From the NCBI GenBank assembly GCA_027858315.1, contig JAQICV010000037.1, positions 1 to 39,293 of the forward strand: a stretch of 39,293 nt of DNA, written 5' to 3'. This document shows, piece by piece, positions 1-39,293 of this stretch. A program made the position numbers and the translations under genes. The notes beneath the pieces were generated by a model, which searched no databases, was not told the origin of the DNA, and saw only the letters and a list, made by a program, of their open reading frames with translations. Each line of letters begins with the position of its first letter. The stretch's first letter is position 1. The stretch is from Candidatus Woesearchaeota archaeon (lineage in GTDB: Archaea > Nanobdellota > Nanobdellia > Woesearchaeales > UBA583).

Positions 1-70
1 TCTTATTTAATTCTTGACGAAAAGAATTCTCGTGAGGAATTATTTGTTTTTGTACAAGTTTACGAATCAT
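1..70 (-). CDS. Partial CDS running off the left edge (N-terminus only)
   Basis: On the minus strand an ATG at 70 opens a frame of 23 codons with no stop before the window edge. It begins MIRKLVQKQIIPHENSFRQE. A palindromic TATA box (TTTATAAA, 92-99) is centred about 25.5 bases upstream, the same leaderless spacing seen at most genes here. Too little is visible to assign a family. The promoter spacing makes a real start plausible, but 23 open codons alone would be weak evidence. Confidence 0.5.
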   Translation of the reverse strand, partial: MIRKLVQKQIIPHENSFRQELNK

Positions 71-91
71 AATAATTAAAGAAATTTGAAC

Positions 92-99
92 TTTATAAA
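92..99 (-). promoter_or_regulatory. TATA box for the partial left-edge gene
   Basis: TTTATAAA centred about 25.5 bases before the minus-strand ATG at 70, predicting a leaderless transcript. The box is palindromic and lies just past the stop codon of the upstream gene (TAG at 101-103). Confidence 0.5.
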
Positions 100-100
100 T

Positions 101-922
101 CTACTTCGGATAAAGCCTAAAATTTTTAGCGATAGCTATTTGATAATCTATAGAGTTATAATCAATAATATTTTTGATAGTCTTCATTTTAGAATTATTC
201 ATACTTTCTTCATCAATAGGATAACTATGAATCATTTGTTTATAGTTTTTATTTTTTCTTTCATTCCCTATATGAATTTTAACAAACTTTGTAGGTTTTT
301 TATCTTTAGTAATTCCAATTTCTTCTTGAAATTTTAGATAGAAAAAGATTATACTTTCTGGACTAGTTATATACAAATGTCCAACTCCATTATTGAAACC
401 TAGGATGTCAATAAGTTTGGGATTAATTTTAGGATAAAATTTTGAAGCATTCCCAGAACTATTAGAATTGTGTTTATCATAGTCTCTAGAAATAGAGATA
501 GGATTAGAATAAACTTGGATTTTTTTCTTACCTATAGGTATATTAGGATTCAAAAAAACTAATTTGTCTTCTATTCTATAACTCTCTAACCATCCATTAT
601 TCTCTTTATCCAATAAAATATTGTCTAATTTATCATTTTGTCTTATAAAATCAAGTTTTAAGTTAATATTTTTCATTAATAACAATTTCACAGTATCAGA
701 CTCTAAGTAGCATTCCATATTATCAAAAAAGTTTTCAGCATCATTTGGGAGAGTTTTATATCCATGAATTCTAATCTCATTTTCTATAAGTTCTGGAGCT
801 GAATTGATTTTTTTACTTTTATTTATTAAAGCTTGATAGAAATAAGGGTATAATTTCAATATCTCATCAAGATCCTCAGACCTAGATAATTTATTAAACA
901 TTGAAGTTAATGTTAAGTTCAT
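101..922 (-). CDS. Hypothetical protein, 273 aa
   Basis: I do not recognise a family. The protein is soluble, lysine- and asparagine-rich, with no signal peptide or membrane segment. The N-terminal third (about residues 1-110) looks helical. The middle (about 110-200) looks beta-rich and contains a Ser/Asn-rich turn (HNSNSSGNAS). ATG 922 is chosen because a TTTATAAA box at 945-952 is centred 26.5 bases upstream. It lies downstream of, and on the same strand as, the nuclease candidate at 978-1526, but has its own promoter. Confidence 0.75.
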   Translation of the reverse strand: MNLTLTSMFNKLSRSEDLDEILKLYPYFYQALINKSKKINSAPELIENEIRIHGYKTLPNDAENFFDNMECYLESDTVKLLLMKNINLKLDFIRQNDKLDNILLDKENNGWLESYRIEDKLVFLNPNIPIGKKKIQVYSNPISISRDYDKHNSNSSGNASKFYPKINPKLIDILGFNNGVGHLYITSPESIIFFYLKFQEEIGITKDKKPTKFVKIHIGNERKNKNYKQMIHSYPIDEESMNNSKMKTIKNIIDYNSIDYQIAIAKNFRLYPK

Positions 923-944
923 ATTTAATACTACTATCTAGTGA

Positions 945-952
945 TTTATAAA
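945..952 (-). promoter_or_regulatory. TATA box of the 101-922 gene
   Basis: TTTATAAA on the minus strand, centre 26.5 bases before ATG 922. A leaderless start is predicted. Confidence 0.6.
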
Positions 953-977
953 GTTTAATCTCAAATTTACTTAAAGA

Positions 978-1526
978 TTATCTTACAATATATCCTTTTT
1001 TTTGGAAAAAAACTTTAAAGTCCTTTTTAGTATATCTCAAATCAACAAAATTAACATCACCATTAAATTCTTCTTTGATTGAATTAATTGTTTCTTGTTT
1101 TGAGGGATTTCTATAAAGTGGCATAAATAAGAGAATCCCACCACTATTATTTCCAAATAATTGTTTTGAAGCTTCAAGAACAAATGGCATTTTTTTTTTA
1201 TATCCATTCAAATTTTGAGATTTTACTTCAACAACATAATTTATTCCATCATGACAAATTAGATCATCGAATTCAAATTTTAGAATTCCTTCACCTTTTC
1301 TAACATGAATGCTCCCTCCTTCATTCTCTTCTAGATATAATCTTTTTTTATTTGGTTCTGCAGTTCTTATTTTCTGTAGAAAATTACACCTATTAAGCCA
1401 TTCTCTAACATATTCTTCAACAAAAAGAGATTTATTTAATGTTTCATCTTTAAGCATTAGACTCTCAGTAATAGGAATTTCATCAAATCTAATTCTTTCT
1501 CTTTCTATCATATCAATAAGATTCAT
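978..1526 (-). CDS. PD-(D/E)XK nuclease-like protein (candidate)
   Basis: This 182-aa protein has the core signature of the PD-(D/E)XK nuclease fold. An acidic strand-turn FEFDDLI (Asp87/Asp88) is followed 12 residues later by VEVKSQ, giving E100-x-K102. Next comes a helix containing SKQLFGNN and a hydrophobic strand (GGILLFMP). In this fold the Asp, Glu and Lys bind metal and catalyse phosphodiester hydrolysis, and the family includes restriction, Holliday-junction and repair nucleases. The N-terminal half is charged and helical. It sits directly downstream of uvrB on the same strand but has its own TATA box, so a repair role is only suggested. No methyltransferase partner is adjacent, which argues against a classical restriction system. 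The specific subfamily is unknown. Confidence 0.55.
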   Translation of the reverse strand: MNLIDMIERERIRFDEIPITESLMLKDETLNKSLFVEEYVREWLNRCNFLQKIRTAEPNKKRLYLEENEGGSIHVRKGEGILKFEFDDLICHDGINYVVEVKSQNLNGYKKKMPFVLEASKQLFGNNSGGILLFMPLYRNPSKQETINSIKEEFNGDVNFVDLRYTKKDFKVFFQKKGYIVR

Positions 1527-1548
1527 ATTAAACTTCGAAATTATAAGA

Positions 1549-1556
1549 TTTATAAG
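1549..1556 (-). promoter_or_regulatory. TATA box of the PD-(D/E)XK candidate
   Basis: TTTATAAG as plus-strand text (minus CTTATAAA), centre about 26.5 bases before ATG 1526. A leaderless start is predicted. Confidence 0.5.
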
Positions 1557-1583
1557 TTATCACTAGAAAGGAAAAACTTATCA

Positions 1584-3518
1584 CTATTTATTGATATATT
1601 CTTCTTCTCTCTTCAAATCTTCAACTGTATCTCTTAACTCAATTGCTTTTTCAAAATCTAGATCTTGAGCAGCTTTCTTCATATCAGCTTCTAAATTGAT
1701 AATCTTTTTATGTAAATCATCTTTAGACATATGTTTTACTCCTCTAATCTCTCGAGTCTTCTTTGCAACATTTTTAATAATTGTTTGTGGAGTGATTTTA
1801 TGTTCTTTATTATATTGAATTTGTGTTTCTCTCCTATTTTTAGTTTTTTGCATTGCTCTTTGTATGGAACCTGTAATATTGTCCGCATAAAGAATTACTT
1901 TACCCTTCGAATTTCTAGCAGCCCTACCAATAGTTTGAATAAGACTTCTCTCATCACGCAAAAATCCTTCTTTATCTGCATCTAAAATTGTAACAAGCGC
2001 AACTTCAGGAATATCAAGACCTTCTCTTAAAAGATTAATTCCAATTAAAACATCAAAATCTCTTGAACGCAATTGACGAATAAGTTCAATTCTATCAAGA
2101 GAATCAATATCAGAATGCATATATCTAACTTTAATTCCTTCTTTTGCTAAGTAATTTGTCAAATCTTCAGCCATACGCTTAGTCAAAGTTGTAACTAAAG
2201 TTCTAAATCCTTCATTTGCAGTTTTTTTAATCTCTGAAATCAAATCTTTAATCTGTCCTTCAATTGGTCTTACTTCAACTTCAGGATCATGAAGTCCTGT
2301 AGGTCTAATAAGTAATTCAACTATCTGTCCTGAATTTTCAATTTCATATTGAGCTGGAGTTGCAGAAACAAAAACTGTATGTTTAAAATATTTCTCAAAC
2401 TCATGAAATTTAAGTGGACGATTATCAAATGCAGAAGGTAACCTGAATCCATAATCAATTAAGTTTTTTTTACGAGAATAATCGCCCTTATACATAGCAT
2501 TAGATTGTGGAATAGTTTGATGAGACTCATCAATAATTAATAAAAAATCATCTCCAAAATAATCAAGCAAAACATGGGGAGGAGTCCCTGATTTTCTTCC
2601 ATCAAAATATTTAGAATAATTTTCAATTCCGGTACAGTATCCCATTTCTTCAATCATCTCTAAATCAAACTTAACTTTCTGTTTAAGTCTTTGCGCTTCA
2701 AGTTCTTTTAATTCACCAACTCTTTCATTTAGTTCTTCTTTAATAAAAGAAATAGCTTTTTTCTGTTTTTCTTCAGGTATAACAAATTGCTTTGAAGGAT
2801 AAATTTTAATTTCATCAATTCTTTGTAGTTTATCTCCTGTTACTTTATCAATCTCAAAAATATTCTCAATTGTCTCTCCAAACATCTCAACTCGAAGTAA
2901 TTGTTCATCATAAATTGGAAAAATATCTAAAACATCTCCACGAACTCTAAAATTTCCTGGTGCAATAATCTTATCATTTCTAACATATTGCATTCCTATT
3001 AATCCTTCAATAATTTTCTTTCTAGGAATATTATCTCCAATATTTAATTTAATAGATAAATTCTGATAATCTTCAGGATTTCCTGCACCATAAATACAAG
3101 AAATTGATGCAACAATAATTACATCATCTCGAGATAAAACTGAAGCCATTGCTCTTAGTCTAAGCTTTTCGATCTCTTCATTAACTGTTGCCTCTTTTTC
3201 GATATAAGTATCACTTGTAGGAATATAACTCTCTGGTTGATAATAATCATAATAAGAAATAAAATATTCAACTCTATTCTCTGGAAAAAGTTCCTTTAAT
3301 TCTTGATAAAGTTGAGCTGCAAGAATTTTATTATGAGCAAGAACAAGTGTTGGTTTTTGAACTCTCTCAATCAAATTAGCCATAACAAAAGTTTTCCCAC
3401 TACCTGTAATTCCTAAAAGAGTCTGTATAGGAAACTTAGAATATCCTTCAACAAGTTTAGAAATTGCTTCAGGTTGTCCTCCTGCAGGTTTGTAATTTGA
3501 GACTAACTTAAACTTCAT
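1584..3518 (-). CDS. uvrB: Excinuclease ABC subunit B (UvrB)
   Basis: UvrB is the damage-verifying helicase-like subunit of nucleotide excision repair. It is loaded by UvrA and recruits UvrC for dual incision. At 644 aa it is close to the usual UvrB length. Visible motifs in order: Walker A GITGSGKT (36-43); the beta-hairpin region YYDYYQPESYIPTSDTYIEK, which inserts between strands; the DEAD-like box IIDESH; VSATPAQYE; motif VI QTIGRAARN; and a C-terminal UVR domain (about 600-640, ending with KREEE) that contacts UvrC. It is complete. The ATG at 3518 has a TATA box 26.5 bases upstream. The family is bacterial in origin, so an ancestral transfer into this archaeal lineage is inferred. uvrC and uvrA lie on the same strand nearby but in separate units. 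Confidence 0.98.
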   Translation of the reverse strand: MKFKLVSNYKPAGGQPEAISKLVEGYSKFPIQTLLGITGSGKTFVMANLIERVQKPTLVLAHNKILAAQLYQELKELFPENRVEYFISYYDYYQPESYIPTSDTYIEKEATVNEEIEKLRLRAMASVLSRDDVIIVASISCIYGAGNPEDYQNLSIKLNIGDNIPRKKIIEGLIGMQYVRNDKIIAPGNFRVRGDVLDIFPIYDEQLLRVEMFGETIENIFEIDKVTGDKLQRIDEIKIYPSKQFVIPEEKQKKAISFIKEELNERVGELKELEAQRLKQKVKFDLEMIEEMGYCTGIENYSKYFDGRKSGTPPHVLLDYFGDDFLLIIDESHQTIPQSNAMYKGDYSRKKNLIDYGFRLPSAFDNRPLKFHEFEKYFKHTVFVSATPAQYEIENSGQIVELLIRPTGLHDPEVEVRPIEGQIKDLISEIKKTANEGFRTLVTTLTKRMAEDLTNYLAKEGIKVRYMHSDIDSLDRIELIRQLRSRDFDVLIGINLLREGLDIPEVALVTILDADKEGFLRDERSLIQTIGRAARNSKGKVILYADNITGSIQRAMQKTKNRRETQIQYNKEHKITPQTIIKNVAKKTREIRGVKHMSKDDLHKKIINLEADMKKAAQDLDFEKAIELRDTVEDLKREEEYINK

Positions 3519-3540
3519 AATAATTTAAAGTAGAGCAGAG

Positions 3541-3548
3541 ATTATAAA
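3541..3548 (-). promoter_or_regulatory. TATA box of uvrB
   Basis: Minus-strand TTTATAAT, centre 26.5 bases before ATG 3518. A leaderless start is predicted. Confidence 0.55.
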
Positions 3549-3567
3549 TATAATGAAATTAACTCTT

Positions 3568-4116
3568 TCAATAAATCAAATCCTTAATATCATCAAGATA
3601 ATTAATTATTTCATCTTTAATCAAATCTACTTCATTATACTTCATATCTTCTCCAAGCATTTCTACAATAGTATAATCTTTAAGTGATTTATTCTTTAAA
3701 TAAGTTTTAAGTTCATCATGAAACATTGCAGGGTCTCCAGTTTTTTGAATAAATAGAGTAGGATACTCATAATTAAAAAACCAATCATCTATTTTAAAAT
3801 CATTAAGTCTTGCCCAAACAATTGGAACTCCTAAAAATATGCATCTTTTAGGATTAATTTTCCCTTCATAAATTCCTTTAAGAGTTAGAGCAACACCTGC
3901 CGTTTTTGCAAAAATAACATAATCTTGATTACAATTATTTAATATAGTTATCAATCTATCTAATTCCAAATCTAAATCGATACTCTTATTTTTATGTTTC
4001 CAGTGTTCATATTTTAGAAAAATAATATTGTCATATTTATCAGATAGGGAAAATCTAACTTTCTCAATCCACTCACAATTACTAGGACTATTCCCAGGCA
4101 AAAGTACTAATTTCAT
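3568..4116 (-). CDS. Alpha/beta hydrolase-like protein, probably lacking the catalytic triad
   Basis: The 182 aa resemble a small single-domain alpha/beta hydrolase. The first strand with its oxyanion-type loop is LVLLPGNS. The nucleophile-elbow position is FAKTAGVAL, then the strand CIFLGVPI, and LFIQKTGDPAMF matches the strand carrying the catalytic Asp. The canonical Sm-x-Ser-x-Sm elbow reads A-K-T72-A-G here, with Thr in place of Ser. The expected C-terminal His region reads LGEDMKYNE, with Met where GDDH-type families carry His. The fold therefore looks intact but the hydrolase chemistry is doubtful, so a binding or scaffold role is possible. It lies upstream of uvrB with its own promoter. 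Confidence 0.65.
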   Translation of the reverse strand: MKLVLLPGNSPSNCEWIEKVRFSLSDKYDNIIFLKYEHWKHKNKSIDLDLELDRLITILNNCNQDYVIFAKTAGVALTLKGIYEGKINPKRCIFLGVPIVWARLNDFKIDDWFFNYEYPTLFIQKTGDPAMFHDELKTYLKNKSLKDYTIVEMLGEDMKYNEVDLIKDEIINYLDDIKDLIY

Positions 4117-4137
4117 AAAAAATACAAAAGAACTTAA

Positions 4138-4145
4138 TTTATAAG
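4138..4145 (-). promoter_or_regulatory. TATA box of the alpha/beta hydrolase-like gene
   Basis: Minus-strand CTTATAAA (plus text TTTATAAG), centre 25.5 bases before ATG 4116. Confidence 0.5.
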
Positions 4146-4191
4146 TTTACTTAATGTATCTTTATCAACATTTTATCTTAAAAAATTACTC

Positions 4192-4209
4192 AGTTCCGCT
4201 AAGTTCCGC
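4192..4209. promoter_or_regulatory. Tandem AGTTCCGC direct repeat upstream of the acidic secreted protein
   Basis: Two perfect AGTTCCGC copies at 4192-4199 and 4202-4209 lie exactly 10 bp apart, one helical turn. They sit 17 bp upstream of the TATA box at 4226 and stand out as a GC-richer patch in very AT-rich DNA. An activator-type binding site is inferred. No regulator is identified. Confidence 0.4.
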
Positions 4210-4225
4210 ACTTATCCGGAGAATC

Positions 4226-4233
4226 TTTATATA
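4226..4233 (+). promoter_or_regulatory. Strong TATA box of the acidic secreted protein gene
   Basis: TTTATATA preceded by a purine-rich CCGGAGAA that resembles a TFB recognition element. The predicted transcription start is near 4255, giving a leader of about 30 nt. This is one of the few genes here that is not leaderless. Confidence 0.6.
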
Positions 4234-4255
4234 TAGTTCCAACCAGAATTAAATA

Positions 4256-4280
4256 TTCGAATAGTGATTCGAAAGGTGAT
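4256..4280 (+). promoter_or_regulatory. Leader hairpin followed by a Shine-Dalgarno site
   Basis: TTCGAA at 4256-4261 and again at 4268-4273 can pair in the RNA as a 6-bp stem with a 6-nt loop. The stem begins at about the predicted transcript start. One base later comes GGTGAT (4275-4280), a match to the archaeal 16S tail, 4 nt before ATG 4285. The hairpin could stabilise the 5' end or modulate access to the ribosome site. Its function is inferred. Confidence 0.45.
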
Positions 4281-4284
4281 TAAA

Positions 4285-5634
4285 ATGGATACAATAAAAA
4301 TGTTTAGAGCAATCCTGGTATCATTTATGTTGGTATTTGCTGTAGTTCCTGCAGCTGTATTTTCAGCAGATGATAATTTAACAGGTGTAAATGATTCATT
4401 AGATAATTCTGATGATGAAGGTATTTTTAATGACTCTTTAGATTCTTCAATAAATGAAACTGAATATGAAGAAGAATTAGAAGATGAAACTGAAGTTGAA
4501 GATTCAGATAATGATTTGATTATATTATCAAGTGATATAGGTGCAAAAGTTAGACTACTTCAATTAAAAGATACAATTGAAGATAAAGTAGAAGATGCAC
4601 AATTAATAATTGTAGAATTAGATGATAGTAATTCAACTCAAATAAATCTAAGTAATTTAGAAGATATAGTTGCTCAATTAGATAGTTTATTAGTTGAAAT
4701 AGATTCATTAGATCTAAATCAATCTGCAGACATTTTAGCTCAAGAATTTGTTGCCATTAAAGATGAAGCTATTGATTTAATTAAACAATTTAGAGAAGAA
4801 ATTTCGGATTTAGATGAACAAAGTAAAGCCTCAACTAGAGCAAGAATTGAAGTAAGAGAAAGAGAAAGAGTATCTTATGATGATAACTCTGAAATTGAAG
4901 CTCTAAAAATACAATACAATGCAGAAAGAGTAAATGAAGTACTTAGTAGACTAGGTATTGATGGTTCAGACATTGTAGCTCAAGTAGAGGACGGTAATAT
5001 GAATGTTGGAGATGCTGTATCTGAAATTGTAAAAAGATTTAGTGCTTTAAGTGACGATGAAAAAATAAACACTTTACTTAAATTTAGAGAAGATAAAGCT
5101 AAAATAAAAGTAGATCTAAAAGATAAAGAAAGTGATTTGAAAGTTAAAGTTGAAGCTAAAAAGGATGAACTAAGAGTCAAATATGAAGAAAGAAGTAGTT
5201 ACTCCTTTGAAGATTCAGACGAATTAGAAATTGAAGTAGAATTTGAACATGGTTTCGCAAAAGTTGAAATTGAATCAGATGATTTCAAAACTAAATTCAG
5301 ATTACCTACAACAGATTTAGATGAAGTAATTGATGAAATAATGTCAAGAACTGATTTATCTAAAGATGAAATTGAAATGGTTTTAGATGTCAAATCTGAT
5401 GAAGATGAATCTGATGATGATTCAGACGAAGACTCAGATGATGACTCTAACGAATATAGAGATAGAGACTCTCAAGATAATAATCGTGGAAGCGGGATAT
5501 TTGATAGGGATAGAGATAGAATTAATGAAGACGAAGAAGAAGACTCAGATGATGATGATTCAGACGAAGATTCAGACGAAGATTCAGATGAAGACTCAGA
5601 TGATGATTCAGATGATGATTTAGATCTTAATTAA
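4285..5634 (+). CDS. Secreted, highly acidic protein with Ser-Asp repeat tail
   Basis: The start is ATG 4285, preceded by GGTGAT at 4-nt spacing. An in-frame GTG 21 bases upstream would precede the ribosome site and is rejected. The 449-aa product begins with a Sec signal peptide (basic MDTIKMFR, then a hydrophobic core LVSFMLVFAVVPAAVFSA), with likely cleavage near VFSA/DD. The mature protein is extremely acidic. Residues about 90-300 are predicted helical or coiled-coil (alternating Leu/Ile heptads, many Glu/Lys). The last 80 residues are DSDEDSDDDS-type repeats broken by an arginine-rich patch (DRDRDR). No membrane anchor or sorting signal is visible at the C-terminus. Such acidic Ser-Asp tracts often bind calcium or form extended stalks, which is an inference here. 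I do not recognise a named family. Confidence 0.85.
   Translation: MDTIKMFRAILVSFMLVFAVVPAAVFSADDNLTGVNDSLDNSDDEGIFNDSLDSSINETEYEEELEDETEVEDSDNDLIILSSDIGAKVRLLQLKDTIEDKVEDAQLIIVELDDSNSTQINLSNLEDIVAQLDSLLVEIDSLDLNQSADILAQEFVAIKDEAIDLIKQFREEISDLDEQSKASTRARIEVRERERVSYDDNSEIEALKIQYNAERVNEVLSRLGIDGSDIVAQVEDGNMNVGDAVSEIVKRFSALSDDEKINTLLKFREDKAKIKVDLKDKESDLKVKVEAKKDELRVKYEERSSYSFEDSDELEIEVEFEHGFAKVEIESDDFKTKFRLPTTDLDEVIDEIMSRTDLSKDEIEMVLDVKSDEDESDDDSDEDSDDDSNEYRDRDSQDNNRGSGIFDRDRDRINEDEEEDSDDDDSDEDSDEDSDEDSDDDSDDDLDLN
5395..5625 (+). repeat. Low-complexity Ser/Asp/Glu codon repeat
   Basis: Degenerate tandem copies of GATTCAGATGAAGACTC-like units encode the acidic Ser-Asp/Glu tail, interrupted around 5450-5540 by a less repetitive Arg/Asn-rich segment. 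The near-identical 6-15 bp units could vary in number by slippage, always in frame when whole codon pairs are gained or lost. Confidence 0.7.
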
Positions 5635-5644
5635 TTATATTACA

Positions 5645-5651
5645 TTTTTTT
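5645..5651 (+). terminator. Poly-T tract after the acidic secreted protein gene
   Basis: T7 located 11 bases past the stop codon, in the gap between two convergent genes. Archaeal RNA polymerase terminates at such T-runs without a stem. Confidence 0.4.
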
Positions 5652-5683
5652 AAAGAAAGATTAATAATTCTGAAATTGGGGAA

Positions 5684-6835
5684 TTACTTTGATTCTTCAA
5701 TATCATGTTTAAAAACAATATCATAATCTATTCTATTTTCCAAATAATGATTAATTTTATTTTCTATTTCAGATAACCTATCTTCGAATAAATCTACATT
5801 ACTTACTTGTGAATGTTTTTCAATAGAATTATATGCATCACATATGCTACGAGTAAAAATGGTTAGGTCTTTTTGTTTATATTTACCTCTAGAAGTATTA
5901 GCAAGTTCTAATACGCCCTTTTCAAGATATTTAATCTCGTCTTCGATATTTCCTAATTTATTAGCACACATAGAACATCTAATATAAGTCTCTTTACTAT
6001 TATCACCACTTTCTATTGCCTTTTTTAAAAATTTAGAAGAATTTTTGAAATCTCCTATTTTGAAATAGCTTCTACCAACTAAACTTAAATGAATTGGATG
6101 TTCATTGCCCATTTTATAACTTTTAAGAAGGTAAGTTAAAGCTCTTTTGTTTTTACTTTTGATATTTGATTTCAAGTAAGATTTACCAATTCTAGTATTA
6201 TTGTATTCAGACTTATCTCCAAATTGTTTTTTTAATCTTAAAAGTGGAATTATTTTTCTATAATTTTTTTCATCAATTTTTTCAATAATTGAATTTATTT
6301 CTTCAATTTTCGTATATTTTTCAATGTTTTTTTTGTATTCATAACCTTTACTAGATTTTCCTAAACTATAACATATATGTGAAATAAGTTCTGCATTCCT
6401 TGGATTGTAAAATCCAAACTTATCTGCTTCAAGTAAATTATTAAGGCCTTTATGTAGGATTTTCTTTTTAAAATTATTTGGTACAAGTTTACTTTTAGAT
6501 AAACTATATCTACTAAAACCTAATTCTGAAAGCCAATTAGGTGAATTTCTCTTATTAACAATACCTTCTGATAATCCATATGATAAAAAAACGAACTTAG
6601 CAATTAAACCAAATTTATCATTTCCTGATAAATTACTGGTCATTTTATTCCATTCTCGAAAATTATATTTGAATGGGTCTCTTCTAAGACCATTTGCTGC
6701 AAGTATTTTAAAAATTTGATTATCGTTATTAAAATCCGCTCCTAGTTCTTTTCTAAGAAATTCATTAATCTTTACATCCAATGAAGACAGAGTGTTTTTA
6801 GTCCTAACTTTGTCTAGGTTTTTTGTTATGAGCAT
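5684..6835 (-). CDS. TPR/Sel1-like helical repeat protein, 383 aa
   Basis: A cytosolic all-helical protein with no signal peptide. The C-terminal part (about residues 210-320) shows tetratricopeptide-type repeats: LVGRSYFKIGDFKNSSKFLK, then YIRCSMCANKLGNIEDEIKY, each a paired-helix unit with the usual small/aromatic pattern. The N-terminal 200 residues are also helical but I do not recognise them. TPR proteins generally scaffold protein complexes, and no partner is evident here. It lies downstream of uvrC on the same strand with its own TATA box (6860-6867), centred 28.5 bases before ATG 6835. Its function is unknown. Confidence 0.75.
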   Translation of the reverse strand: MLITKNLDKVRTKNTLSSLDVKINEFLRKELGADFNNDNQIFKILAANGLRRDPFKYNFREWNKMTSNLSGNDKFGLIAKFVFLSYGLSEGIVNKRNSPNWLSELGFSRYSLSKSKLVPNNFKKKILHKGLNNLLEADKFGFYNPRNAELISHICYSLGKSSKGYEYKKNIEKYTKIEEINSIIEKIDEKNYRKIIPLLRLKKQFGDKSEYNNTRIGKSYLKSNIKSKNKRALTYLLKSYKMGNEHPIHLSLVGRSYFKIGDFKNSSKFLKKAIESGDNSKETYIRCSMCANKLGNIEDEIKYLEKGVLELANTSRGKYKQKDLTIFTRSICDAYNSIEKHSQVSNVDLFEDRLSEIENKINHYLENRIDYDIVFKHDIEESK

Positions 6836-6859
6836 TTAGTTTATGATAGTATTAAGTAT

Positions 6860-6867
6860 TTTATAAA
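6860..6867 (-). promoter_or_regulatory. TATA box of the TPR protein gene
   Basis: Palindromic TTTATAAA, centre 28.5 bases before ATG 6835, giving a leaderless or nearly leaderless transcript. It lies just beyond the uvrC stop (6880). Confidence 0.5.
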
Positions 6868-6879
6868 CTTAAGTAAGGT

Positions 6880-8460
6880 CTATTTATTCATCTCATCTCT
6901 AAGTCTCATTTCCCTTTTCTTACGATTATAAGTAATAACAAATCTATGAACTTCATCTCTAACACTTCTAATAAAAAGCATCATCTCAGAATTTTTATCA
7001 AATTTTAAACTATCATTTCTTCCAAGCATAAAAATTTCTTCTTCTTTTTTAGCAAGAGAAATAATTGGAATTATTAATTTAAGTTCTTTCAAACTCTCAA
7101 CTGAAGCACTAAGTTGTCCTTTTCCTCCATCTATTATAATCAAATCAGGATAAGTTAAATTTTTATCTTTCAATTTTTTATACCTTCTATAAACAACTTC
7201 TTTCATTGAAGCAAAATCATCATTTTTCCCACTAAAACTTTTAATTTCAAATTTTCGATACTCTGTTTTATTAGGTTTTCCATCAACAAATTGAACCATA
7301 GCACCAACAAGGAAATCTTTACCTAGGTTTGACATATCAAAACATTCAATAACTTTAGGGATTTTTAGTAAATTCAATTTCTCTTTAATGTCTTTCAAAA
7401 TTTTATTTTCTAAAACATTTAACTTTGCATTTTTTTCTACAAGTTTAACAAGTTTAAGTTTGTCACCTTTTTGAGGAAAATTAATGGTAACTTTTGAACC
7501 TCTATTCTTAGCTAAATATTCTTCAAATAAATTTACATCTTCTAACTCAGTATTAATAATTACTTCTTTAGGTACAGAATTTTGAGAATAGTACATCTTA
7601 ATGAAACTCTCAAATAATTCTTCATCATACTCAAATCTAAAAGTCTTCTTTCCAGAAATAACTCCTTTTGAAATATTAAAAAGTTCGATAACTGCTCTAT
7701 CTGAATTATGAAGCATTACAATTACATCCTGATCATATCCTTTAATTAAATCTACATTCTGTTTTTCCTTTAAATGATTAATTGCTTCAATATGTCTCTT
7801 CTTCTCTGCAGCAAGCTCATATTTTTGCACATTTATGGCTTCGTGCATTTCTTTATTTAAGAGTTTTAGGACTTTAGATGTATTATTTCCATTGAGAAAG
7901 TTTTTTACATCCTCTAATCGCTTTAGATATATTTCTCTATCAACTTTATCAATTGAAGGTGCAGGAGCAAGTCCAATATCATAATTAAGTTGAGATCTTG
8001 TTGAATAAGTAGTATTAGTAATCATACCAAAAATTTCTACGACTAATCTTATTAGTTCTCTTCTGGAAGTTCCATCGACATATGGTCCAAAATAAATACC
8101 TTTTTTAGTAACTTTTCTAGCGCTAATAATTTTAGGTATATTATCTTCAGTTATTTTAATATATGCATATGTTTTCGAGTCTTTCAAATTAATATTATAT
8201 TTAGGTTTATTCTTTTTAATTAGTTTATTTTCAAGCAAAAGTGCTTCAAGTTCATTATCTACAATAATAAATTCCAAATCATAAATATTCCTTACAAGGA
8301 ACTGCGTTTTGGGTGAGTTTTTGTGGTCTGAACTAAAATAAGACTTTACTCTATTTTTAAGATTCTTAGCTTTACCAATATAAATAATATGTTCAAATTT
8401 ATCTTTAAATAAATAAACTCCTGGATTCTTAGGTAAAGACTTAAGTTTCTCTTTTAACAT
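6880..8460 (-). CDS. uvrC: Excinuclease ABC subunit C (UvrC), without the C-terminal HhH domain
   Basis: UvrC makes both incisions in nucleotide excision repair. The N-terminal GIY-YIG nuclease (3' incision) is visible as PGVYLFKDKFEHIIYIGKAK. A UVR motif that binds UvrB lies at about 193-228. The RNase H-like C-terminal nuclease (5' incision) shows ECFDMSN, LIIIDGGKGQLSAS and VRDEVHRF. At 526 aa it is shorter than usual (about 560-610). The protein ends at NRKKREMRLRDEMNK, exactly where bacterial homologues continue into the tandem helix-hairpin-helix DNA-binding domain, so that domain is missing. The stop is followed by non-coding sequence, so I see no separate HhH gene or frameshift remnant. 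The ATG at 8460 has a TATA box 25.5 bases upstream. Confidence 0.96.
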   Translation of the reverse strand: MLKEKLKSLPKNPGVYLFKDKFEHIIYIGKAKNLKNRVKSYFSSDHKNSPKTQFLVRNIYDLEFIIVDNELEALLLENKLIKKNKPKYNINLKDSKTYAYIKITEDNIPKIISARKVTKKGIYFGPYVDGTSRRELIRLVVEIFGMITNTTYSTRSQLNYDIGLAPAPSIDKVDREIYLKRLEDVKNFLNGNNTSKVLKLLNKEMHEAINVQKYELAAEKKRHIEAINHLKEKQNVDLIKGYDQDVIVMLHNSDRAVIELFNISKGVISGKKTFRFEYDEELFESFIKMYYSQNSVPKEVIINTELEDVNLFEEYLAKNRGSKVTINFPQKGDKLKLVKLVEKNAKLNVLENKILKDIKEKLNLLKIPKVIECFDMSNLGKDFLVGAMVQFVDGKPNKTEYRKFEIKSFSGKNDDFASMKEVVYRRYKKLKDKNLTYPDLIIIDGGKGQLSASVESLKELKLIIPIISLAKKEEEIFMLGRNDSLKFDKNSEMMLFIRSVRDEVHRFVITYNRKKREMRLRDEMNK

Positions 8461-8481
8461 AGAAAGAATTAGTTATTGTTT

Positions 8482-8489
8482 TTTATAAA
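8482..8489 (-). promoter_or_regulatory. TATA box of uvrC
   Basis: Palindromic TTTATAAA, centre 25.5 bases before ATG 8460. A leaderless start is predicted. Confidence 0.6.
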
Positions 8490-8494
8490 TGTAA

Positions 8495-9049
8495 TTAAGA
8501 CTCATATACACTAATTTTCTTTTTTTGGTAACAAACAATATAAGTATCATAAATATTGTCAATGATTTTATTCTTCAAGCTTTTTAATAAGATTTGACCC
8601 CTTATAACATCTTTTTGTAATTCTTTTTGGGCTATCTCTTCTCCTGCTTGGTATCTTATAGTTTCAAAATGTTTCTTGGCTCTTTTACTTATTTGGTATT
8701 CAATAATCTTTTTTTCTTTCTCAATTGTACTCTCAATTAGAATATCTAATGTTTCTTTAAATGTATCTGTAGATATCTCGAAATTCGAATAAAAATCATA
8801 ATTTGATTGAAATTCAGTCAAAATTGCTTCAACTAGTGGCTGTAGTCTTAATGCATATTCTAATCTAATTTCATTTTCAAATTGAGCTTTATCATATCCT
8901 CTGCTTCTAAAAGCTAGCAGGCTAGATGAAATATCTTCACTCAATTCAACAATTTCTCTTAAATTCTTTAGATTTTGATAAAAAATAGTATCTCTAGGTT
9001 TTTTATTGATTTCCTTTGATAAAACTATTTCAACAAAATCTAGTTCCAT
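8495..9049 (-). CDS. Hypothetical helical protein, 184 aa
   Basis: I do not recognise a family. The sequence is almost entirely alpha-helical with coiled-coil-like stretches (about 60-150), including EKEKKIIEYQISKRAKKHFE. It has no signal peptide or membrane segment. It lies directly upstream of uvrC on the same strand, and its stop is only about 10 bases from the uvrC TATA box. It has its own TATA element (TTTATTAA), centred 25.5 bases before ATG 9049. Position between uvrC and a Nudix hydrolase suggests, but does not show, a link to DNA repair. Confidence 0.7.
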   Translation of the reverse strand: MELDFVEIVLSKEINKKPRDTIFYQNLKNLREIVELSEDISSSLLAFRSRGYDKAQFENEIRLEYALRLQPLVEAILTEFQSNYDFYSNFEISTDTFKETLDILIESTIEKEKKIIEYQISKRAKKHFETIRYQAGEEIAQKELQKDVIRGQILLKSLKNKIIDNIYDTYIVCYQKKKISVYES

Positions 9050-9070
9050 AAAATTTTTGAAAGTTTAACC

Positions 9071-9078
9071 TTAATAAA
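9071..9078 (-). promoter_or_regulatory. TATA box of the 8495-9049 gene
   Basis: Minus-strand TTTATTAA, centre 25.5 bases before ATG 9049. Confidence 0.45.
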
Positions 9079-9123
9079 CATTCCTTAGAACAAACTTGTG
9101 CTAACAGATTTATTCAATTAACT

Positions 9124-9591
9124 TTAGTAAAACTCAACTTCATAATCTATTAACTTTTTTCCATCATAATTAAATTTTGAAGAAAAAATTTCTGGCTTTT
9201 CAAACCATTTCATAAAAATATAATCTCCTTCATTTAAAGGCAAGTCTAATAATTTGTCATCATCTATCCATTCTAATTCTCCTTCACGACTATTTTTAAT
9301 CAATTCACCATCGAATTTATCAACAATATATACAAAAACATACCAATCATTTCCTCCACCAAAGCAATTTGGAAAAGTAAGAAAACCTTTTAATTTTATT
9401 GATTTAACAACAAGTCCTGATTCTTCAAAAAGTTCTCTTTTAGCGCATTCTTCAGGACTCTCTCCTTCATCAAATTTCCCTCCCAAACCATTATACATTC
9501 CTTCATGCATATCATTCTCTTTCTTATTTCTATGCATCATCAAAGTTTGATTATTTTTTTTAACATAAATAAGAGTTGCAAGTTTTATCAT
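9124..9591 (-). CDS. Nudix hydrolase (8-oxo-dGTPase/MTH1-like)
   Basis: The 155-aa protein carries a full Nudix box, G-x5-E-x7-RELFEE-x-GL, spanning GGKFDEGESPEECAKRELFE and continuing ESGL. The three Glu of the REx2EE core coordinate Mg for pyrophosphate hydrolysis of a nucleoside-diphosphate-linked substrate. Family features include the N-terminal strand TLIYVKKNNQTLMMHR and the C-terminal EWIDDDKLLDLPLNEGDYIF with W-x-DD-x-(L/I)-x2-LP. These resemble MutT/MTH1-type 8-oxo-dGTP diphosphatases, so a role in cleaning the nucleotide pool is likely, although Nudix specificity cannot be read reliably from sequence. ATG 9591 follows a TATA box at the leaderless spacing. It lies in a repair-rich neighbourhood. 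Confidence 0.92.
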   Translation of the reverse strand: MIKLATLIYVKKNNQTLMMHRNKKENDMHEGMYNGLGGKFDEGESPEECAKRELFEESGLVVKSIKLKGFLTFPNCFGGGNDWYVFVYIVDKFDGELIKNSREGELEWIDDDKLLDLPLNEGDYIFMKWFEKPEIFSSKFNYDGKKLIDYEVEFY

Positions 9592-9612
9592 AAATAATTA
9601 AGATTTAGGTTT

Positions 9613-9620
9613 TTTATAAA
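9613..9620 (-). promoter_or_regulatory. TATA box of the Nudix gene
   Basis: Palindromic TTTATAAA, centre 25.5 bases before ATG 9591. It lies inside the 31-bp gap to the upstream MscS gene, so the two are separate units. Confidence 0.55.
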
Positions 9621-9622
9621 AT

Positions 9623-10510
9623 TTAGTCTTTCTTAATTGCAAGTAAATTTTCAAAAACATAGTTCTTAATTGATTCTTCTATCTTATAGTTGTATTTTGT
9701 AACCAAAATATCAAATGCTAATGTGAAGTTTTCGTTATCAGTTTTATCAATCTTCATTTTAATTGAAGAATTGTTGCTTATCAAGTCCTTAAATTCATTA
9801 TAAATACTCTCCAATATTTTCTCTTTATTTTTTTGATAATTCGAAAATCTCTCTAATGGTAGATTTACATCAAATTTAATGTTTTTAATAGAACCTTTAG
9901 TATAATTAATAATCTCTCTAGATATAACAATAGTATTTGGAATATAAACATAATCACCATTATCAGTTTTTAATTCAATATTCTTAAAAGTAAGATTACT
10001 AACTTTTCCTTTAAAATCACCAATCTTAATATAATCTTTCAATCTAACCTCATCTGAAAACATAATTAAAATACCATTCATAAAGTTAGAGATATAATCT
10101 TTAAATATCAAAACAAAGGCTACTGCTACTAAACTTATTGTTGTAAGTAAGTCTTTCAAATTTATAACAAAAGTATTAATGAATATCAGTACAAATATGA
10201 AATGATTCAAAAAGAATGAAATGCTATTGATTCCTAATGTAAAATTGTCAGAATGATCTTGTGATAATTTATTCCTTCTTAAATATAAGTAAATAATTGT
10301 TAATCTACTCATATTAAATATAAGGTTTAATAAAATATAATAAAAAATCACATCTACAATTTTATAAAAAAGAATATCATTTATGATGAAAGGTTCATAA
10401 TAAACTCTAAATAATAATAATATAATTAAAAAAAAAACTCTTAAATAGACTGAACCAAATGATCTCTTACTAAAAAACTTAGATATTTTATTTTTTAATC
10501 CTGTAAACAT
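9623..10510 (-). CDS. MscS-family mechanosensitive ion channel
   Basis: A small-conductance mechanosensitive channel homologue that would release osmolytes on hypo-osmotic shock. The N-terminal half has about four hydrophobic segments. The pore-lining TM3-type helix contains SLVAVAFVLIFKDYISNFMN, followed by the beta domain with VRLKDYIKIGDFKGKVSNLT and VYIPNTIVISREIINYT, the classic MscS (YggB) signature. The cytoplasmic tail is short. I chose ATG 10510 (MFTGLKNK...) over ATG 10525 because a TTTAAAAA element (10532-10539) is centred 25.5 bases before 10510, the spacing used across this window. The longer start would add only five residues. The product is 295 aa. Confidence 0.92.
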   Translation of the reverse strand: MFTGLKNKISKFFSKRSFGSVYLRVFFLIILLLFRVYYEPFIINDILFYKIVDVIFYYILLNLIFNMSRLTIIYLYLRRNKLSQDHSDNFTLGINSISFFLNHFIFVLIFINTFVINLKDLLTTISLVAVAFVLIFKDYISNFMNGILIMFSDEVRLKDYIKIGDFKGKVSNLTFKNIELKTDNGDYVYIPNTIVISREIINYTKGSIKNIKFDVNLPLERFSNYQKNKEKILESIYNEFKDLISNNSSIKMKIDKTDNENFTLAFDILVTKYNYKIEESIKNYVFENLLAIKKD

Positions 10511-10531
10511 AGAGTACTTAATCATCTATTC

Positions 10532-10539
10532 TTTTTAAA
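10532..10539 (-). promoter_or_regulatory. Probable TATA element of the MscS gene
   Basis: Minus-strand TTTAAAAA, centre 25.5 bases before ATG 10510. Weaker than the other boxes. Confidence 0.35.
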
Positions 10540-10589
10540 TCTTATTTATCGCTTTACAAATACTATGAAAGAATATTATTTCAGAAAGA

Positions 10590-10597
10590 TTTATAAT
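10590..10597 (+). promoter_or_regulatory. TATA box of the CPA2 antiporter
   Basis: TTTATAAT preceded by the purine-rich AGAAAGA, centre 26.5 bases before ATG 10620. A leaderless start is predicted. Confidence 0.6.
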
Positions 10598-10619
10598 CCT
10601 TCTTTAGTCTTAAATATTT

Positions 10620-11816
10620 ATGGTAGGTATTGATCCAATTTTACCCTTATTGGTAGAAATAACACTAATTATTTTGATAATGGGATTCTTATTAAAATTA
10701 TTAAAATTACCTTATGTAATAGGATATATTTTAGCAGGTTTAATTATAGGCCCTTATGGCCTTAAAGTTGTAACTGATGTTGAAATAATTTCTCTTTTAG
10801 GTTCAATGGGTGTAGTTATTCTATTGTTTTTTGTAGGTATGGAAATTTCTTTAAAAGATATAATCGATTCATGGAAATATGCTCTAGTTGGAACTTTAAT
10901 TCAAGTAGGAGGAAGTGTTTTAATCATGTATGGAGTTGGACATTTCTTTAGTTGGCCAATAAATCGTATAATCTTATTAGGATTTATAATTAGTCTTTCA
11001 AGTACTGCTGTAGTATTAAAAATCTTAGGAGATTTAAAAGAGAAAAACTCGAAAATTTCAAAGCATGTGATTAGTATACTTTTATTTCAAGATATTATTA
11101 TAGTTCCAATGATTATTATATTGGGTTTTTTAGGTGGTACCGAAGTTTCATATAAAGAGATAATGCTTCAGATAATTGGAGGAATATTAATTATAGGGTT
11201 CTTAGCATACTTGATTAAAGTAGGTAAGATAAATTTAAAATTTTTAAAATATATTAAGGATGATAAGGAAATGGAGATATTTGCATCATTTATTCTTTGT
11301 TTTGGTTTTGCTTTAATTACTGGCTTATTCGGACTCTCAGTTGCTCTTGGTGCTTTTATTGCAGGAATAGTTATCTCAGTATCTAAAGAAACTAAATGGG
11401 TTAAAGAGAGTTTAGAACCATTTTATGTAGTATTTGTTGCCATATTCTTTATATCTATTGGAATGCTTTTAAATTTAGATTTTATTAAAACAAACTATAA
11501 AACAATTATGATTATTGTATTTATCGCATTTTTCATTAATACCTTAATTAATTATATTGTTCTAAGAGCTCTAGGAAATACTAAAATTGAGAGCATGTAT
11601 GGAGGAGTATTATTGTCTCAGATAGGAGAATTTAGTTTTGTTCTTGCAGCATTAGGAATTAGTGCAGGAATCATTAGTGATTTTTCATATGATATGACAA
11701 TTTCAATTATTTCATTAACTCTTTTACTTAGCCCATTTTATATATTAATCTTTAGTAAATTGAGGAAAAAATTTCATATTAAAAATTCCAAAAAAACATT
11801 GAAAAATTCAAATTAA
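10620..11816 (+). CDS. CPA2-family cation:proton antiporter (Kef/NapA-type membrane domain)
   Basis: A 398-aa integral membrane protein with about 12 hydrophobic segments. It exchanges K+ or Na+ for H+ across the cytoplasmic membrane. Family marks are the first helices LKLPYVIGYILAGLIIGPYG, LLFFVGMEISLKDI, ISLSSTAVVLKIL and LLFQDIIIVPMIII (the conserved FQD region), then GLFGLSVALGAFIAGIVIS. The chain stops soon after the last helix (KLRKKFHIKNSKK), so the cytosolic TrkA-N/TrkA-C regulatory domains of KefB/KefC are absent, and regulation by NAD or glutathione is not expected in this subunit. The partner upstream and divergent is the MscS channel, so the pair looks like an osmotic/ion homeostasis module. 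Confidence 0.93.
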   Translation: MVGIDPILPLLVEITLIILIMGFLLKLLKLPYVIGYILAGLIIGPYGLKVVTDVEIISLLGSMGVVILLFFVGMEISLKDIIDSWKYALVGTLIQVGGSVLIMYGVGHFFSWPINRIILLGFIISLSSTAVVLKILGDLKEKNSKISKHVISILLFQDIIIVPMIIILGFLGGTEVSYKEIMLQIIGGILIIGFLAYLIKVGKINLKFLKYIKDDKEMEIFASFILCFGFALITGLFGLSVALGAFIAGIVISVSKETKWVKESLEPFYVVFVAIFFISIGMLLNLDFIKTNYKTIMIIVFIAFFINTLINYIVLRALGNTKIESMYGGVLLSQIGEFSFVLAALGISAGIISDFSYDMTISIISLTLLLSPFYILIFSKLRKKFHIKNSKKTLKNSN

Positions 11817-11822
11817 TTTTTT
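11817..11822 (+). terminator. Poly-T after the antiporter gene
   Basis: T6 immediately after the stop codon, a plausible archaeal terminator. Confidence 0.35.
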
Positions 11823-11883
11823 AATATTTAGGTTTATTATAAAATTAACTTTATTAATTTAGAAATAAATATAGTAACAAATC

Positions 11884-11891
11884 ATTATAAG
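11884..11891 (+). promoter_or_regulatory. TATA box of the secreted-protein operon
   Basis: ATTATAAG, centre 25.5 bases before ATG 11913. It would start the transcript at the second of two closely spaced ATGs. Confidence 0.45.
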
Positions 11892-11912
11892 TATTTTACT
11901 TTGTAAATGACT

Positions 11913-12170
11913 ATGAAATCTAAAAATAAATCAATATTAGCAATAATAAGTTTATTCATCATACTATTTATGAGTATGTTTTTATATGCAGATGTAAATG
12001 GTGTTTGGCATAGAGCAGAAGATATTCGAGGAGGAATCTTTGGTTTAGATCAAGACGAAGCGCCTACTGATTATCAATTCATCAATCCAGTTGATTTTGA
12101 TGATGAAATTACTGTTACTACAATTAAAAGTAGTAATGGGAATGGTAATGTTGTAATTCAACTAGGTTAG
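11913..12170 (+). CDS. Small secreted protein, 85 aa
   Basis: An N-terminal signal peptide or anchor (MKSKNKSILAIISLFIILFM) is followed by SMFLYADVNGVWHRAEDIRG and then GIFGLDQDE. The remaining mature chain is short (about 60 aa) and ends GNGNVVIQLG. The block VWHRAEDIRGGIFGLD looks like a compact conserved extracellular motif, but I cannot name the family. ATG 11913 is preferred to ATG 11907 from the TATA spacing. The downstream gene starts one base after its stop, so the two are almost certainly co-transcribed. An association with the large Cys-rich surface protein of the same operon is likely. Function is unknown. Confidence 0.7.
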   Translation: MKSKNKSILAIISLFIILFMSMFLYADVNGVWHRAEDIRGGIFGLDQDEAPTDYQFINPVDFDDEITVTTIKSSNGNGNVVIQLG

Positions 12171-12171
12171 A

Positions 12172-12717
12172 ATGGATAATTCAATTGATAAGAAAGAATT
12201 AATATTGATAATTTTAATTGTCATTATTAGTATATTTTTTCTAATTTTTTTAATATTTAATTCTAATCAATTAAATAACATTAAAGAAGTTGAATTTGAT
12301 TCAAATAATATTGAAAAAGAATTAACTTTTCAAGAAGCAATAGCAAGCAATGATGTTTCAAATTGTGATTATGTTGTAGAAAAGAATCTAATCGAGAGTT
12401 GTAAATTAGAATTAATTGAATGTAATGATGATGCTTGTTATTTTGACAAGGCTCGTTATAAAATGGATGAACAACTATGTTTTAATATTGATGATGAAGA
12501 TCAAAGCGCAGGTTGTTCTGCCTCCATTAAAATTTCTGATATAAAACAACGAGCTGTTTTAGAAGATGATATTCAGATTTGTGAAGAATTTGAAAATCTT
12601 GAAACAATAAATTTTTGCAGAGACAATTATTATATTGCTAGTCGTTATAATAAAGATGATTTAAGTTTTTGTAATAGTATTTTAAATGAGGTGATAAAAA
12701 ATGAATGTCTTAAATAA
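12172..12717 (+). CDS. Membrane-anchored protein with Cys-paired helical repeats
   Basis: The 181-aa product starts one base after the preceding stop. A single hydrophobic N-terminal helix (LILIILIVIISIFFLIFLIF) anchors an extracellular domain with ten cysteines. The cysteines occur in a loose repeat: an acidic lead, C-x2-(I/V/E), about 6-12 residues, then C (NCDYVVEKNLIESCKLE; QLCFNIDDEDQSAGC; QICEEFENLETINFC; SFCNSILNEVIKNEC). This suggests about four short helical hairpins, each tied by a disulfide. The last codons overlap the start of the next gene (ATG 12701), so translation is probably coupled. No named family is recognised. The role is inferred to be at the cell surface. Confidence 0.75.
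   Translation: MDNSIDKKELILIILIVIISIFFLIFLIFNSNQLNNIKEVEFDSNNIEKELTFQEAIASNDVSNCDYVVEKNLIESCKLELIECNDDACYFDKARYKMDEQLCFNIDDEDQSAGCSASIKISDIKQRAVLEDDIQICEEFENLETINFCRDNYYIASRYNKDDLSFCNSILNEVIKNECLK
12688..12695 (+). promoter_or_regulatory. Shine-Dalgarno site defining the start of the Cys-rich adhesin-like gene
   Basis: GAGGTGAT, a full match to the archaeal 16S 3' tail, lies 5 bases before ATG 12701. It is inside the preceding gene and fixes the intended start of the downstream gene, even though that frame is broken 60 bases later. Confidence 0.7.
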
Positions 12718-15098
12718 AATTTTCATTATTATTAATTTTATTATTAAATATAAGTCTAGTTTTTAGTTTCGATGTCTGTAATGTAAATATATTAGAACCT
12801 TGGTTTGTAGTAACTGATAGTTCAGGTAATGATGTGTTTATTGTTGATAACAATGGTGATATTTATTTTGAAGGTCAAGATCATATTTTAAACAATGCAA
12901 ATAGTGAAGAAAGTTTCAAAGTTGGTTCAGCATTTTTTAATAGTGTAACTAGTAATTTTAATTCATTTTCACAAGATTTAGGTAGTCTTCCTATTTCAAC
13001 TAATAGTTTAATAATCAAATCCAATTTAGGAATAGATGTTTCATCCTTTGATGAAAATGGAAATATTTATACGCTTGGCCAAGGAGTTTATGAGAATTCT
13101 CAGGCTAATTGTCTAGTTGATGGGAACTATTGTAATGGTGATATAAGAGAAAACCGTGATTATTTTTGTGACATAACTGGTTCAAAAACGGGTTTTTGTG
13201 ATTATAGTGTATTATCTAGTGAAGATTGTAGTACAAGACTAAGTACTGATACTGAGAGTGGAATTGACAAATTTATTCCAGGTACAGTAACTGATTTTAT
13301 TACATGTTCTGGTAGTTCTTGTACTTTTGTTCTTCATAGTGATTCATGTACTAGTGGAACTGATTTAGTTGATTATTATAATTCTGGTTCAAGTGTCAGT
13401 TCAACAAACTTTGATTGTAGTGATGATGATCATTACTATTGTAGTGGTTTAAATCGTTATGAAGAAATCAATTTATGTGGTAGTGGAGCATGTGATGGTG
13501 GGACTAATTATTTTGTTGAAACTTGCGTTACTCCTACAACTATTCTAGGTAGTTGGAATAGTTGTATTGATTGGGATACCAAAGCTAGAACAAATATAGA
13601 ATTTAGTGCAACTTGTTCTGCTTCTGGCTGTGGTCAAACAAGTTCTAATGTTGCTGAAACTCAAGATTGTAATAGTGGCAATTATTGTAGTGGTGGTAGT
13701 TGTTTACCTATTGTAAATTGTGTAGGTTCTTGGAGTGATACTAGCACTTGTAGTGTAAGTTGTGGAGGAGGAGTAAAAGAACAAGTTTACTCAATCACTA
13801 CACCTGCTTCTCTTGGTGGTTCTTCTTGTCCTTATGTTGATGGTGCAACAAGATTGGGAACTACTAGTTGTAATACTCAATCTTGTTGTGTAAGTCATGA
13901 TTATAGAGCATGTAGTGGCGGATTATCTGTTATGAATGATATTTATTGGTATGATAGTTGTGGGGTAAAAGAAGAAATGATTAAAGATTGTTCTCCAACT
14001 TTTTGTCTTTATGATCATGGCATTCCAATTTGTAAGGAAGAAGGTTCAACGCCATATTTATTTAGTGGAGTAAATAATGATTATTATATTGAGAATGATG
14101 TATTATCTACATATTTTGATCAATATTATGAAAACTCAAAATCTTGGTATGAAGAAGATTCAGGAGATAAACAAGTATACACTTTAACTGATTACTATGA
14201 AATGAGATTAAATCCAACAATTGAAGATGAAGGAGTAAAATTATTATTAAAAGAAATTGAACCCGAAGAGTCTCATATTGATGAAGTTAAATTATTAAGA
14301 ACAATTTATAATGAAAATGCAGAACTAATAATTGATCATGAAGAGAATAGTATTAAAATTGTAGACGAAGAATTATTAGAAAATAAAATTTTATCCTGTA
14401 ATCTCAATGAAGAAACTTGTTTTGAGGAAATTATAGAAACTGATTCTAAATTCATCTCAGTAGATGCTGGTAATGAAATTGAAATTGAATTAGATATTTC
14501 AGAATTAAAAGATAAAGAAGTTTACTTAATCATAAATAGTTGGGGTCATGTACCTATGAAAAATCAATTAGAACCTCTAGAAGCATATTCTGAAGCTTCA
14601 ATTAGAACTATGTTTGATTTAGGTAATGGTGAATATGAGATATTAAAAGATATTCATCCAAGAACAATTGAATCTAATCACTATTTATATATTGGTGACA
14701 TAATTGATGAAGCTCAAAATGATAAACTAAGTATGAAATTATTATTTACTCAATCTCATAATTTAGATTCAGTTCAAATGATGATTGTTGATGAAAAACC
14801 TTTTGTTCAAGAAGAATTATCATTAATTAAAGCAGAACATTCAAAAGATGGTAATGTGTTATTTAATTTATTAAATAAAGATAATATGTATGCTCATACA
14901 GTTAGAGGAGATGAGATTGAAATGTTATTTAGTAAACCTAAATTAGATTTAAAAGAAGGCGAAAAGGAAACTTTCGTATTTGTATCTTCTGGATTCTATC
15001 ATGGATTAAGAACTTATTTATATCCTGATGTAAATCCTGAAAATGATTATTTACCAGAAATCGAGAAATATGTAGAAGAATTAAATAAATTAAATTAA
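12701..15098 (+). CDS. Large secreted Cys-rich adhesin-like protein with TSP1-like segment; apparent +1 frameshift in the signal peptide
   Basis: The main frame is open from 12714 to 15098 but has no ATG/GTG/TTG start before GTG 12834. ATG 12701, with a perfect ribosome site, is in another frame and stops at 12764. Removing one base from AAAATTTT (12716-12723) joins them into a typical signal peptide (MNVLNKFSLLLILLLNISLV, then FS/FDV) on a protein of about 798 aa. Mature domains in order: two beta-repeats ending in a G-N/D-I-Y-x3-G motif (WFVVTDSSGNDVFIVDNNGD; LGIDVSSFDENGNIYTLGQ); several C-x4-C modules (TVTDFITCSGSSC); a thrombospondin type-1-like segment GSWSDTSTCSVSCGGG (13720-13870); and a C-terminal acidic, Cys-poor region of about 350 aa. 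There is no C-terminal anchor. It is probably a surface or secreted adhesin. The break may be a sequencing error or real. Confidence 0.75.
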
Positions 15099-15103
15099 TT
15101 TTT
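15099..15103. terminator. Short T-run between convergent genes
   Basis: T5 immediately after the stop of the adhesin-like gene, within the 21-bp gap to the end of uvrA. A minimal archaeal terminator is possible. Confidence 0.25.
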
Positions 15104-15119
15104 ACTTTAATAAAATTAA

Positions 15120-17996
15120 TTAAAACATTTCTTTCAAGAATTTCCCTGTATGAGATTTCTTATTCTTAGTGATTTCTTTTGGAGTACCAATTGCAATAAT
15201 TTCTCCTCCTCCATCTCCTCCTTCATACCCCAAATCTATAACATAATCTGAGCACTTAATAACATCTAAATTATGTTCTATTATGTAAATAGAATTTCCC
15301 TTATCAACAAGCCTATTAATAACTCCAATTAATTTATTTACATCTTCAAAATGAAGCCCAGTTGTAGGTTCATCCAAGATATAAATTGTATGACCTTTCT
15401 TGAATTTCGCAAGTTCTTTTGTAAGTTTAATTCTTTGAGATTCACCACCGGATAAAGTAGTTGATGCTTGACCTAATTTAATATAACCTAATCCAACATC
15501 AAATAGAGTTTGAATTTTTCTATTAATCGAAGAATGATTCTCAAAAAAAGGAAGAGCTGTCTCAACATCCATATCTAAAATCTCAGCAATATTTTTCCCT
15601 TTATATAAAATTTCAAGAGTGTCTTTATTATATCTCTTACCTCTGCAAGTCTCACACTCAACATAAACATCTGGCAAGAAATTCATCTCAATTTTAATCA
15701 TACCATCTCCAGAGCAAGTCTCACATCTACCACCTTTAACATTAAAAGAGAACCTTCCTTGTTTGTATCCTCGAGCTTTAGATTCTTTTAAATTGGAGAA
15801 TATAGTTCTAATATCATCAAACACTTTAACATAAGTAGCAGGATTAGACCTTGGAGTTTTCCCAATTGGGGACTGATCAATTACAATAATATTTTGAGCA
15901 TCTTCAGGAACAATTATTTTCTCATGTTCTCCCATATTCTCATAAACTTGCCCAAAATGTTTCTTTAAAGCAGGCATTAAAGTTTGAGTAATTAAACTAG
16001 ATTTTCCTGACCCAGAAACTCCTGTAATTGAACACAGAATCTTGGTAGGTAATTTAACATCAACATTTTTCAAATTATTCTCTTTAGCTCCATAAATTTC
16101 AATGTAATCTTTAATTTCTCTTAGTCTTTCAGGAACAGCAATCTTCTTCTTTCCTGATAAATACTCTCCAGTTAAACTCTTAGGATTTTTAGCAATTTCA
16201 TTAGGCGTTCCTGCTGCAACAATATGGCCTCCATGAACTCCTGCTCCTGGACCAATATCTATAACATAATCTGCTGCTCTAATAGTTTCTTCATCATGCT
16301 CAACAACAATTAAAGTATTTCCAACATCACGAAGTCTATGCAGAGTTCCAATTAATTTTTCATTATCTCTTTGATGAAGTCCAATTGAAGGCTCATCCAA
16401 AATATACAAAACTCCCATTAAATTAGAACCAATTTGTGTTGCAAGTCTAATTCTTTGAGCCTCTCCACCTGATAAAGTTCCCGCTCTTCTAGACAAAGTT
16501 AGATAACCTAATCCAACATTAAATAAAAATGATAATCTCTCATTAATTTCTTTTAGAATTTGTTTTGCAATAAATTTTTCTTTATCACTAAGCGTTGATT
16601 CAAGATTTAAGAAAAATTCTACAGCATTTTTAATACTCAAGTCAGTAATTCCAATAATAGATTTATCACTAACTTTAACACTCAAAATTGTATCTTTTAA
16701 TCTCTTGCCTAAGCAAGTAGGGCATCCTGATGAGATCATAAATTTTTCAATAGCAACCTTTCTCCAATCTGAATCCGTTTGTTTGTATAAACGATTAGTT
16801 TGAGGTATGATTCCTTCCCAACCTTTCTCCATATCCATATTGGCTCCATTAGACCATGTTCCGTTAATTGGTTCATCTGTTCCATAAAGCAATATTTCTA
16901 GTTGCTTTTCAGAAAAATTTTCAATAGGAGTCCAAACATCAAATTTAAATTTTTTACCAACTACTGCAAGTTGTTGAGCTCTCCATGATAAATCCATCTT
17001 ACCATAAACTGAAATCGCGTTCTCCATTATATTCAATGATTTATCAGGAATAACAAGGTCTGCAGAGATTTCCATTTGTTGACCTAAACCTAAACAAGTA
17101 GGGCAAGCACCAAAAGGCGAATTGAATGAAAAATGTCTTGGCTCAAGTTCTTCAAAAACAACTTCAGGATGATTAGGGCAAGCTCCAAAAGTTGAGTATA
17201 GAGTTTCTCCAAAACCTCTTTGTAATTCTTTCTTTGCAGACTTATTACTTACTTTTAATTTTTCTTCTTCTTCAATATCTAAAATAACTACAGTTCCTTT
17301 ACCAAATTTTAGTGCCTGTTCAACACTATCAGTAATCCTTTGTCTTTCATCATCACTAACAATAATTCTATCAACGACAGCTTCGATGTAGTGTTTTTCA
17401 TATCTAACAAGTTTCACTTCATCTTTAACTGAATCTAAATCATAAATTGACCCATCAACTCTAACTCTAGAAAATCCTTCTTTTTTTAAATCATCAAAAA
17501 CTTTCTCATAAGTTCCTTTAAGACCACGAACAATTGGAGATAAAATTATAATCTTTTTACCTATATCAGAAAGAACTAAATTAACAATATTCTCAGCACT
17601 TTGTGGTTTAATTGAGCTATTACACTTTGGACAATAAGAAGTTCCAACTCTTGCAAAAAGGAGTCTTAAATAATCATAAATTTCAGTTACTGTTCCAACA
17701 GTTGAACGCGGATTTTTCGAAGTAGTTTTCTGTTCAATAGAAATAGCAGGACTTAAACCTTCAATACTATCTAAATCTGGTTTTTTCATAAGTCCTAAAA
17801 ATTGTCTTGCATAAGCACTCAAAGATTCAACATATCGTCTTTGTCCTTCAGCATAAATTGTATCAAATGCAAGTGTTGATTTTCCTGATCCTGAAATTCC
17901 TGTAATTACAATGAATTTATCTCTTGGAAATTCTATATTGATATTCTTCAAATTGTGTTCTCTAGCTCCTTTTACAATAATATTTTTAGTTGTCAT
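15120..17996 (-). CDS. uvrA: Excinuclease ABC subunit A (UvrA)
   Basis: UvrA is the dimeric ABC-ATPase that finds helix-distorting lesions and loads UvrB. At 958 aa it is full length (bacterial forms about 940). Visible elements: Walker A ITGISGSGKSTLAFD (about 32-46); a zinc module with CPKC and CPNH...FGACPTCLGLG; the first ABC signature LSGGEAQRIRLA with Walker B LYILDEPSIGLHQRD; the second Walker A ITGVSGSGKSSL; a zinc finger GRCETCSGDG...CETCRGKRYN; and the second signature LSGGESQRIKLT with YILDEPTTGLHFED. In the first zinc module the second ligand position is His (CPNH), as in some other UvrA proteins. No TATA box lies at the leaderless distance from ATG 17996. Instead a short ORF overlaps its start by ATGA. 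Confidence 0.98.
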   Translation of the reverse strand: MTTKNIIVKGAREHNLKNINIEFPRDKFIVITGISGSGKSTLAFDTIYAEGQRRYVESLSAYARQFLGLMKKPDLDSIEGLSPAISIEQKTTSKNPRSTVGTVTEIYDYLRLLFARVGTSYCPKCNSSIKPQSAENIVNLVLSDIGKKIIILSPIVRGLKGTYEKVFDDLKKEGFSRVRVDGSIYDLDSVKDEVKLVRYEKHYIEAVVDRIIVSDDERQRITDSVEQALKFGKGTVVILDIEEEEKLKVSNKSAKKELQRGFGETLYSTFGACPNHPEVVFEELEPRHFSFNSPFGACPTCLGLGQQMEISADLVIPDKSLNIMENAISVYGKMDLSWRAQQLAVVGKKFKFDVWTPIENFSEKQLEILLYGTDEPINGTWSNGANMDMEKGWEGIIPQTNRLYKQTDSDWRKVAIEKFMISSGCPTCLGKRLKDTILSVKVSDKSIIGITDLSIKNAVEFFLNLESTLSDKEKFIAKQILKEINERLSFLFNVGLGYLTLSRRAGTLSGGEAQRIRLATQIGSNLMGVLYILDEPSIGLHQRDNEKLIGTLHRLRDVGNTLIVVEHDEETIRAADYVIDIGPGAGVHGGHIVAAGTPNEIAKNPKSLTGEYLSGKKKIAVPERLREIKDYIEIYGAKENNLKNVDVKLPTKILCSITGVSGSGKSSLITQTLMPALKKHFGQVYENMGEHEKIIVPEDAQNIIVIDQSPIGKTPRSNPATYVKVFDDIRTIFSNLKESKARGYKQGRFSFNVKGGRCETCSGDGMIKIEMNFLPDVYVECETCRGKRYNKDTLEILYKGKNIAEILDMDVETALPFFENHSSINRKIQTLFDVGLGYIKLGQASTTLSGGESQRIKLTKELAKFKKGHTIYILDEPTTGLHFEDVNKLIGVINRLVDKGNSIYIIEHNLDVIKCSDYVIDLGYEGGDGGGEIIAIGTPKEITKNKKSHTGKFLKEMF

Positions 17997-18076
17997 TTTC
18001 CTACTATGTATAAAAATGAAGAAATTCCCTTAGAATTTCTAGACAAAGCAGAACTATGTTCTTTACTTTGTGTCAT
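17993..18076 (-). other. Possible 27-codon upstream ORF coupled to uvrA
   Basis: On the minus strand ATG 18076 opens a 27-codon frame (starts MTQSKEHSSALSR, ends YIVGK). Its TGA overlaps the uvrA ATG as ATGA, the arrangement used for translational coupling elsewhere in this window. A TATA-like TTTATAGA (18108-18115) would start transcription about 9 bases before it. The peptide itself resembles nothing I know. It could be a chance open frame. Confidence 0.35.
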
Positions 18077-18107
18077 TTTTGTTATAAATTCTATGAAAGA
18101 ATTAAGC

Positions 18108-18115
18108 TCTATAAA
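18108..18115 (-). promoter_or_regulatory. Candidate TATA element for the uvrA transcript
   Basis: Minus-strand TTTATAGA. The predicted start near 18085 gives a leader of about 90 nt before uvrA. Other TATA-like sequences occur at 18083-18090 and 18132-18139, so the choice is uncertain. Confidence 0.3.
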
Positions 18116-18174
18116 TACTAGCTACTTTATATTTATAAATATAGGGTTTGTTATTCGAACTTCAATCAAAAAAC

Positions 18175-18182
18175 TTTATATA
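18175..18182 (+). promoter_or_regulatory. TATA box of the MATE transporter gene
   Basis: TTTATATA, centre 28.5 bases before GTG 18207. It supports a leaderless GTG start. Confidence 0.55.
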
Positions 18183-18206
18183 TCAAAATCCATAATTTAT
18201 AATATA

Positions 18207-19541
18207 GTGAAAAATGAATCAAGTTTTTTAGGAAAAGAAAAAGTATCAAAACTTTTATTTAAACTCTCAATGCCTTCTGTAGTTGCAATGGTTGTAATGA
18301 GTCTTTTTCAAATTGTAGATACAATATATGTTAGTCGAGGTATAGGTTCATTAGGAATAGCAGGAATCACTATTGGATTTCCTATTATAATGTTTTTAAT
18401 GGCAATTGCTCAGATGTTTGGAGTAGGAGTGTCTTCAATAGTATCAAGGGCTCTTGGGTCAAATGATTTAGAAAAGGCTAAGCAAACTATAGGTAATTAT
18501 ATATCAATAATGTTTCTAACAAGTCTTTTCTTCATAATATTAGGAAATTATTTTATCGACCCAATGCTATATTTCTTTGGAGCAACTCCAGACATATTTC
18601 CATATGCAAAAGATTATCTACAAATATTATTTTATGGTATATTTTTTTTGATGTTTGCAATGTCAGCAAATAATATAATTAGAGCTCAAGGTCATGCAAA
18701 AATCTCAATGGGAGTTATGCTCTCATCAGCTCTTGCAAACATTATTATAACACCTATTTTTATATTTGGATTGGATATGGGAATGAAAGGTGCAGCATAT
18801 GGTACTATTATTTCATATTTGTTTTCAAGTCTAGGAGTAATTATTTATTATTTTAGTGATTATAATAGTATTAAACTTTCATTTAAAGATTTAAAATTCA
18901 ATAAGATTATAATCTCAGAGACAATTGCAATTGGATTATCTTCATTTGCTCGTCAAGTATCTATGGCTATAATGATTCTAGTAGTAAATAACTTATTAGT
19001 AATATATGGAACAAATACAACTATTGCAGCATATGGAATTATTACTAGAGTTATGATGTTTTTAGTAATGCCTATGTTTGGAATGGTTTTGGGAATGCAG
19101 CCAATTGTAGGATATAATCATGGAGCTAAAAAACCTCAAAGAGTTATTGAAGCAATTAAACTTTCATCATATTCAGTCTCTTTAGTTGGATTATTTTCAT
19201 TTAGTATAATAATGTTATTCCCAAATTTTGTAGCATCACTTTTTACATCAGATATTCAACTACTAGAGGCTACTGCATCAATACTGAGAACTGTATTCTT
19301 GGTATTTCCAATTGTTGGAATATATTTAATCGCAGGAGGAGTATATCAATCACTAGGTAAAGTAAAACCAGCATTATTAATATCTCTACTAAGGCAAGTA
19401 ATACTATTTATTCCTTTAGTAATCATTTTTTCATATTATTTTGGTCTAGCTGGAATTTGGTTTGCATTTCCTATATCTGATTTAATTGCAGGAATAGTTG
19501 CAATATTCTTTTTAAGAAAAGAGACTCAAGCAGTTCTATAA
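18207..19541 (+). CDS. MATE-family multidrug efflux transporter
   Basis: A 444-aa polytopic membrane protein (about 12 helices) of the MATE branch of the MOP superfamily. It exports organic cations or drugs in exchange for Na+ or H+. Recognisable pieces are LLFKLSMPSVVAMVVMSLFQ, IVDTIYVSRGIGSLGIAGI, NNIIRAQGHAKISMGVMLSS and, in the second half, MPMFGMVLGMQPIVGYNHGA, with YQSLGKVKPALLISLLRQV near the end. The frame is open much further upstream, into uvrA, but the conserved protein begins just before FLGKEKVSKLL. I therefore use GTG 18207, which lies at leaderless distance from a TATA box and gives the normal family length. It is divergent from uvrA. Confidence 0.93.
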   Translation: MKNESSFLGKEKVSKLLFKLSMPSVVAMVVMSLFQIVDTIYVSRGIGSLGIAGITIGFPIIMFLMAIAQMFGVGVSSIVSRALGSNDLEKAKQTIGNYISIMFLTSLFFIILGNYFIDPMLYFFGATPDIFPYAKDYLQILFYGIFFLMFAMSANNIIRAQGHAKISMGVMLSSALANIIITPIFIFGLDMGMKGAAYGTIISYLFSSLGVIIYYFSDYNSIKLSFKDLKFNKIIISETIAIGLSSFARQVSMAIMILVVNNLLVIYGTNTTIAAYGIITRVMMFLVMPMFGMVLGMQPIVGYNHGAKKPQRVIEAIKLSSYSVSLVGLFSFSIIMLFPNFVASLFTSDIQLLEATASILRTVFLVFPIVGIYLIAGGVYQSLGKVKPALLISLLRQVILFIPLVIIFSYYFGLAGIWFAFPISDLIAGIVAIFFLRKETQAVL

Positions 19542-19550
19542 ATCAAAACT

Positions 19551-19558
19551 TTTATTAA
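19551..19558 (+). promoter_or_regulatory. TATA box of the DEDD-nuclease-like gene
   Basis: TTTATTAA, centre 25.5 bases before ATG 19580. It lies just after the MATE stop codon. Confidence 0.5.
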
Positions 19559-19579
19559 TTCTTTTCTTTATTATCATTT

Positions 19580-20119
19580 ATGCAAGGACATTATTTTGAT
19601 ATAGAAACTTATTCTCCTGGTGAATTCCCAAACCCTGAAACGGATAAGATTATAACAATTCAATTCCAGAAATTTGATTTAAAAACTGGAGAAAAGATAG
19701 GAAAATTACAAATTCTAAAAGAATGGGAAGATGGTGAAGAAGAGATAGTAAAATTCATACATAAATGGTTCTTTACAAGAAATCCTTGGCAATTCATTCC
19801 AGTAGGATTCAATTTATTATATGAGTGGAAATTTCTATCAGTAAAATTCAAAAAATACAATCTAGAAACATTTGATGTAGGCCACTATCTTGAGAAATAT
19901 CCTCAAGTGGATTTAAAATTCTTAGCAATAATAAAAAGAGGTGAATTTGTAGGCGCATCACTCTCATCAATTTCATCAAAAGAAGAAGATGGAAGCGTAA
20001 TTGCTGGATATTACGAGAATAAAGAATACAATAAAATATTAAACTACATTGAAATAGAAACAAATGGGTTCATAGAACTATACAACAAAATATCTAAAAA
20101 TATTGATGAGATTTTATAA
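19580..20119 (+). CDS. DEDD-type (RNase H-like) 3'-5' exonuclease-like protein
   Basis: The 179-aa protein has the order of motifs of DEDD exonucleases related to the proofreading domain of DNA polymerase B. ExoI is YFDIETYSPGE (D-x-E). ExoII is VGFNLLYEW, where the usual N-x3-D reads N-x3-E. ExoIII is NYIEIET, where Y-x3-D reads Y-x3-E. These acidic residues bind the two catalytic metals. Two Asp-to-Glu changes are conservative but unusual, so activity is uncertain. The size matches a stand-alone nuclease domain. A TATA box sits at leaderless distance. The gene converges on ncsA, and the two stop codons overlap by 6 bases (20114-20119). Confidence 0.7.
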   Translation: MQGHYFDIETYSPGEFPNPETDKIITIQFQKFDLKTGEKIGKLQILKEWEDGEEEIVKFIHKWFFTRNPWQFIPVGFNLLYEWKFLSVKFKKYNLETFDVGHYLEKYPQVDLKFLAIIKRGEFVGASLSSISSKEEDGSVIAGYYENKEYNKILNYIEIETNGFIELYNKISKNIDEIL

Positions 20120-21046
20120 TTTCAAAATTTTCTCTTGCATCTCGCAAGTATTACAAACTTTTCTTTGTGAAGGCTCACTACATTTACTACAATAAGAGAC
20201 TCCAGAGCCTTCCTCATCAATGAATTTCTCCTTTAGCTTGTCTTGTACTTCAAGATAGAATTTAACTGCTGAAGACTTAACTCCTTTATGTTCATCTTCT
20301 AACTTATTAATCATTTCACCGATATTTGCTCTAAAAGAACCTCTCGCATAAGGACACTCATCATAACCAACATCAAAACCTTTAAGAACAGTATATAATC
20401 GAATCTCCTTCTCAGACATTAAGTATAGTGGTTTAACTCTAGGAATAAATTTATCATCTGAAACAACCCCGTTATGGGGTCCTAAACGAGTCAAAATCTT
20501 AAAATTATTCTTAAAAATATTAAGTAGAATAGATTGCGCCTCATCATCTAAATTATGTCCTGTAACAACTTTTGTTGCTCCTAATTCACGAGCTCCAGTA
20601 TTAAGTGCTGTTCTTCTAAAAGTTCCACAAGTATTGCAAGGAGAAATATTTGTATTTTCTAATTTTTTAACACTCTCATCAACAGTTAATCCGAATTGTT
20701 CTTTATATGAATTGATATGTAATTCAACACCCAAATTAGAACAAAAATCTTTTAGAAATTCAAGAGTATGTTCTCTATAATCTGCAATACCCTCATCAAT
20801 TGCTAATGCAGTAATATTTTTTTGCAAATTTACTTTAGATAAATATTTATGTGTAAGATACAAAACAGTAATTGAATCTTTTCCGCCAGAAACTGCAACA
20901 ACTAATTTATCATTAACATCAAAAAGTTCAAATTTTCGCATAGTTTTGAAAACTTTGCCTTCAAAATACTTGATGAAACAGAGTTTACACAATGTCTTAT
21001 TAGGTAATTTAAATACGGGGTTCTCAATACATCTAGTGCAAGCCAT
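20114..21046 (-). CDS. ncsA: tRNA 2-thiouridine synthesis protein (NcsA/TtuA/Ctu1 family)
   Basis: This adenylating tRNA thiolase activates a uridine (U34 or U54) with ATP and exchanges oxygen for sulfur. The 310-aa chain has an N-terminal zinc motif CTRC...LCKLC with the family phrase KYFEGKVFKT, the PP-loop VVAVSGGKDSITVLY, catalytic cysteines in SPCNTCGTFRR, GHNLDDEAQSILLN, the third conserved Cys in DECPYARGSFR, and a C-terminal zinc motif CSKC...CNTC. All expected cysteines are present, including those that hold the Fe-S cluster in TtuA. Whether it modifies position 34 (NcsA) or 54 (TtuA) cannot be read here. The promoter TATA (21068-21075) lies inside one copy of a 28-bp repeat. Confidence 0.93.
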   Translation of the reverse strand: MACTRCIENPVFKLPNKTLCKLCFIKYFEGKVFKTMRKFELFDVNDKLVVAVSGGKDSITVLYLTHKYLSKVNLQKNITALAIDEGIADYREHTLEFLKDFCSNLGVELHINSYKEQFGLTVDESVKKLENTNISPCNTCGTFRRTALNTGARELGATKVVTGHNLDDEAQSILLNIFKNNFKILTRLGPHNGVVSDDKFIPRVKPLYLMSEKEIRLYTVLKGFDVGYDECPYARGSFRANIGEMINKLEDEHKGVKSSAVKFYLEVQDKLKEKFIDEEGSGVSYCSKCSEPSQRKVCNTCEMQEKILKL

Positions 21047-21060
21047 AATAGAAATAATTA

Positions 21061-21088
21061 AAAGTTATTTATAAAATTAAAGAAAAAA
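21061..21088. repeat. 28-bp direct repeat, copy 1 (ncsA promoter)
   Basis: Identical to 21520-21547 over 28 bases. Read on the minus strand it is a T6 run followed by TTTATAAATAAC, a joined terminator-plus-TATA module. The TATA at 21068-21075 is centred 25.5 bases before the ncsA ATG (21046). Confidence 0.75.
21068..21075 (-). promoter_or_regulatory. TATA box of ncsA
   Basis: Palindromic TTTATAAA, centre 25.5 bases before ATG 21046. Part of the duplicated 28-bp element. Confidence 0.55.
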
Positions 21089-21091
21089 CAC

Positions 21092-21493
21092 TTAACCTAA
21101 TTTCATAATATACTGAAGATTATCTTTAAATGTATATTTTAAGTCTTCAGGAATCTTTTCAAAGAAATCTCTATATAAATTTCTTAGTTCTATTAAGTAT
21201 TTTTGAGAATCTATATCATTAGGTTTTTTAGTTAATTCATCACAAAATTGTAAATGAAATTTTAACAATTTTAGATATTCTTCAAAATAAGGTTTAATTT
21301 CATTTACATTTATGTATACATTTGGATTTTTGAAAAACACTCTCTCTTCATTTGTAAATAAACGACTTAAAATGTCTCTTATTGGAGTAAATGTAATTAA
21401 ATATGTATTTGTTTTTGAAGATTCATATTCATTAATTGCATTTGCAAGTCCAATAATTAGTTTATTAAATAGGCCTTCGGCTTTATTTTCCAT
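21092..21493 (-). CDS. Hypothetical helical protein, 133 aa, flanked by direct repeats
   Basis: I do not recognise a family. The protein is all-helical and cytosolic, with an aromatic-rich middle (NPNVYINVNEIKPYFEEYLK) and no motif I can name. It sits between tbp and ncsA, bracketed by two identical 28-bp repeats (21061-21088 and 21520-21547). This suggests a one-gene insertion or a duplication of the promoter module. Its nearest TATA box (21515-21522) is centred 25.5 bases before ATG 21493, giving a leaderless start, and another lies inside the repeat further upstream. Confidence 0.7.
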   Translation of the reverse strand: MENKAEGLFNKLIIGLANAINEYESSKTNTYLITFTPIRDILSRLFTNEERVFFKNPNVYINVNEIKPYFEEYLKLLKFHLQFCDELTKKPNDIDSQKYLIELRNLYRDFFEKIPEDLKYTFKDNLQYIMKLG

Positions 21494-21514
21494 AATTATC
21501 TTAGAAAAAAATAC

Positions 21515-21522
21515 TTTATAAA
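21515..21522 (-). promoter_or_regulatory. TATA box of the 133-aa gene
   Basis: Palindromic TTTATAAA, centre 25.5 bases before ATG 21493. A second TATA (21527-21534) within the 28-bp repeat lies 37.5 bases upstream. Confidence 0.5.
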
Positions 21523-21547
21523 GTTATTTATAAAATTAAAGAAAAAA
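21520..21547. repeat. 28-bp direct repeat, copy 2 (after tbp)
   Basis: Perfect copy of 21061-21088, 459 bp away. On the minus strand it follows the tbp stop codon, so its T6 run may end the EF-1 beta/tbp transcript, and its TATA may help drive the next gene. Confidence 0.75.
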
Positions 21548-21555
21548 TATATATT

Positions 21556-22131
21556 TTATTTGGCTTCTTCTATTTCTTTGTAATTCTTCACATCATGCTT
21601 CTTAAGAATAATTAACAAGTTCTTAATTGCAATATGTACATCTTTATCGGATTTAGTACCAGTACAAACAATCTTTCCGTTTCCAAAAATTAAAAATGTT
21701 GCTCCAGTCTCATCATGAATTTTAAATACTAAACCTGGGAATTGTTCAGGTTCATACTCTACATTAGTTAATTTAATTGCAATCTCATTTAAATCAAGTT
21801 TCATGTTAATATCTGAAGATGCTACAATATTTTCAACCCTAACTTTAGGTTTAATTGTAATAGTAATATCAACTTTCTTCATATATTCAATTAATTTTTG
21901 GATAGCTAATTCAACTTCTTCAAGTGACTTAGTTCCTGTACATACAACTTTACCTGATGAAAAAATTAGAAAAGAGGCCTTAGGCTCTCTAATTTTCATA
22001 ATTAATCCTGGGAATTGTTCAGGATTATACTCTGTGTTTGGCAGATCCATAATTAATCTCTCTAAAGGAATTTTGTGATCTAGAGAAGTTGAAATCACAA
22101 CATTTACAATTTTCGTATTTAGTTCGCTCAT
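21556..22131 (-). CDS. tbp: TATA-box-binding protein (TBP)
   Basis: The archaeal general transcription factor that bends TATA boxes and recruits TFB and RNA polymerase. The 191 aa form the expected saddle of two direct repeats. Repeat 1 has PNTEYNPEQFPGLIMKI, then FLIFSSGKVVCTGTKS. Repeat 2 has NVEYEPEQFPGLVFKI, then FLIFGNGKIVCTGTKS. The C-terminal tail is short and mildly acidic (KEIEEAK), as in other archaea. The gene begins 9 bases after the EF-1 beta stop, with no TATA box at the leaderless distance, so the two are probably co-transcribed. It is the likely reader of the TTTATAAA elements listed throughout this window. Confidence 0.98.
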   Translation of the reverse strand: MSELNTKIVNVVISTSLDHKIPLERLIMDLPNTEYNPEQFPGLIMKIREPKASFLIFSSGKVVCTGTKSLEEVELAIQKLIEYMKKVDITITIKPKVRVENIVASSDINMKLDLNEIAIKLTNVEYEPEQFPGLVFKIHDETGATFLIFGNGKIVCTGTKSDKDVHIAIKNLLIILKKHDVKNYKEIEEAK

Positions 22132-22140
22132 TTTTTTGTT

Positions 22141-22419
22141 TTACCCAAATGCTCTACTCATTGCTTCAACAATAACATCACCAATCTCTTCAAGCTCTTT
22201 TAATTGTTCTTCTAATGCTTCAGAACCACAATTTTCATTTACGCTTAAATTAATTTTAACAGCTTTCAAACCAAAACCAACTTCATGTTCTTCAACTGAG
22301 TTAATTTTAACTGATTCATCATATGCCAAAACTGTTTCTTTAGTCACTTTCTCTAATTGAGAATACTCTACTTCGCCGTCTTCAGGCATTACTCTATATG
22401 TTACTATCATCATTGCCAT
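22141..22419 (-). CDS. ef1b: Elongation factor 1-beta (aEF-1B)
   Basis: The nucleotide exchange factor that recycles EF-1A from GDP to GTP during translation. At 92 aa it matches the compact archaeal form, which has only the C-terminal catalytic ferredoxin-like domain. Recognisable segments are IVTYRVMPEDGEV, the conserved turn EEHEVGFGLKAVKINL, and the final acidic helix LEEIGDVIVEAMSRAFG. The N-terminus could start at any of three Met (MAMM). ATG 22419 is favoured by a TATA box 25.5 bases upstream. Two more TATA-like boxes lie upstream, which fits strong expression. tbp follows in the same operon. Confidence 0.95.
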   Translation of the reverse strand: MAMMIVTYRVMPEDGEVEYSQLEKVTKETVLAYDESVKINSVEEHEVGFGLKAVKINLSVNENCGSEALEEQLKELEEIGDVIVEAMSRAFG

Positions 22420-22440
22420 TTTTTTAATAAATTTGTTTTA

Positions 22441-22474
22441 CTTATAAATGGTTTATAAAGGGGTATTTATAAAG
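22441..22474 (-). promoter_or_regulatory. Three stacked TATA boxes upstream of EF-1 beta
   Basis: Minus-strand TTTATAAG (22441-22448), TTTATAAA (22452-22459) and TTTATAAA (22466-22473). The nearest is centred about 25.5 bases before ATG 22419. The others would start transcripts with leaders of about 10-25 nt. Confidence 0.5.
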
Positions 22475-22517
22475 CTTACGATTTCTAAAGTTTTTTATGG
22501 AAATAAATATAGACAAT

Positions 22518-23435
22518 TTAATATTTGAAAACTCCCATTTTTTTAAATAAATAAAGAAAACTAACAATAATAACAAACATTAATAATAATATATAATAAA
22601 AGATAAATGGATTTTGTGAAAGTGGAATATTCACATTCATACCATACAAAGAACCAATTACTGCAGGAATATTTAATAAAATTGTTGCAATAGTAAGAAA
22701 TGTAATATTTTTATTTAATCTATTTGAAAGTATACTTGAATAAAAACTTCTAATATTTGTAATAGACTTAAGTGAATTCTTACAAATGTGCATACCTTCT
22801 TCTGTTTCAACTATGAGATCTTTAAGAAGCATACTATCTTCTTGAAATAATTTAAACTTTTTAGGTATTTTAAAGAATAAATTATTCGAATAATTATAAT
22901 TAGAAATAAGTTCACTTAAAAATTCTTCATATCTTAATAAATTTTCTAAGTCTTTTTGTCTAATTTCTTTTCTTGCATTTTTAATTTTATTTACTTCTTT
23001 AACAATTTTTAAAACAGAATCTTGTGTATTATTTATCAATATCTCCAAGATATATAAGAGTGTTCGAATTTTTTGAGTTGTAATAATATTTACTTTCTCA
23101 TCAAAAATTTCTTTTAAAATTTTCTTTTCTTTAGGAAGAATAGTCATAATAAAATTTTTCCCAATAATTGTTAGCATAGTGTAGAGTTTAAGATCAAAGA
23201 TATCTACATATTTAGAATATATATATGAATTATCATGAATATCATAATCTACTCTTGGAAGTTCATTCTCATCTAAACACTCTTCTAATAATTCAATATC
23301 AAGTTGGTACTTTTCACTTAATTCATTCAATTCATGTTTTGAAGGTTTAACTACATATATCCAAGAACCTTTTGAGAATTCATCATACTTTTGTAATTTT
23401 TTATTAGTTATAGTATTTTTATAGAATTCAATCAT
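22518..23435 (-). CDS. corA: CorA-type magnesium/divalent cation transporter
   Basis: A homopentameric channel for Mg2+ (or Co2+/Ni2+) in the cytoplasmic membrane. The 305-aa chain has the long cytosolic N-terminal domain, with the LDEDELPRVDYD-like patch read here as CLDENELPRVDYDIHDNSYI. It ends in two transmembrane helices. The defining GMN motif lies at the end of the first helix (IGSLYGMNVNIPLSQNP), followed by FIFYYILLLMFVIIVSFLYL and a basic tail KKMGVFKY. All family marks are present. A TATA element (TTTTAAAT, 23459-23466) is centred 27.5 bases before ATG 23435. Confidence 0.96.
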   Translation of the reverse strand: MIEFYKNTITNKKLQKYDEFSKGSWIYVVKPSKHELNELSEKYQLDIELLEECLDENELPRVDYDIHDNSYIYSKYVDIFDLKLYTMLTIIGKNFIMTILPKEKKILKEIFDEKVNIITTQKIRTLLYILEILINNTQDSVLKIVKEVNKIKNARKEIRQKDLENLLRYEEFLSELISNYNYSNNLFFKIPKKFKLFQEDSMLLKDLIVETEEGMHICKNSLKSITNIRSFYSSILSNRLNKNITFLTIATILLNIPAVIGSLYGMNVNIPLSQNPFIFYYILLLMFVIIVSFLYLFKKMGVFKY

Positions 23436-23458
23436 ATATAAATAGAACTAGATATTCT

Positions 23459-23466
23459 ATTTAAAA
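23459..23466 (-). promoter_or_regulatory. TATA element of corA
   Basis: Minus-strand TTTTAAAT, centre 27.5 bases before ATG 23435. Confidence 0.4.
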
Positions 23467-23483
23467 CTACTTATTAAAATTAA

Positions 23484-23870
23484 TCATTCAGATTCTTTCA
23501 AAGCTTGTGAATATAAACAAAAATCTTTCATATAACTAATTTTATTCTTAATACAAAATTTAATACAATCATCATTAAACGATCCAGGTTGAAACCATAC
23601 CTTTCTAATATTTGATTCTTTCAGAATTTCTAAAATTTTAAGAGTAACTTTAGGGGGCACTACAAAATCTACAACATCTATAATCTCTTTAACTTCAAAA
23701 AGTGAAGGGTAACATTGTAAATCATAAACCTTATATTCTCTAGGATTAATAGGAATAACCTTAAAACCATTATCATGTAAAGCTTTAACAATCTTAAAGC
23801 CATATTTTTCTTTATTATTTGAAGCTCCAATAACTGCATAATTATATTTCTTATTAAAAAAATCATTCAT
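23484..23870 (-). CDS. CoA-binding domain protein (YccU-like)
   Basis: A small single-domain Rossmann protein (about 128 aa) of the CoA_binding_2 type. It shows YAVIGASNNKEKYGFKIVKA (nucleotide-binding loop), VIPINPREYKVYDLQCYPSL, DVVDFVVPPKVTLKILE, and VWFQPGSFND where the family has WxQxG. The C-terminal CIKNKISYMKDFCLYSQALK keeps the Cys that usually ends the fold. The physiological role of this family is unclear, and acyl-CoA binding is assumed from the fold. Two in-frame ATGs exist (23879 and 23870). The second is favoured by a TTTTAAA-type element about 24 bases upstream and starts directly before the fold. Confidence 0.88.
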   Translation of the reverse strand: MNDFFNKKYNYAVIGASNNKEKYGFKIVKALHDNGFKVIPINPREYKVYDLQCYPSLFEVKEIIDVVDFVVPPKVTLKILEILKESNIRKVWFQPGSFNDDCIKFCIKNKISYMKDFCLYSQALKESE

Positions 23871-23965
23871 ATTAACCATTTCTAAAATAATTTAAAATTA
23901 AATACTTTTAAAAGTATTGATTAGTAAATTGCTAAGTAATTAAAATTAATATTAATTCAACAAAT

Positions 23966-23973
23966 ATTATAAA
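23966..23973 (+). promoter_or_regulatory. TATA box of the 86-aa gene
   Basis: ATTATAAA, centre 26.5 bases before ATG 23996. A leaderless start is predicted. Confidence 0.5.
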
Positions 23974-23995
23974 TTAAGATTAATTAACATTTTTT

Positions 23996-24256
23996 ATGTC
24001 AGTAAGATTAGGATTAAATGCAGTATTAAATATTGATTCACAAATAGATGAAACTAAACTTGAAAAAATCATTGAAGAAACATCTAAATTAGCAAGAATT
24101 GTGAATTTTCCTATAACTTACACAAATAAAGGAACTCTTGGAAAATATTTTCAAGAACCAGAAATAACTAAGCAATTCAAAGAAGAAGTTCAAAACAGAT
24201 ACATTCTAAAAAAAGATCCTAATAATCAAAAAGGACAATATAGTTTGAAAATTTAA
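23996..24256 (+). CDS. Hypothetical protein, 86 aa
   Basis: I do not recognise a family. The short soluble chain has an amphipathic helix (SQIDETKLEKIIEETSKLAR), a strand-like VNFPITYTN, and a basic C-terminus (YILKKDPNNQKGQYSLKI). A TATA box at leaderless distance and the tight fit between neighbours support a real gene: its stop lies 2 bases from the stop of the convergent helicase gene. No motif suggests function. Confidence 0.65.
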   Translation: MSVRLGLNAVLNIDSQIDETKLEKIIEETSKLARIVNFPITYTNKGTLGKYFQEPEITKQFKEEVQNRYILKKDPNNQKGQYSLKI

Positions 24257-24258
24257 TT

Positions 24259-26226
24259 TTATTTATCAAAAAAATTTCCAATCATCAATTTGTATTCTTT
24301 AGTTCTATCAAACTTCCAATGTTTCGGGAAAGCTTGTGCGTAAAGAGGCCATAAAAATCTATTATCCATTAAAACGACGACTCCCCTATCTTCTTCAGTT
24401 CTAATACAACGACCAGCTGCTTGAATAATCTTAGTCATAGCAGGATAAATATAACCATATAATTGTCCTTTACGAAACTTCTTATCATAATGTCTAATAA
24501 CTGCATTAGTATACAAATCAGGAACTCCTAAAGGCAAGCCAACAACAATAACCATCTCAAGCATATCCTCAGGTAAATCTAATCCTTCAGCAAAAGAACC
24601 TGAAGTCACTGCAAATAAAACTTTAGCCTTATCATCAAAAGTACCCTTAGATTTAAATTTATCAACAAAAGCTTCTTTTTCTTCTTTTGTCATATATCTT
24701 TGTTCTCTTAAAACTTTTCTAAAAAGTCTACTCATATTCATATTTTCAATAATTCTATCCATCAAATCATAACTGGGAAAGAAAACTATAGAATTCTGAT
24801 CCGATGCACCATTTAAACAATTCTCAATATGAGTTGAAATTTTTTTAAACATATCTGAACTCCTAGCACTATACTTAGTAGTCACATCTTCAAGAACAAT
24901 CATCTTTTGATTCTTATTAGCAAATGGACTCTCAAGTTCTAGAAGAGAAGCATTTCCTACACCTAAAATATCTCTATACATCTCAATAGGGCTAAGAGTT
25001 CCAGACATTAAAATAGTAGAATAAGTATGATTCACAATATCTGAAGCAAGATTTGAAGGGTCAATACATCTTATTTTCAAACTAAGACTATCTACACCTT
25101 TTTTCTTTTCACGAACAACTTGTCTAATAAAATTCTCCTCATCAAGTTCTTTAAATCTATCCAAAAAATTAGCAAGACGACCAATATGGGATACAACTCT
25201 ATCTTCTTTAACGAGTCTTTCAATATCTTTCAACTTTTCAATAATCTCCGAATTTCCTACAAGTTGTCCAACCTTGGATAAATATAAATCCATAAACTTC
25301 TCTTTTGAAGTTGTTGCCTCATTATTTCCATCACCTAAACTCTTGTGTCCAGTCTCTTCAAGAGTATCACGAACACAATAAATATAATTATCATACTCTG
25401 AAGTCTTAACAAAATCTCCCATCTCTTTAAGAGCATCAGAAATCATTTGCGAATTAAGGGAATAAGAATAAGCACTCCTAACTCTATCAGGCAAATTATG
25501 AGCTTCATCAACTACAACAATACACTCTTCAATTACTCTTCCAATTTTACCTAAAAAATTTTCTTTAATACCTGTTGCAAATAAATAATTATAATCACAA
25601 ATAATTACATCAGTTTTGAAAGCTTTAAGTCCTGCAACTTCATAAGGGCAAAATTGACTCGCATGAGAAATATTAATAAATCCTTCGACATCCATAAAAC
25701 TATTAGAACTCTCATCTAAAATAGCTTTAATTTTATCTTCATTATCTGAATCTTTAACATTTTTAAAATACTTACACTTACCCTTCTCTTTCATTTTCTT
25801 ACAAAAATCATTGAAATCTGAAGCAGGATATAAGTCTCTTTCATCATGAACACACATTGATCGTTTTCCAATAAATCCAACATAACTAATAGTAGTTTTG
25901 GATTTTTGATTTATACTATCTTTAGATTTATCTAAAGATTGTCCAATAATTTTGTTACTTCCAAAATTATTGATATCCTTAATAGTTTTAATAACTTGAT
26001 TTGCTTGAGTCTGCCTAGAAGTTAAATAAATAATAGTTAAATTGTTCTGCTTTGCAAAATGCAGTGCTGGAGCAAGTGCTGAAACAGTCTTACCAAGGCC
26101 AGTAGGCGCGCTAATCAAAATATTCTTTTTTGCAGAAATAGTCTTGAAAACATCTAAAATAAATTTATCTTGTCCAAGTCTTAAAGAAGAATAAGGGAAA
26201 TTAATATCCTTGAAAAAATCATCCAT
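24259..26226 (-). CDS. XPD/DinG-type superfamily 2 DNA helicase with Fe-S cysteines
   Basis: A 655-aa Rad3/XPD-family 5'-3' DNA helicase. Motifs: Q-like region YSSLRLGQDKF, Walker A SAPTGLGKTVSA (about 39-50), four cysteines between motifs Ia and II (RSMCVHDERD, FNDFCKKMKEKGKCKY, SQFCPYEVAG) that match the 4Fe-4S domain, DEAH box VVVDEAHNLPDR, LMSGTLSP, VTSGSFAEGLDLPEDML and motif VI IIQAAGRCIRTEEDRG. Such enzymes unwind damaged or structured DNA in repair. I set the start at ATG 26226 rather than ATG 26286: a TATA box (26248-26255) is centred 25.5 bases before 26226, which would make the upstream 20 codons untranscribed promoter DNA, and MDDFFKDINFPYSSLR is a natural helicase N-terminus. It is divergent from radC. 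Confidence 0.93.
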   Translation of the reverse strand: MDDFFKDINFPYSSLRLGQDKFILDVFKTISAKKNILISAPTGLGKTVSALAPALHFAKQNNLTIIYLTSRQTQANQVIKTIKDINNFGSNKIIGQSLDKSKDSINQKSKTTISYVGFIGKRSMCVHDERDLYPASDFNDFCKKMKEKGKCKYFKNVKDSDNEDKIKAILDESSNSFMDVEGFINISHASQFCPYEVAGLKAFKTDVIICDYNYLFATGIKENFLGKIGRVIEECIVVVDEAHNLPDRVRSAYSYSLNSQMISDALKEMGDFVKTSEYDNYIYCVRDTLEETGHKSLGDGNNEATTSKEKFMDLYLSKVGQLVGNSEIIEKLKDIERLVKEDRVVSHIGRLANFLDRFKELDEENFIRQVVREKKKGVDSLSLKIRCIDPSNLASDIVNHTYSTILMSGTLSPIEMYRDILGVGNASLLELESPFANKNQKMIVLEDVTTKYSARSSDMFKKISTHIENCLNGASDQNSIVFFPSYDLMDRIIENMNMSRLFRKVLREQRYMTKEEKEAFVDKFKSKGTFDDKAKVLFAVTSGSFAEGLDLPEDMLEMVIVVGLPLGVPDLYTNAVIRHYDKKFRKGQLYGYIYPAMTKIIQAAGRCIRTEEDRGVVVLMDNRFLWPLYAQAFPKHWKFDRTKEYKLMIGNFFDK

Positions 26227-26247
26227 ATTAAAAAAAGAGAGAATCTG

Positions 26248-26255
26248 TTTATAAT
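26248..26255 (-). promoter_or_regulatory. TATA box of the XPD-like helicase
   Basis: Minus-strand ATTATAAA, centre 25.5 bases before ATG 26226. It decides the start codon, because the longer open frame would run through it. Confidence 0.5.
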
Positions 26256-26312
26256 ATTTTTGTGTAAACACAAAGGAAATACTCAATTTTTTTTCATCAT
26301 TTCAATAAATCT

Positions 26313-26346
26313 GGATAAACTTTTCAATTTTGGGATAAACTTTCAA
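26313..26346. promoter_or_regulatory. Tandem repeat GGATAAACTTT(T)CAA between helicase and radC
   Basis: Copies at 26313-26327 and 26333-26346 start exactly 20 bp apart, two helical turns, just upstream of the radC TATA box (26354) and about 60 bp upstream of the helicase TATA. They look like a dimeric operator shared by two divergent repair genes. The repeat is directly visible. The regulatory role is inferred. Confidence 0.4.
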
Positions 26347-26353
26347 AACAAAC

Positions 26354-26361
26354 TATTTAAA
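26354..26361 (+). promoter_or_regulatory. TATA box of radC
   Basis: TATTTAAA, centre 26.5 bases before ATG 26384. A leaderless start is predicted. Confidence 0.45.
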
Positions 26362-26383
26362 AAAAATAATTCTAAATATTTCA

Positions 26384-27058
26384 ATGCCTCAAATTCAAGA
26401 TCTACTCGAAGATGAAATGCCAAGGGAAAAACTGATAAACTTAGGACCTCTTCATCTTAGCGATGCAGAGCTTCTAGCTATAATACTTAGAGTAGGAATA
26501 AAAGGTAAAAGTGTATTAGACCTCTCAAGAGAAATCTTAAGAGAATTTAGTACTAATCTTGTGTCAAGGAAAACTTATCATGAACTTCTTGAATTTCGAG
26601 GCATTAGTAAAGCAAAAGCATGTCAAATCGTCGCACTATTTGAAATATCTAGAAGATTCTCACAAAAAGGATTTGATAAGAATATGAAATTAAATTCTTC
26701 AAATGATGTATTTGAATATGTCAAAGCTGATTTTTCTAATCTGCCTGAAGAAAAAGTTATGTGCGTATTTGTTGATTCCAAAAATCAAGTAATAAAAAAA
26801 GAATTCGTAGGAGAAGGTTCAATAAACTATACTATAATTGAGCCAAGAAAAATAATAAGAAAATGCTTAATTTATTCAGCATCAGGATTCTTTCTAATAC
26901 ATAATCATCCTTCTCAAGACATAACTCCATCTCAAGAAGATAAAAACATAACCAAAAAAATACATAATATTGCAAAATCTCTAAACTTAAGATTTCTCGA
27001 TCATTTAATTGTCTCTAATTTAAGACATTATAGCATGTTTGATGAAGACATTTTATAA
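26384..27058 (+). CDS. radC: RadC/UPF0758 family JAMM-domain protein
   Basis: The 224-aa protein has the two-part RadC layout. An N-terminal helix-hairpin-helix-like region (LSDAELLAIILRVGIKGKSV; LLEFRGISKAKACQIVALFE) precedes a C-terminal JAMM/MPN metalloprotease-like domain. The metal site is clear: FLIHNHPSQDITPSQED, i.e. H-x-H-P-x(7)-S-x2-D, with an upstream Glu in KKEFVGEG. The family is widespread in bacteria and often linked to DNA repair or natural transformation, but its biochemical role is unresolved. Its presence in an archaeal window suggests acquisition from bacteria. The gene is divergent from the XPD-like helicase, and the truD promoter overlaps its last codons. Confidence 0.93.
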   Translation: MPQIQDLLEDEMPREKLINLGPLHLSDAELLAIILRVGIKGKSVLDLSREILREFSTNLVSRKTYHELLEFRGISKAKACQIVALFEISRRFSQKGFDKNMKLNSSNDVFEYVKADFSNLPEEKVMCVFVDSKNQVIKKEFVGEGSINYTIIEPRKIIRKCLIYSASGFFLIHNHPSQDITPSQEDKNITKKIHNIAKSLNLRFLDHLIVSNLRHYSMFDEDIL

Positions 27059-27059
27059 A
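27052..27059 (+). promoter_or_regulatory. TATA box of truD
   Basis: TTTATAAA, centre 26.5 bases before ATG 27082. It overlaps the radC stop codon. Confidence 0.55.
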
Positions 27060-27081
27060 CTAAAACTAATTCTAATTACTT

Positions 27082-28239
27082 ATGAAATTAAAACAAATAC
27101 CTCAAGATTTTATTGTAGATGAGATTTTTGACTTAGACATTTTCAAAGATAGAGATGAAGAAAGAAAACAACCTTATTATTACTTTAAACTAACTAAAAC
27201 AAACTACAATCAAATGAATGCACTTCAAAAAATTGCAAGAACATTCAATACATCTAAAAAATTAGTACACTTTTCTGGAATAAAAGACAAAGTAGGAGTA
27301 ACATCTCAATTAGTATCAGTTTATGGCATCAATGAAGAAAATTATCAAACAAATTTAGATTTTTTTAACAACCAAGAAGATCTAAAACTTGAATTCATCG
27401 ATAAATTCAAATCAAGAATAAATTTAGGAGATAATCTCGGAAATAGATTTTCAATAACTGTAAGAGACTTAGAAGATGAAGATTTAGAAAGAGCAAAAAA
27501 GAACTTAATATCTTTACAAAAAGATGGAGTTCTAAACTACTTTGATGAACAAAGATTTGGTTACGCAAACAATTCACACATTGTAGGAAGATATGTCCTT
27601 CAAAATAATTTACAATCGGCAGTAAAAGAAATACTAACCTCACTTCCAAACAAGACGCAATCAGAATTAATGATAAACTTCGTAAAAACTGTAAAAGAAA
27701 ATTGGGAAGGAATAGTATCTCAAGATTTAGAAATGATTGACAAGGTACTTGAAGCCACTCCTAGATATCTAGAAAACGAACAAAAAATTCTACAGCATCT
27801 GAAAAAACATAAAAATGACTTTCCAGGAGGATTTAAAAGAATTCACAAAAAAATTAGAACTCTATACATAAACGCATATCAATCATATATATTCAATGAA
27901 ACAATATTAAAATTAAAGGAAGAAAATTTATTAGAGAATTATAAAGAACTCTCATTAATAGATTTCAACTCAAATGAAACTCTAGATGCTAAAATTCTCG
28001 AAATTGTATCAAAAATGATTCAAGAAGATAATTTAACATTTGAAAATTTCAAACTACCTTCGATGCCTGAATTAAAACTAACTGATGTAAAAAGAGATAT
28101 TAGAATATTTCCTAAGGATTTAACTATTCAAGAAACATCTGATGATGACTTAAATGAGAATAAAAAGAAAGTAATCATCACATTTGATTTAGGTTCAGGT
28201 CAATATGCAACTAATGTTGTAAAGCAGTTATTTTTATAA
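27082..28239 (+). CDS. truD: tRNA pseudouridine synthase D (TruD)
   Basis: TruD isomerises uridine 13 of tRNA to pseudouridine. The 385 aa carry the N-terminal signature KQIPQDFIVDEIFD, KTNYNQMNALQKIAR, the catalytic Asp in HFSGIKDKVGVTSQ, NYFDEQRFGYAN, and the TRUD-domain segment YINAYQSYIFNE. It ends with the typical LP/F-T-rich strand VIITFDLGSGQYATNVVKQL. Length fits archaeal TruD/Pus7 proteins. It has its own leaderless promoter that overlaps the end of radC, so co-expression with radC by read-through is possible but not required. Confidence 0.97.
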   Translation: MKLKQIPQDFIVDEIFDLDIFKDRDEERKQPYYYFKLTKTNYNQMNALQKIARTFNTSKKLVHFSGIKDKVGVTSQLVSVYGINEENYQTNLDFFNNQEDLKLEFIDKFKSRINLGDNLGNRFSITVRDLEDEDLERAKKNLISLQKDGVLNYFDEQRFGYANNSHIVGRYVLQNNLQSAVKEILTSLPNKTQSELMINFVKTVKENWEGIVSQDLEMIDKVLEATPRYLENEQKILQHLKKHKNDFPGGFKRIHKKIRTLYINAYQSYIFNETILKLKEENLLENYKELSLIDFNSNETLDAKILEIVSKMIQEDNLTFENFKLPSMPELKLTDVKRDIRIFPKDLTIQETSDDDLNENKKKVIITFDLGSGQYATNVVKQLFL

Positions 28240-28240
28240 A
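28233..28240 (+). promoter_or_regulatory. TATA box of the first glycosyltransferase gene
   Basis: TTTATAAA, centre 33.5 bases before ATG 28270, giving a short leader of about 8 nt. It overlaps the truD stop codon. Confidence 0.45.
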
Positions 28241-28269
28241 TAACAAATTTTTAAAACTAAATAGGAAAT

Positions 28270-28947
28270 ATGAAACAATCCAAAATTTTAATTGCAATGC
28301 CTGCATATAATGAAGCAAAAGTCATTTTTGATGTGATAAAAGATATTAAGAAAGAAGGTTATAAAAATATTCTAGTAATTGATGATTGTTCAAAAGATGA
28401 TACTTTTAATGTTGCAAAAAAAGCTGGCGCAACAGTTTTAAAACATGTAGTGAATAGGGGAGCTGGGGCAGCAACAAATACTGGATTAATCTACGCAAAA
28501 CGAAATAATTACGACTATATTGTATTCATAGATTCAGATGGTCAACACTCACCAAAAGAAATTAAAAAACTTATATTACATGCAAATAAATATGATGTAG
28601 TAATAGGTTCTAGAATGGTAGGTTCTCTAAAAAATATGCCCTTTCAAAGAAGAGCAGTAAACTTTGCTGGAAGTTTCATAACATATTTAATATTCGGATT
28701 ATTTGTAAGAGACTCTCAAAGTGGTTTTAAGGTATTCTCTAGAAATGCAATCAATAAGATAAATATCTCATTTGATAGATATGAATTCTGCTCAGAAATA
28801 ATTGGTGAAATATATAAAAACAAGCTATCTTACAAGGAAATTCCAATAAAGATCATCTATTCAACACATTCATTAGGAAAAATTGATAGTGGTCAGAGCG
28901 TATTTAATGGATTTAAAATGATTTTAAGATTTATTTTCAGATTATAA
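28270..28947 (+). CDS. Family 2 glycosyltransferase (polyprenyl-phosphate sugar synthase-like)
   Basis: The 225-aa GT-A fold enzyme resembles dolichyl-phosphate mannose/glucose synthases, which load a sugar from a nucleotide donor onto a lipid carrier at the cytoplasmic face. Motifs are AMPAYNEAKVIFDVI, NILVIDDCSKDDT, VNRGAGAATNTGL, the metal-binding FIDSDGQHSPKEI, and DSQSGFKVFSRNAI. The C-terminal membrane helices of some homologues are absent. It stands 51 bases before the promoter of the main glycan operon, and DUF2304 proteins often accompany such synthases. It therefore probably supplies the lipid-linked sugar for that pathway (inference). Confidence 0.9.
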   Translation: MKQSKILIAMPAYNEAKVIFDVIKDIKKEGYKNILVIDDCSKDDTFNVAKKAGATVLKHVVNRGAGAATNTGLIYAKRNNYDYIVFIDSDGQHSPKEIKKLILHANKYDVVIGSRMVGSLKNMPFQRRAVNFAGSFITYLIFGLFVRDSQSGFKVFSRNAINKINISFDRYEFCSEIIGEIYKNKLSYKEIPIKIIYSTHSLGKIDSGQSVFNGFKMILRFIFRL

Positions 28948-28969
28948 AATTAAAAACACAATAAAAATA

Positions 28970-28977
28970 TTTATAAA
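28970..28977 (+). promoter_or_regulatory. TATA box of the glycan operon
   Basis: TTTATAAA, centre 25.5 bases before ATG 28999. No other convincing promoter is seen down to 38926, as the genes overlap or abut. Confidence 0.55.
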
Positions 28978-28998
28978 GTATATACAATCTAAAATACT

Positions 28999-29337
28999 AT
29001 GGAATTTATAACTATCTTTTTTACAGTAATGAGTGTAGTTGTTCTTGGATACTTATTTAAGATATTTAAATCAAACAAAAGATTGCCGATAATTTTAGAA
29101 TTATTTTATGTTGGAGCATATGGATTTGTTTTCACAGTTTTCTTATATCCTAATATTTTAACTATAATTGAGAATATTTTAGGAATACAATCCGCAATTA
29201 ATTTTGTTGTATATTTGAGTATATTTGTATCATATTTGATAATTTTTTTATTGTATACAAATAAGGAGAAACAACGAGAAGAGATTACTAAACTTACTAG
29301 AGAGATTGCATATTTAAAGGATGAAAAAAGAAAATAA
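28999..29337 (+). CDS. DUF2304-like small membrane protein
   Basis: The 112-aa protein has three hydrophobic helices (IFFTVMSVVVLGYLFKIF; LFYVGAYGFVFTVFLYPN; VVYLSIFVSYLIIFLLY). A cytosolic tail with heptad character ends ITKLTREIAYLKDEKR, the usual C-terminal mark of DUF2304 proteins. These typically sit beside polyprenyl-phosphate sugar synthases, and their own function is unknown. Here it lies directly after such a synthase and starts the long glycan operon from a leaderless promoter. The next gene begins inside its last codons (17-nt overlap). Confidence 0.75.
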   Translation: MEFITIFFTVMSVVVLGYLFKIFKSNKRLPIILELFYVGAYGFVFTVFLYPNILTIIENILGIQSAINFVVYLSIFVSYLIIFLLYTNKEKQREEITKLTREIAYLKDEKRK

Positions 29338-30160
29338 TTCTCCTATAATCTCGGTTGTAATGCCAGTTTACAATTCTGGGAAATTTTTAGAAAAAGCAAT
29401 AAAAAGTATTCTAAATCAAACATATAAAAACTTCGAATTCATAATCATAGATGACTCTTCAAAAGATAAATCTCAATCAATAATTCAAAAATACAAAAAA
29501 CAAGATAAAAGAATAAAATTCTACAAAACTAAAAGAAATTCAGGTTGCACTCATGCTTTAAACATTGGTTTAACATATGCAAAAGGCAAATACATTGCAA
29601 GAATGGATGCCGATGACATCTCAATTAAAACCAGATTTGAAAAACAACTAAATTTCATACAAAAAAATGATTTAGATGTTTGTGGAACAAATATTGATAT
29701 GATAAATTTTCAAGGAATTAATATGGGAAAAAGGGACTATATTTCAAATATCAAAAGATCAATAAAATATGAATCTCCATTTGCTCACCCTACAGTTATG
29801 TTCAAAAGAGATTTAATTATTAAATATGGTCCATATGATGAAAGGTATAGAGTTTCTCAAGACTACGATTTATGGTTAAGGTTCTTTGCAAATCATGCCA
29901 AATTCGGAGTACTAAATGAATATCTACTAAAATACAGAATTCATCCTGAATCTACTACTAAATATAAAAAATTAAAAACAACAATTAGGACAGTTCTTAA
30001 AATTCAAAAGAATGCAAAGTCAAATTATAATGTAAAATTTGGTTTTCTAGGTAATCTTAGTATATTGTTCAAGCATTTTTTACTATTGCTTCCAAATAGG
30101 TTAATTCTCTTCTTATTCGAATTATATCTAAAAATAAAGAGGATGATGAAATGGTTCTAA
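29321..30160 (+). CDS. Family 2 glycosyltransferase
   Basis: The 279-aa GT-A enzyme is of the type that transfers a sugar to a growing surface polysaccharide or glycoprotein glycan. Motifs are SVVMPVYNSGKFLEKAIKSI, NFEFIIIDDSSKDKSQSI, NSGCTHALNIGLTYAKGKYI, the catalytic metal site ARMDADD, and VSQDYDLWLRF, where the base-type Asp region lies. The C-terminal part is basic with a hydrophobic patch (FLLLLPNRLILFLFE) that may touch the membrane. It overlaps both neighbours (17 and 10 nt), so it is part of one transcript. Confidence 0.92.
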   Translation: MKKENNSPIISVVMPVYNSGKFLEKAIKSILNQTYKNFEFIIIDDSSKDKSQSIIQKYKKQDKRIKFYKTKRNSGCTHALNIGLTYAKGKYIARMDADDISIKTRFEKQLNFIQKNDLDVCGTNIDMINFQGINMGKRDYISNIKRSIKYESPFAHPTVMFKRDLIIKYGPYDERYRVSQDYDLWLRFFANHAKFGVLNEYLLKYRIHPESTTKYKKLKTTIRTVLKIQKNAKSNYNVKFGFLGNLSILFKHFLLLLPNRLILFLFELYLKIKRMMKWF

Positions 30161-31311
30161 AGAATAAAAAAATATTATTTGTAGTATCTTCTTTAAGAAG
30201 AGGAGGAGGGGCAGAAAATTCGGTATCAATTGTGGTAAGGGAGTTGAAAGATAGAGGACATAATGTAGAGCTTCTAACATTCTACAGATTTGAAAACGAA
30301 TATGATATAGGAAAAGTGAAGCATAATTCTCTAGGATTCAAATACAAAAGCAATCCTATAACAAAGATGATATATTTTTCAATCATTTTCCCATTACTAA
30401 TCAAGAGATTTCTAAAACAAAACAAATATGATTTAATTATAGCAAATGCTGAAGATGCAAATTTAATATTATCTTTAACTAGATTATATAGTACTAAAAA
30501 ATTCAAACTATGGTTAGTCGTAAGAAATAACTACCTCTCATTATACAAAGGTATATACTCAAAAATCTCAATAGCACTACATAAAAAATCCGACAAAGTA
30601 ATTGCAGTTTCTGAGGCTATGGAAAAAGATCTAAAAAATTTAAATATTCACAATTTAGATTTTATTTACAATCCATTAGATTTTGATGAAATAAAAGAAA
30701 AGTTAAGAGAAAAAATAACTAATGAGTCTGAAATTAAGTTATTTAAAGAGAATAAAGTAATATACTTAAACGCAAGATTATCAAAACAAAAAAACTATTT
30801 CTTCATACTCGATATATTCAAAGAACTTATAAAAAATAATGAAAAATTAAAATTAGTAATTTTTGGGGCAGGCCCTGAAGAACAAAAAATTAAAAATTAT
30901 GTCAAACAATTAGAAATAAAAGAAGATGTAGTTTTTATGGGAATTAGAAACAATGTATTCAAATATCTAACAAAATCTCATCTTGCAGTTCTACCCTCAA
31001 ATCATGAAGGATTCCCAAGAGTACTTTTAGAAAATATTGCTTGTGGTATTCCAACTATTGCAAATGATTGTAAATATGGTCCGTGTGAGATATTAAATGA
31101 GACAAGTTATTTGAAGTTTAAAGACAATAAATTCGAAAAAGCAAAATATGGTTTATTAGTTCCATTTAATAACAAAAAAGAATATGTCAATGCAATTCAA
31201 TACTTATTAGACAACAAAAAAGAATACAATAAATATAAGGAAAAATCAAAAGAACGAGCAAAGGATTTTGACATAAAAAACATCATTAGGAAATGGGAGA
31301 GAAGAATATGA
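30151..31311 (+). CDS. Family 4 glycosyltransferase (GT-B)
   Basis: The 386-aa protein has a two-Rossmann GT-B layout. N-terminal LFVVSSLRRGGGAENSV binds the acceptor. The C-terminal donor half shows NARLSKQKNYFFILDIF, VIFGAGPEEQKIKNYV, the E-x7-E signature HEGFPRVLLENIACGIP, and NDCKYGPCEILNE. The last is similar to N-acetylhexosaminyl- or galactosyl-transferases of surface glycans, but sugar specificity cannot be read. A ribosome site GAGGATGAT lies 2 bases upstream of ATG 30151. It overlaps the next gene by an ATGA junction. Confidence 0.92.
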   Translation: MVLKNKKILFVVSSLRRGGGAENSVSIVVRELKDRGHNVELLTFYRFENEYDIGKVKHNSLGFKYKSNPITKMIYFSIIFPLLIKRFLKQNKYDLIIANAEDANLILSLTRLYSTKKFKLWLVVRNNYLSLYKGIYSKISIALHKKSDKVIAVSEAMEKDLKNLNIHNLDFIYNPLDFDEIKEKLREKITNESEIKLFKENKVIYLNARLSKQKNYFFILDIFKELIKNNEKLKLVIFGAGPEEQKIKNYVKQLEIKEDVVFMGIRNNVFKYLTKSHLAVLPSNHEGFPRVLLENIACGIPTIANDCKYGPCEILNETSYLKFKDNKFEKAKYGLLVPFNNKKEYVNAIQYLLDNKKEYNKYKEKSKERAKDFDIKNIIRKWERRI

Positions 31312-32360
31312 AAACAATAACTTTCATCCAACCAAGAAACCACAATAATGTGAAAGATTTTATAGAAGAACTCTCAAATGATTTTAAAATAGAGTTAATA
31401 ACTTACGATAATAATAAATTTCTTAAGAGTACCAATATTAAATATACAAAAATTCAAAATATAACTATCTCTAAAAATAAACAAATATTCATCCCAAATC
31501 CTTTTCAACTATATTCTTTAATTCAAAAAGATAAAATTATCACAATAAAGAATCTTAATTCTTTAGAGTCATTATTCTCATTAATGATCTGTAAGATTAA
31601 AAAAATTGAGCCAATGGTATTCATACAGAAAATCAATTTTCCTAAAACAATAATAATAAATAAAATATATATTAAAATATACAAATCTTTATTGAAAAAT
31701 GCAACACTAGTTAGTGCAACAAGAATTGGTCAAAAAGAATCTAAAAGATTTTCAAAGAATCCATTATTTTTACCTTTTGGAATTTCAATAAATGACAAGA
31801 TAAAGAAACAAAAACATGAGACAATAAATATTATTTGCAATTCTAAAATTCAAAAGAGAAAAAATGTATTTGAGTTAATAAAAGAATTCGAGAAATTATC
31901 TAAAGAATATGAGAAAATAAGACTAAAAATTGTAGCAAGAGAGATAATTGATAATGATTATTATTATGAGATATTGAATTTTATAAGAGAAAAGAAATTG
32001 GAAAAAAAAGTTTCAATAGAAATAGGTATTTCTCTAGAGGAAGTATTTGAAATCTATAAAAAATCAGATATATACATATTAGTAAGTTACGATGACCCAG
32101 CAGTGTATTCGCATATAGAAGCAATGAATTATGAACTTCCTGTAATATTAAACAAATACAACGGAACCAGTGACTACATTGAAGATGGCAAAGATGGAAT
32201 AATAATCAAAAATAAGAACTTTAGTGAAATTTATAAAGCGCTAGAAAAAGTAATTACTAGTGATTATAAGAAAATGGGTAAGCTAGCAAAAAACAATTTA
32301 AAAATCAATTATGATGCAAAGCTTATTGTTAAAAAGTTCTTAGAGGTAATTAAAAAATGA
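31308..32360 (+). CDS. Family 4 glycosyltransferase (GT-B)
   Basis: I start this gene at ATG 31308, which overlaps the previous stop as ATGA. A longer frame begins 15 bases upstream and is unnecessary. The 350-aa product has the GT-B C-terminal half: NIICNSKIQKRKNVFELIKE, then ISLEEVFEIYKKSDIYILVS and DDPAVYSHIEAMNYELPVIL. The usual first Glu of the E-x7-E signature is replaced by Asp (D-x7-E). The N-terminal acceptor half is diverged. The next gene again starts with an ATGA overlap. Confidence 0.87.
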   Translation: MKTITFIQPRNHNNVKDFIEELSNDFKIELITYDNNKFLKSTNIKYTKIQNITISKNKQIFIPNPFQLYSLIQKDKIITIKNLNSLESLFSLMICKIKKIEPMVFIQKINFPKTIIINKIYIKIYKSLLKNATLVSATRIGQKESKRFSKNPLFLPFGISINDKIKKQKHETINIICNSKIQKRKNVFELIKEFEKLSKEYEKIRLKIVAREIIDNDYYYEILNFIREKKLEKKVSIEIGISLEEVFEIYKKSDIYILVSYDDPAVYSHIEAMNYELPVILNKYNGTSDYIEDGKDGIIIKNKNFSEIYKALEKVITSDYKKMGKLAKNNLKINYDAKLIVKKFLEVIKK

Positions 32361-33157
32361 AATATTATGATAAAAAAAACAATCGTTTAGTTTATGTAAG
32401 TAGTCAAGCAACTTCTAATTTTTGGGATGAACAATGGTCTAAAAAAGACATCAAAAAAATATATGCTCAGAAAATTTATTCTTTTGATCCACTAATTAAA
32501 TTCACAAAGAAATATCTACCAAATAAGAAGTCTATTATTCTTGAATGTGGATGTGGTATGGGACAAAATGTATACAAATTAAATAAAGTTGGTTATAAAA
32601 ATACAATTGGTTTAGATTATGCAAAAGAGACAATTAAATTAATTCAAAAATTCAAGCCAAAATTAAATGTTGTGTTAGGAGATGTAATGAAATTGCCATT
32701 TAAAGATAATCATTTTGATGGTTATTGGTCATTTGGAGTAATAGAGCATTTTTATGATGGATATAAACCAATTGCCGATGAGATGTCAAGAGTAGTGAAA
32801 AAAGATGGTTATTTGTTTCTAGTTTTTCCACATATGTCAAAATTAAGAAAATTAAAATCCAATTTAGGGTTCTATTCTAAATGGTCTGGAGAAAATAAAA
32901 AGGATTTTTATCAATTTGCATTAGATGAGAAATTAGTTACAAAAAGATTTGAAGAATTAGGATTTAAATTAGTAGAAATTGCATATCGTGATGGATTTAA
33001 GGGACTAAAAGATGAATCAGGTATAATCACACCTATTCTAAGTAAAATATATGGCTCAAGTAATTTTTTTGCAAAGGGGAGATCATTTGTAATATCAAGA
33101 CTCTTCTCAAGAGTATCTTCTCATTCAATTCTTCTTGTATTAAAAAAGGTTAAGTAA
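32357..33157 (+). CDS. Class I SAM-dependent methyltransferase
   Basis: The 266-aa enzyme has motif I ILECGCGMGQNVYKL, an acidic ribose-binding end to strand 2 (TIGLDYAKETIKL), VVLGDVMKLPFKDNHFD and GVIEHFYDG, followed by a YLFLVFPH strand. It belongs to the Methyltransf_11/25 type found in surface-glycan loci, which often O-methylate sugars, but the acceptor is not readable. A ribosome site (GAGGTAAT) lies before ATG 32357, which overlaps the previous stop. One base separates it from the next gene. Confidence 0.9.
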   Translation: MKYYDKKNNRLVYVSSQATSNFWDEQWSKKDIKKIYAQKIYSFDPLIKFTKKYLPNKKSIILECGCGMGQNVYKLNKVGYKNTIGLDYAKETIKLIQKFKPKLNVVLGDVMKLPFKDNHFDGYWSFGVIEHFYDGYKPIADEMSRVVKKDGYLFLVFPHMSKLRKLKSNLGFYSKWSGENKKDFYQFALDEKLVTKRFEELGFKLVEIAYRDGFKGLKDESGIITPILSKIYGSSNFFAKGRSFVISRLFSRVSSHSILLVLKKVK

Positions 33158-33158
33158 A

Positions 33159-33977
33159 ATGGAAACAATAAATAATAGCTGTAAAAATTGTAAATATTTA
33201 GACAAAAAGAATAAAAAATGCAAAATTGAGAGTGGTTCTCCAATTAGAAAATATGTAATTGGAATAAATAAGAATTTTGTTGAATATTTAAGTAAACAAA
33301 AAAAGGAAGTATCAGTTTTAGAGATTGGTTGTGGTAGTTGGTCATACTTGAAAGAAAATTTACCCAAAAATGTTAAATGGCATGGGATTGACCCTTTAGA
33401 TATTAAAGATGGTAAGAAATCTATTGCAACCAAAAAAGGCTCAGTTGAAAAAATTCCTTATAATGATAATATGTTTGACTTCGTATTTTCTAATCAATCC
33501 ATGGAGCATTGGATTGAATATGGAGTGACATTTAACAAAGCACTAAGCGAAATATCAAGAATCCTAAAAATTAAAGGTGAAGCTCATATCAACGTCCCAA
33601 TTTTTAGACATGGTCACAAAGTCTTTGTGAAAGGTGATAAAAAAGAGATAATAAATCTATTCGATAGCAAATCATGGAAAATAGAAAAGTATGAAGAGTG
33701 GAGAAAAGATCCAAGACCTCTAGAAATATATGAAGGTTGGAGAGCTCACAGGGTTCTATGTAATTATTTTAAAACTAAAAAATCTTCATGGATACTCAAT
33801 CTAGTGATTTCTAAGAAAAAGAATCAGATGCCTACATTAAAAGATAAATTTGCATATAATATTACCAAATTAAATTACTATATGTTGCCATTAAATATTA
33901 GATTAATAATGCATTATGGAGTATTGACTTTCTTATCCTGTATTAGTAAAAAGTTTTTTGGAGGCTCAAAAAAATGA
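33159..33977 (+). CDS. SAM-dependent methyltransferase with N-terminal Cys motif
   Basis: The 272-aa protein combines a short N-terminal cysteine motif (SCKNCKYLDKKNKKCKIESG: C-x2-C-x9-C) with a class I methyltransferase core: VLEIGCGSWSYLKENL, GIDPLDIKDG, VEKIPYNDNMFDFVFSNQS, MEHWIEYG. The core is complete enough for activity. Three cysteines could hold a metal together with a further ligand, but I cannot see which. The tail (about 230-272) is hydrophobic and basic, suggesting membrane contact. It overlaps the next gene by ATGA, and GGAGG (33961-33965) is the ribosome site for that gene. Confidence 0.88.
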   Translation: METINNSCKNCKYLDKKNKKCKIESGSPIRKYVIGINKNFVEYLSKQKKEVSVLEIGCGSWSYLKENLPKNVKWHGIDPLDIKDGKKSIATKKGSVEKIPYNDNMFDFVFSNQSMEHWIEYGVTFNKALSEISRILKIKGEAHINVPIFRHGHKVFVKGDKKEIINLFDSKSWKIEKYEEWRKDPRPLEIYEGWRAHRVLCNYFKTKKSSWILNLVISKKKNQMPTLKDKFAYNITKLNYYMLPLNIRLIMHYGVLTFLSCISKKFFGGSKK

Positions 33978-34660
33978 AAAAATTATTAATTAAGGTAATT
34001 AATTTAATAAGAAGATCTCTTCTGAGAAAACCATTATTCTCATTTTCTATATTCTTACATAATATCTCATACTCAATGATAAAGATTTTTATAACAATCC
34101 CAAATGAAAAAAATCAGCCAAAACATAAGATAGTGAATTATTTCAAATTCTTCACAGATAATGTAGGAAAAAGTGATACAGTATTAGATATAGGTTGTGC
34201 TGAAGGTTATCTTGCATATGAACTATCGAAAAAATGCAAAAAAGTTGTTGGAATTGAGATACTCGACAAGAAGATTAAGGTTGCAAAAACTAGATACAAA
34301 AGAGATAATTTAATTTTTGTGTCAGGCGATGCAACCAAATATGATTACTCTGAATTTAAAATTAAAAAATTTGACAAAATTATTCTCTCAAATGTTTTAG
34401 AGCACATAAAATACAGAGTTAAGTTCTTGAAAAGTTTGAGTAGTTTAAGTGATACTATATTAATCAGAGTTCCAATGATAACAAGGGATTGGCTTAGTGT
34501 CTACAAAAAAGAAAATGGTTATAACTACAAATTAGACCCAACACATTACACTGAGTATACATTAGAACAAGTCTATGATGAAATGGATAAGGCAGGTTTT
34601 AGAGTTGAATCATATCATATTAATTTTGGAGAGTTTTATGGAGTGGTTGTTAGAAAATGA
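33974..34660 (+). CDS. Class I SAM-dependent methyltransferase
   Basis: The 228-aa enzyme has motif I VLDIGCAEGYLAYELSKK, strand-2 acidic residue in VVGIEILDKKIKVAKT, DNLIFVSGDATKYDYSEF, and KIILSNVLEHIKYRVKF. It ends with the family-typical YGVVVRK. About 40 residues N-terminal to the core are basic and hydrophobic (LLIKVINLIRRSLLRKP), suggesting attachment to the inner membrane face. It has ATGA-type overlaps with both neighbours. The substrate is unknown. Confidence 0.9.
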   Translation: MKKLLIKVINLIRRSLLRKPLFSFSIFLHNISYSMIKIFITIPNEKNQPKHKIVNYFKFFTDNVGKSDTVLDIGCAEGYLAYELSKKCKKVVGIEILDKKIKVAKTRYKRDNLIFVSGDATKYDYSEFKIKKFDKIILSNVLEHIKYRVKFLKSLSSLSDTILIRVPMITRDWLSVYKKENGYNYKLDPTHYTEYTLEQVYDEMDKAGFRVESYHINFGEFYGVVVRK

Positions 34661-35691
34661 AGAAGATTTTTATTTTTGGTAAAGATGGTATAGGTTGGTC
34701 AATAGATAAAGATAGAGAACATCTAATTGATGGAATACAAAATACTAAAGGTTGTACATTAACTCAAAATATTTTTTCCTCAAATATAATTATATTCGTA
34801 TGGTGGAGTTTGTTAGACAATTTTAGATTCAAATATTTTAAATTTTTATTCAAAAATAAAATAATCGTAGCAACAGCTACTAATAATCTGTCTTCTTATG
34901 AAAACAAATTGAAAAAAGTTTTAAGTTATGTAAATTATTGGATTTGTGCTAATGAAAAACAGAAGAAAACTCTAATTGAATTAGGTATTAATAAAAGTAG
35001 GATTCTATACAATCCATTCTATGTTGATGAAACAACTTTCAGAGATTTGAAGTTATCTAGAAAAGATATTTGTAAACAAGTTGATATTGATTACAAATTA
35101 ATTAAAGATAAGTTCTTGATTGGTTCTTTTCAAAGAGATAGTCTAGGGTCTGACTTAAGGAAACCAAAATGGCAAAAAGGTCCAGAACTATTAGTTCAAA
35201 TTTTAAAAGGTTTAGAAACAAAGGATATTACTTTAGTTCTTGCAGGTCCGAGAAGGCATTATTTAATTAATCAATGTAAAAAAAATAAAATACCATATAT
35301 TTTTGTTGGTGATGAATCTAGAATCTTAAATAATGTTGATGATTTAATGGTAAATAACTTATCTTTAGAAAAAATAAATTTACTCTATAACTTAATTGAT
35401 ATGTATCTGGTAACATCAAAGTCAGAAGGTGGTCCTAAAGCTGTTATTGAATCTGCTTTGACTAATACGTCAATATTATCAACTGATGTAGGTTTTGCGA
35501 AAGAGATGCTTAATAAGTATAGTATTTGTAAAGATGTGTCAGAGTTTATAGTAAAACTAAATAGAGTAAAGGAAGACGGGGAAAAAAAAGAGAATTTATA
35601 TATAAAAAATTATGATAAAGTCTCAAAAACTAATAACTATGATTCTTTCAAGAAGAGAATTAAGAAAATTGTAGAGGTAGTGTCTAAATGA
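34657..35691 (+). CDS. Family 4 glycosyltransferase (GT-B), diverged
   Basis: The 344-aa protein begins FGKDGIGWSIDKDREHLI, a start seen in surface polysaccharide glycosyltransferases. The donor half keeps ITLVLAGPRRHYLINQCKKN and KSEGGPKAVIESALTNTSIL, the E-x7-E signature. A central RILYNPFYVDETTF marks the linker between the two Rossmann lobes. The WWS segment (FVWWSLLDNFRFK) in the N-terminal lobe is unusual. ATGA overlaps on both sides place it in the same transcript as its neighbours. Confidence 0.87.
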   Translation: MKKIFIFGKDGIGWSIDKDREHLIDGIQNTKGCTLTQNIFSSNIIIFVWWSLLDNFRFKYFKFLFKNKIIVATATNNLSSYENKLKKVLSYVNYWICANEKQKKTLIELGINKSRILYNPFYVDETTFRDLKLSRKDICKQVDIDYKLIKDKFLIGSFQRDSLGSDLRKPKWQKGPELLVQILKGLETKDITLVLAGPRRHYLINQCKKNKIPYIFVGDESRILNNVDDLMVNNLSLEKINLLYNLIDMYLVTSKSEGGPKAVIESALTNTSILSTDVGFAKEMLNKYSICKDVSEFIVKLNRVKEDGEKKENLYIKNYDKVSKTNNYDSFKKRIKKIVEVVSK

Positions 35692-36719
35692 AGATTCATA
35701 TATTATTTGAATTTCAGCAAGGGGCTTGGGGAGGAGGTAATCAATTCCTAAAAGCTTTAAGAGATTATTTTATAGAGAGAAATGTTTATGAAGGAGATAT
35801 AGATAATGCAGATATAATATTGTTTAATAGTCACCAAGAATTGGAGACTCTTATAAAAATAAAATTACAGTTTCCAGAGAAATTATTTGTTCATCGTATT
35901 GATGGTCCAATCTTTAAAATTAGGGATAAGGATTTAGTGATTGATAAGATGATATATAAAATAAATGATGATTTTGCTGATGGAACTATATTCCAATCAG
36001 TATGGAGCCAGGCAGAAAATTTCAAATTAGGTTTGGATAATAATGCGGATTCAACAATCATAATAAATGCACCAGACCCCACATTGTTTTATCCTGTAAA
36101 AAATAAAAAATTAGGAAAAAAAATTAAGATTATTATAACCTCTTGGTCAGCAAATATGAATAAAGGATTTGAGATATATAAATGGTTAGATGAAAACTTG
36201 AATTTTAGTAAATATGAGATGAGTTTTGTAGGGAATTCACCAATCAAATTTAAAAATATAAAGTTAATTGGTGCGATGGATAGTGGTAAGTTGGGTTCGT
36301 TATTAAGGACAAAAGATATTTTTATAACTGCATCTAGAAAAGATCCTTGTTCTAATTCATTAATAGAGGCAATGCATTCTGGACTTCCATCAATCGCGTA
36401 TAATGATGGTGGTCATCCTGAGATTGTTGGAAGTGGAGGTGAAATATTTGATTCAAAGGATCAAATACCTCAGTTATTAGAAGATATTGTGCGAAATTAC
36501 TCGAAGTATTCTAAGAATATAAGTTTACTAAATCTAAATGAAGTAGGTGACAAGTATTATAAATTTCTTTCTAAAATTCATAAAAAACATAAATTGGATC
36601 CAAAACAAATCAGTAATATGAAATATTACAAAAGTATATTATACATTAAGTATTTTTTATTTATTTCAAAAATGACTAAAGTATTAAAATTAAAGAATAC
36701 ATTAAGAAATAGAAAATGA
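35688..36719 (+). CDS. Family 4 glycosyltransferase (GT-B)
   Basis: The 343-aa GT-B protein has an N-terminal glycine-rich loop (QQGAWGGGNQFLKAL), RIDGPIFKIRD, TIIINAPDPTLFYPV at the interlobe linker, IIITSWSANMNKGFEIYKWL, and the signature ASRKDPCSNSLIEAMHSGLP, where Asp replaces the first Glu, followed by YNDGGHPEIVGSGGEIF. The GWGGG-like loop and D-P-C-S-N-S-L-I-E segment are common in glycosyltransferases of extracellular polysaccharides. A ribosome-like GAGGTAGTG precedes ATG 35688. The end overlaps the next gene by ATGA. Confidence 0.9.
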   Translation: MKIHILFEFQQGAWGGGNQFLKALRDYFIERNVYEGDIDNADIILFNSHQELETLIKIKLQFPEKLFVHRIDGPIFKIRDKDLVIDKMIYKINDDFADGTIFQSVWSQAENFKLGLDNNADSTIIINAPDPTLFYPVKNKKLGKKIKIIITSWSANMNKGFEIYKWLDENLNFSKYEMSFVGNSPIKFKNIKLIGAMDSGKLGSLLRTKDIFITASRKDPCSNSLIEAMHSGLPSIAYNDGGHPEIVGSGGEIFDSKDQIPQLLEDIVRNYSKYSKNISLLNLNEVGDKYYKFLSKIHKKHKLDPKQISNMKYYKSILYIKYFLFISKMTKVLKLKNTLRNRK

Positions 36720-37390
36720 ACAAAATATTGAAAAAAATTAATTATTATTTGAATTCTACTTATAGAAGAAGACAAATAGATGTTATATTGAATAAGAATA
36801 AGTCTGTGTTTAAAGGGGTAGTTCTAGATATTGGTGGAAGAGATCGAGGACAGTTTGTTAAGCCTAAGAGTAAAGTTGATAAGTGGTTATTTGCAGATAT
36901 TGAAGATAAATTTAGTCCTGATTTGGTTTTGGATGTATCTAATATGAAAAATGTAAAATCTAATAGTATTGATATTATCCTCGCAGGAGAATTATTTGAA
37001 CATGTACAAGAAATCGAGAAAGGGATTTCAGAATGTTATAGGGTCTTGAAAAAAGGAGGCAAACTGTTGATTACCATTCCTTTTCTATATCCAATTCATG
37101 CTGACCCTTGGGACTATCAAAGGTGGACGAATGAAAAATGGAAATTAGAACTTAATAAGTTAGGTTTCAAGATGAAAAAATTTGAAGTAACTGGCTATTA
37201 CTTTTTAGTATTATCAGACATGTTGAAATCATTTTTTAAGATATTGCCTTGGGGAGTAAGACATTTGTTCTTATTAATATCTTTCCCATTTCTAGAATTA
37301 GTGTACTTCTTTGATAGGACTAAGTTTGTACGAGATAATCGAAAATTAAATAAGTATCATAGTGGATACTTTATTATAGTAGAAAAATGA
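36716..37390 (+). CDS. Class I SAM-dependent methyltransferase
   Basis: The 224-aa enzyme has a slightly diverged motif I (VVLDIGGRDRGQFVKPK) lacking the usual G-x-G-x-G. It then has LVLDVSNMKNVKSNSIDIIL, AGELFEHVQEIEKGISECYR and LLITIPFLYPIHADPWDYQR. The LYPIHADPWDYQRWT stretch typifies methyltransferases of polysaccharide loci. The C-terminal region is hydrophobic (HLFLLISFPFLELVYFF). No ribosome site is visible, and ATGA overlaps on both sides suggest re-initiation or coupling. Confidence 0.89.
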   Translation: MNKILKKINYYLNSTYRRRQIDVILNKNKSVFKGVVLDIGGRDRGQFVKPKSKVDKWLFADIEDKFSPDLVLDVSNMKNVKSNSIDIILAGELFEHVQEIEKGISECYRVLKKGGKLLITIPFLYPIHADPWDYQRWTNEKWKLELNKLGFKMKKFEVTGYYFLVLSDMLKSFFKILPWGVRHLFLLISFPFLELVYFFDRTKFVRDNRKLNKYHSGYFIIVEK

Positions 37391-38280
37391 GTAAGAATAT
37401 AGATTTAATTTGGGATAAAGAAGTATATAATGACGATTATTCATTTGTTGTTAACTTGAAACAGAAAAATTCAAAGTCTTATTTTATTAATGATTGTTTG
37501 AAAAAAACAAATAAGAAGAAAATTCGTGTTTTAGAGATTGGTTGTGGTTATGGTCAAAATTTATTTCCAATTTCTGAAAATGTTTATGAGTGTATTGGAA
37601 TAGATCCTTCTAAAAAGTCAATACAACTTGGAAGAGATACTATTAAGAGATTGAACTTAAAAAATGTCAAATTAGAGTTGGGTGTTGGTGAAAAACTTCC
37701 TTTTGAAAATGATTACTTTGATCTGATTATTTGTTTTGACGTTTTAGAACATGTAGCAGATCCAGATAAAGTAATTGTTGAAGCAATGAGGGTTTTGAAT
37801 AAAAGTGGTATATATTTATTTTTTACAGGAATTAATAATAAATTCAATTATTATTATTTTAAGCATTTATTTAGTTTTAAAAAAAGGAAAGAATTAAAGA
37901 CATATATCAATATGATTAGAAAAGAGTATAAACTTGAAGAGGATTCCAATTTGTGGGTAAATGATATAAGTCATCATCATATACATAGATTTGAAAAAAG
38001 TTACTTTAAGGATATTTGTAGTAAATATAATTACAATGATCAATATTTCTACAAGGGATTCTTGATTAGTCCTTTAATTAGTACGTCAATTAAGTTTCTA
38101 AAGAAGGTAATCCCAAATAAAAACAAGAGTAATAAGGGTATTAAAGGTAAAGTGCAGATGGTTAGGTATAGGAAATCCAGTTTTATAGGTTCGAGTTTAT
38201 ATTTTATAGGTATGTCTGAGATTTTAACTTTTGGTAGGTATTTTGGAGGTGGAGTATATGGCATTTTTAAGAAGGAATAA
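37387..38280 (+). CDS. Class I SAM-dependent methyltransferase
   Basis: The 297-aa enzyme has motif I VLEIGCGYGQNLFPIS, CIGIDPSKKSIQLGRDT, the YF-D-LII strand with CFDVLEHVADPDKVI, and VLNKSGIYLFFTGINNKFN. The C-terminal third has a basic region and a glycine-rich aromatic tail (LTFGRYFGGGVYGIFKKE). It overlaps the next gene by 23 bases. Together with its neighbours this is the fifth of six methyltransferases in one operon. Confidence 0.9.
   Translation: MSKNIDLIWDKEVYNDDYSFVVNLKQKNSKSYFINDCLKKTNKKKIRVLEIGCGYGQNLFPISENVYECIGIDPSKKSIQLGRDTIKRLNLKNVKLELGVGEKLPFENDYFDLIICFDVLEHVADPDKVIVEAMRVLNKSGIYLFFTGINNKFNYYYFKHLFSFKKRKELKTYINMIRKEYKLEEDSNLWVNDISHHHIHRFEKSYFKDICSKYNYNDQYFYKGFLISPLISTSIKFLKKVIPNKNKSNKGIKGKVQMVRYRKSSFIGSSLYFIGMSEILTFGRYFGGGVYGIFKKE
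38245..38250 (+). promoter_or_regulatory. Ribosome binding site setting the start of the last operon gene
   Basis: GGAGGT, 7 bases before ATG 38258 and inside the preceding gene. It favours ATG 38258 over the upstream in-frame ATG at 38231. Confidence 0.6.
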
Positions 38281-38926
38281 GCATAACAATTTCGAGAAAT
38301 ATGCATTACAAAGAGCAATGGATGGACAAGTTAGTAATAAATTTAGAGAGATTTTTAATAAAAATATAGATATTAAAGATAAAAAATTAAAAGTATTGGA
38401 TTCAGGTTGTGGGGATGGTAAATATTATTTTTTTTTAAAAAATATATTTAAGGATGAAAATATTTTTGGTGTTGAAGTTTCTAAAGAACGTATAAAGCGA
38501 TGTCATGAAAAAGGTTTTAAAAATGCAACTTATATTGAAGTAAATCAAGAATTACCATTTAGGAATAATCTTTTTGATGTTATTATTTCAGATCAGATTA
38601 TAGAGCATATATCAAAAGAGAATATTCCTTTCTATCTAAGTGAATTGAGGAGAGTGCTTAAACCGAAAGGGAAGATTATTTTATTGACTCCTAATTATCC
38701 TATTAAAAGATTGTATGATGTAACCTATGCGTTTTTATTTTTCAGATCTAAAGGATTATTTGATGATCCTACCCATGTTACATTCTTTTCATTCAAAAGT
38801 CTGAGAAAAACTTTAGGTAAATATTTTAAAAATATAGAATTGATTTCTTTAGGAGGGATATATTATAATATTCTTTTTAAGAATAATTTTTTTAGTAGAA
38901 AAATTTTAGCTATTATAAGAAAGTAA
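38258..38926 (+). CDS. Class I SAM-dependent methyltransferase
   Basis: The 222-aa enzyme has motif I VLDSGCGDGKYYFFLK, FGVEVSKERIKRCHEKG, ELPFRNNLFDVIISDQIIEH, VLKPKGKIILLTPNYP and FDDPTHVTFFSFKSLRKTL. The last is the D-P-x-H-x-x-F-S block of glycan methyltransferases. The start is set by a GGAGGT ribosome site. It is the last gene of the operon and ends one base before the stop of the convergent remnant at 38928-39209. Confidence 0.9.
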   Translation: MAFLRRNKHNNFEKYALQRAMDGQVSNKFREIFNKNIDIKDKKLKVLDSGCGDGKYYFFLKNIFKDENIFGVEVSKERIKRCHEKGFKNATYIEVNQELPFRNNLFDVIISDQIIEHISKENIPFYLSELRRVLKPKGKIILLTPNYPIKRLYDVTYAFLFFRSKGLFDDPTHVTFFSFKSLRKTLGKYFKNIELISLGGIYYNILFKNNFFSRKILAIIRK

Positions 38927-38927
38927 T

Positions 38928-39209
38928 TTATTTAAACATTTTCTTATTTTTTTTGATTACAATGAAAAGCATTTGTTGATAATTCCGAATTATAGGGATT
39001 AGGCTAATTAAATCTTCTAATTTTGATCTTAGTTCATGTCTTCTTATTCGGAAGAAAAACATATTTGAGAAAGTCTTATATTGTTCTATTTTCATATTTA
39101 TTTTCTTAGAGTAATAATCTAATTCGGAAAAAGATAAGAAATCATGTCCTCCCCAGAGTAATTTATTTTTATTTAAATTTGGCTTCATCCGATTGAGTAT
39201 AAACAACAA
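38928..39209 (-). pseudogene. Probable C-terminal remnant of a SAM methyltransferase
   Basis: The 93-codon frame starts with tandem TTG codons directly after an in-frame TAG, or at ATG 39188. It resembles the C-terminal quarter of a class I methyltransferase: KLLWGGHDFLSFSELDYYSK, i.e. the H-D-F-x-S-F-x-E-L block after strand 5, and the final strand IRNYQQMLFIVIKKNKK. The whole SAM-binding core (motifs I-IV) is missing, and the upstream sequence to the window edge is AT-rich with no such frame. It is therefore most likely a decayed fragment, although a small independent gene cannot be excluded. Confidence 0.45.
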
Positions 39210-39254
39210 CTAATTATCTATTTTTATCTAAAAATTTATTTTTTGAATAAAAAA

Positions 39255-39273
39255 TCTAAATTGAAAATTTAGA
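39255..39273. repeat. Perfect 8-bp inverted repeat near the right edge
   Basis: TCTAAATT-GAA-AATTTAGA at 39255-39273. It lies in an AT-rich 84-bp tail (39210-39293) in which I see no gene. It could be a terminator or chance palindrome. Confidence 0.3.
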
Positions 39274-39293
39274 ATAAAAGAAATATTCTTATG

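Follow-up and report, generated by a model that had tools for sequence, protein, structure and literature searches.

The run of co-directional genes at positions 28270-38926 is probably the glycosyltransferase and methyltransferase end of an AglB-dependent (agl-type) N-glycosylation cluster in a Woesearchaeota-type DPANN archaeon. Systems of this kind are known; what is notable here is the order-wide link between a GT2-DUF2304 pair and AglB (STT3), together with the number of methyltransferases. The window, i.e. the whole stretch of 39,293 nucleotides that was analyzed, is the entire contig C37 of a 1.77-Mb, 105-contig, 95% complete assembly. AglB lies outside it on a separate contig (C17), its link to the run being unassembled in this genome.

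The gene content is as originally predicted: all the open reading frames are present, and the 13 genes comprise two GT2 glycosyltransferases, one DUF2304 protein, four GT4-like glycosyltransferases and six class I methyltransferases. By Pfam the order is GT2, DUF2304, GT2, two GT4, three methyltransferases, two GT4-like and three further methyltransferases, with the methyltransferases matching Methyltransf_11, 23 and 31 and the four GT4-type genes matching Glycos_transf_1. The description of the run as nearly unbroken also holds, since 10 of the 12 junctions overlap (by 4-23 bp) and the other two have gaps of 1 bp and 51 bp, the latter lying between the first GT2 and DUF2304. For the last methyltransferase, ATG 38258 is a more plausible start than the in-frame TTG 38231. 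A promoter and terminator scan, made with bacterial models that are not applicable to archaea, gave nothing above chance. The features of the run and its flanks are:

27082-28239, + strand: TruD (PF01142), left neighbour conserved in the genus; an anchor, outside the pathway
28270-28947, + strand: GT2 (PF00535), DPMS/PpgS/AglJ-like, proposed primer
28970-28977, + strand: TATA-like box TTTATAAA, candidate archaeal promoter, spotted by eye some 26 bp ahead of the ATG start codon of DUF2304
28999-29337, + strand: DUF2304 small membrane protein (PF10066, 61 bits), GacJ-type partner of the GT2
29321-30160, + strand: second GT2 glycosyltransferase (PF00535, 1.5e-39)
30151-31311, + strand: GT4 glycosyltransferase (PF00534/PF13439)
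31293-32360, + strand: GT4 glycosyltransferase (PF00534)
32357-33157, + strand: MT1, class I SAM methyltransferase (PF08241; no NCBIfam cut-off reached)
33159-33977, + strand: MT2, class I SAM methyltransferase (PF08241)
33974-34660, + strand: MT3, class I SAM methyltransferase (PF13847/PF13489)
34657-35691, + strand: divergent GT4-like glycosyltransferase (PF00534, 1.1e-9)
35688-36719, + strand: divergent GT4-like glycosyltransferase (PF00534, 1.8e-11)
36716-37390, + strand: MT4, class I SAM methyltransferase with atypical motif I DIGGRDRG (PF08241)
37387-38280, + strand: MT5, class I SAM methyltransferase (PF08241, 4.8e-22)
38258-38926, + strand: MT6, class I SAM methyltransferase (PF08241, 9.4e-17)
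38928-39180, - strand: truncated open reading frame, possible C-terminal remnant of a further (seventh) methyltransferase, cut at the insertion sequence; weak
39181-39293, - strand: 3' end of an IS5-like insertion sequence (113-bp repeat, transposase PF01609/IS5), which ends the contig

The GT2-DUF2304 pair is what ties the run to protein glycosylation. A DUF2304 match was found in 52 of 60 relatives, as a single strong match per genome in most genomes searched, and a GT2 lies directly upstream in 46 of 52 DUF2304 loci of the order (window included). In 26 of them STT3/AglB is the next gene upstream on the same strand, mostly overlapping or within 55 bp, and PF02516 confirmed the assignment in all eight STT3 proteins checked. 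The same STT3-GT2-DUF2304 triple also turns up in Candidatus Woesearchaeota records; the search of named genomes with a GT2 profile returned mostly generic GT2s from many phyla and was useful mainly for those records. The original prediction of a glycan locus, possibly for a glycoprotein glycan, is thus well supported by the tie between the pair and an oligosaccharyltransferase across the order. In two relatives the STT3/AglB protein carries a C-terminal PPIC-type peptidyl-prolyl isomerase (rotamase) domain (L085:11695-14853 and L068:13779-17048).

The best NCBIfam match of the first GT2 is PpgS, a polyprenyl-phospho-N-acetylgalactosaminyl synthase (NF058614), at 138 bits, a long way short of the equivalog cut-off (370); AglJ follows at 98 bits against a cut-off of 325. 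Its top PDB match is the dolichol-P-mannose synthase 5mlz (E 3.6e-12). A search of the genome for an initiator, covering the AglH-type phosphoglycosyltransferase family PF00953, found none, and the first GT2 is therefore proposed as the chain primer. In Gram-positive bacteria the GT2-DUF2304 pairs GacI/GacJ, EpaI/EpaJ and WpsA/WpsB provide polyprenyl-phosphate sugars; pairs like GacI/GacJ make polyprenyl-P-GlcNAc, for GacI/GacJ itself the DUF2304 partner enhances the synthase, and WpsA/WpsB act as primers of an oligosaccharide, which is extended by other glycosyltransferases (PMC8327497). The window pair might instead supply a dolichyl-phosphate monosaccharide that is added extracellularly, in the manner of AglD/AglS or GtrB, with another enzyme priming the oligosaccharide. 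This would be a variant of the preferred explanation, compatible with the AglB model, and the dolichol-P-mannose synthase-like structural match of the GT2 points toward it, as does a large multi-pass protein, possibly a GT-C enzyme, beside the flippase on contig C42. The priming role known for WpsA/WpsB-type pairs, however, and the negative PF00953 search argue against it, and we regard it as possible but doubtful.

On the AglB-dependent reading, the first GT2 and its DUF2304 membrane partner would make a dolichyl-phosphate-linked first sugar, which the second GT2 and the four GT4 enzymes would elongate on the cytoplasmic side. The six methyltransferases would O-methylate the sugars, at hydroxyls or at uronate carboxyls. 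The lipid-linked chain would be turned outward by a Wzx-type flippase, and AglB would move it onto asparagines of surface proteins. That AglB and the flippase belong to this pathway, what the methyltransferases act on and in which order the steps occur are all inferred.

Comparison within the genus suggests what the rest of the cluster looks like. TruD lies near GT2-DUF2304 in three same-genus genomes (G002, G004 and G005), and in G004 and G005 TruD-GT2-DUF2304 forms one boundary of a region with AglB, a flippase of the Wzx type, a UDP-GlcA-type epimerase, further sugar genes and three methyltransferases. In G005 (contig C26) this stretch of about 27 kb starts with AglB, an Lrp-like regulator, a UDP-glucose dehydrogenase, the epimerase and the flippase, and continues through glycosyltransferases, the three methyltransferases, heptose-type genes, a GT9 and an MBOAT acyltransferase up to DUF2304-GT2; TruD follows after roughly another 3 kb. 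The G004 region has the epimerase, AglB, an acyltransferase, the flippase, three methyltransferases, glycosyltransferases, PMM and ManC before DUF2304-GT2-TruD, and non-glycan genes there separate AglB from the flippase. One group in the G005 locus (L053:5228-7793), made up of the heptose-type sugar genes (an SIS isomerase, a PfkB-cytidylyltransferase fusion and a HAD phosphatase-like protein) and the GT9, is not what one usually meets in an archaeal N-glycan cluster. What lies between the conserved ends varies from genome to genome, and the glycosyltransferase and methyltransferase set is a variable cassette beside a fixed TruD-GT2-DUF2304 anchor.

The genome's own counterparts of the missing parts lie on other contigs. 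AglB, UDP-glucose dehydrogenase and epimerase on C17 are orthologues of the AglB end in the relatives (AglB 46-48% and epimerase 68-71% identical to those of G005 and G004, dehydrogenase 64%), and the C17 AglB bears the WWDFG motif. Downstream of it is an apparently secreted protein, at least 523 amino acids long, that runs off the contig (L128:7497-9066); it has only two N-glycosylation sequons, and since it has no Pfam or NCBIfam match, its possible identity as a surface-layer protein is only a guess. The flippase on C42 has as its sole significant match among the compared genes the flippase of the G005 locus. Adjoining it is a 698-amino-acid protein (L127:1553-3649), multi-pass by eye and with no Pfam match, possibly a GT-C enzyme, distant relatives of which sit in other glycan loci (L068, L081 and L094).

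The original prediction had remarked that no flippase, polymerase or nucleotide-sugar gene was in view. That is true of the window but probably reflects where the contig stops: the flippase and nucleotide-sugar genes absent from the window are present in the same-genus loci and on C17 and C42, and the window, a complete contig, ends in an IS5-like element at which the assembly breaks off. The last 113 bases of the window recur at the ends of other contigs, and positions 1-117 are the 5' end of another copy of the same element, which encodes a DDE transposase and whose copies are flanked by 8-bp target duplications. Matching duplications pair nine contig junctions, among them the left end of the window with the right end of C41. 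For the right end of the window, no contig ending in the insertion sequence showed the 8-bp duplication expected of a partner (TTAAATTT). The unpaired ends found are this one 3' end and five 5' ends. Of those five, C42 alone carries glycan genes close to the break; with its mismatched flank it is no more than a candidate for the right-hand neighbour of the window. The truncated reading frame cut by the element scores a weak 8.6 bits against a profile of the locus methyltransferases and has no Pfam match.

Might the product be a free surface polysaccharide, such as a capsule or exopolysaccharide repeat unit, with the GT2-DUF2304 pair decorating the polymer as GacI/GacJ or WpsA/WpsB do and with no N-glycan involved? 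The characterized pairs do serve cell wall polysaccharides (PMC8327497), and the heptose-type sugar genes and MBOAT acyltransferase of G005 are typical of polysaccharide loci. A further glycan locus of the genome, on C36, also favours this reading. Yet the pair adjoins STT3/AglB order-wide, AglB falls inside the syntenic region of both informative same-genus genomes, and no polymerase was recognized, so that we consider a free polysaccharide improbable. The C36 locus (L113, L049 and L114) contains a flippase, three GT4 and one GT2, along with two AMP-ligase-like proteins and a FemAB/GNAT-like protein; given this second locus, more than one surface glycan may exist.

As to the methyltransferases themselves, six of the genome's 14 Methyltransf_11 matches fall in the run, which is 0.6% of the genome (binomial p about 1e-10), so that their clustering is not due to chance. 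Methyltransferases occur near the DUF2304-GT2 anchor in 23 of the 52 loci, and the six of the window are the highest number (next 3, median 0), counted within about 10 kb of DUF2304, where loci that end at contig ends give only lower bounds. Pairwise identity among the six is 23-34%, which rules out recent duplication as their origin. Against NCBIfam none reached the cut-off of a specific family among the matches listed (UbiE/UbiG, CFA, KsgA and others). The predicted models of MT4 and MT5 are of moderate confidence (pLDDT 73 and 67); both show generic class I methyltransferase folds, MT5 has Foldseek matches to generic class I enzymes including the sugar O-methyltransferases RebM and AtmM, and the match lists of both mix phosphobase, small-molecule and sugar methyltransferases. 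Lipid, quinone or RNA families, placement in which would have told against a glycan role, were thus not indicated by these cut-offs; profiles and folds alike were generic class I, and neither NCBIfam, PDB sequence matches nor Foldseek discriminated a substrate. That some or all of the enzymes act on a lipid, quinone, RNA or small molecule and sit in the run by coincidence is very unlikely, for even though class I profiles and folds do not discriminate substrates and methyltransferases of quinones, lipids and phosphobases are among the best matches, no equivalog cut-off of such families was reached among the matches listed, the genes alternate with glycosyltransferases in overlapping fashion, and methyltransferases recur around the same anchor in those 23 loci. 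We infer that they O-methylate the glycan. Judged from sequence, heavy methylation is plausible and stays only that, because no methyltransferase reaches a specific-family cut-off. More speculatively, the product could be an AglB-linked N-glycan with at least six different O-methyl groups set by six mutually divergent enzymes, nearly fully O-methylated and hydrophobic, with DUF2304 an unrecognized order-wide partner in the AglB pathway of Woesearchaeota; this stronger form is a tentative suggestion.

If the AglB-dependent reading is right, it offers a tangible way into the protein glycosylation of Woesearchaeota, little covered in the literature searched. The order would have an STT3-GT2-DUF2304 core, with interchangeable glycosyltransferase and methyltransferase cassettes altering the cell surface between related species. 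Since it is the surface that a host, virus or partner cell meets, differences in methylation could affect recognition and escape. The GT2-DUF2304 pair, studied in Gram-positive cell walls, would also gain a context in archaeal N-glycosylation. In our incomplete literature search no description of an archaeal association between GT2-DUF2304 and AglB was found, the match concerning Gram-positive cell walls.

No previously undescribed surface structure has to be invoked for the run, and that suggestion has largely given way to the AglB-dependent reading, because archaeal N-glycosylation loci with methyltransferases are already known. The Haloferax pathway includes the methyltransferase AglP (PMC4335974); the window enzymes are known only as generic Methyltransf_11 proteins. 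Methylated sugars have been reported in archaeal N-glycans as 3-O-methylmannose in Methanothermus fervidus, methylated GalA in Halobacterium and a 5-O-methyl sugar in M. maripaludis (PMC2952790), but these known glycans carry few methylated residues each, and a six-methyltransferase N-glycan cluster was not found described in the literature searched. The window pair resembles GacI/GacJ, EpaI/EpaJ and WpsA/WpsB in having a GT2 followed immediately by DUF2304 and, by analogy, in its proposed lipid-phosphate-sugar synthesis; it differs in being linked to an archaeal oligosaccharyltransferase rather than to a rhamnan cell wall, and its activity is a predicted one. In Haloferax aglJ and aglB lie at opposite ends of the cluster (PMC5867893), and the window cluster, as reconstructed from the same-genus loci, would likewise resemble that of Haloferax volcanii and Halobacterium in having a Dol-P sugar synthase-like GT2 at one end and AglB at the other. 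The run has a DUF2304 partner and GT4-type elongating enzymes, unlike the agl cluster with its mainly GT2-type enzymes, and six methyltransferases as opposed to one, and its AglB part is not assembled beside it. Both have several glycosyltransferases and SAM methyltransferase in or near the cluster (aglJ...aglP...aglR...aglB, aglM) and, if the genes of the same-genus loci and of C17 and C42 are counted in, would also share a flippase and UDP-glucose dehydrogenase, and in both the gene content varies between close relatives.
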